In this document: in pieces, positions 1 through 64,000 of the stretch
Position numbering within the stretch: position 1 is the first letter of the stretch
Layout of the letters: every line of letters starts with the position of its first letter
NCBI GenBank assembly: GCA_947624215.1
Contig: CANQJJ010000003.1
Coordinates: forward strand, 1 to 64,000
DNA from: an uncultured Clostridia bacterium
GTDB taxonomy: Bacteria > Bacillota > Clostridia > Christensenellales > Borkfalkiaceae
Direction: 5' to 3'
DNA: 64,000 nt
Translations under genes and position numbers: made by a program
Notes under the pieces: model-generated
What the model was told of the DNA's origin: nothing
Databases searched by the model: none
Seen by the model: the letters and a program-made list of their open reading frames with translations, nothing else

Positions 1-2
1 AT

Positions 3-1751
3 GGAAAAGAAACAGAAATAACGCTCCCGAAAAAAAGTCCCAAAGGGAAAAAATATTCGCTTTACGATTACGCATTCAAGTATGCCTTTATTACGGCCGT
101 TGAAATTTCAGACGGTGTGACCTCGGTTGGAGTGTCCGCATTTGAGGGTTGCAGTGAGCTGACGGGAGAAGTAAAGATTCCCAACGGTGTGACCTCGATT
201 GAAAGAGGGGCGTTCTTAAATTGTAGCAGCTTGACGAACGTTGAGATTCCCGACAGCGTGACCTCGATCGGAGAGAAGGCGTTCGAGGGTTGTACGGGGC
301 TGACGGGAGAATTGAAGATTCCTGACAGCGTAATCTCAATTGAAAGTAGTGTATTCTCGGATTGTAGCGGACTTACAAGTATCACAATCCCCGACAGCGT
401 GACCTCGATTGAAAATTCGGCGTTCATGGGTTGTAGTGGTTTGACGGGTATTGAGATTCCAGACAGTGTGACCTCAATTGAGAGTGGAGCGTTCTCGGGT
501 TGTAGCGGGCTTACAAGTATAACGATTCCCGAGAGCGTGACCTTGATCGGAAGTAGCGCGTTCTCTGGTTGCAGTGGTCTGATGAGCGTAACGATCCCCG
601 ATAGTGTGACCTCGATTGAAAAATTTACTTTTTATTTGTGCAGCGGGCTGACGAGCATTGAGATCCCCGATAGTGTGACCTCGATTGGAGGGGGTGCGTT
701 CGAGAGTTGCAGTGGATTGACAAGCATTGAGATCCCCGATGGCGTGACTTCGATTGGAGAGTTTGCGTTTAGTATGTGTGGCGAGTTGACGAGCATTGAG
801 ATTCCAAACAGTGTGACCTCGATCGAACAAGGGGCGTTCTCGGGTTGCAGCGGGCTAACGAGCATTGAGATCCCCGATGGTATGACCTCGATTGGGGGTG
901 GAGTGTTCTCGGGTTGCAGTGGCCTGACGAGCATTGAGATCCCCGATGGCGTGACCTCGATTGGGAGTGGGGCGTTCTCGGGTTGCAGTGGCCTGACGAG
1001 CATTGAGATCCCCGATGGCGTGACCTCGATCGGACAAGGGGCGTTTAAGGGTTGTAGTGCTCTGACGAGCATTGAGGTCCCCGATGGCGTGACTTCGATT
1101 GAACAGAGTGCGTTCGAGGGTTGCGGCGGACTTGAAAGCATCACGATTTCCGAAAGCGTGACCTCGATCGGGCAAGGGGCGTTCTATGGTTGCAGCGGAC
1201 TGACAAGCATAAAAATTCCCGACAGCGTGACTTCGATTGGATATGAGGCGTTCAGGGGTTGTAGTGGACTGACGAGTTTAACGATAGGAAACAGCGTAAC
1301 CTCGATTGGATGGGGTGTGTTCGAGAGTTGCAGTGGATTGACAAGCATTGAGATCCCAGACAATGTGACAACGATCAAACAGAGTGCGTTCGAGGGCTGT
1401 AGCGGACTGACAAGCATTGAGATTCCCGATGGCGTGACCTCGATCGGAGAGAGGGCGTTCTATGATTGTAGCGGGTTTACAAGCGTGACGATCGGAAGCG
1501 GTGTGACCACGATTGATCGGAGGGCGTTCGAGGGGTGTAGCGCACTTCAAAATGTCTACTACAAAGGAGCGCAAAACGGATGGGACGGCATTTCTATTCG
1601 CAGCAATAATGACTGTCTTCTCAAAGCCACGCGGTACTATTTCTCCGCGGAGGAACCCGATGCGGCGAAGTGGCGGGAGAGCGAAAATTGGTGGCACTAT
1701 GATGCCGACGGAGAAATCGTCATTTGGAAGAAGTCCGACGTTATTTCGTGA
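3..1751 (+). CDS. BspA-type leucine-rich-repeat surface protein, 5' end outside window
   Basis: The frame is open from the left edge of the window, so the gene begins upstream; a GTG at 117 is in frame but lies inside a repeat and is not the start. From about position 117 the protein is 21 near-identical 23-residue LRR_5 repeats of the form VTSIG-x-AF-x-GCSGLTSIEIPD. A non-repeat tail of about 65 residues follows, with the NVYYKG and NWWHYDADGEIVIW motifs that often end these proteins in Firmicutes. The family is usually secreted or cell-surface and is implicated in adhesion, but no signal peptide or anchor is visible because the N-terminus is missing. The 69-bp DNA repeats are highly similar, which suggests recent expansion or gene conversion. 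A strong terminator follows. Confidence 0.9.
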   Translation, partial: GKETEITLPKKSPKGKKYSLYDYAFKYAFITAVEISDGVTSVGVSAFEGCSELTGEVKIPNGVTSIERGAFLNCSSLTNVEIPDSVTSIGEKAFEGCTGLTGELKIPDSVISIESSVFSDCSGLTSITIPDSVTSIENSAFMGCSGLTGIEIPDSVTSIESGAFSGCSGLTSITIPESVTLIGSSAFSGCSGLMSVTIPDSVTSIEKFTFYLCSGLTSIEIPDSVTSIGGGAFESCSGLTSIEIPDGVTSIGEFAFSMCGELTSIEIPNSVTSIEQGAFSGCSGLTSIEIPDGMTSIGGGVFSGCSGLTSIEIPDGVTSIGSGAFSGCSGLTSIEIPDGVTSIGQGAFKGCSALTSIEVPDGVTSIEQSAFEGCGGLESITISESVTSIGQGAFYGCSGLTSIKIPDSVTSIGYEAFRGCSGLTSLTIGNSVTSIGWGVFESCSGLTSIEIPDNVTTIKQSAFEGCSGLTSIEIPDGVTSIGERAFYDCSGFTSVTIGSGVTTIDRRAFEGCSALQNVYYKGAQNGWDGISIRSNNDCLLKATRYYFSAEEPDAAKWRESENWWHYDADGEIVIWKKSDVIS

Positions 1752-1837
1752 AAAAGCGTGAGGCCATTCGGCCGAAAAATGTCTGACGCGATTTGTTTTT
1801 GCGGGGTTGGGCCCGCTTGAGCATTTGCAAAGGAAGA

Positions 1838-1873
1838 AGCCCCCGCGGCCATTCGGCCGCGGGGGCGGTTTTT
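1838..1873 (+). terminator. Rho-independent terminator after the LRR gene
   Basis: An 11-bp perfect stem (CCCCCGCGGCC / GGCCGCGGGGG) with loop ATTC is followed by a short T run. It lies about 90 bp after the stop codon. Confidence 0.9.
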
Positions 1874-1879
1874 GATTAA

Positions 1880-2260
1880 GGGGCAGAATGATGCGCGGGT
1901 GGGGGCCGCATCGTCAAACGAAACCCCTCACCGCCGAAAGGGCATCGGCGGAGCTCCCCTTACAGGGGCGCCAAGGGGGCGCTCACACGGGCTTGGGCGA
2001 AATCCGACTGCTTGATAAACAGACCATGTGCTATAATCACGTCACCCTGAGCTGTGTCGAAGGGTCACCGCAGTTTTAATAATAAGGTGATGTTTCGACG
2101 GGGCTCAACATGACGTTATTGGGAATGCTTTGGTCGTTCACACGATGCTTGGTCGCTCAAGATTCACTCGGCCCTATGGGGCCTCGGAATGAGGAGCTTT
2201 GCATGGGCTCCGTCGCCACCCCACCCCCCTACCCCCCTCCCATGGAGGGGGCACGCTTGG
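1880..2260. repeat. Intergenic repeat mosaic 1
   Basis: No gene is visible. The block holds a two-hairpin element (1922-1978; fixed hairpin CCCCTTACAGGGG next to a CCGCCG/CGGCGG stem), an ACCCT/AGGGT stem unit (2041-2068), an ATGTT/AACAT unit (2086-2115), a remnant ending in GGAATGAGG (2158-2193) and a C-rich run with the hairpin CCCTCCCATGGAGGG (2218-2253). All of these recur elsewhere in the window. Confidence 0.8.
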
Positions 2261-2297
2261 GATGAGCTTTCGGATACTTCGCGCACGTTCTCCGTTC

Positions 2298-3725
2298 TCA
2301 AACGATATATTCCGGGTCGGGGCGGGCGGCGCTCAGATCCTTCTTCTGCAAGTCGTAGCCGGGCTTGCCAAGCAGGGCAAACGTCGCCTTCTTGCCTGCT
2401 TCCACGCCGGGCTGGTTGTAGGTGTCGATGTTGAACATGGCCCCCGCGTAAGCCGTCTGTAACTCAAAGAGATAGAGCAGCTGGCCCAGCGTGAACTCAT
2501 TGACGGCGGGCAGGCAGATGGTATAATTCAATCTCCCCGCCTTGGTGAGCGCATAGGCCGTCGCCCTGTTCTCGGCCTGTATGAGTTCCTCCATCGTGTG
2601 GCCGCCGAGGAAGGCAACGTCGGGGATGTTCTTGCACCCGTGCGGGATGGGCGTCTTCTCCTTATAGCTTCCCACGGAGAGGAAGGTCACCACCTTGTCG
2701 TAGGGACCCTCGGTGTAGAGCTGGACCTGCGAGTGCTGGTCGGTGACGCCGAGCGCTTTGACGGGCGTCTGGCCGACATGGCAGGGCTGTCCGTCGAGGG
2801 TGACGTTCTTGCCGAGCGATTCCGCCCACAGCTGGGCATACCAATCGGAGACGTAGCGCAAATTGTCGGAATAGGGCATGAGCACGCCGATGTTCTTGCC
2901 GTCCTGCATGGCGATGTATTGCAGCGTCGCGCACATGAGGGCGGGATTCCTGCGGAGGTCTGCCGTCTTGCACAGCTTGTCCATATAGGCGGCGCCTTTC
3001 AGAAGGGTCTTGATGTCGATGCCGAGCACGGCCGCGGGAAGAAGGCCGACGGGGGAGAGCTCGGAGAATCTTCCGCCCACGCCGTCGGGCAAAATGTAGC
3101 GCTTTACGCCGCCCAATTCATCCGAGATCTTGACGAGATTGCCGCGGCTCGCGTCCGTCGTAAAGATGACGTTTTCCTTGATGTTCACGCCCGCCTTGGT
3201 GAGAAGGTCGGAGATGATGAGGTATTGGGCCATCGTCTCGCTCGTCGCGCCCGACTTGGAGATGACGTTGAAGCAGGTCTTTCTGACGTCGATGACGTCG
3301 AGCAGCTCCTTCATGCGGACGGGGTCGACGTTGTCCTCGACGAAGAACTTGGGCCCGCGGCGCTTGGACTTGGGCAGGTCGTTGTAGTGCAGATGGCAGA
3401 GGGCCGTGAAGGCCATCGAGGGGCCGAGTGCGGAGCCGCCGATGCCGAGCACGACGAAATATTCAAACTTGCGGCGCACGAGCTTGGCGGTCGCGAGGAT
3501 GTCGTTTACGATCTCGGTCTGGTTATAGGGAAGCTCCGTCCAGCCCATGAAGAGCTCGTCTTTGCCGCGGTTCTCTGCGACGTAGGCATGGGCGGCGCGG
3601 GCGAGCTTCTTGTGCGCGTCGAGCGTCTTCTTGGAGATGCCCTTGTCGCCGAGGTATTTGTCGGTCATGTTGGTGTAGTCGACGGTGATGCGCAGCTGTT
3701 TGCGGAGCGCTTCGGTCAGTTTCAT
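2298..3725 (-). CDS. pgi: Glucose-6-phosphate isomerase
   Basis: This cytosolic enzyme interconverts glucose-6-phosphate and fructose-6-phosphate in glycolysis. The 475-residue protein carries the family landmarks in order: GIGGSALGP (about 94-102), the sugar-phosphate loop SKSGATSET (156-164), the signature VGGRFSELSPVGLL (216-229), a DQHSQ motif and a C-terminal NQPGVEAGK. Length is slightly above the usual 430-450. The start is supported by GGAGGG nine bases upstream. It appears monocistronic: the neighbouring flippase begins more than 100 bp away and has its own start region. The downstream side runs straight into repeat DNA with no obvious terminator. Confidence 0.97.
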   Translation of the reverse strand: MKLTEALRKQLRITVDYTNMTDKYLGDKGISKKTLDAHKKLARAAHAYVAENRGKDELFMGWTELPYNQTEIVNDILATAKLVRRKFEYFVVLGIGGSALGPSMAFTALCHLHYNDLPKSKRRGPKFFVEDNVDPVRMKELLDVIDVRKTCFNVISKSGATSETMAQYLIISDLLTKAGVNIKENVIFTTDASRGNLVKISDELGGVKRYILPDGVGGRFSELSPVGLLPAAVLGIDIKTLLKGAAYMDKLCKTADLRRNPALMCATLQYIAMQDGKNIGVLMPYSDNLRYVSDWYAQLWAESLGKNVTLDGQPCHVGQTPVKALGVTDQHSQVQLYTEGPYDKVVTFLSVGSYKEKTPIPHGCKNIPDVAFLGGHTMEELIQAENRATAYALTKAGRLNYTICLPAVNEFTLGQLLYLFELQTAYAGAMFNIDTYNQPGVEAGKKATFALLGKPGYDLQKKDLSAARPDPEYIV

Positions 3726-3853
3726 AAAAATTTTCCCTCCATTTGGTTTTCCCGTGTATTATACCACGTTTCGGGCGAAATGGCAATAGCGGGGGCAAAG
3801 TTTCCCAAAAATAATTTACAAAAAGAAGAAAATTGCGGGAGGGGAGGGGGAAG

Positions 3854-5401
3854 TCATGCGCCCGCGCGCTCCTCGGTGGTGCGGGAGGGCTTCGCGCGGT
3901 GCCTGCGTACGGGAAGTTTGATGAATTTCGCGAGGAAGGCCTTGAAGTTGAAGAGATGCAGAAGGTGCAGAAGAACTGCTTCGAGGACGAGCAAAGAGAG
4001 GACGCAGACGGCGAGGGCGAGGAGGTAGTGACAATAGATCATGACGATGGCGCGGATACCCATGCCCGCGATGGTGGCCACGGTAACGGCGAGCATGAGC
4101 TTGAAAAAGTATTTCCACGAGCGGAGGCGGCCCGTCTTTTTGGCGAGCAAAACAAGGGAGCAGACGGTGGAGACGGTGTAGTCGGCGGCCATCCCGAGAA
4201 GCAGTGCGCCGCTCGAGAGATACTTGGGGAGCACCCACGCGCAGAGCAGCATGGAGGCCGCGCCGAGCAGGAAGAAGAGCAGGGTCTCCCGCTCACAGCC
4301 CATGGAGTTGAGCAGGCTCGTGGAGATCATCGTCACGCTCATGGGGATGAGGATGAGGGCGCTCTTCTCGATGAGGACGCCGCTCTCGGCGTTGGAGTAG
4401 AGCATGACGCCCACGCCCTCCCCGCAGACGGCGAGAAAGGGGATGAGCATGCCCGCGATGAGCAGGGTCGCATTGAGCGCCTTTTCCACGAGCGCAGAGA
4501 GTTTTTCGCGGTCGCCCTTGTAGTAACACTCGGAGAGCTCGGGCACGAGCACGAGCGCGATGGAGCCGATGAGCGAGCAGGGGATGGTGAGAATGGGCAT
4601 GACCATGCCCCCGACGATGCCGTACGCACTCATGGCGCGCGCGGAGGACATGCCGGCCGCCATCAGCCGCATGGGGAAGATGACCGAGATGAGCGAACTC
4701 ACGAGCGAGGAGGAGGTGCGCATGGCCGTCACGGGCAGGGAGGACTTGAGAAGAGGCTTTATCTCGCCGCGGGGAGATCTGAGCCGCCCGCCCTTCTTGA
4801 TGAAGTAGAACACCGCGATCGAGAAGGAGGCGAGGTAGGAGACGAGCACGGAGACGGCCGCCTTGTTCGGATCGGGGATGCCCGCGCCTACGAAGAGAAA
4901 GAGAAATACGCCCGTGACGATCATCACGATCTCCTCGATGAGCTCGATGAGGGAGTAGGCGAAGAAGCGCTTGTTGCCCCAGAAGTTGCCGCGGATGACG
5001 GCATAGACGGAGGTGAAGGTCAGCCCGAAGAGGAGGATGTAGAAGAGATCGCCGCAGCGGGGGTCGGAGAAGATCTTGGTGAAGGGCCCGCGGAGGATGA
5101 AGAGGAGGGCGGTGATGAAGGTCCCGCAAATGGCCGTGATCAGGATGGCGGCGGCCGTCGCACGGGGCTCTCCTTCGGGGTTCCCGCGGGCATGGTGCCC
5201 CGCAATGGTGCGCGAGAGGGTGATGGGCAGGCCCGACGAGGCGACGGTGAGAAAGACGGCGAAGACGGAGAGCGACACCTGGTAGATGCCCAAGCCCTCG
5301 GGGCCGAGCGTGCGCGAGAGGATGATGCGGTAGAGGAAGCCGAGCCCGTGCTCGAAGGCGGCAAAGACGGTGACGAGCGCGGCGGTTTTATACAAGTTCA
5401 T
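3854..5401 (-). CDS. SpoVB/MurJ-type polysaccharide or lipid flippase
   Basis: The 515-residue protein is almost entirely hydrophobic, with about 12-14 membrane segments, and starts with the typical KTAALVTVFAAFEHGLGFLYRI helix followed by ILSRTLGPEGLGIYQVS. The conserved glycine/proline pattern is that of the MATE-like MVF superfamily (stage V sporulation protein B and relatives), which flip undecaprenyl-linked precursors for cell wall, spore cortex or polysaccharide. A basic C-terminal tail is cytoplasmic. Sporulation-type genes lie just upstream on the other strand, which fits a SpoVB role, but a general lipid-II or polysaccharide flippase cannot be excluded. The ribosome binding site is weak (ATAGGG). 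Confidence 0.85.
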   Translation of the reverse strand: MNLYKTAALVTVFAAFEHGLGFLYRIILSRTLGPEGLGIYQVSLSVFAVFLTVASSGLPITLSRTIAGHHARGNPEGEPRATAAAILITAICGTFITALLFILRGPFTKIFSDPRCGDLFYILLFGLTFTSVYAVIRGNFWGNKRFFAYSLIELIEEIVMIVTGVFLFLFVGAGIPDPNKAAVSVLVSYLASFSIAVFYFIKKGGRLRSPRGEIKPLLKSSLPVTAMRTSSSLVSSLISVIFPMRLMAAGMSSARAMSAYGIVGGMVMPILTIPCSLIGSIALVLVPELSECYYKGDREKLSALVEKALNATLLIAGMLIPFLAVCGEGVGVMLYSNAESGVLIEKSALILIPMSVTMISTSLLNSMGCERETLLFFLLGAASMLLCAWVLPKYLSSGALLLGMAADYTVSTVCSLVLLAKKTGRLRSWKYFFKLMLAVTVATIAGMGIRAIVMIYCHYLLALAVCVLSLLVLEAVLLHLLHLFNFKAFLAKFIKLPVRRHRAKPSRTTEERAGA

Positions 5402-5424
5402 GCCCTATCTTATTCTGCCCCGTC

Positions 5425-5452
5425 GCATATTTATGAGCGGTGTGCATAGGAT
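5425..5452 (+). promoter_or_regulatory. Candidate sigma-E/sigma-K type promoter before the LysM gene
   Basis: GCATATT (5425-5431), a 13-base gap and CATAGGAT (5445-5452) resemble the sporulation mother-cell pattern (sigma-E: kmATATT, 13-15 bases, CATACAnT). The start codon GTG comes only five bases after the -10 box, so transcripts would be leaderless. Confidence 0.45.
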
Positions 5453-5457
5453 GAAAC

Positions 5458-5742
5458 GTGAAACTTTCTCTTGTGATACCAAATACCTACCGCGTCAAAG
5501 AGGGGCAGAGCATTTGCTCGGTCTCCGCGGCATTCTCCCTTCCGCCCGCCCTCCTCGTGCGCGAGAACCAACTCAAAGAGGAGCTGTATGCGGGGCAGGT
5601 CATCCGTATCCCCGCATGCGCGGGGAATTGGTACGTCGTCCGCGGCGGGGAGTCGAAGAGCCTTCTCTGCGGGTCGCCCGCACGCTTCGAGGAGAAGAAT
5701 CTTACGGCCGCCCTGTATGTGGGGCAGCGCGTGCTCCTGTGA
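5458..5742 (+). CDS. Small LysM-domain protein
   Basis: The 94-residue protein has a recognisable LysM repeat at about residues 9-53 (NTYRVKEGQSICSVSAAF, then LVRENQL and LYAGQVIRIP). A degraded second copy follows to the end (NWYVVRGGESKSLL and ALYVGQRVLL). LysM domains bind N-acetylglucosamine polymers of peptidoglycan or spore cortex. There is no signal peptide, which is usual for spore-coat LysM proteins made in the mother cell. The start is GTG at 5458; the nearby AGGATG is part of the candidate -10 box, so translation may begin without a leader. A probable spore gene follows 65 bp downstream. Confidence 0.75.
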   Translation: MKLSLVIPNTYRVKEGQSICSVSAAFSLPPALLVRENQLKEELYAGQVIRIPACAGNWYVVRGGESKSLLCGSPARFEEKNLTAALYVGQRVLL

Positions 5743-5770
5743 ACAAAGCGCGGGGGATGGCGCATAGGAT
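5743..5770 (+). promoter_or_regulatory. Sigma-K-like promoter of the 5808 gene
   Basis: ACAA (5743-5746), exactly 16 bases, then CATAGGAT (5763-5770). This matches the sigma-K pattern mACm-N16-CATAnnnTA. The same ACAA-N16-CATAGGAT arrangement occurs before the gene at 30518. Confidence 0.55.
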
Positions 5771-5807
5771 GCAGTAAACCGATAAGGTTGTTTTACGGAG
5801 GTAACCA

Positions 5808-6461
5808 ATGTCATTCTTTTCCAATTTTTCATCGGACCACTGCCCCGGCACCATTTCGGGCAACCCCTTGAACGGGCTGTGCGAGAAGGTCTGCATACAG
5901 GCGGAAAAGATCTTCGACGCGGGCATCATCCAGACCCGTCTCGATAGCTACAATGCCGTGCCGACATCCTTCGTGCCCTCTAACCCTACATATCCGCTCA
6001 CCTTCGTCAGCGCGCGCTCCACCTCGTCGGTGGGGACGGTCTCAAACGTCAACGTCGAGCGGCAGGCCGAGGGGTGCTGTGCCCGCGTGCAGGCGACGGT
6101 CACCCTGCCCATCGAGATCGCCTATCTCGATGCCAACGGCGTAGAGGGCGTGGCCACGAGCAACATCGTGCTCACGGAGGACGTCCTCATGTATGTGCCG
6201 AGCGCCTCGGTGATGCCCTTCACGGTCACGTCGGTGGCGTCGTGCGTCTCCCCCGAGGGGACGTGGGATGCCGCAACGGGCTCGTTCGTGATCAGCGCCT
6301 GCGTGACGTGCATCCTGAAGATCGCGATGCAGGTGGAGCTCCTCGTGCCGAGCTACGGCTATTGCGCCATTCCGCCCGCACAGGAGTATACGCAGGAGGT
6401 CTGCACGGGCTTCTTCGAGCTCCCGCTCTATCCGCAGGGCAGATCTTGCAGTAAGAAATGA
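5808..6461 (+). CDS. Putative spore-layer protein of unknown family
   Basis: I do not recognise a named family with certainty. The 217-residue protein begins with a Cys/Pro/Gly-containing segment, then GLCEKVCIQAEKIFDAG, a pattern I associate with uncharacterised spore-associated proteins of Clostridia. The rest is a beta-rich, Ser/Thr/Val-rich body with single cysteines scattered through it (about nine in all) and a Pro/Tyr-rich C-terminus. No signal peptide or membrane segment is present. The start has a strong GGAGG site. The sigma-K-like promoter 38 bp upstream and the preceding LysM gene suggest late mother-cell expression and assembly into the coat. Confidence 0.6.
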   Translation: MSFFSNFSSDHCPGTISGNPLNGLCEKVCIQAEKIFDAGIIQTRLDSYNAVPTSFVPSNPTYPLTFVSARSTSSVGTVSNVNVERQAEGCCARVQATVTLPIEIAYLDANGVEGVATSNIVLTEDVLMYVPSASVMPFTVTSVASCVSPEGTWDAATGSFVISACVTCILKIAMQVELLVPSYGYCAIPPAQEYTQEVCTGFFELPLYPQGRSCSKK

Positions 6462-6486
6462 ACTGAAATGCAAACGCCTTACCGCA

Positions 6487-6563
6487 GACATGGGGTATGG
6501 CAATGATGTCTCAGCCAAAAAATCTCTAAGGAATCGGAAAAACGGCCCCGCGGGGCCGTTTTA
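6487..6563. terminator. Bidirectional terminator, with a GACATG-word copy just upstream
   Basis: The stem AAAACGGCCCCG / CGGGGCCGTTTT (6539-6562) has A and T runs on both sides and can end both the 5808 gene and the convergent AraC gene. A copy of the recurrent word (reverse orientation, CGCAGACATGGGGTA) sits at 6484-6498. Confidence 0.85.
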
Positions 6564-6607
6564 TCTATGGAGATTCTTTTCGGGAGTTTTTTCCCCCGCT
6601 TTCCGCG

Positions 6608-7369
6608 TCAGGGGGGAAATTTTCTGCGCGAACGGAACTGCCCTGCCGTCTCTTCCGCGTGCAGCTTGAAAAAGCGGAAGAAGGCGTGCGGGGAGGGGAA
6701 GTTCAGAAAATAGGAGATCTCCGTGGGCGTGTAATCTGTTTCGAGGAGAAGGCGCTCGGCCTCCCCGAGGCGGCGGCGGATGAGGTAGCTCTTGAGCGTC
6801 ATGCCCTCCTCGCGGTGGAAGACGGCCGAGATGTATTTCTCGTGGTAGCCGAGCTCGTGCGCGATGTCGGAGATTTTCAGATCGGAAAATCTGTTGCGGA
6901 ACACAAATTCCTTGATGCTCTCGGAGAGGGTGGCATGCGCCGCCGGGGGTGCGGAGCAATTGAGCGTGAGCAAAAGTTCGCTCGCGAGATAGCGCGACAG
7001 GAGGCAGGCGGGCGCCGTGCGTTCGGTGCGGAGCAAGCGTTCCATGATCTCGGGGACCTCCACGCCGCCGAACGTCCCCGTTGCCGGGACGAGGGTCATC
7101 CCCGCAGGGCAGCGGAAATGCAGCCAGAAAAAGCGGCACTTGCAAATTTTTGTGCCGTGTTGAAACTCGTCGGGCGACATCAGGAGGTATTCCCCCGCGG
7201 GAACGGTGTATTCCTGCGCGGAGTCGCCGATGAAGAGCGTCCCCTCCGTGACGAGCATGAGCTCATACTCCAAGAGGTTGCGCGTCAGATGTTTCCAGCC
7301 CTGCTCGGGCGAGATAAATTCTCCGCAGAAGAGCAATTCCACGGGCGTGCGAAGATCGAAATACGGCAT
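6608..7369 (-). CDS. AraC-family transcriptional regulator
   Basis: The 253-residue protein has an N-terminal cupin-like sensing half (EGTLFIGDSAQEYTVPAGE, then LLMSPDEFQH and FFWLHF) and a C-terminal AraC pair of helix-turn-helix motifs (about 150-245): ISDIAHELGYHEKYISAVFH and the second-helix region PTEISYFLNFPSPHAFFRFF. Such proteins bind a sugar and activate nearby catabolic genes. It is divergent from the arabinofuranosidase gene, with 135 bp between the two starts, so that lipoprotein is the likely target. Translation starts after AAAGG ten bases upstream. Confidence 0.9.
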   Translation of the reverse strand: MPYFDLRTPVELLFCGEFISPEQGWKHLTRNLLEYELMLVTEGTLFIGDSAQEYTVPAGEYLLMSPDEFQHGTKICKCRFFWLHFRCPAGMTLVPATGTFGGVEVPEIMERLLRTERTAPACLLSRYLASELLLTLNCSAPPAAHATLSESIKEFVFRNRFSDLKISDIAHELGYHEKYISAVFHREEGMTLKSYLIRRRLGEAERLLLETDYTPTEISYFLNFPSPHAFFRFFKLHAEETAGQFRSRRKFPP

Positions 7370-7409
7370 AAGATATTACCTTTTGTTACATTCGGATTGC
7401 AATTTGGAA

Positions 7410-7437
7410 TTGACAGAATGAATGCCCTTGGTATAAT
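7410..7437 (+). promoter_or_regulatory. Sigma-A promoter of the GH127 gene
   Basis: TTGACA (7410-7415), 16 bases, TATAAT (7432-7437). The A/T-rich partial inverted repeats just upstream (7385-7405) are where the divergent AraC protein could bind. Confidence 0.8.
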
Positions 7438-7504
7438 GATTATATCATGGCCGGGGGAAAAGTGCAAGCCCCGGTGACAATTTTCAAGAAAAGGGGAGGA
7501 CATT

Positions 7505-10500
7505 ATGAAACATCGGCTCGGGAAGCGTTTTACATCGCTGGTCGTCGCCTCGGCGATGCTGTTTCCGTTCGCGTCCGGCCTTGCGGCATGCGGCGGGGAG
7601 CAGACTGCCACGGGAAACGGATTTGCGTCGGTGAGCGAAACCACCATCACGGATGACTATGCCGTGAACGGGCTCGAAAAGGAGATCGCCTATCTTCTTT
7701 CGCTCGACGAGGACAGATTGCTCGCAGACTTTCGCGACAACGCGATGCTGGACACGGAGGGGGCGGCCGTTTACGGCGGAGGCTGGGAGGGCGCGCTCAT
7801 CGGCGGGCACACGCTCGGCCACTATCTCTCCGCCCTTGCACAGGCATATGCCAACGCGGGCACACCGGACGCCGACAGGGCAAAATTGAAGACGCGCATC
7901 GAGTCCATGGTCTCCGCCCTCGAGAAGTGCCAGCAGGCGGCGAGGAGCGCGGGTGCGAAAGCGGGATTTTTGTGGGGGGCGCGTCTCCTCAATGCGGAAA
8001 ACCCCGAGATCCAGTTCGACAACGTGGAACAGGGGCGCACCAACATCTCGACGGAGGCATGGGTGCCGTGGTATACCATGCACAAGATCTTGGCGGGGCT
8101 CATCGACGTATACAATTTTACGGGCAACGGGACGGCCAAGAAAGTGGCAACGGACCTCGGCGATTGGGTCTACAACCGCGTGTCCGCATGGACGGAGGCG
8201 ACGCGCGCGACGGTGCTCAACACCGAATACGGCGGCATGAACGACGCCCTCTACAACCTCTACCGGATCACGGGGGACGAGCGCCATGCCGTTGCCGCGC
8301 ACAAGTTCGACGAGGACATCGCCAACCCCGGGAGGACGACTTCGCTCTTTGAAGACATTCTTGCCGACGGCCCCGATTACCTCGATGGCCGCCACGCGAA
8401 CACGACCATCCCCAAGGTCATCGGCGCGCTCAACCGCTATCTGACGCTCGACGGAAAGACGGTGGAGGGAGAGAGGGTGGACGCCTCCGAGATGCTCACG
8501 CTCGCCGAGAAATTCTGGACGCGCGTCGTGGAGCATCACAGCTATGTCACGGGCGGCAACTCCGAGTGGGAGCACTTCGGGAGGGACGACGTGCTCGACG
8601 CCGAGCGCACCAACGCCAACTGCGAGACGTGCAACGTCTACAACATGCTCAAACTTTCGCGTATGCTCTTTTCCGTCACCAAGGAGAAAAAATATTTGGA
8701 TTTTTACGAAAGGGCGTATTACAATGCGATATGGTCGTCCCAAAACCCCGAGACGGGCATGACGACCTATTTCCAGCCCATGGCGACGGGGTACTTTAAG
8801 GTGTATTCCACCCCCGAAAACAATTTCTGGTGCTGCACGGGGAGCGGGATGGAGAGCTTCACCAAGCTCAACGACAGCATCTACTACCTCGGCGAAGGGG
8901 AGACGTACGTCGCGATGTATCTTGCCTCCGCGCTGGATGCGGGCGGGTTGAAACTTGCGATGGACGCCGACCTCGAAAACTCGGATACCGTCACCCTCCG
9001 CGTGGAGAGCGGCAAGACGGATCTGAAGCTCCGCGTACCCGATTGGACGGGGTTATTCTCGGTCATGGTAGGAGGCAATGAGGTCGAGGACGACATTTCG
9101 GACGGATTTTTCACTGTCCCCGTCAAGGGCGGAGACGAGGTAAAGATCACCCTTGAAAGGGAGGTGCGGGCGCACGGCATCGCCGACGATCCCAACGTCT
9201 ATGCCTTTACCTACGGGCCCTTCGTGCTCTCGGCTGAGCTCGGCACCGCCAACATGACGACGACCACGACGGGCGTCAACGTCACCGTGCCGCAGTATAG
9301 CGACCTCGGCGGGTTCTCGCAGAACGTGAAGCTCGCGGGCGGCAGTACAGAGAGCTTTATGGACAGCATCGGCGAGCATCTCGTAAAGGGAGACGACGGC
9401 AAATTCCGCCTCACGGGCACCGACCAAAATCTTGTCTATTCCTATCACTTCCGCCAGCATTCGCAGCGCTACGGCATCTACTTCCACTTCTTCGGAAGCG
9501 GCGAGGAGGCGGAGGACGGCTCCGTCTATACATATGAGAAGATCGACACCGTGCAGCCCGGATACGGCCAATATGAAAATGACGATTGGCACGCGATGAA
9601 CGACGGGGGCTCCGTCTCTTCGACGACGGACGAAGAGCTCGCAACTTCGCGCTATGCAACGGCGGGCGGCAGCTTTACCTACCGCATGGCCGTCAAGAAG
9701 GGGGAGAAGAATTATCTTGTCGCCTATTTTGCGGCGGGAGATGCGGACAAGAGCATCGTTATCGAGGCAAACGGGACGGTCATCTACGACAAACTTCTCG
9801 GTTACAGCGGCCCCGAAAAGATGTATGAGGTCCTCATCCCCATCCCCGATGAGATCGTGGCGGCGGCCGTGTCTACGATGATAGGCGGGGAGACGCGCGA
9901 CCTTATCACCGTCGGGGTGAGCGGTGCCGACGGACAGCAGTCGGCGCGCATCGGCAGCTTCCTCTATACCGCGCTCGTCACCTTCCGCGGGGAATTCACG
10001 GGCACGCGCGATGAACAGGTGGCCTACTTCGTGGATTGCGGGGACTATGACGTCGACACGGTCTCTGCGGGCGACAGCTTCGGAAAGTTCCAGTCCAAGA
10101 CCGAACAGCTCTTCGGCATCGATTACGCGACGGGCATGTATTGGGGGCTCTGCGACGGCTCCGATCCCACACAGGGGACGGCTGGGAGCGCGTCCGCGGC
10201 GGGCGGCATCAGCTCGGCGAATACGTGGGCGATGGAGCAGGGGAACATCTCCGACGGCGCCGCAAAGACCGTCACAAACCGTTACACCAAGAACCAATAC
10301 GAGAACAATGTCCCCCGCAAACTCGAATATCTCTTTGAATTGCCCGACGGGGATTACACCGTGGAGATCTACCTCCTCGACCCGTGGGGCTGCTCGAAGA
10401 ACGTGACCGTGTCCGCAGACGGCAACCCTGTTCTTACAAATTGCGAGACGGGGAAAGCGCTCACGGCGGAGGTCAGCGTTTACGGCGGGTTCCTCAGGCT

Positions 10501-10558
10501 GGACTTCACGACGGCCGACAAGTGCATCAATCTTGCCTATATCAAGATCTCGTTCTGA
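7505..10558 (+). CDS. GH127-type (DUF1680) beta-L-arabinofuranosidase lipoprotein
   Basis: The 1017-residue protein starts with a signal peptide and lipobox (GLAAC, Cys about 29), so it should be tethered outside the cell membrane. Residues of about 45-600 are a DUF1680/GH127 domain: GGWEGALIGGHTLGHYLSA near the start, the zinc-ligand pair E374-T-C376 (in NCETCNVYNMLKLSR) and C443-C444 (FWCCTG). These correspond to the Glu, Cys and catalytic Cys residues of the characterised Bifidobacterium enzyme HypBA1. The C-terminal 400 residues hold beta-rich modules, the last of malectin or carbohydrate-binding type (VEIYLLDPWG). Predicted role: release of L-arabinofuranose from plant glycans, under the divergent AraC regulator. 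RBS GGGGAGG. Confidence 0.9.
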   Translation: MKHRLGKRFTSLVVASAMLFPFASGLAACGGEQTATGNGFASVSETTITDDYAVNGLEKEIAYLLSLDEDRLLADFRDNAMLDTEGAAVYGGGWEGALIGGHTLGHYLSALAQAYANAGTPDADRAKLKTRIESMVSALEKCQQAARSAGAKAGFLWGARLLNAENPEIQFDNVEQGRTNISTEAWVPWYTMHKILAGLIDVYNFTGNGTAKKVATDLGDWVYNRVSAWTEATRATVLNTEYGGMNDALYNLYRITGDERHAVAAHKFDEDIANPGRTTSLFEDILADGPDYLDGRHANTTIPKVIGALNRYLTLDGKTVEGERVDASEMLTLAEKFWTRVVEHHSYVTGGNSEWEHFGRDDVLDAERTNANCETCNVYNMLKLSRMLFSVTKEKKYLDFYERAYYNAIWSSQNPETGMTTYFQPMATGYFKVYSTPENNFWCCTGSGMESFTKLNDSIYYLGEGETYVAMYLASALDAGGLKLAMDADLENSDTVTLRVESGKTDLKLRVPDWTGLFSVMVGGNEVEDDISDGFFTVPVKGGDEVKITLEREVRAHGIADDPNVYAFTYGPFVLSAELGTANMTTTTTGVNVTVPQYSDLGGFSQNVKLAGGSTESFMDSIGEHLVKGDDGKFRLTGTDQNLVYSYHFRQHSQRYGIYFHFFGSGEEAEDGSVYTYEKIDTVQPGYGQYENDDWHAMNDGGSVSSTTDEELATSRYATAGGSFTYRMAVKKGEKNYLVAYFAAGDADKSIVIEANGTVIYDKLLGYSGPEKMYEVLIPIPDEIVAAAVSTMIGGETRDLITVGVSGADGQQSARIGSFLYTALVTFRGEFTGTRDEQVAYFVDCGDYDVDTVSAGDSFGKFQSKTEQLFGIDYATGMYWGLCDGSDPTQGTAGSASAAGGISSANTWAMEQGNISDGAAKTVTNRYTKNQYENNVPRKLEYLFELPDGDYTVEIYLLDPWGCSKNVTVSADGNPVLTNCETGKALTAEVSVYGGFLRLDFTTADKCINLAYIKISF

Positions 10559-10604
10559 GCGCCTTTTCCACACAAAAATTTTATCGTGTATTTCTTAGAA
10601 TATG

Positions 10605-10637
10605 AAAGCGGTTTGGCAGTTTGCCAAACCGCTTTTC
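10605..10637 (+). terminator. Terminator after the GH127 gene
   Basis: A 13-14 bp stem (AAAGCGGTTTGGCA / TTGCCAAACCGCTTT) is followed by T residues. Confidence 0.9.
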
Positions 10638-10716
10638 AGAAGACCCATCATGGTAAGACCCATCATGGTCCGACAAAAAATTTTTCCACAATTACGCAAA
10701 AATTCTCAATAGACGA

Positions 10717-10745
10717 TTGACGGCGGGCGGATTGCATGCTATAAT
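10717..10745 (+). promoter_or_regulatory. Sigma-A promoter of the DUF4143 ATPase
   Basis: TTGACG (10717-10722), 17 bases, TATAAT (10740-10745). A TTG start read at 10717 would fall in the -35 box, which settles the true start at 10768. Confidence 0.85.
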
Positions 10746-10767
10746 AAATAAAAAAACGGGGATAGCT

Positions 10768-12027
10768 ATGGAGATCGCAAGAGATCTTTACTTGCAAAAA
10801 CTCATCGGTCATAAGCATAACGGGCTTGTCAAGATCGTCACGGGGGTGCGGCGGTGCGGGAAGTCGTACCTGCTCTTTACGCTCTTTTATCATCATCTCC
10901 TGAAAGAGGGCGTCCCCGCCGACCATATTGTCCGTGTCTCGCTCGAAGATTACGGCAATAAAGCCCTGCAAAACCCCGACGAACTCTATGCATTTGTCAA
11001 GGCGCAGATCAAGGACGGCGCGCCGCACTACATTCTTTTGGACGAGATCCAGCTTGTTCCGAATTTCGAGAGCGTCGTCAACGGATTTCTGCACATCCCG
11101 AACGTTGATATTTACGTCACGGGGAGCAATTCCAAATTTTTGTCGAGCGACATCATCACGGAATTCCGCGGGCGCGGGGATGAGATCCGCGTTTTTCCGC
11201 TCAACTTTTCGGAGTTTTACTCTGCGCTCGAATCCAATACGCCCTTTCATCGGGCTTGGCTTGAATATGCGACCTACGGCGGAATGCCGCTCTGCCTTTC
11301 GATGAAGACGGAGGCGGACAAGGCAAAATATTTGCAAGACCTGTTCGCAACGACCTATCTTGCGGATATCATCAATCGGAACAATTTGCGCGGGAACGCC
11401 GAGATAGGGGAGCTCACCGATATCCTCGCCTCGTCGATCGGCTCGCTCACCAACCCTTTGAAGCTGTCGAACACCTTCAATTCGCAAAAAAGCCTGAAAC
11501 TCTCCGCCAACACGATCTCAGCGTATCTCGATCACCTGCAAGATGCGTTTCTGATCGAACGGGCCGTCCGTTACGATATCAAAGGTAAAAAATATATCAA
11601 CACGCCGTCAAAGTACTATTTCGTCGACGTGGGACTGAGGAATGCACGGCTCTCCTTCCGCCAACAGGAATACAACCACATCATGGAGAACGTCGTCTAT
11701 AACGAGCTGAGACTGCGCGGCTATTCGGTCGACGTCGGCGTGGTGGAGACCAACCTGAAAGCGAACGGCGCGTCACAGAGAAAGCAGCTCGAAGTGGACT
11801 TTGTGGCCAACCTCGGAAGCAGAAGATATTATATCCAATGCGCCTACCGTTTGCCCGACGAGGAAAAGCGGAAGCAGGAATTCTCTTCTCTTCTCGGGAT
11901 AGGCGACGCTTTCAGGAAGATCGTCATCGTGGGAGAAGAAGTGCTGACGGGCTATAACGAACAGGGAATTTTGATCGCCGCGCTTTCAGATTTCCTTTCC
12001 GATCCCGAAAAGACATTGAATTGGTAG
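10768..12027 (+). CDS. AAA_14/DUF4143 family ATPase
   Basis: The 419-residue protein is an AAA-type ATPase with C-terminal DUF4143 domain. The P-loop is GVRRCGKS (26-33), an atypical GxRRxGKS form normal for the family, and Walker B is YILLDEIQ (88-95); a TGSNSKFLSS sensor-like motif follows. The C-terminal part has the winged-helix segment (SANTISAYLDHLQDAFLI) and the nuclease-like ending with ENVVYNEL and VDFVANLG. The molecular role of these proteins is not established; they are common as single genes and have been proposed as mobile or defence-like elements. The start at 10768 has GGGGA seven bases upstream. It stands alone, flanked by terminators on both sides. Confidence 0.88.
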   Translation: MEIARDLYLQKLIGHKHNGLVKIVTGVRRCGKSYLLFTLFYHHLLKEGVPADHIVRVSLEDYGNKALQNPDELYAFVKAQIKDGAPHYILLDEIQLVPNFESVVNGFLHIPNVDIYVTGSNSKFLSSDIITEFRGRGDEIRVFPLNFSEFYSALESNTPFHRAWLEYATYGGMPLCLSMKTEADKAKYLQDLFATTYLADIINRNNLRGNAEIGELTDILASSIGSLTNPLKLSNTFNSQKSLKLSANTISAYLDHLQDAFLIERAVRYDIKGKKYINTPSKYYFVDVGLRNARLSFRQQEYNHIMENVVYNELRLRGYSVDVGVVETNLKANGASQRKQLEVDFVANLGSRRYYIQCAYRLPDEEKRKQEFSSLLGIGDAFRKIVIVGEEVLTGYNEQGILIAALSDFLSDPEKTLNW

Positions 12028-12053
12028 CGCACTGCCGCAGATCCCGATACATT

Positions 12054-12073
12054 ACGCCCTTCGGGGGCGTTTT
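12054..12073 (+). terminator. Terminator after the DUF4143 ATPase
   Basis: ACGCCC-TTCG-GGGCGT type hairpin followed by TTTG. The next 160 bp up to cysK hold one small hairpin (TTGGC / GCCAA, about 12194-12210) but no feature I can name. Confidence 0.7.
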
Positions 12074-12230
12074 GTTTCACAAAGGATCGACATTCAGATT
12101 TCACAGATGTATCATGGAAATGTCACGGGCGTTGCATATGATAAAACGAAAAGGGTCGGCGGGGCATGTGCGGCAAGAGCTCCTGCGGGGGGCTTGGCGT
12201 CTTCTGCCAAACGATCCGGGAGGCTTGAAT

Positions 12231-13145
12231 ATGGCAAAGTACACAAACATCGCAGAGGCGGTGGGGAACACGCCCATCGTGGAACTTCGGCGCACGGAGG
12301 CGGGGCTGCACGCCAAAATTTTCGCCAAGCTCGAATGCTTCAACCCCGCGGGGAGCGTGAAGGACAGGGTCGCCCTTGCCATGATCGAAGACGCCGAAGC
12401 GCGCGGGGTGCTCCCTGCGGGCGGGCTCATCATCGAGCCGACTTCGGGCAATACGGGCATCGGGATCGCGGCGATCGGCAGTGCCAAGGGGTACCATGTC
12501 TGCATCGTCATGCCAGAAACGATGAGCGAGGAGCGCAGAAGGCTCATCAAGGCCTACGGCGCGGAGCTGGTGCTCACCGAGGGCGCAAAGGGGATGAAGG
12601 GCGCCATTGCGCGCGCGGAGGAATTGAAAGAGCAACGCGGCGGCGTCATCTTGGGGCAGTTCACGAACCCCGCCAATCCGCGCGTCCACTACCTGACGAC
12701 GGGCCCCGAGATCTGGAGAGACATGGAGGGCAAGGCGGACATCCTCGTCGCGGGCGTGGGCACGGGCGGCACGCTCACGGGTGCGGGCAGATATCTCAAA
12801 GAGCGGAATGCTGCCGTGAAGGTGGTCGCCGTCGAACCTGCCTCTTCGCCCGTCCTCAGCAAGGGCGTCGCAGGGGCGCACAAGATACAGGGCATCGGCG
12901 CGGGATTCGTGCCCGCCGTGCTCGACCGAACTGTCATCGACGAGATCATTGCCGTCACCGACGGGGACGCCTTTGCCGCGGGCAGGGAGATCGGGAAGGA
13001 GGGATTTCTCGCCGGGATCTCCTCGGGCGCGGCGCTTTGGGCGGCAAAGGAGCTTGCCAAGCGCCCCGAAAATGCGGGCAAGAACATCGTCGTCATCTTC
13101 CCCGACGGCGGCGACAGATACCTCTCCACGCAGCTCTTCGCGTGA
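12231..13145 (+). CDS. cysK: Cysteine synthase A (O-acetylserine sulfhydrylase)
   Basis: This PLP enzyme makes L-cysteine from O-acetylserine and sulfide. The 304-residue protein has the PLP lysine in NPAGSVKDR (K44), the substrate loop TSGNTGIG, GTGGTLTGAG for phosphate binding and GISSGAALWAA near the end. The start is the ATG at 12231, preceded by GGGAGG; an upstream in-frame extension of 70 codons has no homology and begins inside the previous gene. A copy of the recurrent word (GGTACCATGTCTGCATC) lies inside the gene at 12491 and encodes the conserved GYHVCIV strand. It is followed by a bidirectional terminator shared with rqcH. Confidence 0.95.
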   Translation: MAKYTNIAEAVGNTPIVELRRTEAGLHAKIFAKLECFNPAGSVKDRVALAMIEDAEARGVLPAGGLIIEPTSGNTGIGIAAIGSAKGYHVCIVMPETMSEERRRLIKAYGAELVLTEGAKGMKGAIARAEELKEQRGGVILGQFTNPANPRVHYLTTGPEIWRDMEGKADILVAGVGTGGTLTGAGRYLKERNAAVKVVAVEPASSPVLSKGVAGAHKIQGIGAGFVPAVLDRTVIDEIIAVTDGDAFAAGREIGKEGFLAGISSGAALWAAKELAKRPENAGKNIVVIFPDGGDRYLSTQLFA

Positions 13146-13162
13146 GAACTCCCGCCAAAAAG

Positions 13163-13188
13163 AAAAAGACAGCGCGGCTGTCTTTTTT
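13163..13188. terminator. Bidirectional terminator between cysK and rqcH
   Basis: AAAAGACAGC-GCG-GCTGTCTTTT with T runs on both strands. A copy of the recurrent word (CTCGGACATGGGTGGCAC) follows at 13208-13225. Confidence 0.9.
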
Positions 13189-13233
13189 GTTTATGTGAGC
13201 GTCCGTCTCGGACATGGGTGGCACAAAAAAGGT

Positions 13234-14874
13234 CTATTTGAGCTCTGCGGGGTTTCCTGCGAGCGTCGTGAAAGAGGAATAGGTGACGAAACCCGCCTTG
13301 GCGCCCTTGGGCTTTTTCACGAATTTGACGCGGCAACAGTCGACGGGGACGCGGTCATCCCGCGAGTCGGAGTAGCGCGCGCAGATGTCGGCGGCGTATT
13401 GCAAAACTTCGGCGGGGACTTCCCGTCCCTCCGTCTTCACGATGACGTGGCAGGAGTGGTAGCGCCGGGCGTGCAGCCAGAAGTCGTCGGGGGAGGCGCC
13501 GCGCACGAGGCGGTCGTTCTGCAAGTTGTTGCGGCCCGCAACGATTCGGAACCCCTCTTTTTCAAAGGTGCGGAAGGGCACTTCCGGCCGCTTCTTGGTC
13601 CGCTTTTGTTGCTCGCGGATGAGCCCCGCCTGCATGAGTTCCTCCTCCGCCGAGAGCAGGTCTTCCTCCGTCTCCGCCGAGGCGAGTGCCGCGGAGAGGC
13701 TCAATAGGTATTCCAGCTCCTCGCGCGTCTCGGCTTCCTGCGGGGCAAGCATCTCGAGCGTGCGCTTTTGCTTGCGGTAGCGTTTGAAGTAGCTCTGCGC
13801 GTTCTCGGAGGGGGTGAGGCGGGCGTCGAGGGCGATCCTGATGCGCGTGCCGTCGTACCAATTGTCGAGCTCGGCCCCCTGCATGCCGCGGGAGAGCGCG
13901 TAGAGATTGGCCGTAAGCACCTCCCCCTTGACGCGGAGCTGTTCGCAGTCGGCACATTCGCGCTGTTTTTCGAGGATCTGGGCCAGCCGCTTTTCCTGCT
14001 TCTTGACGGCGGCCGAGACCGCTGCGTTCAGCCTGCGCTTGGTCCCCTCAAACTTCTTTGCCGTGCGCCGGCGGGCGTAGTAGTAAGACTGCGCCTCCGA
14101 GAGCGTTTCGAATGCTTGCCCGCCCTCCGTCATCCTCGCTGCAAAATCGACGGGGATCCCGTCCCGCATGACGACGCAGGGGCATACCATGTCCGAGAAG
14201 ATATAGTTGTAAACGTGCTCTGTGAGGTCTCCGCCGCGGTAGGAAGCGGCAATGTTTTCCGCCGTCGAGGGGGCGAGGCCCATGACGCGGGTGAAGAGGT
14301 AGTGCCCGAGGTCGGAGGGGGCATTTTGGAGCACGGCGGCGAGGGCGGCCCTGTCCAAGGCGCTCACCTTTCCCTCCTGCGGGGCGGGGAGAGCGTATTT
14401 CACCCCCGCGAAGATCATGCGCTTGGTGCCCGCGTCGAGCGAGGTCATTTTCAGGGCGCCGAGGATGACGTCCTGCCCGTCGCACAGGATGAGGTTGGAG
14501 TATTTGCCCATGACTTCGAGATAGAGGCGGTGCTCGGCCGTCTCGAACTCCGTGCTCCCCCGCATGCGGAAGAGCATGATGCGCTCGAATCCCACGAGTT
14601 CGGCGGATAAGATCTCGGCGCCCTGGATGTGCTTTCTGAGCAACATGCAGAAATTGGGCGCGACGAGGGGGACCTCCGTCTCCGAGGCGTCGAAATAGGC
14701 CCCGCATTCCGAGGCGTTGGTACTCAGGATCAGCTTTCTCGTGCGCCCGCCCGTGTAGAGGATGAGATGCACCTCGTCCTTGTCGGGCTGGATGATCTTG
14801 TTGATGCGCCCGCCCCCGATGAGCCCGTTGAGTTCGCGCGCGATGTGTCTGAGCGTAAATGCGTCCTGCGGCAT
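13234..14874 (-). CDS. rqcH: RqcH/NFACT ribosome quality control protein (Rqc2 homologue)
   Basis: The 546-residue protein is the bacterial NEMF/Rqc2 homologue, which binds stalled 50S-peptidyl-tRNA complexes and adds alanine tails. The older family name is fibronectin-binding protein FbpA. The NFACT-N domain (1-220) has the conserved NFCMLLRKHIQGA, a central coiled coil spans about 260-400, and the NFACT-R domain (from about 440) has DDFWLHARRYHSCHVIV and VKKPKGAKAGFVTYSSFTTL. Length fits the family. It is transcribed from a good promoter at 14928-14956, divergent from tig, so two quality-control loci share one intergenic region. Confidence 0.93.
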   Translation of the reverse strand: MPQDAFTLRHIARELNGLIGGGRINKIIQPDKDEVHLILYTGGRTRKLILSTNASECGAYFDASETEVPLVAPNFCMLLRKHIQGAEILSAELVGFERIMLFRMRGSTEFETAEHRLYLEVMGKYSNLILCDGQDVILGALKMTSLDAGTKRMIFAGVKYALPAPQEGKVSALDRAALAAVLQNAPSDLGHYLFTRVMGLAPSTAENIAASYRGGDLTEHVYNYIFSDMVCPCVVMRDGIPVDFAARMTEGGQAFETLSEAQSYYYARRRTAKKFEGTKRRLNAAVSAAVKKQEKRLAQILEKQRECADCEQLRVKGEVLTANLYALSRGMQGAELDNWYDGTRIRIALDARLTPSENAQSYFKRYRKQKRTLEMLAPQEAETREELEYLLSLSAALASAETEEDLLSAEEELMQAGLIREQQKRTKKRPEVPFRTFEKEGFRIVAGRNNLQNDRLVRGASPDDFWLHARRYHSCHVIVKTEGREVPAEVLQYAADICARYSDSRDDRVPVDCCRVKFVKKPKGAKAGFVTYSSFTTLAGNPAELK

Positions 14875-14927
14875 GTTTCCCGTCCCCCTGCCGTCCCTCT
14901 TTGCGTGCGGACGGCGGTTTTTCCACC

Positions 14928-14956
14928 ATTATACCGTAAAAAGCAAAAAATGTAAA
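14928..14956 (-). promoter_or_regulatory. Promoter of rqcH
   Basis: On the minus strand: TTTACA (14956-14951), 17 bases, TATAAT (14933-14928). Confidence 0.75.
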
Positions 14957-15033
14957 CAAAAACGCTTTTCTTTTCGCGCGCGATATGCTAAAATATGGGG
15001 TGCAAAAACATAGAAAGTGAATAGGAGTCAGAA

Positions 15034-16344
15034 ATGAATTACGAAATCGCAACTGCGGAAAAGAGCACGGTGAAGATCTCCATGACCTTCTCCCCCGAGG
15101 AATGGGCCGAGGCCAACGACAAGGCGTTCAAAGAGAACCGCCACAAGTATGCCGTCAACGGCTTCCGCAAGGGCAAGGTGCCCCGCCACATCCTCGAGCT
15201 CTACTACGGCAAGGGCCTTTTCTACGAGGAGGCGCTCAACCTTCTCCTCGAAGAACACTATGAGAGCGTCATCGAAAAGGAGGAGAAAAACCACGAGTTC
15301 GTCGGCCGCGCTTCCTTCGAGATCGGGGAGGGCACGGACCTCGACGCGGGCAACATCGTCCTCATCGCCACCGTTCCCGTCAAGCCCGACGTGCAACTTG
15401 GCGCCTATACGGGTATAAAAATCCCCCGTTACGACTATACTGTTACGGATGCCGACGTCGACAGGGAGATCGATTCCGTCCGCGAGCGCATCGCAACGCC
15501 CGTGGAGGTCACAGACCGCCCCGCGGCACTCAAAGATACCGTCAACATCGACTTTGTCGGCACCGTCGACGGCAAGGAGTTCGACGGCGGCAAGGCGGAG
15601 GGGTATGACCTCACCCTCGGCTCGGGGCAATTCATCCCCGGCTTCGAAGAGGGCGTCGTCGGCATGAACCTCGGCGAGGAGCGCGACGTCAACGTCACCT
15701 TCCCCGAGGACTACCAATCCGAAGAGCTGAAAGGCAAGCCCGCCGTCTTCAAGGTGACCCTGCATAAGATCACGGGCAAGCAGCTGCCTGCCTTCGACGA
15801 CGAATTCGCCAAGAAGATGGGGGCGGACAGCGTGGACGGCTACAAAGCCAAGGTGCGCGAACGCATCGAAAAGAACGCAGCGGCACGCTCCCGCGATATG
15901 ACGGAGAACTCCATCATCGGCGAGATCGCAAAGAACGCCACCGCCGAGATCCCCGAGGCCATGATCGAACGGGAGGAGGAGCTCTCGATGCAGCGGCTGG
16001 AATACAGCCTCATGCAGCAGAGCATCAAGCTTGAAGACTATCTCGCCTATGTCGGCTCCACGCGCGAGGAATACATGAAGAATTTCGAGGACGACGCGAG
16101 AAAGACCGTCCTCAACCAGCTCATCGTGGAAAAGATCATCGCGCTCGAGAACATCACCGCCGCGGAGGAGGAAGTGGAGGCCAAGATCGCCGAGCAGGCC
16201 GCTTCCGTCGGCAAGGAGCCCGAAGAATATAAGAAGACGATGGATCCCCGCCAGAGGCAATACATCGAGAGCGACATCAAAGTGAGCAAGCTCTTCGACT
16301 TCCTCATGGCAAATAACCAAATGATCGCGGAGGCACAGGAATGA
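15034..16344 (+). CDS. tig: Trigger factor
   Basis: Ribosome-associated chaperone with peptidyl-prolyl isomerase activity. The 436-residue protein has the ribosome-binding signature GFRKGKVPR (about 44-52), the FKBP domain (about 160-245; [16 protein letters not shown]), and an alpha-helical, charged C-terminal chaperone domain. AGGAG stands six bases before the ATG. It overlaps clpP by four bases (ATGA) and forms the classic tig-clpP-clpX cluster. A plausible promoter with an extended -10 (TGCTAAAAT) lies at about 14986-14994. Confidence 0.96.
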
Positions 16345-16934
16345 TCAGAGATTACTACAACATCCCCTACGTCGTTGAACGCACTTCGGGCGGCGAACGC
16401 TCCTACGACCTCTATTCGAGACTGCTCGAAGACCGCATCATCTTCCTCTCGGGGGAGGTGGAAGACACCATGGCCAACGCCATCGTCGCCCAGCTCATCT
16501 TCCTCGAAGCCAAGGATCCCTCCAAGGACATCAGCCTGTATATCAACAGCCCCGGCGGCTCTGTCTCCGCGGGCATGGCCATCTACGACACGATGAACTA
16601 CATCAAGTGCGACGTCTCGACCATCTGCATCGGCATGGCGGCCTCGATGGGCGCCTTCCTGCTCTCCTCGGGGGCCAAGGGCAAGCGCTTTGCTTTGAAG
16701 AACAGCGAGATCATGATCCACCAGCCCCTCGGCGGCGCACAGGGTCAGGCGAGCGACATCAAGATACAGGCCGAGCACATTCTGAAAATCAAGGATAAGA
16801 TGACGCGCATCCTCGCCGAGAATACGGGCAAGCCCTATGAGATCGTCGCGCGGGATACCGACCGCGACAACTATCTCTCCGCCGACGAGGCTATGGCATA
16901 CGGCATCATCGACCGCGTCTACGTCAAGCGCTGA
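16341..16934 (+). CDS. clpP: ATP-dependent Clp protease proteolytic subunit
   Basis: The 197-residue serine peptidase forms the tetradecameric barrel served by ClpX and by ClpC, both encoded in this window. The catalytic residues are in place: Ser102 (GMAASMGAF), His127 (IMIHQPLGG) and the Asp of ARDTDRDNY. The [19 protein letters not shown] block is canonical. Translation is coupled to tig through a four-base overlap. Confidence 0.97.
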
Positions 16935-17011
16935 AAGCATGGGATGAGCTCATCCGTGGCACCCATGTCCGCGACAGACCCTTCGCGACATCAAAATTTG
17001 TAAGGAGTTTT
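16935..17011 (+). promoter_or_regulatory. clpP-clpX junction hairpin containing the recurrent word
   Basis: The 77-bp gap holds GGATGAGCTCATCC, a perfect 14-bp palindrome, inside a larger pairing CATGGG (16939-16944) with CCCATG (16963-16968). The right arm is part of the recurrent word GGCACCCATGTCCGCGA. No promoter is evident, so the hairpin may be an RNA processing or stability element between the two cistrons. Confidence 0.5.
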
Positions 17012-18244
17012 ATGGCAGGTAAATACGAACAGCACTGTTCCTTCTGCGGAAAGGAGAAGAGCAAGACCAAGAAGCTCATCTCGGGGCCCGACGGCGTCGC
17101 CATCTGCGATGAATGCGTGGAGCTCTGCCGTGACATGATGGAAAAGGCGCCCGCACAGAGCGCCGAGAAGGTGGAGCTCAAAAAGCCCGCCGAGATCAAA
17201 GAGGAACTCGACAAGTATATCATCGGGCAGGATAAGGCCAAGCGCGTGCTCTCTGTCGCCGTCTACAACCACTACAAGCGCATCAACGCGCTCGCCGAGG
17301 GCAAGCAAGACGACGACGTGGAGATCGAGAAGAGCAATATCCTCCTTTTGGGGCCGACGGGCAGCGGCAAGACGTTGCTCGCGCGCACGCTCGCCAAAAT
17401 TCTCAACGTGCCCTTCGCGACCAGTGACGCCACCACGCTCACCGAGGCGGGGTATGTCGGCGAGGACGTCGAAAATATCCTCCTCAAACTCATCCAGAAC
17501 GCCGATTACGACATCGAACGGGCCCAGCGCGGCATCATCTATATCGACGAGATCGACAAGATCGCGCGCAAGGGGGAGAACGTCTCCATCACGCGGGATG
17601 TCTCGGGCGAGGGCGTGCAGCAGGCGCTCCTCAAGATCATCGAGAGCACGGTGGCAAACGTCCCCCCGCAGGGCGGCAGAAAACACCCCCAGCAGGACTG
17701 CATGCACATCGACACGACCAACATCCTCTTCATCTGCGGCGGTGCATTCGTCGGGCTGGATAAGATCGTCGGGGCCCGCAAAGACGATTCCGGCCTCGGC
17801 TTCGGCGGCAAGGTCAAACTCGGCGAGAATGAGGTGGACTACACCCTGCTCGACGACGTCAAGCCGCAAGATCTCACCAAGTTCGGGCTGATCCCCGAGT
17901 TCGTGGGGCGCATCCCCATCGTGGTCGCCCTGCAAGCGCTCGACGAAGACGCCCTCGTCAACATCCTCACGCAGCCCAAGAACGCCATCATCAAGCAATA
18001 CCAGAAGCTCGTGGGGTTTGACGGCGTGAAGCTGACGGTGGAGGAGGCGGCCGTGCGGGAAATCGCGGGGACTGCCATCCGCCTGAAAACGGGCGCGCGC
18101 GGCCTTCGCACCATCATCGAGGGCATCATGACGGACATCATGTTCGACATCCCGACGGAGAAGAACGTGGAGGAAGTCATCATCACGCGGGAGTGCGTCT
18201 CCGACGGCGCCAAGCCCAAGATCGTCTACAAAAAGTCGGCATAA
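17012..18244 (+). CDS. clpX: ATP-dependent Clp protease ATP-binding subunit ClpX
   Basis: The 410-residue unfoldase feeds substrates to ClpP. The N-terminal zinc-binding domain has C9/C12 and C32/C35, Walker A is GPTGSGKT (114-121), and Walker B is [10 protein letters not shown]. The [24 protein letters not shown] region, containing the pore-2 loop, and the GFGGKV and FVGRIP motifs are all typical. AAGGAG precedes the ATG. It ends at the terminator at 18312. Confidence 0.97.
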
Positions 18245-18311
18245 ATGAAAGTCGGCGGAACTGTGCGAAGCGTGGCTTAAAGCGGCAATATTCGTTAGAA
18301 TTGAATTACAG

Positions 18312-18346
18312 AGCCTCATACCTTGGACATGGTATGGGGCTTTTTG
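18312..18346 (+). terminator. Terminator after clpX
   Basis: GCCTCATACC / GGTATGGGGC stem followed by five T. The loop (TTGGACAT) resembles part of the recurrent word. Confidence 0.85.
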
Positions 18347-18750
18347 TTCGAAATGGGGGAATGACTTTCCCTTTTTGCCCCCTCCATGGGAGGGGGTAGA
18401 GGGTGGGGTGGCGACAGGGCCCGTGTGGGCGACCCCTTGCCTTCCCTTCCGGGGAAGGTGCCCCGTAAGGGGCGGATGAGGCCTCATACTTCGCGCTACG
18501 CGCTCGTGTCGACCTTAGTAGCACAATCAGAAACCTCGGTCGGGCAGTCTCGCCTTGCTCGACAGCTTCCCCAGGGGGGAAGCCGAGAAACCCTTTCGGC
18601 GCACAAGGGCAGTGCGCCACTTTCCCTTACAGGGACAGCGAGAGGGCTTTGCGCTTACCACAACGATATAGTGCTTTATCTGCATGACGTATATGTCATG
18701 CGATTTGTGCAAGTTATACAAATTGCGCCGCTATCTTCGTGCGTTTTTTC
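18347..18750. repeat. Intergenic repeat mosaic 2
   Basis: No gene is visible. Contents: G-rich element with CCATGG hairpin (18377-18413), two-hairpin element of the GCCTTCC type (18431-18482), TACTTCGC element with GACC/GGTC arms (18487-18548), a second two-hairpin form with AGCTTCCCC (18549-18588), and the GGCGCAC/GTGCGCC element (18589-18647). The last 80 bp hold two imperfect inverted repeats (18683-18724), described separately. Confidence 0.8.
18683..18724. promoter_or_regulatory. Two adjacent inverted repeats upstream of the sugar-ABC ATPase
   Basis: GCATGACGTATATGTCATGC (18683-18702) is a near-perfect 20-bp palindrome. It is followed by GCGATTTGT / ACAAATTGC arms (18702-18726). Both lie 30-70 bp before the -35 box and look like operators; no regulator can be assigned. 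Confidence 0.5.
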
Positions 18751-18752
18751 TC

Positions 18753-18781
18753 TTGCTATTTTTCCCCGTTTCGTGTAAAAT
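18753..18781 (+). promoter_or_regulatory. Promoter of the sugar-ABC ATPase
   Basis: TTGCTA (18753-18758), 17 bases, TAAAAT (18776-18781). Confidence 0.75.
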
Positions 18782-18820
18782 ATAACTAAATCAATACCTT
18801 AATCTTTTTGGGAGGAAATT

Positions 18821-20188
18821 ATGTCCGGTCTTTTACTCAAAGGCATCAACAAAATCTATCCCGGCGGCAACCAGGCAGTCTTCAATTTCTGCCTCGAGAT
18901 CAGGGATAAGGAATTCATGGTCTTCGTCGGCCCCTCCGGCTGCGGCAAGTCCACCACGCTCCGCATGATCGCGGGTCTCGAAGAGATCTCCTCGGGCGAG
19001 CTCTATATCGACGGCAAACTCGTCAACGACGTCGTCCCCAAAGACAGAGATATCGCCATGGTCTTCCAGAACTACGCCCTCTATCCCCACATGTCCGTCT
19101 ACGACAACATGGCCTTCGGTCTCAAGCTCCGCAAGGTGCCCAAGGAAGTCATCGACCGTGACGTCAAGGCGGCCGCCGAGATCCTCGGTATCACCGATTA
19201 TCTCTCCCGTAAGCCCAAGGCTCTTTCCGGTGGTCAGCGCCAACGTGTCGCGCTCGGCCGTACCATCGTCCGTAAGCCCAAGGTCTTCCTTCTCGACGAG
19301 CCTCTGTCCAACTTGGATGCTAAGCTCCGCGCCCAGATGCGTACCGAGATCTCCAAGCTCCATGTCCGCCTCGGCACGACGTTCATCTACGTCACCCACG
19401 ACCAGATCGAGGCCATGACCATGGGTACCCGTATCGTTGTCATGAAAGACGGTTTCATGCAGCAGGTGGATACCCCTCAGAACCTCTACGATTATCCCAT
19501 CAACCTCTTCGTCGCGGGCTTCATCGGCACGCCTCAGATGAACTTCTTCAAGAAGTCCACCATCACCGAAGAGGGCGGCAAGATCTACGTCAACTTCATC
19601 GGCGGGAACAGGATCCTTCTCCCCGAGACCGTCGTTGCCAAGATCAAGAACCTTGACCAATACAAAAACACGGGCAGAGAAGTCACGCTCGGCGTCCGTC
19701 CCGAGGATATCCACGAGGACCAGCGCTTCATCGAGACCTCGCCCGAGACCATCGTCAAGGCCAAGATCGAAGTCATCGAAAAACTCGGCGCCGAAATGCA
19801 GATCTACTGCGATGTCGACTACCAGAGCGAGAAGACGACCATCGTCGACGCGGCTGCGCAGATGGTTGCGAAGATTTCCTCCCGTGCGACGGTTGAGCTG
19901 GGGACGGTCGTCGAGCTTGCCTTCGACGCGCGTCACATCCACCTCTTCGACGGCATCACCGAGGCTACCATGCTCGAGCGCGATGAGCACTACGAGGTCA
20001 TCCCCGAGAATGCGGAGGGTGCGGCGTTCGTACCTCCCACACCGCAGGAGATGCAGGCTCAGATCGACGCGGCCCGCGTTGTCACCAAGGAGATGAAGAA
20101 GCAGGCCAAGCACGACGCCAAGATGGAAGCCAAGCGCAAGGCACAAGAGGCCGAGGCATCCGTCGAGGACAACAAAGACGAAGAATAA
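18821..20188 (+). CDS. ABC transporter ATPase of the MsmK/UgpC (carbohydrate) type
   Basis: The 455-residue ATPase has Walker A GPSGCGKST (37-45), Q-loop VFQNYALYPHMSVYDNMAFGLK, signature LSGGQRQR (135-142), Walker B and H-loop THDQIEAM. A C-terminal TOBE/regulatory domain with GVRPEDIH marks the sugar-importer (MalK, MsmK, UgpC) subfamily. The last 60 residues are an unusual Lys/Glu/Ala-rich charged tail not needed for the fold. No permease is adjacent: it is probably a shared ATPase serving several distant sugar importers, as known for MsmK. GGGAGG ribosome binding site. Two palindromes upstream suggest regulation. Confidence 0.93.
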   Translation: MSGLLLKGINKIYPGGNQAVFNFCLEIRDKEFMVFVGPSGCGKSTTLRMIAGLEEISSGELYIDGKLVNDVVPKDRDIAMVFQNYALYPHMSVYDNMAFGLKLRKVPKEVIDRDVKAAAEILGITDYLSRKPKALSGGQRQRVALGRTIVRKPKVFLLDEPLSNLDAKLRAQMRTEISKLHVRLGTTFIYVTHDQIEAMTMGTRIVVMKDGFMQQVDTPQNLYDYPINLFVAGFIGTPQMNFFKKSTITEEGGKIYVNFIGGNRILLPETVVAKIKNLDQYKNTGREVTLGVRPEDIHEDQRFIETSPETIVKAKIEVIEKLGAEMQIYCDVDYQSEKTTIVDAAAQMVAKISSRATVELGTVVELAFDARHIHLFDGITEATMLERDEHYEVIPENAEGAAFVPPTPQEMQAQIDAARVVTKEMKKQAKHDAKMEAKRKAQEAEASVEDNKDEE

Positions 20189-20202
20189 GCGATCAGCGAG
20201 AA

Positions 20203-20232
20203 GGAGCGTCTGCCAAGCAGGCGCTCTTTTTT
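20203..20232 (+). terminator. Terminator after the sugar-ABC ATPase
   Basis: GAGCGTCTGC / GCAGGCGCTC stem with one wobble pair, then six T. Confidence 0.88.
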
Positions 20233-21005
20233 GATGCCATGGGAGAGGGGTAGGGGGGTGGGGTGGCGACGGGGCTCAATCGAAGCGTCATTCTGCCCGA
20301 CCGAGCCCAACCCGAGCGTCATTCTGCCCGACCGAGGCTTCTGATTGTGCTACCAAGGTCGACACGAGCGCGTAGCGCGAAGTAGCCGACCAAGAAAAAA
20401 TAGAGCGAACTGCTTATCCGCGAAGGAATCTTGCTACGACCAAGCCCGTTTGAACGATAGTCGGACTTCGTACTTCGGGATCCTTCGGGGACAGCCACGA
20501 CGGACTTCGTTCTATCATTACGCCTCAGGATGACGCGCTTACCACAACGCGGACTGCGTGTGAGGGTACCATGTCTGCGACGGGGGCTCGTGTAAGCGAT
20601 ACCCCCTCCTTGGGGAGGGGGGTAGGGGGGTGGGGACTATATTGATTGACCGTATAAAGGTCTTATAAAAAAGCGGAAGGAACGGTTGTATTCCCCACCT
20701 CAGTCACGCTCGCGCGTGACAGCTCCTCCCCGAGGAGGAGCTTTTCGTCGGACTTCGTACCGCCGTCCCTCATTCCGAACCCGCGTAGCGGGTGAGTGAA
20801 TCTTGAGCGATAAGCCCCAATGAAAACATCAGCATTGGCTGATGTGGATCTATTATGCCGATTCGCTCAGGATACGCTCGGGCTTACGCCCTCGGTATGA
20901 GGGTCGGACTGCGTTTGAGGGGATACACTTCACGCGGCAAGGACGCCGCGTTCGGTATGACGCGCTTACCGCCACGATAATGCGCGAGGGCTTTATAGCA
21001 CGCAA
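20233..21005. repeat. Intergenic repeat mosaic 3
   Basis: No gene is visible in about 770 bp. Contents: G-rich element (20237-20268), an ATTCT/AGAAT unit with a TACTTCGC-type element nested in its loop (about 20282-20440), an ATCCT/AGGAT unit (20459-20546), the recurrent word (20565-20580), element J copy 1 (20601-20750), a GCTGATG element (20767-20908), and a GGTATGAC unit (20917-20970). Confidence 0.8.
20601..20750 (+). repeat. Element J, copy 1
   Basis: G-rich hairpin CCCCTCCTTGGGGAGGGG, run GGGGGGTAGGGGGGTGGGG, A/T-rich core with GCGGAAGGAACGGTTGTATT, stem GTCACGC/GCGTGAC, and hairpin GCTCCTCC-CCGA-GGAGGAGC. Confidence 0.8.
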
Positions 21006-21022
21006 CTTTGCTCTGAAAACGT

Positions 21023-21051
21023 TTGACAAAATCCCCAAAAAGAGCTATCAT
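21023..21051 (+). promoter_or_regulatory. Promoter of the metal exporter gene
   Basis: TTGACA (21023-21028), 17 bases, TATCAT (21046-21051). Confidence 0.8.
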
Positions 21052-21083
21052 GATAGAGAAAATTTGTAAGGAGGGAATTTGCT

Positions 21084-22127
21084 ATGTGGGACGTCGTTTT
21101 GGATGCGCTCTTGGATACGGTCAAGCTCTTTCCCTTCCTCTTCGTGCTCTACATCCTCATCGAGATCATGGAGCACAACACGGGGGTCGGCCGTCCCGTC
21201 CGCGCGCTCAGCGGCAAGTTCGCACCCCTCATCGGCGGCGCGCTCGGCACCGTGCCCATGTGCGGCTTCTCCGTCATGGCTGCCAAGCTCTATAAGCACC
21301 GCCATATCACCCTCGGCACGCTCTTTGCCGTCTTCCTCACCACCAGCGACGAGGGCCTCATCGTGCTCCTCTTTTCGGGGTTGCCCCTCCTCGAGAAACT
21401 CGTCACCGTCGCCCTGCTCATCGGCATCCGCTTCCTCCTCGGCATCGGGATCGCCTATCTGCTCGACGCAGCTCTCCGCCGCAAGCCCCTGCCAATTCCC
21501 GTGCATGACCACAAAGAGGGGGACCATGTCCGCGATCTGGCTTCGGAAAACGCAGAAGAGCCGCACCTTGACCCCCATGAACATGACGGCAGCGGCTCCT
21601 ACAGCGAGCATGGCCATACCCATGAACATCCCCATGCGCATGAACACGGGCATGACGGGGAGGACGAAGAGGAACATGCGCACGGGGACTGCGCGTGCGA
21701 CGAGCTCTCGCCCTGCGAGCACAAGCACAAGAGCAAGCTCTCCCTCTACCTCGTCTCGCCCCTTCTGCATGCGTTGCAGGTGGCGGCGTTCGTGTTTCTC
21801 GTCAACCTTGCCTTCGGGCTGATCATCTATGCGATCGGCGAGGCCCGCTTCATCTCCTTCATGCAGGAGTCGGCATATTGGGTCCAGCCGCTCGTGTGCG
21901 CTCTCGTGGGTGCCATTCCCAACTGCGCCTCCTCGGTGGTGCTCGCGGAAGTCTATGCCCTCGGCGGCATCGGGTTCGGCGGGCTGTTGGCGGGGCTGAC
22001 TGTAAACGCCGGCCTCGGCTATCTCATCCTGCTCGAAAGAAAAGAGGGGCTTGCCATTCTCGGCGGCATGTTGCTTCTCGGCATCGCGTGCGGCTATATC
22101 GCCTGCGCCGTGCTGCTCTTCATTTAG
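21084..22127 (+). CDS. Putative 10-TM heavy-metal exporter with His-rich loop (ArsP_2-like)
   Basis: The 347-residue membrane protein is two homologous halves. The first carries VPMCGFSVMAAKLYK (about 57-71) and the second the matching IPNCASSVVLAEVY (about 275-288), the pattern of the predicted heavy-metal exporter family (DUF2899/ArsP_2, also annotated as putative manganese transporter). Between the halves is a long cytosolic or external loop (about 138-215) very rich in His, Asp and Glu (HEHGHTHEHPHAHEHGH and similar), with a CACDELSPC cysteine cluster, well suited to bind divalent metal. Translation starts after AAGGAGGG. A HAD phosphatase gene follows nine bases downstream, probably in the same transcript. 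Confidence 0.8.
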   Translation: MWDVVLDALLDTVKLFPFLFVLYILIEIMEHNTGVGRPVRALSGKFAPLIGGALGTVPMCGFSVMAAKLYKHRHITLGTLFAVFLTTSDEGLIVLLFSGLPLLEKLVTVALLIGIRFLLGIGIAYLLDAALRRKPLPIPVHDHKEGDHVRDLASENAEEPHLDPHEHDGSGSYSEHGHTHEHPHAHEHGHDGEDEEEHAHGDCACDELSPCEHKHKSKLSLYLVSPLLHALQVAAFVFLVNLAFGLIIYAIGEARFISFMQESAYWVQPLVCALVGAIPNCASSVVLAEVYALGGIGFGGLLAGLTVNAGLGYLILLERKEGLAILGGMLLLGIACGYIACAVLLFI

Positions 22128-22136
22128 GAGGTCTCC

Positions 22137-22919
22137 ATGGATACGACAACCCTTCTTTCCGCGGCCGACCTCTTCCTCCTCGATTTAGACGGGACGGTCT
22201 ATCTCGGCGAACGGCCCATCGGCCGCATGCGGGAGACGCTCGCACGGCTGCGGGCAATGGGCAAACGGCTCGTCTACCTCACCAACAACTCCTCCAAGAC
22301 GGAGGCCGAGTACCGCGAAAAACTGTGCCGCATCGGCCTGTTCGAAGAGGGAGACGGGGTGTATACCTCGGGCATGGCTACCGCCGAATACCTCATGCGC
22401 GAAAAATGCGGGCAGAAGGTCTACCTCGTCGGCACCGCGGCGCTCAGGGAGGAGTTTGCCTCCTACGGCGTTCTCTTGGAGGACGAGGCGCCCGATCTAT
22501 GCGTGCTAGCCTATGACACCGGGCTGACCTTTGAAAAGCTCCGCACCCTCGACCGTTTCCTGCGCGCGGGCCTGCCCTTCATCGCGACGCACCCCGACGA
22601 CGTCTGCCCGACGGCGGACGGCTCCATGCCCGATGTGGGAAGTTTTTTGGCCCTTTTGCAGGTCTCTTCGGGGAGACGGCCCGACCTCATCGTCGGCAAG
22701 CCCAATGCAGGGATGGGCGAAGGCCTTGCGCGGCGGTTTGGCGTAACCAAAGAGAGGATGTGCATGGTGGGCGACCGCATGCACACGGACATCCGTTTTG
22801 CCAACAACAACGGCATGCACGCCATTCTCGTGCTCTCGGGGGAGACGACGGCGGAGAGCATGAAGAACTTTCCGGACGTTCCCGACCTCGTTCTACCCGA
22901 TCTGAATGCGATTTTTTGA
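22137..22919 (+). CDS. HAD-superfamily IIA phosphatase (NagD-like)
   Basis: The 260-residue protein has the HAD nucleophile motif LLDLDGTVYLG, motif II TNNSSKT, the C2A cap, and the C-terminal motifs IVGKPN and VGDRMHTDI. Relatives dephosphorylate nucleotides or sugar phosphates; the substrate here cannot be told from sequence. GGAGG precedes the ATG and the gene probably shares a transcript with the metal exporter. Confidence 0.88.
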   Translation: MDTTTLLSAADLFLLDLDGTVYLGERPIGRMRETLARLRAMGKRLVYLTNNSSKTEAEYREKLCRIGLFEEGDGVYTSGMATAEYLMREKCGQKVYLVGTAALREEFASYGVLLEDEAPDLCVLAYDTGLTFEKLRTLDRFLRAGLPFIATHPDDVCPTADGSMPDVGSFLALLQVSSGRRPDLIVGKPNAGMGEGLARRFGVTKERMCMVGDRMHTDIRFANNNGMHAILVLSGETTAESMKNFPDVPDLVLPDLNAIF

Positions 22920-22937
22920 AAAAATTTCCTCTATGCT

Positions 22938-22964
22938 GTTTGAAGACCGCCCCGCGGGTGGTAT
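22938..22964 (+). promoter_or_regulatory. Candidate sigma-B-type promoter of the partner-switching operon
   Basis: GTTTGA (22938-22943), 12 bases, GGGTGGTAT (22956-22964) resembles the sigma-B consensus GTTTAA-N12-15-GGGTAT. Auto-regulation of a sigB operon is usual, which makes the position plausible, but the -10 fit is imperfect. Confidence 0.4.
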
Positions 22965-23006
22965 AAAAAAATAAGCCGTGCAGGGATGTGCGGCGGGGAG
23001 GTAACT

Positions 23007-23306
23007 ATGCAGGAGATGACCTTGCTCTCGCGCGAGCCGCTTTGCTTCGGGCTTGCGGGGGAGATCGACGCGGGCAACTGCGACGAATTCTATGCCGAAG
23101 TTTTGGGCAATTACAGCGGGGGCGACCTCGTCTTTTCGTGCGCAAAGCTCGAATTCATCGACTCCACGACGCTCGGCACGCTCGTCAAGCTCAAAAAACA
23201 TGTCGCGGAGCAGGGCGGAAGGCTCATTCTCCGCCGTCTGCAACCCCGCCTCAAAAAGCTCTTTGTCATCTGTGCCCTCGATAAAGTGATGGAGATAGAG
23301 GAATGA
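23007..23306 (+). CDS. Anti-sigma factor antagonist (STAS domain, RsbV/SpoIIAA-like)
   Basis: The 99-residue protein is a single STAS domain. The phosphorylatable serine sits in the canonical context LEFIDSTTLGTLVKL (S53). When unphosphorylated such proteins bind the anti-sigma kinase and free the sigma factor. The start is the ATG at 23007 with GGGGAGG seven bases upstream; an earlier in-frame start lacks a site. First gene of a tight four-gene operon; it overlaps the next gene by four bases. Confidence 0.88.
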   Translation: MQEMTLLSREPLCFGLAGEIDAGNCDEFYAEVLGNYSGGDLVFSCAKLEFIDSTTLGTLVKLKKHVAEQGGRLILRRLQPRLKKLFVICALDKVMEIEE

Positions 23307-23656
23307 AAGATCTCATGAAGTTGGAGCTCCCGCTCGGGGGCGAGATCATGACGACGGTGCGGCTCACGACGGGCGGCATCTGTTCGCTCGCGGGCATGGA
23401 CCTCGACGCCAGCGAAGACTGCAAGGTCTGCGTCACGGAGAGCCTGCTCCTTCTGATGCATGCGGGATACCGCCGCGCGGCCGTCTCGTTTGCCGAGGAA
23501 GAGGGTCTGTGTATCTCACTTTCGGGCATGGGTATGGCGGATGACGCCGAAGACGTCCCCGAGGACGAGATCTCCGAGGCTCTGCTCGAGGCCTTGGCGG
23601 CGCAGGTCGCCTTTGAAAAACGCGGGCGGCTCGTCGGCGTGACGATACGGTTCTAA
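23303..23656 (+). CDS. Degenerate anti-sigma kinase-like protein (RsbW/SpoIIAB position)
   Basis: The 117-residue protein occupies the place of RsbW/SpoIIAB between the antagonist and sigma genes. The segment ASEDCKVCVTESLLLLMHAGY aligns with the GHKL N-box (E-x3-N-x2-xHAY), but the Asn that coordinates Mg-ATP is replaced by Leu (residue 50). No GxG lid motif is visible, and the middle is acidic (DDAEDVPEDE). It may bind the sigma factor or antagonist without kinase activity. Four-base overlap with the upstream gene; two bases before the sigma gene. Confidence 0.65.
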   Translation: MKDLMKLELPLGGEIMTTVRLTTGGICSLAGMDLDASEDCKVCVTESLLLLMHAGYRRAAVSFAEEEGLCISLSGMGMADDAEDVPEDEISEALLEALAAQVAFEKRGRLVGVTIRF

Positions 23657-23658
23657 GC

Positions 23659-24390
23659 ATGCAAGAGGCAGAACTCTTTACAACCTACGCTGCCACGCGG
23701 GACGTTTCCCTCAGAAACGAGATCGTGGAGCGCTATCTCTACATCGCCGAGATGCTCGCGAAGAAGTTCGTGGGGCGCGGTGTGGAATACGACGACCTCT
23801 ACCAAGTCGCATCGCTCGCACTCATCAAGGGTGTCGAGCGTTTTGACGTGTCGCAGGGGGTGAAATTCTCCACCTTCATCACGCCGACCATCACGGGCGA
23901 GATCAAGAATTACTTCCGCGACCGCTCCCGCCTCATTCACCTGCCGCGGCGGGTCAACGAGCTCAAACTTCGCATCCGCAAGACGGCGGAAGAACTGCTC
24001 GCAGAGACTGGCAAACAGCCCACGGCGCGGGAGATCGCCGCACGGCTCAACGTCAGCGAGGAAGAAGTGGTGAGCATTGCCGAAGCGGGGGGCGTGGTCT
24101 CCCTCGACAGCCCCGTGCCCGACAGCGAGCGCGGAGGGGACTTTCACGAGGTCGTGGCCGCCGCAGACGATGGGGCGCTCGAAGCAGTCGAACAGCGCGA
24201 CGTGCTCGAATCTGCCATGAAGGGACTGCGGCCCGCCGAGCGAAAGGTCATCGAATACCGCTACTTAGACGGCCTCTCGCAGACGGAGACGGCAAAGCGG
24301 TTGGGCGTGTCCCAGATGTACGTCTCCCGCCTCGAACGCCGCGTGCTCGAAAAGATGCGCGAAACGTTGAAAAAGGGGATGGCGGAATGA
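23659..24390 (+). CDS. sigB: RNA polymerase sigma factor of the sigma-B/F/G family
   Basis: The 243-residue factor has region 2 (YDDLYQVASLALIKGVERFD, then KFSTFITPTITGEIKNYFRD), a sigma-B-like region 3 start (HLPRRVNELK), and region 4 with LSQTETAKRLGVSQMYVSRL. The GEIKNYFRDRSRLIHLPRR stretch is closer to sigma-B than to the sporulation factors sigma-F and sigma-G, so a general-stress role is favoured; the symbol is by analogy. It overlaps the downstream ATPase gene by four bases. Confidence 0.82.
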   Translation: MQEAELFTTYAATRDVSLRNEIVERYLYIAEMLAKKFVGRGVEYDDLYQVASLALIKGVERFDVSQGVKFSTFITPTITGEIKNYFRDRSRLIHLPRRVNELKLRIRKTAEELLAETGKQPTAREIAARLNVSEEEVVSIAEAGGVVSLDSPVPDSERGGDFHEVVAAADDGALEAVEQRDVLESAMKGLRPAERKVIEYRYLDGLSQTETAKRLGVSQMYVSRLERRVLEKMRETLKKGMAE

Positions 24391-24731
24391 GAGTGGATAG
24401 TTGGGAAGAAGCTCTCGGCGCCGTTGCCGTCATGTGCCGCTCGCTCACGGGACTGCCCGAGAGCACGGTGTTCAATGCCCGTCTCGTTGCCTGCGAACTG
24501 CTCTCCAATGCCGTAAAATACGGCGGGGGATGCGCACGGTTTACGTTCAGCCGCGTGGGTGATACGGTGCGGCTTGCCGTACGCGGACAGGTGCCCTTCG
24601 ACCCGCCTCCCGCATGCACGCCGCCCGACCCCGCCGCGGAGAACGGCAGGGGGCTCTACCTCGTCGACGCACTCGCCGACCGCCGCGATTACAGCGACGA
24701 AGAGGGTATCATCGTCTTCATCGGAACGTAA
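24387..24731 (+). CDS. Anti-sigma GHKL kinase (RsbW-like)
   Basis: The 114-residue protein is a compact HATPase_c domain. The N-box is intact (ACELLSNAVKYGG, Asn41) and the G-box NGRGLYLVDALAD is present at about 86-98. It is the likely active partner-switching kinase of the operon, placed after the sigma gene instead of before it. Translationally coupled to the sigma gene by a four-base overlap. No terminator is clear; repeat DNA begins within 20 bp. Confidence 0.8.
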   Translation: MRVDSWEEALGAVAVMCRSLTGLPESTVFNARLVACELLSNAVKYGGGCARFTFSRVGDTVRLAVRGQVPFDPPPACTPPDPAAENGRGLYLVDALADRRDYSDEEGIIVFIGT

Positions 24732-25312
24732 ATTCGTGTTCTAAATACGTCATGTTGAGCTGTGTCGACCGCGCGAGGCTTCTATTTGTGATTCTAAGCG
24801 CGACACGAGCCGTAGGCGAAGTAAACATCACCTTATTATAAGACTGCGGTGACCCTTCGACTTTGCTCAGGGTGACGTATTTGGAATGCTTTGGTCGTTC
24901 ACACGGGCTTGGGCGCGGTGTGGTAAGCTGTCATACCGAGGGCGGCGCCCTTGCCGCGTGAGTGTATCCCCTTATACGGAGTCCGTGTGGTGGTAAGCGC
25001 GTCATCCTGAGCCGAAATGGCAATACGGAGTCCAATGCGGCTGTCTTCGAAGGATCCCGAAGAACGAAGTCCGACTATCGTTCACACGGGCTTGGGCGTA
25101 GTAAGATTCTTCGCGGATGAGCAGTTCGCTTAGATCCAAGCCGATGCGGCTCAGAATGACGCTTCGATTGAGCTTGGTCGGGCAGAAATGGCGCTCGGGT
25201 TGGGCTCGGGCGCGAAACCCCTCAGGCCCGCAAAGGGCCGCGGGCCAGCTCCCCTTACAGGGGCGCCAAGGAGCGCTCGCACGAGCTTGGGCAAGTCATA
25301 CAAAACAACCAT
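24732..25312. repeat. Intergenic repeat mosaic 4
   Basis: No gene is visible. Contents: an ATGTT/AACAT unit whose loop carries a TACTTCGC-type element (24750-24832), an ACCCT/AGGGT unit (24846-24874), a GGTATGAC-type unit (24930-24972), an ATCCT/AGGAT unit (24995-25078), an ATTCT/AGAAT unit (25098-25165), and a two-hairpin element with GGCCCGC/GCGGGCC arms (25217-25280). Confidence 0.8.
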
Positions 25313-25342
25313 AAAAAAAGAAGCCCGGGGGCTTCTTTTTTT
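25313..25342. terminator. Terminator of the proline-rich membrane protein gene
   Basis: AAAAAAAGAAGCCC / GGGCTTCTTTTTTT, symmetrical and usable on both strands. Confidence 0.88.
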
Positions 25343-25361
25343 GTTTGTAGGTTTTCCGTCA

Positions 25362-27533
25362 TCAGTTGCCGTAGTCGAAGATCTTGTCGAGCAGTTCGGG
25401 CGAGATGTACTTGTTGAACTGCGGGATCGCACCGAACACGCGGCCGAAGAACTCTTGGTTGTCGCCGCCGATGACGTATGTAGGAAGACCGAAGTCACCC
25501 TTCACATGGTTGATGAAGAGGGCATGGAACTCGCTCTTTTCATCCTCGGTGAGCGTCTCGATGAAGGAATCGTAGCCGTTGGCGTATTTGCCCGTCTGCT
25601 CTGCCTGTGCAGGCGCTGCCTGTGCTGCCTGTGCGGGCTGAGCGGGCGCACCCTGCGGTGCGGACTCGTTCTCTTCCGCCATGGCCCTTGCCATCGCGAG
25701 CATCTGGCGCTCGAAAGCGCTGAGCGTGTTCTCCTGGATGGGCTCGGGTTGAGGTGCGGGAGCGGGTGCGGGAGCAGGTGCCGGCTGAGGCTCGGGTTGA
25801 GGTGCAGGTGCGGGAGCGGGCTCGGGCTGAGGCTCGGGTTGAGGTGCAGGTGCAGGCTCGGGCTGAGGCTGAGGCTCGGGTTGAGGCGCGGGCTGGGGCT
25901 CAGGCTGAGGTGCGGGTGCGGGCAATGCCTGCTGCTGCGGTTGCGCTACGATCTGCTGCACGGGCTGGAGATAGGGAACCGGCACGGGCTGAGGATATAC
26001 GGGCGGCATCTGCAGGATCACAACGGGAGGCGTTGCGGGAGCCTGTTGCAACACGATGGGCGCGGGAGCGGGTGCAGGCTGAGGCGCGGGCTGCTGGAAA
26101 GGAGGCATCGGGCGCATCGGGGGCTGCATCCCCATACCCATTCCCATTCCCATCCCCATGGGCATAGGCATCGGGATCGGCATAGGCATCGGCATGGGCA
26201 TCGGTTGAGGTGCGGGTGCGGGCGCGGCCTGCGGCGTAGGAACAGGGAACGGCATCGGCTGCACAACGGGTTGGATCACCGGCTGCTGAGGCTGAGGCGC
26301 GGGCTGGCTGTAAGGCGCATAGGGCTGCGGCGCGGGGTAAGGTTGCGGCTGAGGTGCCGGTTGGTTATAAGGATACGCGGGTGCGGGCGCGGCATCATAA
26401 TTATCCGATGTTGCCGCAGGTGCGGGCGCGTAAGGCGCTTCATACCCGTCGCCGTCACGGTCGATGGAATCCTTGCTGAGCTGGGCGGCTACGTTGCGCG
26501 CATTGCGGTCGCGGCGGCGCTTGCAGATCAGGAGGGAATTGAAGATGCCGAACAGGAAGGCGAGAAGGGAGGCGCCGAGAAGGGCGATGTTGCCGTATAC
26601 CGCAAAGTGTGCGCGATGGAAGAGTGCCCAACGGCCGCCCTCAAGAGGCATCTTCACGATGATGACGACGTTGAAGACGATGACCGCAAGGAGCAGGAGC
26701 GCATAGCGGACTGCATCGAAGGGATAGAAGCGCTTCGCGTTCAAACGGAGCACGCTGAGCACGAGGTTGAATGTAAGCAACCCGATGAGCACCGCCACGG
26801 AAATGCGGATGACCATGTCCCCGATCTTGCCGCCGATGAAGTCATTGGCATAGTTGATGAAGATCGAGTCGCCCTTCGCGCAGAAGATGGCCGCGCATGC
26901 CGCCATCAAAAGCACGCTGAGCACATTGAAGAGGCCCACGAACTTTCTGCGGCAGATGGAGACGACGAGAAGGATGAGGAGGGTAGCGCCGCCCACGATG
27001 AGCGTGGGGAAGTCAAGCGCAAACGTCACCCCGAGCAGTGTAAGCGAGGCAGTATCCGTGTTTGTGCCGTAGAAGAGCACGGTGACGAATACCCAGAGGT
27101 ATGCGAGCGCTACGAGGTAGCCCGAGAGCATGGCGCAATTTCTCGTGGTCTTCCCCTTGCCGATGCAGGCAGCGATGCCGAGCACGAGCGAGAGCACGAC
27201 GGCAAGCGCGAGGAAGAGGACCTGTGCAAGGCCGAGCAGTTCGAGCGCGATGTAGCCGAAGGATTGGCCGGAAAATGCGAGATGACCGCCCGTGAAGAAG
27301 TATTTCAGCATCGAAAAGATGTAGCCGAACAGCGTTCCTTTCACGAGAGTGCCCGCGTTGAGGGCGATCCCACTTTGCGCATACAGGGTTGCTCCGCTGT
27401 GCGCGAGGAGACCGACATAGTTCCCCAAATAGCCGAGGAAGAGGCCGGCAAGCGCAAGCAGGAAGAAGACGATCGCGAGGACGCGATATCTTACCGTGGG
27501 GACCGAGCCCGCCTTGTAAACAGTGTTGCTCAT
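25362..27533 (-). CDS. Membrane protein with very long Pro/Ala/Gln-rich linker and conserved C-terminal domain
   Basis: No named family is recognised. Residues 1 to about 320 hold eight or so membrane segments, in several helix pairs. Residues of about 330-650 are low-complexity: Pro-Ala-Gln-Pro repeats, a Pro-Met tract (PMPMPMPMPIPMPMPMG), Gly-Met repeats and Pro-Glu-Pro-Gln repeats. The last 70 residues form a folded-looking domain (GYDSFIETLTEDEKSEF, KGDFGLPTYVIGGDNQEFF, then YISPELLDKIFDYGN). I associate similar endings with other membrane proteins of related Clostridia. The layout suggests a membrane anchor displaying a small cytosolic domain on a flexible arm. A perfect sigma-A promoter drives it alone. 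Confidence 0.75.
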   Translation of the reverse strand: MSNTVYKAGSVPTVRYRVLAIVFFLLALAGLFLGYLGNYVGLLAHSGATLYAQSGIALNAGTLVKGTLFGYIFSMLKYFFTGGHLAFSGQSFGYIALELLGLAQVLFLALAVVLSLVLGIAACIGKGKTTRNCAMLSGYLVALAYLWVFVTVLFYGTNTDTASLTLLGVTFALDFPTLIVGGATLLILLVVSICRRKFVGLFNVLSVLLMAACAAIFCAKGDSIFINYANDFIGGKIGDMVIRISVAVLIGLLTFNLVLSVLRLNAKRFYPFDAVRYALLLLAVIVFNVVIIVKMPLEGGRWALFHRAHFAVYGNIALLGASLLAFLFGIFNSLLICKRRRDRNARNVAAQLSKDSIDRDGDGYEAPYAPAPAATSDNYDAAPAPAYPYNQPAPQPQPYPAPQPYAPYSQPAPQPQQPVIQPVVQPMPFPVPTPQAAPAPAPQPMPMPMPMPIPMPMPMGMGMGMGMGMQPPMRPMPPFQQPAPQPAPAPAPIVLQQAPATPPVVILQMPPVYPQPVPVPYLQPVQQIVAQPQQQALPAPAPQPEPQPAPQPEPQPQPEPAPAPQPEPQPEPAPAPAPQPEPQPAPAPAPAPAPQPEPIQENTLSAFERQMLAMARAMAEENESAPQGAPAQPAQAAQAAPAQAEQTGKYANGYDSFIETLTEDEKSEFHALFINHVKGDFGLPTYVIGGDNQEFFGRVFGAIPQFNKYISPELLDKIFDYGN

Positions 27534-27574
27534 AAATAACCTCCGTTTTCGTTGAAAACCATAGTACGTTGATT

Positions 27575-27603
27575 ATTATATCATGAAAAAAAGGCCGTGT
27601 CAA
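27575..27603 (-). promoter_or_regulatory. Promoter of the proline-rich membrane protein gene
   Basis: Minus strand: TTGACA (27603-27598), 17 bases, TATAAT (27580-27575). A perfect consensus, implying high expression. GGAGG lies eight to ten bases before the start. Confidence 0.9.
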
Positions 27604-27697
27604 TAACTCATAATTAAAAAAATACAAAATCTTTCCCTTTTTTTAATGGAAATTGCAGGAAGAGGGGGGATCGTGCAAAAGAATGGACAAAACGCGC

Positions 27698-27726
27698 TTG
27701 CTTTTTTGCGGGCGGCGTGGTATACT
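27698..27726 (+). promoter_or_regulatory. Promoter of the CdaR-like gene
   Basis: TTGCTT (27698-27703), 17 bases, TATACT (27721-27726). It places the start of the next gene at 27766, not at an upstream in-frame ATG. Confidence 0.75.
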
Positions 27727-27765
27727 TCTATGCGTAGCCCCTCCACGGGGCGACGGGGGAATACC

Positions 27766-28722
27766 ATGGAAACACATGCACAGCTGAATGCGCTCTTGCA
27801 GGACATCCGCGAGAAGACGGGCGTAGAGATCTACCTCACGCCGCGGGGCGGGGAGGAAACGGCCTTTTTCCTCCGCGAAGGCGACCGTGCCGTCGAGGCC
27901 TATGTGGCGGGCGCGGGGGAGGAGGCCGAGCGCAGTGCAAAGCTGGCGGCCTATCTCGTCTCCGTGTGCAGCAAAGAGCCCTATGCAGACAGGCGGGATG
28001 AGCTCAAAAGCGTGCTCCTCGGCGACGGCGGGCATTGGCGTGCCTTCCGCTTCATGGAGAAATACGGTCTCACCGACGGGCCCTGCTTTGCCGCGGAAGT
28101 CGTCCCCGACCGCTTGGCCGCGGAGTCGATCGAACACATCCGGATGCTCCTCGAAGAGGGGAGAGAGCAGGCCGTCTTCACGGACACGGGGTGCATCGGC
28201 GTCGTGAAATTCACCGAAGAGGACCAGACGGCCTTCGAATTCGGCACCTTCCTCGCCCAATCGCTCTATGAAGAGCTCGGCGTGAAGGCGAGCGTGGGCA
28301 CGGGATGCGAGGTGAAGTCTTTCCGCGAGATCGCCTTCTCCTATTCGCAGGCCGCGGCAGCCGTGCGCATGAGTTCGCTCTTTGGCGGGGAAGGCGAGGT
28401 GCATTCCTACCGCGAATACCTGCTCGTGCGCCTCCTCGAAGACATGCCCCGCGTCCGCATCGAGGACTATCTTGAACAGTTCCACGTCGAGGGGGCGGCG
28501 GAGATCTTCGAAGACGAAGAGATGACGGCGACGGCCGAGGAGTTCTTGGAGAGCAGCCTGAACATCTCCGAGACCAGCCGTAACCTCTTTTTGCACCGCA
28601 ATACCCTCTCTTACCGTCTCGACAAGATCGAGCGCGCGACGGGGCTGAACATCAGAAAGTTTTCCGACGCGGTCACCTTCCGCGTCATCACGATCCTCTA
28701 TAAATTGCTCGAAAAGGCGTGA
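27766..28722 (+). CDS. CdaR/PucR-type helix-turn-helix regulator
   Basis: The 318-residue protein ends with a PucR/CdaR C-terminal helix-turn-helix (about 262-315; FLESSLNISETSRNLFLHRN, then TLSYRLDKIERATGLNIR). The upstream region is a GGDEF-like or regulator domain of the kind found in CdaR-family proteins, with no recognisable ligand motif. ATG at 27766 follows GGGGGA. Targets are unknown; the adjacent S41 protease could be one, since only about 108 bp separates the genes. Confidence 0.75.
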   Translation: METHAQLNALLQDIREKTGVEIYLTPRGGEETAFFLREGDRAVEAYVAGAGEEAERSAKLAAYLVSVCSKEPYADRRDELKSVLLGDGGHWRAFRFMEKYGLTDGPCFAAEVVPDRLAAESIEHIRMLLEEGREQAVFTDTGCIGVVKFTEEDQTAFEFGTFLAQSLYEELGVKASVGTGCEVKSFREIAFSYSQAAAAVRMSSLFGGEGEVHSYREYLLVRLLEDMPRVRIEDYLEQFHVEGAAEIFEDEEMTATAEEFLESSLNISETSRNLFLHRNTLSYRLDKIERATGLNIRKFSDAVTFRVITILYKLLEKA

Positions 28723-28725
28723 ATT

Positions 28726-28782
28726 GAGGCGAAAACTGCTCAAAATGGCGCAGTCTGAGGCGAAAACTGCTCAAAATGGCGC
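28726..28782 (+). repeat. Direct repeat of 26 bp, two copies
   Basis: GAGGCGAAAACTGCTCAAAA plus TGGCGC occurs at 28726-28751 and again at 28757-28782 (period 31), between the CdaR-like and protease genes. Each copy could be a protein-binding site; the sequence is not seen elsewhere in the window. Confidence 0.7.
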
Positions 28783-28830
28783 GACTGCTGCGGTGTAAGC
28801 CCGCCCCGCGGACGCGCCGAAGGAAGGCAT

Positions 28831-30117
28831 ATGGACAGACAAAAACAGGAGGGGACGGAGTTCCCCGCAAAGAAAAGCGCTTCGAAGAGGGTGCTTGCGG
28901 CCGCCTGCTGCGTGCTCGCGGCCCTTCTCTTTTTCTCGCTCGGGTGGTTCGGGCACCTGCTCTCCATCGGCCAAAATGCCCGAAGTCTGCTTTGGGCGGT
29001 GCGGACGGCGGAAAACCATTATTATAATGGCGTCACGGAGGAGGAGCTCTACGGCGCCTTCTTCGACGACTTCGCCCTCGATCCCTATTCGGAATACTAC
29101 ACCCGCGAGGAGTATGCCGCGCTCTATAAGCAGCATGAGGGCAACCGCGCCGACTTCGGCTTGCAGTTCCGTGCCGATGGGGAGGAACTTCTCATCGTGC
29201 GCACGGTGGGCGGTTCCCCCGCGGAGCGTGCGGGCATCCTCGGCGGCATGTATATCCTCGGCTACGGAAAGAGCGAGGAGACATTGCAGACGGGTACCAT
29301 GTCCGCGTTCCGTGCCTTTGTAACGGGGACAGACGAGCTCGTGCTCCGCTGCGGGTTCGAGCGGGACGGGAGCGACGCCAAGCTCTATCCCATCGCGCGG
29401 GTGAACTACCGCACCTCCTCCGTGCTCTACCGCGACGGCGAGGGGGCTCTCCGCTTTGCCGGGGAGGGAACGCCCGCCCTCGGTGCGCTCGAAGGGCTGC
29501 CTTCCGACACGGCATATCTCCGCCTCGACGAGTTCTACGGCACGGCCGTGTCCGAGACGGAGGCGGCGCTCACCGCCATGAAGGAGCGCGGCAAGAAAGA
29601 TCTCATCCTCGATCTGAGGGGCAACGGCGGCGGGTATCTCTCGGTATTCCAGGGCATCGCGGCCCTGCTCCTGCGCGGCGCAGAGGAGAGTGCTCCCGTC
29701 GTGGCGGTCTCGCGCGATAAAAACGGGAGTGAGAAGAAGTGGCGGGCGCCCGCGAACAGGTTCGGCGAATTTTTCGGGGAGGACGCCAAAGTCTACATCC
29801 TCGCCGACGAGAACACGGCCTCGGCCTCGGAGTGCCTCATCGGGGCGCTCATCTCCTACGGTACCCTGCCCTACGGCAACATCTTCCTCCGCGCGGAGAC
29901 GGGGGCCACCTACGGCAAGGGTATCATGCAGTCTTCCTTCACGGACATGGCGGGCAACGTTCTCAAACTCACCGACGCGCAGATGTTCTGGCCGAACGGG
30001 AAGACCATCCACGGCGTGGGCGTGACGACGGAGGACGGAGCGGTCGCCATCGACGCACCCGCCACCGCGGGGAAAGAGGACGTCTTTTTGAGCGCCGTGC
30101 TCGCCCTGATCCGTTGA
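28831..30117 (+). CDS. Membrane-anchored S41 family C-terminal processing peptidase
   Basis: The 428-residue protein has one N-terminal membrane anchor (about 22-46) and an external S41 protease: a PDZ-like part (GLQFRADGEELLIVRTVGGSPAERAGI), ILDLRGNGGGYLS, the nucleophile loop ADENTASASECLIGAL and the catalytic-Lys region GATYGKGIMQS. Relatives (CtpA/CtpB) cut regulators and cell-wall enzymes; CtpB activates sigma-K during sporulation, so a sporulation role is possible given the neighbours. AAGGAAGG ribosome binding site. A copy of the recurrent word lies in the coding sequence at 29293-29308. Confidence 0.9.
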   Translation: MDRQKQEGTEFPAKKSASKRVLAAACCVLAALLFFSLGWFGHLLSIGQNARSLLWAVRTAENHYYNGVTEEELYGAFFDDFALDPYSEYYTREEYAALYKQHEGNRADFGLQFRADGEELLIVRTVGGSPAERAGILGGMYILGYGKSEETLQTGTMSAFRAFVTGTDELVLRCGFERDGSDAKLYPIARVNYRTSSVLYRDGEGALRFAGEGTPALGALEGLPSDTAYLRLDEFYGTAVSETEAALTAMKERGKKDLILDLRGNGGGYLSVFQGIAALLLRGAEESAPVVAVSRDKNGSEKKWRAPANRFGEFFGEDAKVYILADENTASASECLIGALISYGTLPYGNIFLRAETGATYGKGIMQSSFTDMAGNVLKLTDAQMFWPNGKTIHGVGVTTEDGAVAIDAPATAGKEDVFLSAVLALIR

Positions 30118-30160
30118 AGCACCCGCAAGGCCTCATGCGGCGAGGGGCGCGTTTCCAAGA

Positions 30161-30454
30161 CTACGCTTGGTGAAGGCTGCCGAGATAGCGCCTGAGAACA
30201 TCGATATCCACATCCTGCACAGTGCCGGTCTCCCCGCGGGGCCGGTCTTTTTCGTCTTCCCGCATGGAGCTGCCCGCAGGCTCTCCGGGAGTTTCCGAGG
30301 GCCTGTCATCGGACATGGGTGCCACGTTTTGCGTCAGTGCTTGGATGAGCGCGCGGTTTTCACGGTAGAGATCCAAGAGATTTTTCAGGCGCGAGCGCAT
30401 CTCTTCGTCGCCGCCCGCATAGATGAGTAGAAATAACAGAACGAGAGTCTCCAT
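30161..30454 (-). CDS. Small sporulation-type protein, unknown function
   Basis: The 97-residue protein begins with a short hydrophobic segment (METLVLLFLLIYAGG) followed by a charged helix and a Pro/Ser/Asp-rich disordered tail ending DIDVLRRYLGSLHQA. No family is recognised. It diverges from the 30518 gene, and the space between them carries overlapping sigma-K-like promoters on both strands. No ribosome binding site is visible, and the ATG lies six bases from the -10 box, so the mRNA may be leaderless. A word copy (ACCCATGTCCGATG) is in the coding sequence at 30308-30321. Confidence 0.6.
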   Translation of the reverse strand: METLVLLFLLIYAGGDEEMRSRLKNLLDLYRENRALIQALTQNVAPMSDDRPSETPGEPAGSSMREDEKDRPRGETGTVQDVDIDVLRRYLGSLHQA

Positions 30455-30460
30455 GTCTCA

Positions 30461-30502
30461 ATCGTATGCCGCAAACAAAAAAACGGTGTTCGTGCATAGG
30501 AT
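30461..30502. promoter_or_regulatory. Overlapping divergent sigma-K-like promoters
   Basis: Plus strand: ACAA (30475-30478), 16 bases, CATAGGAT (30495-30502). Minus strand: CACC (30488-30485), 16 bases, CATACGAT (30468-30461). Both fit mACm-N16-CATAnnnT and they interleave, so the two genes are probably expressed together in the mother cell. Confidence 0.6.
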
Positions 30503-30517
30503 GAAAGAGAGGTGACT

Positions 30518-30832
30518 ATGGACGATTTTGCAAACTTCACACCCAAGAACACACCCAAGAACACGCCCAAGGAAAGAGAGGCGCCCGCGGATCCGCCCGA
30601 AAAGGATGACGCCGCGTGGCTGAAAGAGGCAGACGCGCTTCTCAAAGAGTACAGCGGCCGCAGCGAGGAGGACATTCTGAAAGCCATCTATGCGCGCGCC
30701 GTGCAGGGCAAGCGGGAGGGCACCCTCACCAACGGGCAGATCGACGCCTTCTATGCCCAGATCTCCCCCATGCTCGACGGGTTCAAGCGCAGGAAGCTGA
30801 AAAAACTCGCCGAGGAGCTCAAACGCATGTAA
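30518..30832 (+). CDS. Small charged protein under sigma-K-like control
   Basis: The 104-residue protein starts with repeated TPKN units (FTPKNTPKNTPKE), then an acidic/Pro-rich linker and two amphipathic helices ending in KRRKLKKLAEELKRM. No family is recognised. The ATG at 30518 is preferred over a GTG two codons earlier because AGAGAGG then stands at normal spacing. It is probably a spore-associated protein, because of its promoter and its divergent partner. Confidence 0.6.
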   Translation: MDDFANFTPKNTPKNTPKEREAPADPPEKDDAAWLKEADALLKEYSGRSEEDILKAIYARAVQGKREGTLTNGQIDAFYAQISPMLDGFKRRKLKKLAEELKRM

Positions 30833-30925
30833 GCGTCATTCTGAGCCAGCAGAGTACGAATGAGAGCGAACTGCCCATCCGCGAAGAATCTTATTACGAC
30901 CAAGTGTTGTGTGAACGAATTAGGC
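30833..30925. repeat. Single ATTCT/AGAAT repeat unit
   Basis: A unit of the type GCGTCATTCTGAGCC ... GCGAAGAATCTT (about 30833-30900) fills the gap between two convergent genes, adjoining the desulfurase stop codon. It may double as a transcription barrier. Confidence 0.7.
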
Positions 30926-30934
30926 ATTTGTGCT

Positions 30935-32047
30935 CTACAGCCGCGCAAGGGCGCCGAGCAGAGCCCTTACCTCCCGCATCCCCTGAAAGGCCGAAAAGGA
31001 GGCACGCACGAGCCCCGCGGGAAAGGTCCCGAGCGCGCGGTGGGCAAGGGGAGCACAGTGCAGACCGCCGCGGACGGCGATGTCGAAGCGCTCCGAGAGC
31101 ATGGTCGCGACCTCCTCCGAATCGTATTTTTCGTGGCGGAAGGCGGCGATCCCGCAGGGGTTGGGCTTGGAGTAGGCGACGCACCCTGCCGCGGGCAGTC
31201 CTTCGTGCAGGGCGGCCGTTAAAGACAGGAGATGTTCTGCGTCCCCCTCGCGGCGCGCCTTCACGAGCAGGGCCCCCTCGAACAGCGAGCAGATGGCGGG
31301 ATAGGAGAGCGTCCCCGCCTCGAGACGGTCGGGATAGAAGGCGGGCATGTCGGCATTGAAACTCTCGCTGCCCGTGCCCCCGAAGAGGATGGGAGAGGGC
31401 TCGAAGCGGTCGGAAAAGAGCAGTGCCGCCGCGCCCTGTATGGCGTGCAGTCCCTTGTGCCCCGCGAGCGCCAACGCGTCGACGCCCCATTCCCGCATGC
31501 GGACGGGCAGATGCCCCGCGCCCTGTGCCCCGTCGGCGAGCAGGAGAACTTTTTCGGGAAGTTTTGCGCGGATCGCCTTGATGTCGGGTGCGTAGCCCGT
31601 GACGTTGGAGGCCGTGGTGATACAGACGAGCTTGGTCTTCTCCGTCACAAAGGAGGCCACCATGTCCGCGTTCAGCCCTCCGTTTTCATCGAGCGGCACG
31701 ACGTCGTAGCACACTCCGCGCGTCTTTTTGAGGTGCTCCAAGGGGCGGAGGACGGAGTTGTGTTCGAGGGCCGTGCACACGGCGTGGTCGCCCTCATCGA
31801 GGATGCCGAGGATGGCATAGTTGAGCGCTTCGGTGCAGCTCCTCGTGAAGACGACCCGCTCGTAGCCGTAGCCGTCGAAGAGCTCCGAGAGCAGGTTGCG
31901 GCAGGCGAGGACGTGTTCGCTTTGGGCGAGGGAGAGGCGGTGGCCGCTCCGCCCGGGGTTGGCGCATTGCTTCATGGAGGCGAGCACGGCGCTCTGTACG
32001 GCCGCGGGCTTGGTGCCGCCCGTCGCGGCATTGTCGAGATAGATCAT
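30935..32047 (-). CDS. Cysteine desulfurase-like class V aminotransferase
   Basis: The 370-residue PLP enzyme starts MIYLDNAAT and has the cofactor lysine in ALAGHKGLHAIQG, a PLP-contact region LLADGAQGAGH, and the active-site cysteine in RGGLHCAPLAHRALGT. Such proteins take sulfur from cysteine (or selenium from selenocysteine) for cofactors and tRNA. It is divergent from a DUF3343 gene; the two often go together and DUF3343 is proposed to be a sulfur or selenium carrier. It has GGGAG upstream of the ATG. The recurrent word is embedded at 31656-31671 and encodes LNADMVAS. Confidence 0.88.
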   Translation of the reverse strand: MIYLDNAATGGTKPAAVQSAVLASMKQCANPGRSGHRLSLAQSEHVLACRNLLSELFDGYGYERVVFTRSCTEALNYAILGILDEGDHAVCTALEHNSVLRPLEHLKKTRGVCYDVVPLDENGGLNADMVASFVTEKTKLVCITTASNVTGYAPDIKAIRAKLPEKVLLLADGAQGAGHLPVRMREWGVDALALAGHKGLHAIQGAAALLFSDRFEPSPILFGGTGSESFNADMPAFYPDRLEAGTLSYPAICSLFEGALLVKARREGDAEHLLSLTAALHEGLPAAGCVAYSKPNPCGIAAFRHEKYDSEEVATMLSERFDIAVRGGLHCAPLAHRALGTFPAGLVRASFSAFQGMREVRALLGALARL

Positions 32048-32101
32048 GGTTTTATTCTCCCGAAGGTTTTTCGGTATAATATACGAAGGCAGGTCAAAAA
32101 T

Positions 32102-32332
32102 ATGACGGTACTCGCGGTATTTCGTTCACGCGCGCAATCGCTCGACTTCCTCTCCGCCCTCAAAGCGGCAGGGGTGCCCGCACAGGCGGTCTCCACCCCC
32201 AAGGAGGCGGGCGTGGGATGCGGCGTGTCGGTAAAATTCGAGGAAAACATGCTCTTCCGCGCCAAGGGCGTGCTCGCAAGGAGGCCCTATTCCTCCTTTG
32301 CGGGATTTTTGCGTGGCGGCGGGTTCCTCTGA
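32102..32332 (+). CDS. DUF3343 putative sulfur/selenium carrier protein
   Basis: This 76-residue protein is the last part of a much longer open frame whose upstream portion is only antisense to the desulfurase gene. It starts at ATG 32102 after a TATAAT box (32075-32080). It shows the DUF3343 pattern: a short N-terminal strand with RSRAQSLDFLSALKAAG, then the core VGCGVSVKFEE with the conserved single Cys, and a helix ending SSFAGFL. Together with the divergent cysteine desulfurase it suggests a dedicated sulfur-transfer pair. Confidence 0.82.
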   Translation: MTVLAVFRSRAQSLDFLSALKAAGVPAQAVSTPKEAGVGCGVSVKFEENMLFRAKGVLARRPYSSFAGFLRGGGFL

Positions 32333-32336
32333 ACGC

Positions 32337-32365
32337 TTGCATTTTGCAGGAAAATGTGCTAAAAT
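32337..32365 (+). promoter_or_regulatory. Promoter of nth, adjoining the start codon
   Basis: TTGCAT (32337-32342), 17 bases, TAAAAT (32360-32365). Only six bases separate it from the ATG at 32372. Confidence 0.75.
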
Positions 32366-32371
32366 CGACAT

Positions 32372-32998
32372 ATGGACAAGACTGCATGTATTCTCGGAGA
32401 ACTCTCCCGCCTCTACCCCGACGCACGCCCCGCGCTCGAGTTCCGCACCCCGTATGAGCTGCTTATCGCCGTCATCCTCTCGGCGCAGTGTACGGACGAG
32501 CGCGTCAACAAGGTGACGGCCGTGCTCTTCGAACACTACAACACCCCCGCGGCCATGGTGACGCTAAGCGGGGAGGAGCTGGAAAAGTATATCTTCTCGT
32601 GCGGGTTCTATCACAACAAGGCCGCGCACATCCTCTCAGCCTCCCGCGACATTTTGGAGAAGTTCGGCGGCGAAGTGCCCTCCACTCTCGAGGAGCTCAG
32701 AACGCTCGCGGGCGTGGGGAGAAAGACGGCCAACGTCGTCTATGCCGTCGCCTTCGGGGGCAACGCCATCGCCGTGGATACGCACGTCTTCCGCGTCTCC
32801 AACCGCCTCGGGATCGCGGAGGGGAAGACGCCCGAAGCCGTCGAGGAAGGGCTCATGCGCGCCATCCCCGAAGACATGTGGTCCAAGGCGCATCACCTGC
32901 TCATCTGGCACGGGAGAAGGGTGTGTAAATCGCAGCGGCCCGCGTGCGAAAGCTGTACGCTGAAAACGTGGTGTAAGTATTATGAAGACAACAAATGA
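32372..32998 (+). CDS. nth: Endonuclease III
   Basis: Base-excision DNA glycosylase/AP lyase acting on oxidised pyrimidines. The 208-residue protein has the helix-hairpin-helix LAGVGRKTANVV with catalytic Lys118, the catalytic Asp136 in VDTHVFRV, and a 4Fe-4S cluster C185-x6-C192-x2-C195-x5-C201. No ribosome binding site precedes the ATG, and the promoter leaves about one base of leader or none, so it is a candidate leaderless mRNA. It is followed after 40 bp by the hairpin at 33039. Confidence 0.95.
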   Translation: MDKTACILGELSRLYPDARPALEFRTPYELLIAVILSAQCTDERVNKVTAVLFEHYNTPAAMVTLSGEELEKYIFSCGFYHNKAAHILSASRDILEKFGGEVPSTLEELRTLAGVGRKTANVVYAVAFGGNAIAVDTHVFRVSNRLGIAEGKTPEAVEEGLMRAIPEDMWSKAHHLLIWHGRRVCKSQRPACESCTLKTWCKYYEDNK

Positions 32999-33038
32999 GG
33001 GCACCGTGTCTGAAAGATAGCCTTCGGAAAGCGTGTAT

Positions 33039-33083
33039 AAAAACCTCCCGCATGGGCCAAAAAACATGCAAGGAGGTTTTTTT
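33039..33083 (+). terminator. Terminator-like hairpin that contains the next gene's ribosome binding site
   Basis: AAAAACCTCC pairs with GGAGGTTTTT and GCATG with CATGC, followed by a run of seven T and then directly the ATG at 33084. It is both a good terminator for nth and a structure that hides the GGAGG of the coat-protein gene. Confidence 0.75.
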
Positions 33084-33278
33084 ATGACGGCTCTCACCGC
33101 AAAAGATCTGGATGTTTTGACGCATGTACTCACGGGAGAGGAAATGGCCTGCAAGAAGGCCCGTATCTATGCAAACACGCTCACGGACGCTTCGCTCGCC
33201 GCCGCGATGAACGAGGTCGCGATGCAGCACGAACAGCGCTTCGAGGCACTCTTCAAATTATTGGGAGGGAAGGGATGA
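33084..33278 (+). CDS. Small CotF-like/ferritin-like helical protein
   Basis: The 64-residue protein is two helices (TAKDLDVLTHVLTGEEMACKK, then LAAAMNEVAMQHEQRFEALFKLL) resembling half of the ferritin-like spore coat proteins found beside CotF in Clostridia. The start at 33084 has GGAGG at correct spacing inside the hairpin described above. It overlaps the following CotF gene by four bases, so the two proteins may be made in equal amounts and act together in the coat. Confidence 0.75.
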   Translation: MTALTAKDLDVLTHVLTGEEMACKKARIYANTLTDASLAAAMNEVAMQHEQRFEALFKLLGGKG

Positions 33279-33574
33279 AACAGTCGAAAAAGGACATCAT
33301 GCTCTCGGAAAAGGACGCCTTGCAGGACATGCTCGACGTAGAGAAATTGCTCATGAATTACTACTCCGCCGCCCTCACTGAGGGGAGCAGCACGGCCTTC
33401 CGCAAGGAGATCCTCAAAAATTTTTCGGCACACGAGAAGACGCAGTTTTCCGTCTTCGAACAGATGCTTTCCCGCGGGTATTATGAAGTCCAGCCCGCGC
33501 CCAAGATGATGATCGACCAGAACGCGGAAAAATTTTCCAAGGCAAAGAAGCAAATGTCCTCGGCAAGCGCTTGA
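33275..33574 (+). CDS. Spore coat protein of the CotF family
   Basis: The 99-residue protein matches the CotF core: LSEKDALQDMLDVEKLLMNYY, then the second helix FRKEILKNFSAHEKTQFSVF, and the QMLSRGYY-x-PAP turn. CotF family members are mother-cell proteins of the spore coat. Four-base overlap with the preceding small helical protein; the -35 box of the next gene overlaps its stop codon. Confidence 0.85.
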   Translation: MKQSKKDIMLSEKDALQDMLDVEKLLMNYYSAALTEGSSTAFRKEILKNFSAHEKTQFSVFEQMLSRGYYEVQPAPKMMIDQNAEKFSKAKKQMSSASA

Positions 33575-33600
33575 CAGACCCGCCCCCGCTACGTTATAAT
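33571..33600 (+). promoter_or_regulatory. Promoter of the 33628 gene
   Basis: TTGACA (33571-33576), 18 bases, TATAAT (33595-33600). The -35 box overlaps the cotF stop codon. Confidence 0.85.
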
Positions 33601-33627
33601 ATTCTTGAAAAAATGCGGAGGCGGTTT

Positions 33628-33777
33628 ATGGAAGAGGGCAAAATCAAGGCCGAGCGCATCGGCCGTGACGCACAAAAGCGCGAACAGGAGCGCATCCGCC
33701 GCGAACGGGAAGCCATCGCGGAGATGACGGGCAACTCTCCGTCTGAGGAAAAAGAGGAAGAAAAGACCAAGGAATAG
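33628..33777 (+). CDS. Small charged coiled-coil protein
   Basis: A 49-residue protein made of Glu/Lys/Arg-rich helix (AERIGRDAQKREQERIRR, then REAIAEMTG) with an acidic/basic tail. It has its own consensus promoter and a strong GGAGG site, which supports real expression despite its size. No family is recognised. Confidence 0.65.
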   Translation: MEEGKIKAERIGRDAQKREQERIRREREAIAEMTGNSPSEEKEEEKTKE

Positions 33778-33819
33778 CGCCCCGCGCCCCTGCACAAACT
33801 GTTATGCGGGAGGGGCGGA

Positions 33820-33933
33820 ATGGCGAAGAAAAAGGAAAAAGCGCTCTACGCGCACAATCCGAACTATTGCATGATCATGCCGGACAGCGAGGAGCGCGAC
33901 GACGAGAGCATTGCCTCGACGGGCCAATCATGA
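33820..33933 (+). CDS. 37-residue small protein
   Basis: ATG at 33820 is preceded by GGAGGGGCGGA and the frame ends at 33933, directly at the base of a terminator. The product begins MAKKKEKALYAHNPNYCMIM and ends in an acidic segment with STGQS. The tight packing of ribosome site, frame and terminator argues for a gene; function unknown. It may be co-transcribed with the 33628 gene. Confidence 0.55.
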   Translation: MAKKKEKALYAHNPNYCMIMPDSEERDDESIASTGQS

Positions 33934-33959
33934 AACTTCCCCAAGCGGGAAGTTTTTTT
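33933..33959 (+). terminator. Terminator after the small-protein genes
   Basis: AAACTTCCC-CAAGC-GGGAAGTTT followed by T residues. A word copy (GCATGTCTGAAAG) follows at 33982. Confidence 0.88.
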
Positions 33960-34068
33960 ATGCAGATAAAAAAGGTGGCAGGCATGTCTGAAAGAGAGGC
34001 TTCGTAAAGCAAAAATCGGCACGAGAAAGCCCGCCGCAGAGGGCGGGCGGAAATGCGATAGGCGGCCG

Positions 34069-34566
34069 TTAAGGGTCCACGGTGGCCGGGGCGTCGGTCT
34101 CCGATTCGGAGAGCTGCACGTCGATGGCCAGCGTGAAGGTGAGCGAGTGTAGCAAATACTCGGGGAGCGTGTCGATGACGCGCATCGACTCATGGTTATA
34201 GAACGTCTCCCCGACGGAGGCGATCGTCCTGTCGTTGCCGTCGAGAATGCGGTAATTGCCGTGGTCGAAGTCGCCGACGGCGCACCAATTCAAAAATCCG
34301 AGGTCGAAGAGCTTTTTGAACTTCATGCAAGCCTGCTTGACGGCGGAGACATAGCGCGTGCTGTGTTTGATCTCCACGGAGGGAGAGGAAACATCGAGCG
34401 ATTCTTTGAGCGTCGCCACGCTCTTGTTGTGCTGGGAAGGATCGTAGACTTTCAGCCGTCTGCCGTCTTCCTTGGCTTCCACGCGGAAGAGTTTGCGCCC
34501 GATCTCGTCGAAAATATCAAAGGAATCCATCCACGAGACGATCTTGTCCTCAAACATCATTTTCAT
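34069..34566 (-). CDS. LURP-one-related/tubby-like fold protein
   Basis: The 165-residue protein shows the alternating beta pattern of the LURP-one (YxjI-like) fold: DSFDIFDEIGRKLFRVEAK, RRLKVYDPSQ, a central W (LNWCAVGDF), then YRILDGNDRTIASVGE and a C-terminal hydrophobic helix LLHSLTFTLAIDV. Function is unknown for bacterial members. I place the start at the ATG at 34566, ten bases after AAAGGG; a longer version to 34674 is possible. It would be read from the promoter at 34841-34869, giving a leader of about 270 bases. Confidence 0.7.
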   Translation of the reverse strand: MKMMFEDKIVSWMDSFDIFDEIGRKLFRVEAKEDGRRLKVYDPSQHNKSVATLKESLDVSSPSVEIKHSTRYVSAVKQACMKFKKLFDLGFLNWCAVGDFDHGNYRILDGNDRTIASVGETFYNHESMRVIDTLPEYLLHSLTFTLAIDVQLSESETDAPATVDP

Positions 34567-34929
34567 ATCTATCATACCCTTTGTTTTATTTACACACTCA
34601 TTCGTCTCGGACATGGGTACCGCAAAAGCGGTGCAAAGCCGCATTTTGGGGACCCTCGCCTCTTCCTCGGCCATGCGCTTTTGGGCGCCTTTTTTTGGCG
34701 GAAGAGGGGCAGAACGGTTCGGGAGGAAACGCTTGAAACAGCTTCGGGCGGCTCCTTATTGGGGGTGCCTGAAAAAGCTGCAACCGCTTCGCAAACTCCT
34801 TCGTGTAGCAAAAAATGCCACTCATGGAGCTTACGGGTACATTATAGCAGAGGAACTTTATTTTGTCAAGAGTTTAGAGCAAAGAAAAGGTGGTTTTTTT
34901 GTGAAAAATTTTATCACGTTCTCGGGATA
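34567..34929 (-). promoter_or_regulatory. Promoter and long leader of the LURP-one-like gene
   Basis: Minus strand: TTGACA (34869-34864), 17 bases, TATAAT (34846-34841), a perfect consensus. The predicted leader to 34567 carries a short hairpin (GTACCGC/GCGGTGC at about 34617-34635), the recurrent word (34604-34620), and a possible leader peptide starting near 34825. No known riboswitch is recognised. Confidence 0.6.
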
Positions 34930-36062
34930 GGAAAGGTATTTATTAAATATATTATATGATTCTCGGCCGCATTTCGTCTTCAAAATACCGCGATAAATTG
35001 AGTGTTTTTACCTCGGGCGACGGATGGGGGTGGCGACGGGGTTTGAAAGAACGACCCTTGGCGCCCCTGTAAGGGGAGCTGGCCCGCGGCCCTTGGCGGG
35101 CCTGAGGGGTTTGGTAATGCGGTGATGCTTCGACTAACGCTACTTCGCCTACGGCTCGTGTCGCGCTTAGAATACCAATAGAAGCCTCGCGCGGTCAGCA
35201 TGACGTGATTATAGCGCGTGGTCTGTTTCCCAAACAGTCGGACTTCGTTCTTCGGGATCCTTCGGGGACAGCCGCGTCGGACTTTGTATTGTCATTACGG
35301 CTCAGGATGACGCGCTTACCACCACGCGGACTTCGTATGAGCGACCCCTTGCCTTCCCTTTTGGGGAAGGTGCCCGTAGGGCGGATGAGGTGGCGACGGG
35401 GCCCAATCAAAGCGTCATTCTGAGCCGACAGAGAAAGAATGAGGGCGAACTGCTCATCTGCGAAGAATCTTGCTACGCCCAAGCCCGTATGAACGAACCT
35501 CATTCCGACCGAGGCAGAGCCGAGGGAGTGAATCTTGAGCGATAAACCCTAATAAAAACATCAGCATTGGCTGATGTGGAATATATTATGCCGATTCGCT
35601 CAGGATACGCTCGGGCTTACGCCCTCGGTATGAGGGTCGGACTTCGTTTGAAGGTACCATGTCTGCGACCGAGCTTAATCGAAGCATCATATTGACCGAC
35701 CGAGCCCAATCAGAGCGTCATTCTGAGCCGCAACGGTTTGAGTTTCATCGAATTGCCCATCCGCGAAGGAATCTTGCTACGACCAAGTATCGTGTGAGCG
35801 ATACCCCCTCCTTGGGGAGGGGGTAGGGGGGTGGGGGCTACGATCGCTCTTCCTTATATAGTTCAATCGGTTTTCCTTATAAAAAAGCGGAAGGAACAGT
35901 TGTGATCCCCACCTCAGTCACGCTCACGCGTGACAGCTCCTCCCCAAGGAGGAGCTTTTCGTCGGACTTCGTATAAGGGGATACACTCACGCGGCAAGGG
36001 CGCCGCCCTCGGTATGACAGCGTAGCCCCATGCTTACGGCTCAGGATGACGTGCCTACCACC
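34930..36062. repeat. Intergenic repeat mosaic 5
   Basis: No gene is visible. Contents: two-hairpin element with GGCCCGC/GCGGGCC arms (35054-35113), an ATGCT/AGCAT unit enclosing a TACTTCGC-type element (35121-35213), an ATCCT/AGGAT unit (35226-35320), a GCCTTCC element (35345-35390), an ATTCT/AGAAT unit (35409-35478), a GCTGATG element (35499-35645), the recurrent word (35653-35668), another ATTCT/AGAAT unit (35711-35786), J copy 2 (35803-35961), and a GGTATGAC unit (35969-36020). The 34930-35030 stretch is A/T-rich and shows nothing I can name. Confidence 0.8.
35803..35961 (+). repeat. Element J, copy 2
   Basis: Same layout as copy 1, with GGGGAGGGGGTAGGGGGG and a GTCACGC/GCGTGAC stem. Confidence 0.8.
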
Positions 36063-36080
36063 ATAATCTTTTGAAAAATA

Positions 36081-36109
36081 TTGCAATATCGTGAAAAATC
36101 CTGTAAAAT
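36081..36109 (+). promoter_or_regulatory. Promoter of the ABC exporter gene
   Basis: TTGCAA (36081-36086), 17 bases, TAAAAT (36104-36109). It rules out an in-frame start at 36091 for the next gene. Confidence 0.8.
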
Positions 36110-36135
36110 GGAAGAAAAATGCGGGATGTAGCTAC

Positions 36136-38757
36136 ATGATAGAAGTTTTGAATATCACCAAGGTCTACGGGCACGGGAAAAAGCGCGTCGTGGCCCTCGA
36201 CAACGTCTCCTTCACCCTCCCGGATAGGGGCATGGTCTTCATCGTCGGCAAGAGCGGCTGCGGCAAGTCCACCCTCCTCAACATGATCGGCGGGTGCGAT
36301 AAGCTCACGTCGGGCGACATCGTCGTGGACGGCAACCGCTTCTCCTCCTTCCGCGAGCGGGATTACGACAGTTTCCGCGACGATCATGTGGGATTCATCT
36401 TCCAGGATTACTGCCTGCTCGAGGGCCTTACGGTGGAGCAAAACGTGGCCCTCTCCCTCGAACTCAAGGGGGAGCGCGGCGACGCGGCCGTCAAAGACGC
36501 CCTCGCCAAGGTGCAGCTCTCGGAGTGCGCGGACCGTCGCCCGGGGCAGCTCTCGGGGGGCCAAAAACAGCGCGCGGCCATCGCACGCACGCTCGTGAAA
36601 AAGCCCAAGCTCATCCTCGCCGACGAGCCAACGGGCAACCTCGACGAGAAGTCCACCCGCATCATCCTCGACATCCTCAAAGAGATGGCAAAGACTACGC
36701 TCGTCGTCATCGTCTCGCACAACCGTCCCGATGCGGAGCGGTATGCCGACAGGATCCTCACGCTCTCGGCGGGCAAGATCGCGGGGGATGTCTCCCGCAA
36801 CCCGAATGCCGAGGAGATCGCCTTCGAGGGGAGGAAGATCGTCGTCCAAAAGGGGACGGTCTTCACGGAGGAACAGCTCGCCCAAATCAACGAGAGACTG
36901 ATTCTGAGGGGGGCATGTCTGCAACAGACAGATACGAAATTCCTGCCGACCCTTCCGATAGAGCCGTCGGAGGAGGTCAAACATTTTTCCTCGCACAAGC
37001 TCAGCGGCCGCGGCAGGCGCGCCATCTTCAAGCTGTTTACCAAGAAACGGGCGGGGGGAATGGTGTTCTCCGCGCTCCTCGCCGTCTTCCTCTTTATCGT
37101 GCTCGGCGTCTGCCAATTCTTCACGCAATTCGACGCGGGCAAGGAGACGGCGCGCATCATGCAGGAGCAAAACGGCTCGGTGCTCGCCATGCGCAAGGGG
37201 TATCTCGATGAGGACGACCCCACCAAGACGCTCGACACTTCGCGGCTTCTGCACGTCCCGGAAGAGGACGTCGCCGCCTTTCGTGAGGCGGGCTACGAGG
37301 GCAACATCTATCCCCTCTACAATGTCCCCGTGATCTCGGGGGCTCCGAGCGGCGGCTGGCAGTTGCAGGGATATTCTCCGACTCCCGACAGCAGCAATTA
37401 CGGTCAATTCTACTGCGAGACGGGGCTTGGCGTGTTGCAGGTGACCGAGGAATACCTTTTCGATCTCTATGGCAAAGACGGCAAGCTCAATGTCCTCTCG
37501 GGCAAGATCTCCGCGGAGGGGGACGGCGTCATCGTCACCGATTACTTTGCCGACAGCATTCTCGTCTACAACACGGCGTTGCGCATGACCCCTGAGGAAC
37601 TTGCGGCGGGCGGCGAGAAGTATCAGAAGATCACGGGCGGGGAGATGCTCTTTGACCGCTATCGCGTGGACGCCGTCATCGGAACGGATTACACGGAGCG
37701 GTATGCTTCCCTCATCGAGGGGTGGCAAAGCGGGAAAAATCTCGTGGAGACGGTGGGCGACCTCGCCATAAGGTTCTATGAGGAACTCAACGACAGCCTG
37801 AATCTCGCCTACACCGTCAACCCCGATTTCATGGCGGCATACAACGGGGACGGCGGGCGCGCCTATGCCAACTTCGGCGAGGGCAAGATCCAAGCGGACG
37901 GGCGGGCCCTCACGCTCTCCGCCAAGTATGCCCATTGCGACAATAGTTTGAAGGAAGGCGAGATCTTGCTTAACCAGACCGTCTACTGCGAGCTCGTCGG
38001 CAAAAATGCGACGGACATTGACTGGGAGAGCGTCAAGGGCAAGAAGATCGCGCTCAGCCTCGGCGACCTTCATTCCGATTCCCCAAATTTCGAACGGGAA
38101 TTTACCGTGAAACAGGCATTCACCACTCCGGGGAGCGGGCACGCCTTCTCGCTGGCGCCCGGGGCATTCAAGGAGCTCCTCTCTCATTCGACGTACGCGT
38201 ACGCACTGTATTTTGACAATGTGGAGAGCGCGATCGACGTCTATGATATGGGGGAGGAGATGGGCTACACCGTGCAATCGCCCCTCTTCTCGGCCATGTA
38301 TACCGTCTCGGGCGCGGCGAACGTCTTTGTGGACCTCTTCGAGATCATCATTTGGGTGATGTATGCGCTCGTCGCGCTGACGCTCGTGGGCTTTGCGACG
38401 GGCAGTGTGAAGAAGTGCATCTATGAGATCGGCGTTCTGAGGGCGATGGGGGCGAAGATCGGCGACCTCGTGGTCCTGTTCGTGGTGCAGATGATCCTCG
38501 TGAGCGTCTTGGTCTGCCTGCTCGCAGGGCTCGGTTTATGGCTTGGCGCGGACATCTGCAATGCGGCGCTTGCGGAGGGCTTTGCCGCGGTGACCAAGAA
38601 CGCGGCCATGCGGGAGATACGGTTCGTCGCGTATTCATGGCTGACGGTGCTCTTTGACGCGGGCATCATGTTCGGGCTCACCGTACTCTGCGCCGTGGTG
38701 CCGCTCTTGCTCCTGCGCCGCATCAAGCCGCGCGAGATCATCCGCGCCAAAGAATGA
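36136..38757 (+). CDS. ABC transporter with fused ATPase and FtsX/MacB-like permease
   Basis: The 873-residue protein starts with a complete ABC ATPase (Walker A GKSGCGKS 38-45, signature LSGGQKQR 139-146, ADEPTGNLD 162-170, the LolD/MacB type). A membrane helix at about residues 310-330 precedes a large external region of about 370 residues, and the protein ends with three membrane helices of the FtsX/DUF214 permease (VGFATGSVKKCIYEIGVLRAMG). These transporters handle peptides, lipids or signal molecules at the envelope, not import. The start at 36136 follows GGGATG. One gene encodes both parts, so a homodimer is likely. It has no regulatory or lipoprotein partner nearby. Confidence 0.88.
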   Translation: MIEVLNITKVYGHGKKRVVALDNVSFTLPDRGMVFIVGKSGCGKSTLLNMIGGCDKLTSGDIVVDGNRFSSFRERDYDSFRDDHVGFIFQDYCLLEGLTVEQNVALSLELKGERGDAAVKDALAKVQLSECADRRPGQLSGGQKQRAAIARTLVKKPKLILADEPTGNLDEKSTRIILDILKEMAKTTLVVIVSHNRPDAERYADRILTLSAGKIAGDVSRNPNAEEIAFEGRKIVVQKGTVFTEEQLAQINERLILRGACLQQTDTKFLPTLPIEPSEEVKHFSSHKLSGRGRRAIFKLFTKKRAGGMVFSALLAVFLFIVLGVCQFFTQFDAGKETARIMQEQNGSVLAMRKGYLDEDDPTKTLDTSRLLHVPEEDVAAFREAGYEGNIYPLYNVPVISGAPSGGWQLQGYSPTPDSSNYGQFYCETGLGVLQVTEEYLFDLYGKDGKLNVLSGKISAEGDGVIVTDYFADSILVYNTALRMTPEELAAGGEKYQKITGGEMLFDRYRVDAVIGTDYTERYASLIEGWQSGKNLVETVGDLAIRFYEELNDSLNLAYTVNPDFMAAYNGDGGRAYANFGEGKIQADGRALTLSAKYAHCDNSLKEGEILLNQTVYCELVGKNATDIDWESVKGKKIALSLGDLHSDSPNFEREFTVKQAFTTPGSGHAFSLAPGAFKELLSHSTYAYALYFDNVESAIDVYDMGEEMGYTVQSPLFSAMYTVSGAANVFVDLFEIIIWVMYALVALTLVGFATGSVKKCIYEIGVLRAMGAKIGDLVVLFVVQMILVSVLVCLLAGLGLWLGADICNAALAEGFAAVTKNAAMREIRFVAYSWLTVLFDAGIMFGLTVLCAVVPLLLLRRIKPREIIRAKE

Positions 38758-39780
38758 GAGACGGATAAGAAGGGTACCATGTCTGCGACCGAGCCTAATC
38801 GAAGCGTTATTCTGAGCCGCAACGGTTTGAGTTTCATCGAATTGCCCATCCGCGAAGAATCTTGCTACGACCGAGCTCGTGTGAGCGATACCCCCTCCTT
38901 GGGGAGGGGGGTAGGGGGGTGGGGATTATGATCGCCCTTCCCTATAAAAAGCGGAAAGAACAGTTGTATTCCCCACCTCAGTCACGCTCACGCGTGACAG
39001 CTCCTCCCCAAGGAGGAGCTTTTCGTCGGACTTCGTACTTCGGGATCCTTCGGGGACAGCCGCATCGGACTTCGTATTGCCATTACGGCTCAGGATGACG
39101 CGCTTACCACCACGCGCCCAAGTCCAATCAAAGCGTTATTCTGCCCGCCCAAGCCCAATCGAAGCGTCATTCTGAGCCGCAACGGTTTGAGTTTCATCGA
39201 ATTGCCCATCCGCGAAGGAATCTTGCTACGACCAAGTATCGTGTGAACGAATAAGGCATTCCCAATTACGTCACCCTGACCGATTGAGGTTTCTATTTGT
39301 GCTACTAAAATCGACACGAGCGCCCCGCGCGAAGTAACGTAGTTGAAGGGTCACCGCATTATAAACAAAGTGATGTTTACTTCGCCTATGGCTCGTGTCG
39401 CGCTTGGAATCACAAATAGAAGCCTCGCGCGGTCGACTACGCTCAACATGACGTAATTATAGCGCCTGGTCTGTTTATCAAACAGTCGGACTTCGTACTT
39501 CGGGATCCTTCGAGGACAGCCGCATCGGACTTCGTATCGTCATTACGGCTCAGGATGACGCGCTTACCACCACCATGGACTTCGTTTGAGCGCCCCCTTG
39601 CCTTCCCTTTTGGGGAAGGTGCCCCGTGAGGGGCGGATGAGGATGGAAACCCTTTCGGCGCACAAGGGCAGTGCGCCACTTTCTCTTTCAGGGACAGCAA
39701 GAGGGTGTACGCTTACCACCACGCTCTTTCCCAGGCAGTCGGTCTTCGTGCGGGCCCGGAACATGCGGAGGGCCGGGCGT
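38758..39780. repeat. Intergenic repeat mosaic 6
   Basis: No gene is visible in about 1 kb. Contents: recurrent word (38773-38788), ATTCT/AGAAT unit (38805-38875), J copy 3 (38890-39026), ATCCT/AGGAT unit (39030-39110), ATTCT/AGAAT unit (39160-39240), ACCCT/AGGGT unit enclosing a TACTTCGC element (39270-39355), ATGTT/AACAT unit with the same insert (39371-39455), ATCCT/AGGAT unit (39485-39575), GCCTTCC element (39590-39641), GGCGCAC element (39645-39705). Confidence 0.8.
38890..39026 (+). repeat. Element J, copy 3 (short form)
   Basis: Lacks one of the two CTTCC-TATAAAA half-units of the core; ends intact. Confidence 0.78.
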
Positions 39781-39794
39781 CATACAATGAAAAT

Positions 39795-40454
39795 ATGAAA
39801 ATTTCCGAATGCGCCATTGGGGCGCTTTTTGATTTGCGGCACACGGCGGCGGGGGAATATCTCGCAGGGTTTTCTTACCCGTGGGAGGTGCTTCCCGGGC
39901 TCAGAGAATTTTTGAAAAGTTTGAATTTGCAGACCTGCTTTTCAGACATGGGTGGGGGAGTTTATGTCCACCGCACGGCAAGAATCGACGAAACCGCTGA
40001 AATTTCCGGTCCAGCCGTCATCGGGGAGGGGAGCGAAGTGCGACGGGGCGCATTTCTCCGCGGGGGCGTGCTTGTAGGCAAAAATTGCGTGGTCGGCAAC
40101 TCCTCCGAACTCAAAAATTGCATCCTGTTCGACGGCGTGCAGGTGCCGCATTTCAACTACGTCGGCGACAGCATTTTGGGCTACCGCGCGCACCTCGGCG
40201 CGGGGGCGGTGACCTCCAATCTGCGGGCGGACCGCGGGGTCGTCTTCATACGCGCGGACGGGGAAACTGCCGACACGGGCCTCAAAAAATGCGGGGCGTT
40301 TTTGGGGGACGGCGCCGAGGTGGGGTGCAACGCCGTGCTCTGCCCGGGGACGGTGGTGGGCCGCGGCGCCATGATCTACCCCCTCGCCCTTTGCCGCGGC
40401 TGTTACCCCGAAAACAGCATTGTAAAACAAAACGGCACCGTGATAAAAAGATAG
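39795..40454 (+). CDS. Left-handed beta-helix (hexapeptide) protein, UDP-GlcNAc pyrophosphorylase-like
   Basis: The 219-residue protein has hexapeptide repeats (VYVHRTARIDETAEISGPAV, then IGEGSEVRRGAFLRG and ELKNCILFDGVQV) and a C-terminal loop PLALCRGCYPENS. The repeats and the HFNYVGDSILGYRAHLGAGA motif match the acyltransferase-side domain of GlmU-like proteins, but the nucleotidyl-transferase domain is absent, so catalysis is uncertain. The start at 39795 follows TACAAT by six bases with no ribosome binding site (possible leaderless mRNA). A word copy (GACATGGGTGGGGG) encodes SDMGGG. Confidence 0.8.
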   Translation: MKISECAIGALFDLRHTAAGEYLAGFSYPWEVLPGLREFLKSLNLQTCFSDMGGGVYVHRTARIDETAEISGPAVIGEGSEVRRGAFLRGGVLVGKNCVVGNSSELKNCILFDGVQVPHFNYVGDSILGYRAHLGAGAVTSNLRADRGVVFIRADGETADTGLKKCGAFLGDGAEVGCNAVLCPGTVVGRGAMIYPLALCRGCYPENSIVKQNGTVIKR

Positions 40455-40955
40455 TGGGGATGGCGGGTTTCGTGCTTTAATCAAAGCGAGCCCCCTCCAT
40501 GGGAGGGGGGTAGGGGGGCTACGATAGGCCTTCCTTATAAACCTGATCGTCGTTCCCTATAAAAGCGGAAGGAACAGTAGTATTCCCCACCTCAGTCACG
40601 CTCACGCGTGACAGCTCCTCCCCAAGGAGGAGCTTTTCGTCGGACTTCGTACTACCGATCCTCATTCCGACCGAGGCAGAGCCGAGGGAGTGAATCTTGA
40701 GCGACCAAGCATAATAAAAACATCAGCATTGGCTGATGTGGAAGTATTGTGCCGATTCGCTCAGGATACGCTCGGGTCCTATGGACCCTCGGTATGAGGG
40801 TCGGACTTCGTAAAATATCCGGTCGTCACACCACCCCCCCACCTGTCGCTGAGGCGACATCCTCCCCCCTCAGGTATAAGGGGGGAGGCAAGAAAGGTCT
40901 TCGTTTGTGGAGAGACGCTCAGTCCCTATGCGGGGGTGGGGGGTGATGCGGGCCG
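40455..40955. repeat. Intergenic repeat mosaic 7
   Basis: Contents: J copy 4 (40490-40641), a GCTGATG element (40660-40805), a C-rich run (40826-40860), and a CCCCCCT / AGGGGGG hairpin (about 40866-40887). No gene is visible. Confidence 0.78.
40490..40641 (+). repeat. Element J, copy 4
   Basis: Its G-rich hairpin has CCATGG at the tip instead of CTTGGGG, and the downstream G run is interrupted after GGGGGG. Confidence 0.78.
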
Positions 40956-40956
40956 G

Positions 40957-41277
40957 TCAGGGCGTGAATTTCGCGGGGTCCATGCGCGTATAACAAAAAC
41001 GCAGAATGTTGACGCTCTTTTCACGCTCCTCGATCTCGTAGATCATGATGTAATTTTCCACGGGAACATGGCGGATCTGTTCATCGGTCACGAGAAACCG
41101 TCTGCAATCGGCGGCCGAGTAGGGAAACTCGCAGATCGTTCCGATGGCGTGTTCGATTTTATTCAATAGGTCGAGCGCGGCTTTTCCGTTGCAGAGCGTC
41201 TCCGCGATGTAGGCAAGCGCCGAGTCGATGTCCTGTTCGGCGAGAGGCGTCAGCTTGTAGCCATACTTATTTGCCAT
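40957..41277 (-). CDS. ParE/RelE-type toxin
   Basis: The 106-residue protein fits the RelE/ParE fold: an N-terminal pair of helices (LAEQDIDSALAYIAETL), then LLNKIEHAIGTICEFP, a strand with RHVPVENYIMIYEI and a C-terminal NILRFCYTRMDPAKF. Toxins of this type either block gyrase or cleave mRNA at the ribosome; the sequence alone does not decide. It overlaps its antitoxin gene by 11 bases and is translated after it. Confidence 0.85.
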   Translation of the reverse strand: MANKYGYKLTPLAEQDIDSALAYIAETLCNGKAALDLLNKIEHAIGTICEFPYSAADCRRFLVTDEQIRHVPVENYIMIYEIEEREKSVNILRFCYTRMDPAKFTP

Positions 41278-41527
41278 ACTTCGCCCTCAATTTTCCGAGA
41301 GCGGCGGGGCCGTCGGTGAGCTCACCGCGGTCAGCCTGTGCCTTGCCCTCCATGATCTTTGCATACATTTCGGCCTGTGCAAGCCGCTTTTCATAGGCGG
41401 CCATGCTCATGATGACCATATCGCCGTAGCCGTTTTTCGTGACAAAGATCGGCTCGTTGGTCGCATTGCACATCTCAGAGAGCTTCGTCGTGTCCCTCAA
41501 ATCTCGAATGGGTATGATCTGCGGCAT
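41267..41527 (-). CDS. Phd/YefM-type antitoxin
   Basis: The 86-residue protein has the Phd/YefM N-terminal DNA-binding fold (IIPIRDLRDTTKLSEMC, then EPIFVTKNGYGDMVIMSMAAYEK) and a C-terminal flexible arm that would cover the toxin. It should repress its own promoter, where a perfect palindrome GCATAATTATGC lies between the -35 and -10 boxes. ACGGAGG-type site precedes the ATG. Confidence 0.88.
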   Translation of the reverse strand: MPQIIPIRDLRDTTKLSEMCNATNEPIFVTKNGYGDMVIMSMAAYEKRLAQAEMYAKIMEGKAQADRGELTDGPAALGKLRAKYGK

Positions 41528-41565
41528 AATTCTACCTCCGTCATCTTGTATATTATTATGCCATG

Positions 41566-41594
41566 ATTATAGCATAATTATGCGACACTGTCAA
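41566..41594 (-). promoter_or_regulatory. Promoter and operator of the toxin-antitoxin operon
   Basis: Minus strand: TTGACA (41594-41589), 17 bases, TATAAT (41571-41566). The 12-bp palindrome GCATAATTATGC fills the spacer (41572-41583) and a related GGCATAATAAT follows the -10 box. Confidence 0.85.
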
Positions 41595-41599
41595 GAGAA

Positions 41600-42310
41600 A
41601 TTTCAAAAAATATTTGGACAGATCCTAAAGTGGGGAGGCAAGGTCGGACTTCGTTTGAGCGACCCCTTGGCGCCCCTGTAAGGGGAGCTCCGCCGATGCC
41701 TTTTCGGCGGTGACGGGTTTTGTTTTTGCGCCCAAGCCCAACCCGAGCGTCATTCTGCCCGACCGAGCCCAATTGAAGCGTCATTCTGAGCCGAACATGT
41801 ATGAGTTTGAGCGAACTGCTCATCCGCGAAGAATCTTACTACGACCAAGCCCGTGTGAGCGATAGTCGGACTTCGTTCTTCGGGATCCTTCGGGGACCGC
41901 CGTCACGGACTTCGTATTGTCATTACGGCTCAGGATGACGCGCTTACCACCACCAAGGACTTCGTTTGAGGGGATACACTCACGCGGCAAGGGTGCCGCG
42001 TTCGGTATGACACGCTTACCACAACACGGACTCCGTTTGCGACCCCTTGCCTTCCCTTTTGGGGAAGGTGCCCGTAGGGCGGATGAGGCCTCATCAGTCT
42101 CGCCTTGCTCGACAGCTTCCCCAGGGGGGAAGCCGAGTAACCCTTTCGGCGCACAAGGGCAGTGCGCCACTTTCCCTTACAGGGACAGCGAGAGGGGCGT
42201 CGCTTACCACAACGATAACGCAGTGATGCTTCGACTAACGCTCAGCATGACGTATTAGAGCGCTTGGTCTGTCAGCATGACGTGATCAGAATGCTTGGTC
42301 TGCGGTCAGA
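41600..42310. repeat. Intergenic repeat mosaic 8
   Basis: Contents: two-hairpin element with CCGCCG/CGGCGG arms (41661-41719), ATTCT/AGAAT unit (41780-41850), ATCCT/AGGAT unit (41871-41955), GGTATGAC unit (41970-42020), GCCTTCC element (42042-42090), AGCTTCCCC element (42091-42132), GGCGCAC element (42138-42197), ATGCT/AGCAT unit (42222-42253). No gene is visible. The end of ychF is only a few bases past the last unit. Confidence 0.8.
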
Positions 42311-42315
42311 TGCGG

Positions 42316-43416
42316 TCAGACGTTGAAGCGGAAGAGGACGACGTCGCCGTCCTTCATCACATAATCCTTGCCCTCCGAGCGCACCTTGCCCTTTTCGCGC
42401 GCACCCGTGAGTCCGCCGCATTCGAGGAGGGTCTCGTAGTCCACCACCTCCGCGCGGATGAAGCCCTTTTCAAAGTCGGTGTGGATCTTCCCCGCGGCCT
42501 GCGGCGCCTTGGTGCCCTTCACGATGGTCCATGCGCGCGTCTCCTTCTCCCCCGCGGTGAGGTAGGAGATGAGCCCGAGGAGGGAATACGACGCCTTGAT
42601 GAGCTTGGAGAGCCCGCTCTCCGTGAGGCCGAATTCCTCCAAAAACAGCGCGCGGTCTTCCTCCGACAGCTCTGCAAGCTCCGCCTCCGTCTTGGCGCAG
42701 ATGACGATGGTCTCCGCGCCGTGTGCGCTCGCATAAGTTTTCACCGCCTGCACGAGGGGGAGCGCCTCTTCGGGGGTACCCATGTCCGCCTCCGAGATGT
42801 TTGCGCAGTAGATGACGGGCTTGGAGGAAAGCAGAAAAAGTCCGTCGAGGAGCGCCTTTTCCTCCTCGGTCACGGCAAGCGACGAGGCGGGCTGTTCCTC
42901 CTCGAGGTGACGGTATAATTTATCGAGGAAGGCAAACTCTGCCGCTGCGGCCTTGTCCGAGCCCCCGCGTGCGGCATTGCGGATGCGGTCCCGCCGCTTG
43001 TCCACGGCCTCGAGGTCGGCGAGGATGAGCTCTAAGTTGATGGTCGTGATGTCGCGGACGGGGTCCACCGTGTTCTCGACATGGGTCACGTTGGCGTCTT
43101 CAAAGCACCTTACGACGTGCACGATCGCGTCCACCTCGCGGATGTGGGAGAGGAACTTGTTGCCCAGCCCCTCGCCGCGGCTCGCACCCTTGACGAGGCC
43201 CGCGATGTCTACAAACTCCACGACGGCGGGAGTCACTTTCTTGCTCGCATAGAGGGCGGCAAGTTTGTCGAGCCGCTCATCCGGCACGGCGACGACGCCC
43301 ACATTGGGCTCGATGGTGCAGAAGGGATAGTTTGCGGCCTCCGCGCCCGCGTGGGTGATGGCATTGAACAGCGTGGATTTGCCGACGTTGGGCAGCCCCA
43401 CAACACCTAATTTCAT
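42316..43416 (-). CDS. ychF: Redox-regulated ATPase/GTPase YchF
   Basis: The 366-residue Obg-family P-loop protein binds ATP and ribosomes and is linked to stress responses. It has GLPNVGKST near the N-terminus, the switch region and FVDIAGLVKGAS, the variant NKxE-like region (YCANISEAD), a coiled coil and the C-terminal TGS-type domain ending KDGDVVLFRFNV. The start at 43416 follows AAAGGAG; a 53-residue upstream extension is not conserved. A word copy (GGTACCCATGTCCGCCTC) at 42776-42793 encodes EADMGTP. Confidence 0.95.
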   Translation of the reverse strand: MKLGVVGLPNVGKSTLFNAITHAGAEAANYPFCTIEPNVGVVAVPDERLDKLAALYASKKVTPAVVEFVDIAGLVKGASRGEGLGNKFLSHIREVDAIVHVVRCFEDANVTHVENTVDPVRDITTINLELILADLEAVDKRRDRIRNAARGGSDKAAAAEFAFLDKLYRHLEEEQPASSLAVTEEEKALLDGLFLLSSKPVIYCANISEADMGTPEEALPLVQAVKTYASAHGAETIVICAKTEAELAELSEEDRALFLEEFGLTESGLSKLIKASYSLLGLISYLTAGEKETRAWTIVKGTKAPQAAGKIHTDFEKGFIRAEVVDYETLLECGGLTGAREKGKVRSEGKDYVMKDGDVVLFRFNV

Positions 43417-43479
43417 ACAAACTCCTTTTCCCGCCCCGCCCATGGCCGAAAAACGGGAGAGCCTTGGTTTTCTTTCCCC

Positions 43480-43508
43480 ATTATACAACTTTTTTCCGCA
43501 AACATCAA
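43480..43508 (-). promoter_or_regulatory. Promoter of ychF
   Basis: Minus strand: TTGATG (43508-43503), 17 bases, TATAAT (43485-43480). Confidence 0.75.
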
Positions 43509-43517
43509 GCCTTTCGG

Positions 43518-43546
43518 TTGCCTGTTTTGCGGATTTGTGGTAGAAT
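43518..43546 (+). promoter_or_regulatory. Promoter of argS
   Basis: TTGCCT (43518-43523), 17 bases, TAGAAT (43541-43546), nearly back to back with the ychF promoter. Confidence 0.75.
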
Positions 43547-43573
43547 AGTCGCGAAAAGGAGTATACAAGGACC

Positions 43574-45265
43574 ATGGATTACAGAGCATACATCGCGTCG
43601 CGCCTTCCCGTGGAGGGCATGGGGGAGGAAGAGATCGCCTCGTGCATCGCCGTTCCCCCCGATACCGCCCTCGGTGACTACGCCCTCCCCTGCTTCAAGT
43701 TTGCAAAGCTCATGAGAAAGTCCCCCGCCAAGATCGCAGAGGAGCTCGCCGCGGCCTATCCCACCGACGAGACCGTCCCCGAAGTCTGTGCCGTAAACGG
43801 CTATCTCAACTTCAAGATCGGCAAAAAACGCCTTGCCGAGGAGACGCTCGGGCGGGTCTTAAACGAGCGCTGTGCATACGGTACCTCGGACATGGGTAGG
43901 GGAAAAACTGTCTGCATCGACTATTCGTCGGTGAACATCGCCAAGCCCTTCCACATCGGGCACCTCTCCACGACGGTGCTCGGCGGCAGTCTCTACCGCA
44001 TCTTCAAGGCCCTCGGCTACACGGTCGTCGGCATCAACCACCTCGGCGACTACGGCACGCAGTTCGGCAAGCTCATCTCGGCCTACAAGCATTGGGGAGA
44101 CCGTGAGGAAGTGGAGAGGGGGGGCATCCACGCCATCAACGCCCTCTATGTGCGCTTCAACGAGGAGGCCACCGAGGAGATGCAGGCCGAGGCGCGCGAG
44201 TATTTCCGCCTCATCGAGAGCGGGGACAGGGAGGCGAACGAGCTCTTTGATTGGTTCAAGTCGCTCACGATGGCATACGTCCAAAAGATCTACGGCCGCC
44301 TGCACATCACCTTCGACAGCTACGCGGGCGAGCGCTTCTACATCGACAAGATGCAGCCCGTCATCGACGAACTGAGGGAAAAGGGACTGCTCGTCGAGAG
44401 CCGCGGGGCACAGGTCGTGGACCTCGAGGAATACGGCATGCCGCCGTTCATCGTGTTGCGCTCGGACGGTGCATCTCTCTACGCGACGCGCGACCTCGCC
44501 GCTGCCTTCTACCGCAAGAGGACGTATGATTTCGACAAGTGTCTCTACGTCGTCGCCTACCAGCAGAACCTGCATTTCAAGCAGCTCTTCAAGGTCATCG
44601 AGCTCATGGGCGAGCCGTGGGCGAAGGATCTCGTGCACGTCGCTTACGGCATGGTGAGCCTCGAGGACGGGGCCATGTCCACGAGAAAGGGGAAGGTAGT
44701 GTGGCTCGAAGACGTTCTGAGCCGCTGTGTGGAGAAGGCCGCGAAGGTTTTGGAGGAGAAGAATCCCGACCTCGAAAACAAGGCCGACGTCGCCGAAAAG
44801 GTGGGGGTGGGGGCCGTCGTGTTCGGCGCCCTCTACAACAACAAGATCAAGGACATCGTCTTCTCCTACGACAAGGCGCTCAACTTCGACGGCGAGACGA
44901 GCGTGTATGTGCAATACACATGCGCCCGCGCCCGCTCGGTGCTGCAAAAGGCCGCAGAGGGGGGGATCGGCTATGCCGACGCCGCGGTGTGCGAGCTCGG
45001 CCCGGCGGAGTTCGAGCTCATAAAAGCGCTCGCCGACTTCCCCGACGCCCTCAAAACTGCCGCCGCGACCTATGAGCCCTCCGTCATCGCGCGCTATGCC
45101 GTGGCCACCGCGCAGAAGTTCAATAAATTCTATATTGATTGCAAGATCATGCAGGCGGATTCGGACATGGTACGGGCCTTTCGCCTCAAACTCTGTGACG
45201 CGGCCCTCACCGTGCTCACCAACGCCCTGTCGCTTCTCGGCATCGGCGTACCCGAGAAAATGTGA
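43574..45265 (+). CDS. argS: Arginyl-tRNA synthetase
   Basis: The 563-residue class I synthetase charges tRNA-Arg. Landmarks are the N-terminal ALGDYALPCF domain, the HIGH motif (127-130, KPFHIGHLSTT), LGDYGTQFGKL, and the degenerate KMSKS replaced by MSTRKG (368-373), as usual for ArgRS. The C-terminal anticodon-binding DALR domain ends the protein. Two copies of the recurrent word fall inside the gene (43888 and 45164), encoding SDMGRG and SDMVRA. The next gene starts at the stop codon. Confidence 0.96.
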   Translation: MDYRAYIASRLPVEGMGEEEIASCIAVPPDTALGDYALPCFKFAKLMRKSPAKIAEELAAAYPTDETVPEVCAVNGYLNFKIGKKRLAEETLGRVLNERCAYGTSDMGRGKTVCIDYSSVNIAKPFHIGHLSTTVLGGSLYRIFKALGYTVVGINHLGDYGTQFGKLISAYKHWGDREEVERGGIHAINALYVRFNEEATEEMQAEAREYFRLIESGDREANELFDWFKSLTMAYVQKIYGRLHITFDSYAGERFYIDKMQPVIDELREKGLLVESRGAQVVDLEEYGMPPFIVLRSDGASLYATRDLAAAFYRKRTYDFDKCLYVVAYQQNLHFKQLFKVIELMGEPWAKDLVHVAYGMVSLEDGAMSTRKGKVVWLEDVLSRCVEKAAKVLEEKNPDLENKADVAEKVGVGAVVFGALYNNKIKDIVFSYDKALNFDGETSVYVQYTCARARSVLQKAAEGGIGYADAAVCELGPAEFELIKALADFPDALKTAAATYEPSVIARYAVATAQKFNKFYIDCKIMQADSDMVRAFRLKLCDAALTVLTNALSLLGIGVPEKM

Positions 45266-45903
45266 TGAAAGCGGTATTCTTCGACCTCGACGGCACTCTG
45301 CTCGACACCGTGCCCGATATCCAAAAGGCGCTGAATTCGGCCCTCGCCGACTGCGGGCTTCCCGCCGTGAGCTACGAGGAGACGGTCTCCTATGTGGGCA
45401 ACGGAGCGAAAAAACTCGTCGAACGTGCGGCGCCCGCGGGGGACCATGAGAGACTGCTCGGGCTGTTTGCGCAGTATTACAACGCCTCGGAAAATTTGCT
45501 GACCCTTCCGTATGCGGGTATGGGGGAGTTGCTTGCGTGGCTCAAGGGGCGCGGCGTGAAGTTGGCCGTCGTGACCAACAAATTGCAGCCCTCCACCGAG
45601 AAGCTGATGGCGCGTTTCTTTCCCGGGATCTTCGACTTCATCGGCGGGGACGACGGCTCTTTCCCCTGCAAGCCCGACCCGTCGCTGACGCGCTATGCCG
45701 CGCTCACGATGCGCGTCCCGCTCGGGGAAAGTATCTTCGTCGGGGACGGGGAAACCGACGTTGCGACGGCCCTGAACGCGGGCATGGTACCCGTCTCCGT
45801 GCTCTGGGGATATCGCGGGCGGGATGTCTTGGAGGCGGCCGGGGCAAGGCGCTTTGCCCGTGATCCGAAGGAATTGCAGGACATTCTCACGGAATTTTTA
45901 TGA
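45265..45903 (+). CDS. gph: HAD hydrolase of the phosphoglycolate phosphatase type
   Basis: The 212-residue protein has FFDLDGTLLDT (nucleophile Asp), a helical cap, VVTNK, and FVGDGETDVATALNAG. The set matches Gph/PpaX phosphatases, which remove phosphoglycolate from DNA repair or act on pyrophosphate. The ATG overlaps the argS stop (TGATG), so translation is coupled. Substrate is inferred from family resemblance only. Confidence 0.85.
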   Translation: MKAVFFDLDGTLLDTVPDIQKALNSALADCGLPAVSYEETVSYVGNGAKKLVERAAPAGDHERLLGLFAQYYNASENLLTLPYAGMGELLAWLKGRGVKLAVVTNKLQPSTEKLMARFFPGIFDFIGGDDGSFPCKPDPSLTRYAALTMRVPLGESIFVGDGETDVATALNAGMVPVSVLWGYRGRDVLEAAGARRFARDPKELQDILTEFL

Positions 45904-45956
45904 CGGAAGAGCGTGACCGTGCCCCAAAAAAATCCATGGAAAATTTTGCAAAGCCG

Positions 45957-45985
45957 TTGCCATCCGCGGCGGTTTGTGCTATAAT
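45957..45985 (+). promoter_or_regulatory. Promoter of the rubrerythrin gene
   Basis: TTGCCA (45957-45962), 17 bases, TATAAT (45980-45985). Confidence 0.85.
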
Positions 45986-46015
45986 ACAGTCAAAATCTCT
46001 TAGGAGGATAACAAG

Positions 46016-46540
46016 ATGAAACGTTGTGCTGTTTGCGGCGAGATCGTGCCCGACGATTGCGAGGTCTGCCCTGTCTGCAAGGCGAGAAAATTCGAACCCA
46101 TCGAGGAGAAGGCGTTTGCCTGTGAGCACCATGTCGGCGACGGCGTCGTCGAGGACAAGGAAGTGATGGACGGGCTCCGCGCCAACTTCAACGGCGAGTG
46201 CTGCGAGGTGGGCATGTACCTTGCCATGGCGCGCGTTGCGGAGCGGGAGGGGTATCCCGAGATCGCCGAGGCCTACAAGCGCTATGCCTATGAGGAAGCC
46301 GATCACGCGAGCAAGTTCGCAGAGCTACTCGGAGAGGTCGTCACTGACTCCACGAAGAAGAACCTCGAGCTGCGTGCGGCCGCCGAGGCAGGTGCGTGCG
46401 AGGGCAAACTGATGCTCGCAAAGCGCGCGAAAGAGCTCGGCTACGACGCCATTCACGACACCGTGCACGAGATGGCCAAGGATGAAGCCCGCCACGGCGC
46501 AGGATTCAAGGGCCTCTTGAAGCGCTATTTCGGGAAGTAA
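46016..46540 (+). CDS. Reverse-type rubrerythrin
   Basis: The 174-residue protein begins with a rubredoxin-like iron site (CAVCGE near the start and [11 protein letters not shown]) and continues with a ferritin-like diiron domain ([45 protein letters not shown]). The rubredoxin part comes first, as in reverse rubrerythrins, which reduce hydrogen peroxide in anaerobes. TTAGGAGG ribosome binding site and a near-consensus promoter imply strong expression. A related CATGTCGGCGA word variant lies at 46130. Confidence 0.93.
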
Positions 46541-46615
46541 ATTCTGCTGAACGGAATGAAGCGGATTTGAAATGAATTCGAAATGAATTCAAAGCGAATG
46601 GGAATGAAATGAATG

Positions 46616-46640
46616 AAGCGCGGCGGTGCCGCGCTTTTTT
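46616..46640 (+). terminator. Terminator after rubrerythrin
   Basis: AAGCGCGGC-GGT-GCCGCGCTT followed by T residues. Confidence 0.9.
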
Positions 46641-46659
46641 CTGTGGTTTGAAGAGGGGG

Positions 46660-47100
46660 GATAAATGACGCTCGTGCTGGCCCTGGAAGGGAAAGTTGGG
46701 GCTTGGGCGCGGTGGTGGGAAACGACGCCCCTCTTGCTGTCCCTGTAAGGGAAAGTGGCGCACTGTTCTTGTGCGCCGAAAGGGTTTCTCCCCCTCATCC
46801 GCCACGGGCTTGGTCGTAGCAAGATTCCTTCGCGGATGGGCAGGTCGCTAAAAGACATGCCCTACTGGCTACTTCGCGCTACGCGCTCGTGTCGACCTTA
46901 GTAGCGCAATCAGAAACCTCGGTCGGGCAGAATGACGCTCGGGTTGAGCCTCATCGTCAATCGAAACCCCTACTTCGCGCTACGCGCTCGTGTCGATTTT
47001 AGTAGCACAAATAGAAGCCTCAATCGGTCACCGCCGAAAGGGCATCGGCGGAGCTCCCCTTACAGGGGCGCCAAGGGGTCGCTCACGCGTAATCCCCGCC
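46660..47100. repeat. Intergenic repeat mosaic 9
   Basis: Contents: GGCGCAC-type element in reverse orientation (about 46730-46790), GCCTTCC remnant, ATTCT/AGAAT unit enclosing a TACTTCGC element with GACC/GGTC arms (about 46808-46935), then a TACTTCGC element with GATT/AATC arms (46976-47030) interrupting a two-hairpin element with CCGCCG/CGGCGG arms (to 47085). No gene is visible. Confidence 0.78.
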
Positions 47101-47209
47101 GTCCTCCCTAAAAATTCTTTCATGTTTCAATATAATGCGTGTCAGATAAGCCCGCTAAATTGCAAATCCTGTGGTATAATAGAATCAGAACATATGTTTG
47201 GAGGATATC

Positions 47210-47905
47210 ATGAGAGAAGGTTTTGTGTTTTTCAGATCGTATTTGAGTGTGCTGCTTCTCGTCGAAGAAAAGCACCGCGCGGAGCTCTTGGAGGCCATCT
47301 GTGCCTACGCGCTCGACGGCGTTCTTTTGCCGCTTTCGGGGAAATCGGAGGTAGCCATGTCCGCGATCAAGCCTCTCATAGACATGAACGAGCGTCATCA
47401 TGCACGCACGAAAAAGCGGGCATCGGAGGAGGGTGAAACTGTGCAAAACAGACGTAAAACGCTCCCCCCCTTGGAAACCCCCCAAGAAAAAGAAATAGAA
47501 ATAGAAAAAGAAATAAAAAAAGAAAAAGAGAAAGAAAGTCCCGACCGCACGTCAGGTTTGGATCCGCGTGCGGCCATGGACTTCTACTACCAGCGCAAAA
47601 GGGAGGAGGCCGAGCGTGCGGCCATGCGCAACCGTCAGCGGGCCGAGCTTGTCGTGGGCTATAAAGAGGCCGAACGGGCGCTCAGGGATTGGTACATCGC
47701 GTCTGCCAAGCGTGAGGTGCGCGGGGAGCAGGTGGACGCCGCCGAGGAGGAGCGTTTACAGGCGCTCGTGCGCGGGTATTTGGCGAAGGCGGGGCTCACG
47801 GAGGAGGATCTTCGTCCGCACTACGCCTGCGCGCGCTGCGAGGACACGGGCTTTCTCCCCGACGGCCACCTCTGTAACTGCTACCCCCGCTCGCAAACGG
47901 GATAG
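47210..47905 (+). CDS. DUF6291-like protein with truncated DnaI/DnaC-type zinc segment
   Basis: The 231-residue protein starts with a helical domain (FVFFRSYLSVLLLVEEKHRA, then AICAYALDGVLLP) resembling the DUF6291 phage-replication-type domain. A Lys/Glu-rich low-complexity linker follows. The last 100 residues resemble the N-terminus of helicase loaders, ending with the cysteine motif CARCEDTGFLPDGHLCNC, which in DnaI/DnaC precedes the AAA+ ATPase. Here translation stops six residues later and repeat DNA begins, so the ATPase part is missing. The start at 47210 follows GGAGG and an extended -10 (TGTGGTATAAT). A word copy is at 47351-47366. Confidence 0.6.
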   Translation: MREGFVFFRSYLSVLLLVEEKHRAELLEAICAYALDGVLLPLSGKSEVAMSAIKPLIDMNERHHARTKKRASEEGETVQNRRKTLPPLETPQEKEIEIEKEIKKEKEKESPDRTSGLDPRAAMDFYYQRKREEAERAAMRNRQRAELVVGYKEAERALRDWYIASAKREVRGEQVDAAEEERLQALVRGYLAKAGLTEEDLRPHYACARCEDTGFLPDGHLCNCYPRSQTG

Positions 47906-48192
47906 GGGGAACGACGCCCTTGCCACCGAGTGTATCTCCCCTCATACGAAGTCCGACTGCTTGGGAAAGAGACCAAGCATTCTAAATACGTCATGTTGAG
48001 CCTGTCGAAACATCACCTTGTTTATAATGCGGTGACCCTTCGACTTTGCTCAGGGTGACGTTATTGGAATGCCTTAATCGCTCACACGAAACTTGGTCGT
48101 AGCAAGATTCCTTCGCGGATGGGCAGTTCGCTCTCATTCATGCTCTGCTGGCTCAGAATGACGCTTCGATTGAGCTTGTTCGCTTACCCGAA

Positions 48193-48436
48193 ACCCTCAC
48201 CGCCGAAAGGGCATCGGCGGAGCTCCCCTTACAGGGGCGCCAAGGGTCGCTCAAACGGAGTCCGAGGAAAAGCTCCTCCTTGGGGAGGAGCTGTCACGTA
48301 GTGACTGAGGTGGGGATCACAACTGTTTCTTCCGCTTTTATATGGAACGACGGTCGGGTTTATAAGGAAGAGCGATCGTAGCCCCCACCCCCCTACCCCC
48401 CTCCCCAAGGAGGGGGTAACGCGCGGATTGGGCTTG
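48193..48436. repeat. 244-bp composite repeat, copy a
   Basis: Near-identical (a base or two different by eye) to 48570-48813, offset 377 bp. Confidence 0.85.
48263..48417 (-). repeat. Element J, copy 6
   Basis: Reverse orientation. The variable stem is GTCAC-GTA-GTGAC. Confidence 0.8.
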
Positions 48437-48569
48437 GGGGCAGATATGGTGCCCTCGTACGCAGTCCCGTGGTGGTAAGCAAAGCACCCTCGCTGTCCCT
48501 GTAAGGGAAAGTGGCGCACTGCTCTTGTGCGCCGAAAGGGTTTCTGCTCATTGATTTATGTGCATAAAA

Positions 48570-48813
48570 CCCCTCACCGCCGAAAGGGCGTCGGCGGAGC
48601 TCCCCTTACAGGGGCGCCAAGGGTCGCTCAAACGGAGTCCGAGGAAAAGCTCCTCCTTGGGGAGGAGCTGTCACGTAGTGACTGAGGTGGGGATCACAAC
48701 TGTTTCTTCCGCTTTTATATGGAACGACGGTCGGGTTTATAAGGAAGAGCGATCGTAGCCCCCACCCCCCTACCCCCCTCCCCAAGGAGGGGGTAACGCG
48801 CGGATTGGGCTTG
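48570..48813. repeat. 244-bp composite repeat, copy b
   Basis: Direct duplicate of 48193-48436, including a J element. Confidence 0.85.
48640..48794 (-). repeat. Element J, copy 7
   Basis: Reverse orientation, part of the 244-bp duplicate. Confidence 0.8.
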
Positions 48814-49567
48814 AGTGCGGTGGTGGTAAGCTGTCATACCGAAGCCCCATAAGGGGCTGAGTGTATCCCCTCAAACGAAGTCCGCGTTGTGGGAAACAGA
48901 CGCGCCTCTTGCTGTCCCTGTAAGGGAAAGTACCCCGAGGCCCTTGCGAGGGGGGAAAGGGTTTCTCCTCCTCATCCGCCCTACGGGCACCTTCCCCAAA
49001 AGGGAAGGCAAGGAGACGCTCACACGGAGTCCGTGTTGTGGTAAGCGCGTCATCCTGAGGCGGAATGATAGAACGGAGTCCAACGCGGCTGTCCCCGAAG
49101 GATCCCGAAGAACGAAGTCCGACTGTTTGATGAACAGACCATGCGCTATAATTACGTCATGCTGAACGTAGTTGAAGCATCACCTTGTTTATAATGCGGT
49201 GACCCTTCGACTTTGCTCAGGGTGACGTAATTGGAAATGCCTTAATCGCTCACACGGGCTTTGGCGTAGCAAGATTCCTTCGCGGATGAGCAGTTCGCTC
49301 AAATCCAAACCGTTACAGCTCAGAATGACGCGCGCGAGGCGCGCGGGGCGTATACACGGGCCTCGTCGCCAAGGGTCGCTTACACGGGCCCCGTCGCCAC
49401 CCCACCCCCCTACCCCCCTCCCATGGAGGGGGCATGTGCGGGATGAGCTTCTCTTCTCCCATGGAGGGGGCACGCGCAGATTGGGCTTGGGCGCCTCCCC
49501 TTACAGGGGCGCCAAGGGGTCGCTCTCTCGGGCTCGGGCGCCAAGGGGGAGACGTGTAGCGTGCGGA

Positions 49568-50347
49568 TCAGAGTACTTTGGCGAGGAAACTCTTGAGACG
49601 GTCGTCTTTGGGAGCGCCGAAGATCTCTTGGGGCGGGCCGTCCGCCACGATCTTCCCCCCGTCCATAAACAGCACCCGCGTCGAAACCTCCCGCGCAAAC
49701 CGCATCTCGTGGGTCACGACGATCATCGTCATCCCCTCGTCGGCCAGCTCCTTCATCAGCGAGAGCACTTCACCCACCATTTCCGGGTCCAGCGCCGAAG
49801 TCGGCTCGTCGAAGAGCATCACCTTGGGCCCCACGGCAAGGGCACGGACGATGGCGATGCGCTGCTTTTGGCCGCCCGAGAGCGTGGAGGGGTAGGCGTC
49901 TGCCTTGTCTTCCAGCCCGATGCGTGCGAGGAGCTTCATCGCGCGCGCCTTCTCCTCGGCCACGATCTGCTTCTTGGGCGTTTTCAGTTTCAGCTTCTTT
50001 CTCTCGCGGAGACGGGCGTCAACGGCGGCCAGCGTCACGTTTTTCAGCACCGTCAGGTGGGGGAACAGATTGAAGTGCTGGAAGACCATGCCCATCTGTC
50101 TGCGATACTCTTCGAGGTCTGTGTCCTGCGTCAGCTCCTTGCCCTGAAAGTAGACCGCCCCGCCCGTCGGCGTTTCAAGACGGTTGAGACACCTGAGAAA
50201 GGTAGATTTCCCGCTCCCCGAGGGCCCGATGACGACCACCTTCTCCCCCTCGAAGATCTCCACGTCGATGCCGTCCAGCACCATATTGTCCCCGAAGGAC
50301 TTTTTCAGCCCCGCCGTCCTGATCAAAGGCTCTTTGCTTTCCTGCAT
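49568..50347 (-). CDS. Amino-acid ABC transporter ATPase (GlnQ type)
   Basis: The 259-residue ATPase has Walker [11 protein letters not shown]-loop [17 protein letters not shown], signature [11 protein letters not shown], Walker [14 protein letters not shown] and H-loop VTHEM, all typical of polar amino acid importers. It has a slightly long insert ([16 protein letters not shown]) before the signature. Last gene of the operon; its start overlaps the permease gene by 25 bases. Confidence 0.93.
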
Positions 50348-51084
50348 TTTTTGCGGCCTCCCGTGATTTTGATGCCTGCGTTGCGGTCACTCCGCGAGAG
50401 CGCCTTCTCGATACATTTCTCGACGAGGGTGAGCGAATAGACCACGGCGAGATAGAGCACGGAGGCGAAGAGCAGGGGGAAGAGATAGTCGAAGGTGCGC
50501 GACTGGATGAGCCCCGGCACCTTGCCGAGCTCCAAAATGCCCACATACCCCGCGACGGAGGTCTCCTTGACAAGGGCGATGAACTCGTTGAAGAGGGCGG
50601 GGATGATGTTGCGGATGGCCTGCGGCAGGATGATCTTGAGCATCGTCTTGGCGTAAGAGAGCCCGAGCGAACGGCCTGCCTCCATCTGCCCCTCGTCAAT
50701 GGAACTCAGCCCCGCGCGCGCCACCTCCGCGACATAGGCCGCGCTGTTGAGCCCGAACGTGACCGCCCCCACGACGATGCCGTTCTTCACCGAGACGAGC
50801 ACGATGAAATACATGATGAAGAGCTGCAAGACGACGGGCGTGCCGCGGATGACCGTCACATAGAGATTGCTGAGGAAGGAGAGGACTTTGAGCTTGCCCG
50901 TCTTGGAGTGGGTATAGACGATCATGGCGAAGATGAAGCCGAGAAAGACGCCGATCGTCACCGCAAACAGCGAGATGAGCAGGGTGTTGCCGAGGCCCTG
51001 AAAGTATAATTGCCACCTGTTATCGACGAGAAACGCCGACCTGAATCTTTCGGCCAGCGTTTTCGCATTGAGAAGATAGAGCAT
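50323..51084 (-). CDS. Amino-acid ABC transporter permease (GlnP/HisM type)
   Basis: The 253-residue protein has five or so membrane segments and the EAA loop ([23 protein letters not shown]) of the HisMQ permease family. The upstream [12 protein letters not shown] and [10 protein letters not shown] motifs are also typical. It is translated 16 bases after the binding-protein gene and overlaps the ATPase gene. Confidence 0.92.
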
Positions 51085-51100
51085 ATCCGTAAGGTATGAA

Positions 51101-52021
51101 TTAAATGTTTTTGATGAGCAGCTGTGCGGGGATCTTATCCATGAAGATGACGTCGATCTTTCCCGCTTGCAGGGCGGCGAGGGCGGCGGCGTACGTCTTG
51201 TAGCGGGTGATCTCCGTCTCCGCGCCGAGCTTGATGTTGACGGTCTCTTTGTCGTCGTCTTCGCCCACTTCGTAGCTGTATCCCTCCGCTTTGAGGGCGG
51301 CCGAGGCGATGAGGTCTCCGCTCGTGCCCTCCTGCACGCCGATCTTCAGCCCGCTGAGATCTTTGAGGTTCTGATAGTCCGCGTCCTCGGCGCACACGAT
51401 GGAGAGGGTGGAGGAGGAGTATACATTTGAGAAATCTACCTCCTGCTTGCGCTCCTCGTTGATGGTCAGCCCTGCTGCGGCGAGGGCCTTGCCGTCTGCG
51501 GCGTTGAGGTGGGAGATGATGCTGTCGAAGGCGACGTCGTGGATGACGAGCTTGCATTTGAGATTTTCGGCCACCTGGCAGGCAATGGCGACGTCGATGC
51601 CCTGCAAGGTATACGCGCCCTCTTCGGCGGTGCCGTCCGAGACGGGATAGCCGCTCGTGTAGACGAACTCATAGGGGGCAAAGCCGGACTCGGTGTACAT
51701 GTCGACCGTCTCGGTGTAGGCGTCGAGGTCCCAGCTGAGTTTGAGGCCCTGCGGGGCGTCATGGGAGCTGTTTTCATCGGCGAGCCGGGTGTAGTAGTCG
51801 AAATATTTGTCCATCGTGCCGTCTTGCACCCACTTATCGACAACGGTGTTGACGGCGTCGGTCATGGCAGTATCGCCCTTTTTGAGTGCGATGCCGAAGT
51901 CTTCCTGCAAAAGATCTTGCGCGTCGTGGGAGACATAGTTGCCCGCGCCGGCACAGGCGCCTGCGAAGATGCAAACGGAGACGAGGGCGGCGGCGAGGGG
52001 AAGCAGAACTGTTTTTTTCAT
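51101..52021 (-). CDS. Amino-acid-binding lipoprotein with permuted domain order
   Basis: The 306-residue lipoprotein (signal peptide, lipobox Cys23) is the solute-binding subunit of the operon. The order of parts is unusual. Residues 41-80 (DFGIALKKGDTAMTDAVNTV, then VQDGTMDKYFDYY) match the segment that normally ends family-3 binding proteins. Residues 104-306 then follow the standard N-to-middle order: FAPYEF, GIDVAIACQVAENL, FDSIISHL, NEERKQEVDFSNVY, LKIGVQEGTSGD, and end at GKIDVIFMDKIPAQLLI, where the missing final segment would follow. This reads as a circular permutation or as a trimmed tandem duplication. RBS AAGGAAGG; good promoter. Confidence 0.85.
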   Translation of the reverse strand: MKKTVLLPLAAALVSVCIFAGACAGAGNYVSHDAQDLLQEDFGIALKKGDTAMTDAVNTVVDKWVQDGTMDKYFDYYTRLADENSSHDAPQGLKLSWDLDAYTETVDMYTESGFAPYEFVYTSGYPVSDGTAEEGAYTLQGIDVAIACQVAENLKCKLVIHDVAFDSIISHLNAADGKALAAAGLTINEERKQEVDFSNVYSSSTLSIVCAEDADYQNLKDLSGLKIGVQEGTSGDLIASAALKAEGYSYEVGEDDDKETVNIKLGAETEITRYKTYAAALAALQAGKIDVIFMDKIPAQLLIKNI

Positions 52022-52065
52022 GGGGATACCTTCCTTATGAGAGAATTGATTTTCAAAACAAAGGT

Positions 52066-52094
52066 ATCATAGCACAACGCGCGGCAAAGTGCAA
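52066..52094 (-). promoter_or_regulatory. Promoter of the amino-acid ABC operon
   Basis: Minus strand: TTGCAC (52094-52089), 17 bases, TATGAT (52071-52066). Confidence 0.78.
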
Positions 52095-52194
52095 CTATTT
52101 TTCGGGGGGAAAATGTATTTTTTTAGAATAAAATCGAAATTTTCTCGGATTTTATCTAATTTTATACATTTTCTCTGTATAAATTACATTTGGG

Positions 52195-53028
52195 GGATGA
52201 GAGCGAGGGGCTGTGTGGGACGAATGCTTGGCGCCCCTGTAAGGGGAGCTGGCCCGCGGCCCTTTGCGGGACTGAGGGGTTGCGGGGGGCGACAGGGCCC
52301 GTGTAAACGTCCCGCGCGCTCCGCGCGCGTCATTCTGAGCCGATAGAGTATATATGAGAGCGAACTGCCCATCCGCGAAGAATCTTGCTACGACCAAGCC
52401 CGTGTGAGCGCTCAAAGCATTTCTAATTACGTCACCCTGAACGTAGTTGAAGGGTCACCGCAGTCTTAAAAATAAGGTGATGTTTACTTCGCCTACGGCT
52501 CGTGTCGTGCTTGGAATCACAAATAGAAGCCTCGCGCGTTCGACGGGGCTCAACATGACGTATTTAGAACACATGGTCTGATTATCACACAGTCGGACTT
52601 CGTTCTTCGGGATCCTTCGGGGACAGCCGTCACGGACTTCGTATCGTCATTACGGCTCAGGATGACGCGCTTACCACCACGATAATGCGGTGATGTTTCG
52701 ACGGGGCTCAACATGACGTGATTATAGCACATGGGTTGCTTGTCAACAGTCGGACTGCGTATGAGGGGATACACTCGCTACGCTCGGTATGACACGCTTA
52801 CCACAACACAGACTGAAACCCTTTCGGCGCACAAGGGCAGTGCGCCACTTTCCCTTACAGGGACAGCGAGAGGGTTTTGCGCTTACCACACCGCGGACTG
52901 CGTATGAGGGGATACACTCAGCCCCTTACGGGGCCTCGGTATGACAGCGTAGACCCATGCCTACGGCGCGGTATGAGCGAACGCGACATCCCCCTCTGGT
53001 ATAAAGGGTGCGCCCAAGGCCGAACAAG
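52195..53028. repeat. Intergenic repeat mosaic 11
   Basis: Contents: two-hairpin element with GGCCCGC-type arms (52226-52280), ATTCT/AGAAT (52330-52400), ACCCT/AGGGT (52430-52460), ATGTT/AACAT with TACTTCGC insert (52478-52562), ATCCT/AGGAT (52590-52672), ATGTT/AACAT (52690-52722), GGTATGAC (52764-52800), GGCGCAC element (52812-52876), another GGTATGAC-type unit (52906-52950). No gene is visible. An A/T-rich 52100-52190 stretch precedes it. Confidence 0.78.
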
Positions 53029-53064
53029 AAAATAAGCCCTGCGTGAATCACACAAGGCTTATTT
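53029..53064. terminator. Possible bidirectional hairpin AAATAAGCC / GGCTTATTT
   Basis: Nine-bp stem with a 17-base loop and A/T-rich flanks. No gene ends close by, so it may insulate the following promoter from read-through. Confidence 0.45.
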
Positions 53065-53226
53065 CAATTGGGAGAGTGAAGAGGGGTGGCTGGGACCGCC
53101 CGTCCTTCACCTGCATTCTATCACGTCTCCCCGCAAAAATGCAACCTACTCTTCGCATTTTCCGCTCTCCTCCTCGGAAATGGCGGGGTAGAGTGCGGAT
53201 ATTTGTCTCTACTCACGGTAGAATGG

Positions 53227-53255
53227 TTGACAACCGCCCGTTTTTGCGCTATAAT
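53227..53255 (+). promoter_or_regulatory. Consensus promoter adjoining the XRE-gene start codon
   Basis: TTGACA (53227-53232), 17 bases, TATAAT (53250-53255). The ATG at 53263 is seven bases further on. Confidence 0.88.
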
Positions 53256-53262
53256 ACCTCAC

Positions 53263-53877
53263 ATGGAAGAAGAAAACCTTGCCCGCACCATCGGAACAAA
53301 TATCATGCGTCTCCGCAAGGTCACGGGCATGACCCAGCTCGAACTCGCCGAAAAACTCGGGTATTCCGATAAATCCGTCTCCAAATGGGAGCAGGGAAAC
53401 GGCATCCCCGACGTCAGAACGCTCCTGCAGATCGCCGAATTTTTCAACGTCAGCCTCGATGACCTCGTCAAAGAGCATACGGAAAAGCCCGTCATGCCCA
53501 AGAAGACGCGGGGCATCCGCCGCCTCATCATCGTCTTGCTCTCGGTGGGGCTGTGCTGGCTCACGGCCGTCATCTGCTTCGTCATCGGCGGCATCGTCTC
53601 CCCGGGGCTCGGGTTCCTTTGGCTCGCCTTCCTCTATGCCGTGCCCGCGTCCGCCATCGTCACGCTGGTATTCAGCTGTATCTGGAAATATAAACTTTTC
53701 CGCATCCTGAGCCTCTCCGTGCTCATCTGGACGGTGCTTACCTGCATCTACCTCACTGTTTTTGCCGTCCACGGCCCGCATCCCACGCTCTGGCTCATCT
53801 TTCTCATCGGGATCCCCCTCCAGCTGCTCGCACTCTTCTTCTTCGTGTGGTGGAGGCGGACTTCTCCCGAGAGATGA
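53263..53877 (+). CDS. XRE-family helix-turn-helix protein with membrane domain
   Basis: The 204-residue protein has an N-terminal XRE/Cro DNA-binding domain (IGTNIMRLRKVTGMTQLELA, then SVSKWEQGNGIPDVRTL) and four or five membrane segments from about residue 85, ending WWRR. Membrane-tethered XRE regulators are common in Firmicutes and may couple transcription to envelope state. The start is ATG 53263; a longer frame from 53086 would cross the promoter. It has no ribosome binding site and is a candidate leaderless mRNA. The next gene begins 60 bp later. Confidence 0.82.
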   Translation: MEEENLARTIGTNIMRLRKVTGMTQLELAEKLGYSDKSVSKWEQGNGIPDVRTLLQIAEFFNVSLDDLVKEHTEKPVMPKKTRGIRRLIIVLLSVGLCWLTAVICFVIGGIVSPGLGFLWLAFLYAVPASAIVTLVFSCIWKYKLFRILSLSVLIWTVLTCIYLTVFAVHGPHPTLWLIFLIGIPLQLLALFFFVWWRRTSPER

Positions 53878-53937
53878 CCCCGCTCCCTTGCCCGTTGCAG
53901 GCTTATGGCGGCAGGGGAGACCTAAAACGGAGGTACC

Positions 53938-55002
53938 ATGTCTGAGAAACAACCCTTTGATAAGACAATTCCCGCCTCGCGGAAGCAACGGCTCAGACGG
54001 GCGAAAACGCTCGCTCTCAGAAATGCCGCGACGGGGGTGGGAGCATTTGTCTCGGCCATCCTCGCCGTTCTGGCGCTCTTCGGCATCGTCGTTTTGCTCT
54101 TTGTGTATGAGTTCAGGAAGATGGACGTCTCGCTCTTCACCGTCCTGCTCGGCAGTTTCGCCGTGGGAACGCTCTCTTTGGCCCTTTTGGCCTTTTTCCT
54201 CATGCGCCTCAACGCGCATGCCGAAGCGCGGCGGCTGGACTTTCTCGAGCGGTGCGATTCCCCCGAGAGCTTCTTCGTGGGGGAGGGAACGCTCATGACT
54301 TTCACAGACGACGGCGTCGTGATACACGGCGAAAAGGGGGACCATGTCCGCATCCCATACGCCAAGATCCGCTTTTTCTGCGTCTGTTCGCGCAAGCGGG
54401 CGCACGAGAGGGGGGAGTGGACGGTCGTCATCGAGATGCCCGCCTCCTACCTCGCCAAAGTGGGTTCGGGGCATGAGGGCAACGCGCTCATCCAGACCGA
54501 CCTCAAAGACCGTCTCCTCGAGACCATCGCCGCCCACGGCAAGGAACTCTTGGGGGAGAAACGAAAGGCGGGCAAAGCGGGCAAGGCGGGGCGCTTCCGC
54601 GTGCGGGAAATGTTCTTCATGCCCAATCCAAGGCTCAGGCGGCGTGCGGCCATCATCATCGCGGGGGGCTGCGTGCTCATCGTGGGCGGCGTGCTCGTCG
54701 CCGTCTTCTTCGAGGTATGGCTCGGCGTGGTGCTCGTGCTCTTCGGCATCTTCCTGCTCGTGCGCGGCATTTTCAGCTACTTCCGTGCGCGCGCCCTGCT
54801 CGGGTTCTACGAGGAGGGGATCTATTGGATGGCGGCGGGACGGACGGACAGCCTCTTTCTGAAATGGGAGGAGATCGAAAAGCTCTCCCGCAACGAACAG
54901 GAGGGCGTCTTCCTCGCGCACTGCCCCTACGGCGTCTACCATTTCCCCTGCCCCGCGGGCTCGTGGGAATTCATCGAGGAAAATTACAAGGAAAAACTGT
55001 AA
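53938..55002 (+). CDS. Two-domain membrane protein, YcxB-like
   Basis: The 354-residue protein has an N-terminal cytosolic tail, a membrane helix pair (about 35-90) and a soluble beta-rich part (SFFVGEGTLMTFTDDGVVIHG, RIPYAKIRFFCV) of the YcxB-like or PH-like type. After a Lys/Gly-rich linker, a second membrane pair (about 240-290) is followed by a shorter similar part (ALLGFYEEGIYWMAAGR, LFLKWEEIEKL). It looks like an internal duplication. The start codon lies inside the recurrent word (GGAGGTACCATGTCTGAG), which also supplies the ribosome site. Function unknown; probably co-transcribed with the XRE gene. Confidence 0.7.
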   Translation: MSEKQPFDKTIPASRKQRLRRAKTLALRNAATGVGAFVSAILAVLALFGIVVLLFVYEFRKMDVSLFTVLLGSFAVGTLSLALLAFFLMRLNAHAEARRLDFLERCDSPESFFVGEGTLMTFTDDGVVIHGEKGDHVRIPYAKIRFFCVCSRKRAHERGEWTVVIEMPASYLAKVGSGHEGNALIQTDLKDRLLETIAAHGKELLGEKRKAGKAGKAGRFRVREMFFMPNPRLRRRAAIIIAGGCVLIVGGVLVAVFFEVWLGVVLVLFGIFLLVRGIFSYFRARALLGFYEEGIYWMAAGRTDSLFLKWEEIEKLSRNEQEGVFLAHCPYGVYHFPCPAGSWEFIEENYKEKL

Positions 55003-55040
55003 ACTGACGGGTGCGCACCTGCATGCGGGAGACGCGCACC

Positions 55041-55067
55041 TTTCGTGCCCTCGCAAGAGGGCGCTTC
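55041..55067 (+). terminator. Hairpin and T-rich tract before mcsA (possible attenuator)
   Basis: GTGCCCTC-GCAA-GAGGGCGC followed by TTCTTTTC, directly upstream of the mcsA ribosome binding site. It may terminate the upstream gene or attenuate mcsA. Confidence 0.55.
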
Positions 55068-55082
55068 TTTTCGGGAGGCTGT

Positions 55083-55571
55083 ATGCGCTGCAATGTCTGC
55101 GGGAGCGACCGCGCACAAATCTACAAGCGTACGGCGGATGGGCGGGAGACGACGCTCACCGTCTGCCCTGCCTGCTACCGCAAACTCTATCCCGAGGAGG
55201 GGAGCGGGGATTTTTTCACCTCCTTTTTGGGTCGCACCAAGGGCACCAAGGCCTGCGAGGGGTGCGGCACGACGCTCGAGGAATTCCGCCACACGGGGCT
55301 TTTGGGCTGTGCGGACTGCTACACGGCCTTCCGCGCGGAACTGCTCCCCACCATCCGCTATATCCAGGGCAAACTGCAACACGAGGGCAAGGCACCGAGC
55401 GGGACCGCCGACGCCCAATACGACACCGTGCGCGAACTCGCCGCGGTGCAGGAGGAGACCCGCAGGGCGCTCAGGCAGGCCGAGGAGCGGGGAGACAGCG
55501 GGGAGGCAGAGCGGCTCCGTGCCCGCCTTACCGCCGTCAACAAACTTCTCTATGGCGGGGAGGACGCATGA
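55083..55571 (+). CDS. mcsA: McsA, zinc-finger activator of the McsB arginine kinase
   Basis: The 162-residue protein has four CxxC pairs (CNVC, CPAC, CEGC, CADC), TGLLGCADCYTAFR, and a C-terminal UVR-like helix (AQYDTVRELAAVQEETRRAL). McsA activates McsB and in model Firmicutes modulates the repressor CtsR. The start at 55083 follows GGGAGG; an earlier in-frame start lacks both homology and a site. Its stop overlaps the mcsB start. The usual ctsR gene is absent upstream. Confidence 0.92.
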   Translation: MRCNVCGSDRAQIYKRTADGRETTLTVCPACYRKLYPEEGSGDFFTSFLGRTKGTKACEGCGTTLEEFRHTGLLGCADCYTAFRAELLPTIRYIQGKLQHEGKAPSGTADAQYDTVRELAAVQEETRRALRQAEERGDSGEAERLRARLTAVNKLLYGGEDA

Positions 55572-56614
55572 TGCAGCTTGCAGATTACGAGAGCGTCGCC
55601 GTCTCCACGCGCATCCGTTTGGCCCGCAACTTCAAAGACTATCCCTTCCCCGGGCGCCTCATCCGCGATACCCATGCCGAGGAACAGGCGGGCGAGATCA
55701 TCCGTCTGATCGCCGCGGAGCTCACGAGCATGGAGGATTTCAGGCTCTTCGAAATGGCAGACATCCCCGACGAAACGGCCGCCCTGCTCATCGAGCGCTA
55801 CCTCATCTCCAAGGACCTTCTCAGGCACCGCGCCATCGCCGCCGTGCTCGTCTCCGTCGACAGGAGCATCTCCGTCATGATCAACGAGGAGGACCATGTC
55901 CGCGAACAGTACTTCATGAAGGGGTACGATCTGAAACGCGCCTACGAGCGCATCGCGGGCATCGACGACATCATCTCCGATTCCATCCCCTTCGCATATG
56001 ATAGAGAGCTCGGATATCTCACGGCCTGTCCGTCCAACCTCGGCACGGGGCTGCGCGCCTCCGTCATGCTCTTTCTGCCCGCCCTCGCAAGGCGCGGCCT
56101 CATGAAGAAGCTCATCCCCGCGCTCACCCGCCTCGGGCTCACCGTGCGCGGCGTCTACGGGGAGGGGAGCGGCGCAGACGGCGACCTCTTCCAGATCAGC
56201 AACGAGGTCACGCTCGGGCTCTCCGAGGAGGAAGTGCTCTTCGGGGTGGAACAGGCGGTGGGCGTCATCGTGGAGGCAGAACTCTTGGAGCGGGAACGCA
56301 TGCTCGGCGAAGAGGGCATCGCGCTCAAAGACCGCCTACGCCGCTCGCTCGGCATCCTTCTGAGTTGCAGCCTGCTCGACGAAAAGGAACTCGTCCGCCG
56401 CATTGCAGACGTCAAGCTCGGCGTTGCGCTCGGGCTCTTCGGGAGCGAGGCGGGCACGGACGACCGCATGGAAAGGCTCGACGCGCTTGCCGTCGACCTC
56501 CGCCCCGCAAGCATGGAGCGGCTCGCAAAGCGCAGGCTCACCGAGGCGGAAGGGCAGGAGTTCCGCGCCGAATGCGTGAGAAAAAAGATCGGGGCCATGA
56601 AGTTCATTTTGTAA
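55568..56614 (+). CDS. mcsB: McsB protein-arginine kinase
   Basis: The 348-residue phosphagen-kinase-like enzyme phosphorylates arginines on damaged proteins and marks them for ClpCP. It has STRIRLARN, NEEDHVREQ, ACPSNLGTGLRASVM and the RGVYGEGSGADGDLFQISNE loop. The start is one of two adjacent ATGs (55568, 55571) behind GGGGAGG, overlapping mcsA. The recurrent word falls exactly on the conserved EEDHVR segment (55891-55906). A second copy stands in the gap to clpC (56633-56648). Confidence 0.95.
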   Translation: MMQLADYESVAVSTRIRLARNFKDYPFPGRLIRDTHAEEQAGEIIRLIAAELTSMEDFRLFEMADIPDETAALLIERYLISKDLLRHRAIAAVLVSVDRSISVMINEEDHVREQYFMKGYDLKRAYERIAGIDDIISDSIPFAYDRELGYLTACPSNLGTGLRASVMLFLPALARRGLMKKLIPALTRLGLTVRGVYGEGSGADGDLFQISNEVTLGLSEEEVLFGVEQAVGVIVEAELLERERMLGEEGIALKDRLRRSLGILLSCSLLDEKELVRRIADVKLGVALGLFGSEAGTDDRMERLDALAVDLRPASMERLAKRRLTEAEGQEFRAECVRKKIGAMKFIL

Positions 56615-56692
56615 GTTCCCCGCGGCCCGTCTTCGGACATGGGTGGGGGGAATGACGTCAACAAGACTCTTTTTGCGGAATTTTTCCGTGCA

Positions 56693-56723
56693 CTTTGACC
56701 TTTTTTGAAGGCCGCGCGTACAG
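56693..56723 (+). promoter_or_regulatory. clpC promoter with CtsR-like operator
   Basis: Reading the minus strand, CTTCAAA-AAA-GGTCAAA (56709-56693) fits the CtsR direct-repeat operator (RGTCAAA-NNN-RGTCAAA) with two mismatches in the first half. It overlaps the -35 TTGACC (56695-56700); a weak -10 (GTACAG) sits 17 bases later. Confidence 0.55.
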
Positions 56724-56735
56724 GGGGGAAATAGC

Positions 56736-59207
56736 ATGGATACATCCAAATTTTCCGAACATCTCGAACAGGTCGTGCTCGTCGCCGAGGAGGCGGCCAA
56801 GCGTTACCAGACGACGTACATCGGCAGTGAGCACATCGTGCTCGGCATGCTGTGCGTGAGCGACTGTACGGCGGGGCGCCTGCTCGATGAGGCGGGGGCG
56901 TCGCTCGAACGGTACACCGAGACCTTCAAGCGTGCGGTGCGCCACGATACGCCCGTCTACGGCTACACCCCGCGCACCAAGAAGATCTTCGACTGTGCCC
57001 TCGAGCTCGCATTGCAGGGGGGAGACTTCCACACCCTCGTCGGCACCGAACACATGCTGCTCGCCATCGTCATGAACGACGACTGTCTGGCCGTCTCCAT
57101 GCTGCGCGGCATCGGCGTGGACATCGGGGAACTCGAACGGCGGCTCGGGGAATTCGTCCACACGGACGACGACGAGAAATTCACGCCGCCCCCTCCGCGG
57201 ACGGAGCGCTTCCCCTTCCGGCAGGCTGCCTCCCTCCTGCCCGACGCCGAGGAGCAGCTCCCCTATATGCGCTACGGCACCGACCTCACCAAGCTCGCGC
57301 GCGAGGGCAAGCTCGACCCCGTCATCGGCCGCCACAAGGAGATCGAGAAGGTCATCCAGATCCTCTCCCGCCGCACCAAGAACAACCCCGTGCTCATCGG
57401 GGAGCCGGGCGTGGGCAAGAGCGCCGTCATCGAGGGGCTCGCGCGGGCCATCGTCGCGGGCGAGGTGCCCGAACTTCTCATCGGCAAGAAGGTCTTCTCG
57501 CTCAACATCACCGAGCTGTTGGCGGGGGCAAAGTATCGCGGCGACTTCGAGGAACGCCTCAAAGTGGTCACCGACGCCATCATGAAGGATAAGTCCATCA
57601 TCCTCTTCATCGACGAGATCCACATGATCGTGGGGGCGGGCTCTTCCAGCGAGAACAACATGGACGCCGCCAACATCTTGAAGCCCATGCTCGCCCGCGG
57701 CGAATTGCAGACGGTGGGCGCGACGACGACGGAGGAATACCGCAAATTCATCGAAAAGGACGCCGCCCTCGAGCGCAGGTTCACGCCCGTCATCGTCGAA
57801 CAGCCGAGCGTGGACGACGCCATCATCATCCTGCAAGGGCTCAAAGATAAGTATGAGGCCCACCACAACGTCGTCATCACCGACGCCGCCATCGAAGCGG
57901 CCGTGCGCCTCTCCGACCGCTACGTCACCGACCGCTTTTTGCCCGACAAGGCCATCGACCTCATCGACGAGGCGGCCTCGCGCGCGAGACTGAATTCCTA
58001 CAACGGCCCCGCCGAACTGCACGAGCTCGACGACAAGATCGCCCGTCTCTCCGCCGACAGACAGCGCGCCGCACGGTGGCAGGATTACGTCCGTGCCGCC
58101 AACCTCTCCAAGCAGATCGATGAACTCGGCAAGAAGCGGGATGCCCTGCGCAGCGAGTGGGAGCAGAAGCGCAACAATACCCACCTCTCCATCGGAACGG
58201 AGGACATCGCGGGCATCGTGAGCGACTGGACGGGGGTACCCGTGTCCAAGCTCACCGAGGCAGAGAGCGCCCGCCTCATGACGCTCGAGGAAGACCTCCA
58301 CCGCCGCATCGTGGGGCAGGACGAGGCCGTCTCCGCCGTAGCGCGTGCCATCCGCAGGGCCCGCGCCGGGCTCTCCGACCCCAACCGTCCCATCGGCTCC
58401 TTCATCTTTGTCGGCCCCACGGGCGTGGGCAAGACAGACCTCTCCAAGGCGCTCGCCGAGAGCATGTTCGGCGACGAACGCATGATGATCCGCCTCGACA
58501 TGTCGGAGTTCATGGAGAAGGGGTCGGTCACCAAGATCATCGGCGCCCCCCCGGGATATGTGGGCTACGACGACACGCAGGGGTGTCTCACCGAGCGCGT
58601 CAGGCGCAAGCCTTACTCCGTCGTCCTCTTCGACGAGATCGAAAAGGCGCACCCCGACGTCTTCAACATCCTCCTCCAGATCCTCGACGACGGCAGGCTC
58701 TCGGACAGCCGCGGGCGGGTGGTCTCCTTCAAGAACACCGTCATCATCCTCACCTCCAACGTGGGGGCGCACGAAGTCAAGGATACCGCCGCGCTCGGGT
58801 TCGGCGCCAAGGACGAGAGCAGTGCCCACGAGGAGATGAAGGAGAACATCGAAGACGCCCTCAAAAAGCAGTTCAAGCCCGAATTCTTGAACAGGATCGA
58901 CGAGATCGTCGTCTTCCATAAGCTCTCCAAGGAGGACGCCTCCAAGATCTGCGACCGCCTGCTCAAAGCGCTCTCCGAACGCCTCGCGGAGCAGGGCGTC
59001 ACGATGCGGGTGACCGACCGCGCCAAGGAGCGGCTCGTCGAGGAGGGCTACAACGAGGAGATGGGCGCCCGCCCCCTCAAACGGACGCTGCAACGGCTCG
59101 TCGAGGACCGTCTCTCCGAGGAACTTCTGAAACAGCCCGCCGCCGACGCCATCACCGTGCAGGTCGACTACGACGGCGAAAAGTTCGTCTTCAACGTGCG
59201 CTCCTGA
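56736..59207 (+). CDS. clpC: ClpC, AAA+ unfoldase partner of ClpP
   Basis: The 823-residue protein has the N-terminal double Clp_N repeat (1-145), AAA module 1 (Walker [27 protein letters not shown]), a UVR-bearing middle coiled coil, and AAA module 2 ([36 protein letters not shown]) with a C-terminal D2 small domain. This is the ClpC type that works with McsB-marked substrates and ClpP. Preceded by a CtsR-like operator and followed by a strong terminator. RBS GGGGGG. Confidence 0.97.
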
Positions 59208-59241
59208 GCTGGATAGAGCATACACATCTCTTTGCATAGAG

Positions 59242-59272
59242 AAAGCCGCCCGCGGTCTGCGGACGGCTTTTT
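59242..59272 (+). terminator. Terminator after clpC
   Basis: AAAGCCGCCCGC / GCGGACGGCTTT stem, then T run. It can also act for the convergent ung. A degenerate word copy (CAGATATGGTATGCC) follows at 59286. Confidence 0.88.
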
Positions 59273-59304
59273 GAATGCTCTCTTTCAGATATGGTATGCC
59301 TATT

Positions 59305-59976
59305 TTACGTCTCGTTGAGATCCCAATCGATGGGGGAGACGCCGTGCGACGAAAGATACGCGTTGGTCTTCGAGAAGTGGCGGCAGCCGAAGAACCCGTT
59401 GTAGGCCGAGAGCGGCGAGGGGTGCGCACATTCGAGCACGAGGTGTTTGCGCGCGTCGATGAGCGGCTTCTTCCTCCGCGCATTGCCTCCCCAAAGGATG
59501 AACACGAGGTGCTCCTTGTTTTGCGAGAGGAGCTCGATGACGGAGTCCGTAAACCAGCTCCACCCGCAGTTCGCGTGCGAATTGGCCTGGTGCGCCCGCA
59601 CCGTGAGCGCCGTGTTCATGAGGAGCACACCCTCCCTCGCCCACTTGGAGAGATCGCCCGAGCGGGGCGGCCCGTAACCCAGATCATCCTTCAACTCTTT
59701 GAACATGTTGACGAGTGACGGAGGCATGGGTACCCCCTTGGGCACGGAGAAGCACAGCCCGTGCGCCTGCCCGGGTTCGTGGTAGGGGTCCTGTCCGAGC
59801 AGGACGGCCTTCACGTTTGCATAGGGCGTGTAGCGGAAACAGTTGTAGAGGTCGTACATGTCGGGATACACCGTGCAGTGCGAATACTCATACTTCAAAA
59901 ATTCCCGTATTTTGAGGTAGCGCCCGTCGGCAAAGAGGGGAGCGAGGGGCTCGTTCCAATCGCCTAAATCTATCAT
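59305..59976 (-). CDS. ung: Uracil-DNA glycosylase
   Basis: The 223-residue family-1 enzyme removes uracil from DNA. Landmarks are the water-activating loop GQDPYH (61-66, Asp63), the uracil-binding LLMNTALTV and the HPSPLSA intercalation loop near residue 185. It starts one base after the stop of the nucleosidase gene, so the two form an operon. Confidence 0.96.
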   Translation of the reverse strand: MIDLGDWNEPLAPLFADGRYLKIREFLKYEYSHCTVYPDMYDLYNCFRYTPYANVKAVLLGQDPYHEPGQAHGLCFSVPKGVPMPPSLVNMFKELKDDLGYGPPRSGDLSKWAREGVLLMNTALTVRAHQANSHANCGWSWFTDSVIELLSQNKEHLVFILWGGNARRKKPLIDARKHLVLECAHPSPLSAYNGFFGCRHFSKTNAYLSSHGVSPIDWDLNET

Positions 59977-59977
59977 T

Positions 59978-60640
59978 TCACACCTCGAGAGAAGCGAAGA
60001 TCTCGGGCAGGTCTGCCTTCAATTCGAGCAGGGCGAATTTGCAGTTCTTGCGGAATTGCTCGGTGGTCGAACCCGAGCCGTACACATCGGAGATGGCCTT
60101 GACGGAGCAGAAGGGCACGCCCGCATACTTGCACACCTCGGCCATGGCGCCCGCCTCCATCTCGCGGATGTCGCAGCCGAGCCCGAGCAGCAGGGCATGG
60201 TCGGCGGGGGAATCGTTGAAGCGGTCACCCGTGCCGAGCGCGCGGCGGGGATAGGAGAGGGCGGGCGGGCAGAAGAGGGGGAGAAAGTTCTCCGTCTCGC
60301 CGTCGAGGGTGCCGATGGGCAAGCCGTTGAGCTGGGTGCAGTCGAAGTCGTATTGCACGGCCCTGTCGATGAGATACACCTCGCCGACCTCGGTTTTTTC
60401 TGGGCTCAGGCCGCCCGCGACGCCGAAATTGAGCACGACGTCCGCGCCCGCGGAGATGGCGGCGCATGTTCCCGCGGCGGCATTCACCTTGCCCACCCCG
60501 CAGACGACGAGGGCGACGTCTTGCCCGAAGGCCCTGCCCACGTGCACCGTCTTCCCGTACATGGTATAGATGTTTTCGATCTCCATGTCCGCGAGCAGGA
60601 GTTCGGCCTCTCTGTCCATGGCGATGACGCAACCGATCAT
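59978..60640 (-). CDS. mtnN: 5'-methylthioadenosine/S-adenosylhomocysteine nucleosidase
   Basis: The 220-residue enzyme splits MTA and SAH. Conserved features are MIGCVIAMDREAELLL at the N-terminus, VVLNFGVAGGL, the substrate loop with MEAGAMAEVC, and the catalytic Asp in SVKAISDVYG. The start at 60640 follows AGAGGTA; a longer frame reaching into repeat DNA has no support. First gene of an operon with ung. A word copy (CCATGTCCGCGAGCAG) encodes the N-terminal ADMEI. Confidence 0.92.
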   Translation of the reverse strand: MIGCVIAMDREAELLLADMEIENIYTMYGKTVHVGRAFGQDVALVVCGVGKVNAAAGTCAAISAGADVVLNFGVAGGLSPEKTEVGEVYLIDRAVQYDFDCTQLNGLPIGTLDGETENFLPLFCPPALSYPRRALGTGDRFNDSPADHALLLGLGCDIREMEAGAMAEVCKYAGVPFCSVKAISDVYGSGSTTEQFRKNCKFALLELKADLPEIFASLEV

Positions 60641-61520
60641 AAGATACCTCTTTGGATTTATTGAATGCCCCCTCGTCGCCCCTGTAAGGGGAGATGTCAC
60701 GCCGCTCTTGCGTGACAGAGGGGTTTGATGACGACCAAGCCCAACCTGCGCGTGCCCCCTCCATGGGGGTAGGGTCGGACTTCGTATGAGCGCCCCTTGC
60801 CTTCCCCTCTGGGGAAGGTGCCCGTAGGGCGGATGAGGGCGGATGAGGAGAGAAACCCTTTCGGCGCACAAAGGCAGTGCGCCACTGTCTCGGGCAGGTA
60901 GAGTCCTGCCCTACTTCGCCTACGGCTCGTGTCGCGCTTGGAATCCCAATAGAAGCCTCGCGCGTTCGGTCACCGTTCGCGCCTTCCGATGCGCTCACTC
61001 ACCGCAAACGCCGCCCACAGCACACTGTGCTGATGTGCGAGAACGCGTTTTGCGACCTTACAGGGACAGCAAAAGACGTTTCCCACAACGCAGACTGCGT
61101 TTGAGGGTACCATGTCTGCGATGAGGGTTCGTGTGAGCGATACCCCCTCCTTGGGGAGGGGGATAGGGGGGTGGGGACTATGATCGCCCTTCCTTATAAA
61201 ACTCGATCGCTCTTCCCTATAAAAAGCGGAAGGAACAGTTGTATTCCCCACCTCAGTCACGCTCACGCGTGACAGCTCCTCTCCAAGGAGGAGCTTTTCG
61301 TCGGACTTCGTATAAGCAAGGCATTCCAATTACGTCATGCTGACCGATTGAGGTTTCTATTTGTGCTACTAAAATCGACACGAGCGCCCCGCGCGAAGTA
61401 GCGTTAGTCGAAGCATCACCTTAGTATTAAGACTGCGGTGACCCTTCGACACAGCTCAGGGTGTCGTATTAGAACGATCGAACTTTGTTCCACCATTCCG
61501 CCTCAGGATGACGCGCTTAC
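60641..61520. repeat. Intergenic repeat mosaic 12
   Basis: Contents: two-hairpin element with TGTCACGC/GCGTGACA arms (60667-60727), GCCTTCC element (60795-60840), GGCGCAC remnant (60850-60890), TACTTCGC element (60912-60970), recurrent word (61108-61123), J copy 5 (61141-61303), ATGCT/AGCAT with TACTTCGC insert (61335-61420), ACCCT/AGGGT-type unit (61437-61465), ATCCT remnant (61480-61520). No gene is visible. Confidence 0.78.
61141..61303 (+). repeat. Element J, copy 5
   Basis: Full-length copy with both CTTCC-TATAAAA half-units in the core. Confidence 0.8.
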
Positions 61521-61538
61521 CAGCCGTCTCTCGCCGCG

Positions 61539-61568
61539 TTCACACCTTTTCCCATAAATCATTATAAC
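61539..61568 (+). promoter_or_regulatory. Likely promoter of the ferritin-like gene
   Basis: TTCACA (61539-61544), 18 bases, TATAAC (61563-61568). A small hairpin GAAAGG / CCTTTC lies just before the ribosome binding site (61612-61629). Confidence 0.5.
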
Positions 61569-61645
61569 ATATTTTTCACGGCTTGGCAAACGGATGAATA
61601 CTTCTTTTTTTGAAAGGGAAAAACCTTTCGCAAAAGGAGGTTCAA

Positions 61646-62893
61646 ATGAATCCGTTTGAATTGAAGCCGCAGAAAGCGGACAAGATCTTTACCAATTGGA
61701 ACAAAGTGCTCGTCAAGCCCTACGACAAGAATGCCGTCGACCCCTACACGCGGACGCGCGTCATCCTCATGTCCGGCACGGAATTCGAGAGCGTGCGCCT
61801 CGGGCATTCGTTCACCCGCATGTGTGCCAACAACGACGTCCGCCGCCGCCTTGCGCGCATCCGCCGCGGGGAGCAGATCCAACAAAAGCGCGTGGCCGCC
61901 TTAAAGCCCGCCAACGAGACCATTTTGGAACACACCATCGGCTACGAACAGCTCGCCGTCGACCTCACCGCCAACCTCGCCCTCACCGAGAAGAATTCCT
62001 ATGTGAAAAAGCAGCTCGATTTCGCCCTCCTCGAGGATTTCGACCACCTCTACCGCTACTCCGACCTCATGGAACTCGAAAAGGGGGGAGACCCCAAGCG
62101 GCTCGTCGGCAGCTACACCGAGATCATGCCGGGGCGCCCGACCGTCGCCGAATACCGCCACCCCGACGACGACGTCGACTTCTATATCAACAACTACCTC
62201 AATGATTTGAAAACCAAGCTGAATATCAACATTATTACAGGTGCCGAACAGCAGACGATGAACTTCTATATGAACGTTGCGAACCTCTATGCGAGCCCCT
62301 TGGGACGCAAGCTCTACAACGAGATCGCGATGATCGAGGAACAGCACGTCACGGGGTATGGGAGCTTAAAGGACCCCACCATGTCTGAGTTCGAGTGTCT
62401 CTTAATGAACGAATACACCGAATGCTACCTCTACTATTCGTGCTATGAAGACGAGAAGGACGAGCGCATCAAGGCCATCTGGGAGCAGCACTTCGAGGAG
62501 GAAGTGGCGCATCTTCACGAGGCGGCAGATCTTCTCAAAACCTATGAGGGAAAGGTGTGGCAGCAGGTGCTTCCCGAGGGCGGGGAGTTCCCCGAACTTT
62601 TGAAACTTCGCCCGCAGAAGGAGTATATCCGCGGAGTGTTGAAGAGCGTGCGGCTCACGGGCGTCGAGGAGGGCTGGGAGGAGCTCGACAAGGTGCCCGA
62701 TAGCTTCCGCTATTTCGGCTACAACTCTAAGATCAACGGCAAGCCGACGTCGGTTGGGACGCACACCGTCATCGAGAAGGCCATTGCGAAGCTCGGGCAG
62801 GACTACCGTATCCAGAACCCCGACCATCCCGTGAAGGCGCTCTCCGACCGCAAGAAGGACAACGTCGACGTCGCCCGCGTCAAGGGAAAGTGA
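61646..62893 (+). CDS. Large ferritin-like protein of unknown function
   Basis: The 415-residue protein contains a ferritin-like four-helix arrangement in its middle: ETILEHTIGYEQLAVDL, EIAMIEEQHVTGYG, CLLMNEYTECYLYYSCY and FEEEVAHLHEAADLL supply Glu and Glu-x2-His ligands for a diiron centre. The N-terminal 90 residues are basic (DVRRRLARIRRGEQIQQKR) and the C-terminus is a charged tail. It is much longer than rubrerythrins or bacterioferritins. AAAGGAGG ribosome binding site. A word copy (CCACCATGTCTGAG) encodes PTMSE. Anaerobic oxidative defence or metal handling is a reasonable guess only. Confidence 0.75.
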   Translation: MNPFELKPQKADKIFTNWNKVLVKPYDKNAVDPYTRTRVILMSGTEFESVRLGHSFTRMCANNDVRRRLARIRRGEQIQQKRVAALKPANETILEHTIGYEQLAVDLTANLALTEKNSYVKKQLDFALLEDFDHLYRYSDLMELEKGGDPKRLVGSYTEIMPGRPTVAEYRHPDDDVDFYINNYLNDLKTKLNINIITGAEQQTMNFYMNVANLYASPLGRKLYNEIAMIEEQHVTGYGSLKDPTMSEFECLLMNEYTECYLYYSCYEDEKDERIKAIWEQHFEEEVAHLHEAADLLKTYEGKVWQQVLPEGGEFPELLKLRPQKEYIRGVLKSVRLTGVEEGWEELDKVPDSFRYFGYNSKINGKPTSVGTHTVIEKAIAKLGQDYRIQNPDHPVKALSDRKKDNVDVARVKGK

Positions 62894-63009
62894 GAAGTAA
62901 GTAAAGAAGTAGTAAAAAGTAAAAATAAGCAAAAAGTAGCAAAAAGTAGCAAAAAAGTAGCAAAAAAGTAGCAAAAAAGGCCCGGTGTCCTCACGGATAT
63001 CGGACCTTT
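62894..63009 (+). repeat. Tandem decamers, then a hairpin terminator
   Basis: Four or five tandem copies of a 10-11 base unit (GTAGCAAAAA) lie at 62929-62981, then a hairpin AAAGGCCCGGTGTCC / GGATATCGGACCTTT (62974-63008, with wobble pairs) that can end the ferritin-like gene. Confidence 0.65.
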
Positions 63010-63090
63010 GTGGTTTCGGTGGTGGTAAGCTGGTTTCAATCTTGCTCAGCATGACGTAATTGGAAGGCCTTGGGTGCTTATACGCAGTCC

Positions 63091-63250
63091 GACGAAAAGC
63101 TCCTCCTTGGGGAGGAGCTGTCACGCGTGAGCGTGACTGAGGTGGGGAATACAACTGTTCTTTCCGCTTTTTATAGGGAAGAGCGATCGAGTTTTATAAG
63201 GAAGGGCAATCATAGTCCCCACCCCCCTACCCCCCTCCCCAAGGAGGGGG
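63091..63250 (-). repeat. Element J, copy 8
   Basis: Reverse orientation; flanking sequence on both sides is shared with copy 9. Confidence 0.8.
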
Positions 63251-63735
63251 TAACGCTCACACGAGCCCTCATCGCAGACATGGTACCCTCAAACGCAGTC
63301 CGTGTTGTGGGAAACGCGTCATCCTGAGCCGGAATGGTGGAACGAAGTTCAACGCGGCTGTCCCCGAAGGATCCCGAAGAACGAAGTCCGACTATTTACA
63401 CGTGCTTGGTCGTAGCAAGATTCTTCGCGGATAAGCTGTTCGCTCGCATTCTACTCTATCGGCTACTTCGCGCTATGCGCTTGTGTCGACCTTAGTAGCG
63501 CAATTAGAAGCCTCGGTCGGTCAGAATGACGCTTCGATTGAGCTTGGCCGGGCAGACCAAGCATTCTAATCACGTCATGCTGAGCGTTAGTCGAAGCATC
63601 ACCTTATTTTATAATGCGGTGACCCTTCAACTACGTTACTTCGCCTTTGGCTCGTGTTGCGCTTAGAATACCAATAGAAGCCTCGCGCGGTCAGCATGAC
63701 GTAATTGGAATGCCTTGGGTGCTTATACGAAGTCC

Positions 63736-63889
63736 GACGAAAAGCTCCTCCTTGGGGAGGAGCTGTCACATCGTGACTGAGGTGGGGATCACAACTGTTC
63801 TTTCCGCTTTTATAGGGAAAACCAATCGAGTTTTATAAGGAAGGGCAATCATAGCCCCCACCCCCCTACCCCCCTCCCCAAGGAGGGGG
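63736..63889 (-). repeat. Element J, copy 9
   Basis: Reverse orientation. The variable stem is GTCAC-ATC-GTGAC, different from copy 8 (GTCACGC arms). Confidence 0.8.
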
Positions 63890-64000
63890 TAACGCTCACA
63901 CGAGCCCTCATCGCAGACATGGTACCCTCAAACGCAGTCCGTGTTGTGGGAAACGACGCCCTTCTTGCTGCCCCTGTAAGGTCGCAAAACGCGTTCTCGC

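Follow-up and report, generated by a model that had tools for sequence, protein, structure and literature searches.

The SigB and SigF modules of Bacillus (rsbV-rsbW-sigB and spoIIAA-spoIIAB-sigF) comprise an antagonist, an RsbW-type protein, a sigma factor, and PP2C phosphatases, with RsbW and SpoIIAB each acting as both anti-sigma factor and kinase. In an uncultured gut bacterium, by contrast, the sigma gene is flanked by two relatives of its usual inhibitor-kinase, which raises the question of what each of the two contributes. The locus lies in a stretch of 64,000 nucleotides that was analyzed as a whole (hereafter, the window) and resembles the Bacillus modules in gene order, protein folds, the antagonist Ser, and PP2C phosphatases. 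Its features are as follows:

22938–22964, + strand: SigB-type promoter-like site, GTTTGA-15-TGGTAT, upstream of V; the motif is kept in the genus.
23007–23306 (alternative start 22986), + strand: V, STAS antagonist (PF01740, E 4.7e-15; TIGR00377, E 2.2e-15).
23303–23656, + strand: W1, degenerate RsbW-like protein (TIGR01924, E 5.3e-6 over residues 2–52).
23659–24390, + strand: SigB/F/G-family sigma factor (TIGR02980 SigBFG, E 2.1e-68).
24387–24731, + strand: W2, short GHKL Ser-kinase-like protein (PF13581, E 6.9e-12).

The family matches confirmed the order given by the first-pass annotation, i.e., antagonist, RsbW-position protein, sigma factor, and second GHKL protein. The junctions are as tight as it had described: V and W1 overlap by 4 nt, W1 and the sigma gene are 2 nt apart, and the sigma gene and W2 overlap by 4 nt. 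Position 22938, which it had given as the start, is the first base of the promoter-like site but not the start of a gene. V is a single-domain STAS anti-anti-sigma factor, and the sigma factor falls slightly short of the TIGR02980 cut-off (230.4 vs 234.35 bits). A STAS antagonist with its Ser, an RsbW-fold protein, and a SigB/F/G sigma factor are hence present in one operon.

Pairwise searches of 61 genomes of the genus found W1 in 58 and W2 in 58. The order V-W1-sigma-W2 stands on one contig in 57 of the 61, two of these loci (L105 and L106) being cut by a contig end, and it recurs in many clostridial families, as a survey of related genomes proposed with the first-pass annotation brought out. 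In the exceptions, the contig ends before W2 (G050) or begins inside the sigma gene (G060), and neither W1 nor W2 was found in G042 and G058 (77 and 63% complete). NCBI assigns the genus to the class Clostridia, and we infer the name Gallimonas from a W1 relative: among the best 80 of 117 W1 relatives in named genomes, one belongs to Candidatus Gallimonas gallistercoris, and the other 79 belong to Clostridia, Clostridiales, Bacillota, or Firmicutes records.

Two further observations concern the remainder of the window. A 23-base dispersed repeat occurs at 24854–24876, 48037–48059, 49204–49226, and 2041–2063 (three of these are exact and one carries 3 mismatches; chance predicts none). On the − strand, 25362–27533 is a 723-aa frame whose central part is very long and rich in Pro, Gln, and Ala; it had no Pfam match up to E 1.

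W1 has lost its ATP-site motifs. Leu50 occupies the N-box Asn position, as had been noted, with the intact SpoIIAB of the same genome (N-box, G1, and G2 all present) as the control. Across 58 genus rows, this column reads Leu in 53, Ile in 3, Met in 1, and Val in 1, so that 0/58 have an Asn where the N-box requires it, as is also true of 0/8 outgroup rows. The G1 Asp and the G2 glycines are also gone, leaving W1 without the motif set of a bifunctional RsbW. It matched no Pfam GHKL/ATPase model, and its TIGR01924 score (25.9 bits) is below the RsbW equivalog cut-off (155.05). The AlphaFold model of W1 (mean pLDDT 95.7) has B. subtilis RsbW as its nearest structural match (6m36_A; Z 16.6, rmsd 1.3, 99 residues aligned), with SpoIIAB (1tid_A, Z 16.0) on a level. 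The W1 profile also matched solved anti-SigF chains over most of the length of those chains (8jzt, E 3.5e-4; 8ih8, E 4e-4). In the W1-profile alignment, 8jzt, which by its title we take to be the mycobacterial anti-SigF protein, has an Arg at the N-box Asn position.

What W1 has kept may point to binding. The Arg matching SpoIIAB R20 and the N-box Glu (Arg20 and Glu46) are present in 58/58 genus rows. R20, T49, and E104 of SpoIIAB are essential to bind SpoIIAA, according to the part of the source available (PMC4166321). The T49 position of W1 is Leu in 58/58 genus rows, and the E104 position falls inside a shortened, unconserved stretch. W1 thus retains only R20 of the three residues named in that part of the source, and V-W1 binding may differ from SpoIIAA-SpoIIAB binding. 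The W1 frame is open in 58/58 genus loci. Relative to the closest two named loci, L244 and L245, dN/dS is 0.17 and 0.21 for W1, 0.07 and 0.10 for V, 0.09 and 0.10 for the sigma gene, and 0.32 and 0.19 for W2, values that are rough because dS is mostly near 1 and reaches 1.9 in one W2 pair. Judged from these sequence comparisons, W1 is under purifying selection, and we predict that it is a non-catalytic anti-sigma factor.

W2 presents a different picture. In the window, it has Glu37, the N-box Asn41, and GRGL in G2, with Gly67 at the G1 Asp position. The statement that this second protein has intact N- and G-boxes was therefore right for the N-box Asn and the GRGL but not for the G1 Asp, which is found in only 1/58 genus rows (G28 S20 C5 A2 E2 D1). 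Glu, Asn, and GRG are present in 58/58 genus rows, and Glu37, Asn41, and GRG are invariant in a 50-row alignment; the T49 column is Ser or Thr in 42/58. As the G1 Asp is missing in 57/58, W2 of the window genome may not be an active kinase. The Asp is present in 5/6 outgroup W2. W2 passes PF13581 (45.9 vs a cut-off of 27.4 bits), a match that says nothing on activity because the motif-less W1 of another family (L209, 42.5 bits) passes as well. In the AlphaFold model of W2 (mean pLDDT 94.5), ranking by VIA-align 2 placed RsbW (6m36_C; Z 13.7, rmsd 2.0, 95 aligned) level at the top with other RsbW, UsfX (8ih8_C), and SpoIIAB chains; Foldseek by itself gave Leptospira LvrC (9qih) as the top match (E 1.1e-5). 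W2 is predicted to be a separate kinase of V.

The putative substrate is well conserved. Ser53 of V, previously named as the phosphorylation position, is Ser in 57/57 genus rows with a residue there. As a test for W2 as a kinase, this Ser is non-discriminating, as it is kept with and without W2. Upstream of V, the motif GTTT[GC]A-N13-15-NG[GT]TA was found in 46/57 genus loci, against a mean of 0.1 and a maximum of 1 in 200 mononucleotide shuffles and 0/169 windows inside the sigma gene; a loose form occurs in 6/84 loci outside family f1, the family of the genus. Its conservation makes positive autoregulation of the operon possible and suggests that in the Gallimonas genus the sigma factor may activate its own operon. 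A genome-wide search gave 16 sites, compared to 19 for the reversed control, i.e., no enrichment, and the motif did not delineate a regulon. Of the longest frames following 15 of the 16 sites, only three begin with an ATG no more than 50 nt away. These are the operon itself, a LemA-family gene (site G000:C7:31449, L395, 34 nt before the ATG), and an HslV-like gene (PF00227; site G000:C52:2632, L405, 40 nt before the ATG). The latter two are possible sigma targets.

The rest of the circuit was sought in the window genome assembly, which is 94.63% complete. The STAS proteins found there are V and SpoIIAA, and the SpoIIE-type phosphatases are SpoIIE and a PAS-PP2C of 352 aa, two of each kind. In the PF13581 search, only SpoIIAB and W2 scored above the cut-off, with a histidine kinase below it. 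A PP2C phosphatase gene is therefore present in the genome. The PAS-PP2C, which is encoded outside the operon, has a match in 59/61 genus genomes, is full-length in 57, and occurs in 35/35 near-complete genomes; it is the best candidate phosphatase of V. Its gene (G000:C22, L384, 1495–2553, − strand) encodes several Cys in the N-terminal part, and identity is 56–80% across the full-length genus matches.

To place the operon in a wider frame, we used a 15-row W1 alignment as the query against 248 order, 291 class, and 299 phylum genomes (overlapping sets). The 81 new loci taken from the searches and 60 regions taken by place, mostly next best matches, are part of all matches; 140/141 of them carry a W1-type gene with a sigma gene behind it. 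We dropped two duplicates and set aside 18 loci whose sigma score was low (SpoIIAB-SigF type); a nineteenth, L343, was retained by hand. The resulting set holds 120 SigB-type loci from 36 family codes. The RsbW-position protein has all three ATP motifs in 18 loci, lacks every one of them in 99, and has one or two left in the other 3, counts that are not natural frequencies since a W1-based profile found the loci and degenerate forms are over-represented. The R20 position is independent of the ATP motifs, with Arg in 119/119 RsbW-position rows with a residue there and one gap.

The occurrence of W2 follows that of the motifs. Behind the sigma gene, W2 was found in 63 of the 99 loci with a motif-less W1, not in 32, and 4 were undecided at a contig or locus end. 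It was found in 0/3 mixed loci and in 0/17 decidable loci among the 18 intact ones (1 undecided). All 63 W2-bearing loci, spread over 18/36 family codes, lack every ATP motif in W1. Of these 63 W2 proteins, 62 have the N-box Asn, 62 the GRG, and 46 the G1 Asp; all three motifs are present in 44/48 outside family f1, and the G1 Asp is absent in 14/15 within it. The R20 column of W2, where the alignment is uncertain, is Arg in 20/63 and Lys in 11/63. By the motif and R20 columns, W1 keeps one docking residue and has lost the ATP motifs, and W2 is mostly the reverse. A second, more sensitive profile used in the search for more W2 returned only two non-significant matches (E 3.5 and 5.4). Families f4 and f23 (e.g., L159, L337, and L345) keep W1 and the sigma gene, and neither V nor W2 was found there; these loci are possibly a bare anti-sigma/sigma pair. 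Other frames after these genes include one of 207 aa after the sigma gene in family f63, a candidate RsbX, and similar frames of ~395–430 aa, HlyD-like by eye, after W2 in six outgroup loci (L154–L158 and L160).

The history of this association rests on few events. On a sigma tree of 119 rows, built by a quick method and carrying long-branch warnings, degeneracy takes 4 changes and W2 takes 6. The 59 W2-bearing rows all fall inside two groups (22 and 66 rows) that also contain families without W2. Independent pairs number 3 on starred branches and 4 on all; W2 differs in the same direction in 0.7 on average, in the opposite direction in none, and not at all in 2.3, so few that significance is unreachable. 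The W1-W2 association reflects a handful of changes on the sigma tree at most and does not amount to many independent observations. The simplest reading of the tree would be a single old origin with later losses of W2. In a GHKL tree, 31/31 W2 rows (30 of the 63 plus the window) form one clade (SH-aLRT 100), which stands apart from RsbW, W1, and SpoIIAB; the tree is poorly resolved, and UsfX is a single fragment on a long branch there. Because its clade is separate, W2 appears to be a long-standing family distinct from the others and not a recent duplicate of W1.

Collectively, we somewhat favor a partner-switching module in which the two jobs of RsbW are carried by two proteins, with W1 as the anti-sigma factor and W2 as the kinase of V, a reading of the comparative sequence data that we hold to be probable, if modestly so. 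W1, its ATP-site motifs gone, would bind and silence the SigB-type sigma factor, and W2 would phosphorylate V on Ser53, such that V could not remove W1. Under stress, a PP2C phosphatase, likely the PAS-PP2C, would dephosphorylate V, which would then bind W1 and free the sigma factor, and the latter may also activate its own operon. We are least sure of the kinase step in the Gallimonas genus because W2 there lacks the G1 Asp. The 32 decidable loci that have a motif-less W1 and no W2 after the sigma gene do not fit the proposed division.

An experimental precedent exists in Mycobacterium smegmatis, where, in the part of the report available, RsbW1 binds SigF and shows no kinase activity, and RsbW2, with N, G1, and G2 present, is the kinase of RsfB, acting on Ser63, and fails to bind SigF (PMC7693655). 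The motif pattern of W1 and W2, here taken from sequence, agrees with that of RsbW1 and RsbW2. As far as that account goes, however, the mycobacterial genes lie at separate loci with rsbW2 paired with rsfB, whereas here all are in one operon with W2 after the sigma gene; moreover, RsbW2 has G1, and one lineage of the clostridial W2 no longer has the G1 Asp. The idea in the first-pass annotation that a non-catalytic first kinase is served by an active second one thus fits the comparative pattern and this precedent, but it is weaker in the present genus, where W2 lacks the G1 Asp. Its "two-step partner switch" found no support; the data fit a one-step switch with two functions on two proteins.

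Four other explanations, and a variant of one of them, were weighed against this split. W1 and W2 may instead form an obligate heterodimer that replaces the RsbW homodimer, W1 supplying the sigma-binding face and W2 the ATP site of one split anti-sigma kinase. We regard this as unlikely, yet deserving of attention: both models have the RsbW fold, the genes share one operon in which neighbors overlap or almost touch, and RsbW and SpoIIAB assemble into dimers or larger forms by way of the beta1 strand, as far as the available text of PMC10120452 goes. W1, without two of the three V-contact residues, would also profit from a partner. A weak objection comes from the models, in which the first strand appears to span only residues 2–3 in W2 but is long in W1 (residues 2–10).

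The missing G1 Asp opens a different path for Gallimonas, in which neither W1 nor W2 is a kinase. W2 would be a second pseudo-enzyme, e.g., one that reads a ligand and regulates W1 or V, and phosphorylation of V would fall to a different kinase (SpoIIAB, for instance) or be almost absent. The loss of the Asp in 57/58 genus W2 and 14/15 family f1 loci agrees with this, as does the dN of W2, the highest of the four genes in 3/3 pairs; however, a dead site would not need the invariant Glu37, Asn41, and GRG, and the V Ser is kept in 57/57 genus rows. As a whole, this joint proposal seems to us quite unlikely. Further along the same path, and decidedly doubtful in our view, both RsbW-like proteins of Gallimonas would be catalytically dead and a phosphorylation switch would have turned into a binding-only one: the kinase job would have moved from W1 to W2, W2 would then have given up ATP hydrolysis and become a ligand-reading partner, and other clostridial families would remain at the intermediate, split stage.

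It is very improbable that W2 resembles RsbT, the B. subtilis switch protein, and acts on a phosphatase instead of V. W2 is a small stand-alone GHKL protein and the PAS-PP2C phosphatase is kept throughout the genus, but with only two STAS proteins in the assembly, RsbR/RsbS-type partners are not evident, and the NCBIfam matches include none named RsbT (a library that may hold no such model). That W1 is a decaying gene whose two jobs were both taken over by W2 deserves hardly any credence, since the lost N-box Asn, G1, and G2 motifs stand against a frame open in 58/58 loci, a dN/dS of 0.17–0.21, invariant Arg20 and Glu46, and 99/120 loci of the wide set in the same motif-less state.

The split between W1 and W2 can also be set beside the SigB operon of a better-known clostridium. 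In the portions of the papers available, Clostridioides difficile RsbV is phosphorylated on Ser57 (PMC8730811), its RsbW is described as an anti-sigma factor and kinase in one, and its sigB operon is described without a SigB promoter (PMC10210984). As described there, the two share a clostridial SigB operon with a phosphorylatable RsbV Ser, but C. difficile has the one-protein RsbW and no SigB promoter, whereas the window operon has W1 and W2 and a promoter-like site. Among the matches listed in a search of the open-access literature, we found no description of a degenerate or split RsbW in Clostridia. The separation of anti-sigma factor and kinase is already known in principle from mycobacteria, by the available part of PMC7693655; what is new is its one-operon form, spread over 18 family codes of Clostridia, and the Gallimonas lineage, in which the ATP site of W2 is itself changing.

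The arrangement suggests an old division of labor between a "binder" and a "kinase" across clostridial families. Should this hold, the textbook picture of one protein that is both anti-sigma factor and kinase would break down in a good share of the Clostridia, where the gene preceding the sigma gene would be mislabeled as "RsbW, serine-protein kinase". The loci form a series of states, from an intact RsbW through the split pair and W1 without W2 to loci where the antagonist is gone too, which would allow the coupling of kinase and sigma binding to be tested, and the genus would show the second kinase in the course of change.

Follow-up and report, generated by a model that had tools for sequence, protein, structure and literature searches.

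The operon and its binding protein

The window, a 64,000-nucleotide stretch of contig from an uncultured Clostridia bacterium, carries on its reverse strand a three-gene operon for an amino-acid ABC importer, in which the ORF at 51101-52021(-) encodes a 306-residue lipoprotein that belongs to family 3 (SBP_bac_3) of the amino-acid binders. The permease ORF begins 16 nt past the end of this ORF and is in turn overlapped by the ATPase ORF, bearing out the coordinates, strand and otherwise ordinary gene order given in the initial annotation. The genes and the parts of the binding protein are as follows:

51956-52021, reverse strand: signal peptide, residues 1-22 (hydrophobic N-terminus, low pLDDT over residues 1-25, lipobox AGAC)
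51953-51955, reverse strand: predicted lipid-anchor cysteine, Cys23 (invariant in 13 aligned permuted homologues)
51779-51937, reverse strand: transposed C-terminal segment, residues 29-81 (phmmer, profile, profile-profile comparison and AlphaFold2)
51710-51778, reverse strand: linker from the old C-terminus to the old N-terminus, residues 82-104, with the motif APQGLKLSWDL (alignment of relatives)
51407-51709, reverse strand: lobe 1 core in canonical order, residues 105-205, with T110, F114, P116 and R191 of the amino-acid site (alignment and model)
51104-51406, reverse strand: lobe 2, residues 206-306 (profile match, model and structure alignment)
50323-51084, reverse strand: amino-acid ABC permease (BPD_transp_1, HEQRo_perm_3TM) of the polar-amino-acid type (PAAT), from Pfam-type domain matches
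49568-50347, reverse strand: GlnQ-like ABC ATPase, from domain matches

Membership in the family is evident from both the operon, which pairs the binding protein with a PAAT permease and an ATPase as is usual for SBP_bac_3 proteins, and the Pfam model (PF00497), which scores 76.2 bits against a curated cut-off of 26.4. The Pfam match is confined to residues 135-215 (model positions 19-95), and because only the middle of the protein is scored in this way, its permutation is hidden from profile-based annotation. This is the only SBP_bac_3 match in the source genome, where no other family-3 binding protein was found. Residues T110, F114, P116, R191 and D295 are conserved among homologues; T110, F114, R191 and D295 correspond to established alpha-amino-acid-binding positions. 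Lobe 2 stops after the helix that follows Asp295, at the point where a canonical chain continues. A frameshift or a missed C-terminal segment near 51101, raised at the outset as a possible cause of this early end, is absent: the stop is clean, the permease begins 16 nt beyond it, and the binding proteins of five close relatives terminate at the matching position. The gene is under purifying selection: comparisons of same-genus genes give a dN/dS of 0.15-0.20 for the whole mature protein and of 0.13-0.17 for the moved segment.

The operon is flanked on both sides by long intergenic repeat clusters in inverted orientation (47932-49494 and 52227-52951). For 336 bp taken from the left cluster, about 100 matches occur across the genome, as mosaic pieces of 72-96% identity, and the repeat constitutes a dispersed family that occupies many intergenic spaces of the genome. 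Within the cluster lies a 260-nt direct repeat (48191-48450 and 48568-48827; 97% identity, 377 nt apart).

Order of the domain elements

The initial annotation had assigned residues 41-80 to the C-terminal segment of family-3 proteins and residues 104-306 to the remainder in normal order, and both assignments hold in comparison with the canonical binder AncQR (4zv1), against which phmmer returns three ordered but rotated pieces (query 138-239 on chain 31-132, 266-304 on 138-176 and 39-76 on 192-229). A profile of 22 permuted relatives resolves the same relationship into two pieces, given here in profile numbering, with positions 103-287 matching chain residues 6-176 and positions 25-80 matching residues 176-231 (i-E 5.6e-7); the two abut exactly, at the single chain residue 176. 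When 65 permuted N-terminal segments were compared as a profile with 63 canonical full-length proteins, only the last 57 columns were aligned (206-262 of 266), with a probability of 99 and an E value of 5e-18, far above chance. The body of every permuted member is missing a C-terminal segment of its own. All elements of one domain are thus present once, in rotated order and with the old termini joined, and the canonical chain order typical of SBP_bac_3 proteins is not kept, the C-terminal segment being placed N-terminally. A search of the PDB with the permuted profile gave canonical chains only and no full-length permuted match.

Structure prediction and comparison with canonical binders, the check proposed for the original reading, gave a confident AlphaFold2 model (13 sequences; pLDDT 87.1, pTM 0.83) with the two-lobed type II fold of the family. 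Blocks of ten residues across the moved segment average 81-98 and form the expected strand-hinge-helix-helix elements (last lobe-2 strand 29-33, hinge strand 40-47, lobe-1 helices 51-67 and 69-81), and after the linker the usual fold starts at residue 105. VIA-align superposes residues 100-306 of the model on ArgBP 24-194 (Z 17.6, 2.2 A, 169 residues aligned), and the C-terminal remainder of ArgBP (to about residue 233) falls outside the aligned range. Foldseek and VIA are sequential aligners that matched the body and left out residues 29-81, so that the three-dimensional equivalence of this segment with the canonical C-terminal segment is suggested by sequence profiles and predicted secondary structure. 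As judged from the concordant PDB, profile-profile and AlphaFold2 evidence, the protein is a true circular permutation, one of the two possibilities first raised, and belongs to a permuted subfamily within the homologous SBP_bac_3 family rather than to its canonical members.

Occurrence among relatives and competing explanations

Homologues with the same order, which the original reading had called for, are found in dozens of Clostridia genomes at identities from 71% down to about 27%. The five close relatives belong to the same bacterial family and are 55-71% identical to the protein (three from the same genus, G150, G123 and G009, at 66-71%; G069 and G058 at 55-64%), and many further genomes of this family match over the whole permuted order at 27-40% identity. 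Of 30 genes that we read, 24 are permuted and six canonical (L015, L017, L021, L024, L027 and L030). Across the class, about 38 of 391 genomes, drawn from many families and including a single-contig complete genome (G330), are matched by the permuted profile over its full length, and in a second collection of named records further permuted genes occur in MAGs of Clostridia, Oscillospiraceae and Ruminococcaceae. Among 299 genomes of the phylum, no full-length match to this permuted type (type 1 below) was found outside the class at E <= 1e-40. Permease and ATPase genes adjoin downstream in all 38 permuted loci checked, and in one locus (L022) the permuted binder and the permease form a single chain. 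Same-genus genomes often have no copy of the gene at all, and the gene is hence dispensable.

This distribution bears directly on the less favorable readings of the locus. The assembly is fragmented (87 contigs), and a chimera or frameshift in a canonical gene could in principle mimic a permutation; however, the same order recurs in dozens of independent assemblies, among them the single-contig G330, and the frame, the operon and a dN/dS well below 1 are those of an intact gene, leaving an artefact of this kind refuted by independent occurrence and exceedingly improbable. We give just as little credence to a coincidental match in which residues 41-80 would be part of an unrelated N-terminal extension: the single-sequence score is indeed modest (15 bits against AncQR), but the profile-profile match is strong and confined to the canonical C-terminus, and the permuted bodies uniformly lack the corresponding piece, which refutes this reading.

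A tandem SBD-SBD protein trimmed at both ends, which would merely look permuted and might form a domain-swapped dimer, deserves somewhat more attention and is still very unlikely. Canonical tandem SBD-SBD-permease proteins do occur in relatives (L040 and L158), as do multi-unit arrays (L078 and L088), and the rotated match runs exactly across the domain junction of such a tandem (6h30; profile 44-286 on chain 187-401). Yet the protein is a complete unit with every element present once, its single-domain lipoprotein order has been kept stable over large divergence, and the monomer is modelled with confidence. Trimming of a tandem is compatible with permutation as a historical route to it, and a tandem ancestor is plausible; we infer that a duplication or fusion came first and that the ends were lost afterwards, giving the circular permutation. 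A direct tandem of two canonical SBP genes, an arrangement that could yield permutants, is seen in a MAG labelled Verrucomicrobia (L095:684-2255).

The related proteins have been cut at three sites, all in lobe 2 or at its edge. The type 1 cut opens the canonical loop '...DKxPAxxfvaaN-eGLKIL...', such that the permuted proteins end with the helix after 'DKxPA' and start with the next lobe-2 strand. In type 2, cut at hinge 1 and common in the class, the chain runs from the start of lobe 2 ('DDLxGxxIGVQxGTTGD') through the C-terminal segment into the N-terminal part, with its end at the first hinge ('QVIIVKK'); this order was read in L068, L143, L147, L149-L154, L157 and L159-L162, as permease fusions in L148, L155 and L156 and as permease-fused arrays of units in L078 and L088. 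The AlphaFold2 model of one type 2 protein (L068), made with four sequences only, is weak (pLDDT 70.9, pTM 0.55). Type 3, with its cut within lobe 2, is represented by L144-L146, which all come from a single other family of the phylum. The fetched loci, a number of them retrieved twice, were sorted into 64 of type 1, 17 of type 2, 3 of type 3 and 72 in canonical order.

In a 78-gene tree inferred from a re-ordered alignment, the type 1 label requires 7 changes, at least 5 of which are forced by well-supported branches. A single origin or single clade of all type 1 genes was rejected (AU p=2.8e-7); the type 1 permutants do not form one clade, and gain and/or loss must therefore have recurred. 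A quick tree covering every type calls for 11 changes of type, but as its branches have modest support, the precise count of events is uncertain. The recurrence of the same rearrangement in dozens of related bacteria suggests that the family was re-cut several times in evolution.

One gene in canonical order (L036, 2920-3810) sits inside the clade of the 51101-52021 protein, to which it is 44% identical, and ends in a tail of 24 residues, compared with mostly 1-5 in canonical relatives (a few have longer tails, of low complexity or unrelated). This tail contains VPEGLKLSWNV, closely resembling the linker APQGLKLSWDL, and for most relatives 0 of 1000 shuffles were as good. The simplest reading of these sequences is that L036 probably descends from a permuted ancestor, went back to canonical order and retained the linker as a scar; the opposite direction, in which an ancestral C-terminal extension later became the linker of the permutants, may instead hold, given that the branch nesting L036 within the permutants has just 85/84 support. 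Together with this probable reversal, the cut sites incline us to the broader view that family-3 domains of Bacillota are topologically unstable, having been re-cut repeatedly, at three or more places within or beside lobe 2, and on at least one occasion restored to canonical order with the linker left as a scar, with the common effect of shifting the lipid anchor or the permease fusion point from lobe 1 to lobe 2.

Tethering and relation to known binding proteins

The locus very probably encodes a substrate-binding lipoprotein that serves a polar-amino-acid ABC importer and has a circularly permuted Venus-flytrap domain. The linker of about 23 residues connects the old N- and C-termini, which both lie on lobe 1, and new termini have been opened in the lobe-2 loop that separates the helix following 'DKxPA' from the next strand. 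Such a protein would fold, hold an alpha-amino acid between its lobes, close and pass its ligand on to the permease, as canonical proteins of the GlnH/ArgBP type do, with the membrane tether running through lobe 2 instead of lobe 1. The conserved site residues, the fold and the operon make binding of an alpha-amino acid and feeding of the permease its most likely function, and the protein is presumably lipidated and presumably docks on the transporter. The initial annotation had the anchor brought next to a hinge-distal segment; the anchor has indeed moved, but from lobe 1 to the last lobe-2 strand, just before the hinge strand, which may affect how the protein docks on its transporter. Cys23 is five residues from this strand, whereas in canonical relatives the lipid anchor precedes the first lobe-1 strand. 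Between the lipid cysteine and the first conserved element, the median distance is 13 in permuted as well as canonical proteins, and it varies less among the permuted ones; the equal medians led us to reject the hypothesis that permutation simply lengthens the tether.

Canonical family-3 binders (GlnH/GlnBP, HisJ, LAO, ArgBP and AncQR) have in common with the protein the fold, the conserved amino-acid-site residues and the operon with a PAAT permease and ATPase, and differ in having their termini in lobe 1, not lobe 2, and in lacking the new linker. A literature search, mostly of papers available without subscription, returned no report of a permuted family-3 amino-acid binder. The nearest parallel is TpMglB-2 (Tp0684) of Treponema pallidum, a natural circular permutant of a tethered ABC-importer binding lipoprotein, designated 'Type Ic / Cluster Bc' and also present in Gram-positives, for which tethering as the driver of permutation was offered by its authors as speculation (PMC4990184). 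Our protein shares with it the natural permutation of a tethered ABC-importer binding lipoprotein; however, TpMglB-2 is not an amino-acid binder but a sugar-binding Type I/cluster B protein, of another SBP cluster and fold class. The 51101-52021 protein does not have the permuted sugar-binding fold, matches type II amino-acid binders, and is an analogue of the TpMglB-2-like proteins rather than a member. Glycine-betaine-binding proteins (2B4L, 1R9L and 1SW1, cited with the structure papers on OpuAC and ProX) are likewise presented by the CPSARST paper (PMC2395249) as circular permutants and are alike in being ABC-importer binding proteins related by natural permutation, but they bind quaternary amines and represent a deep split between subfamilies, in contrast to the recurrent switching within one family seen here. 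In GlnPQ-type tandem SBD-SBD-permease proteins (6h30), the stretch over the SBD1-SBD2 junction has the permuted order, making them the likely kind of ancestor, although their domains are canonical, two per chain and fused to a permease.

Earlier natural permutants of ABC binding proteins were known as isolated cases in other clusters, whereas here one large amino-acid-binding family presents three cut sites, several apparent origins, permease fusions and a probable scarred reversal beside canonical relatives in the same bacterial family. The permuted forms stand side by side with canonical relatives, and the routes of tandem duplication, fusion and end loss, as well as the tethering idea, are therefore testable by comparison; recurrent re-cutting in lobe 2 holds more interest than the permutant itself.
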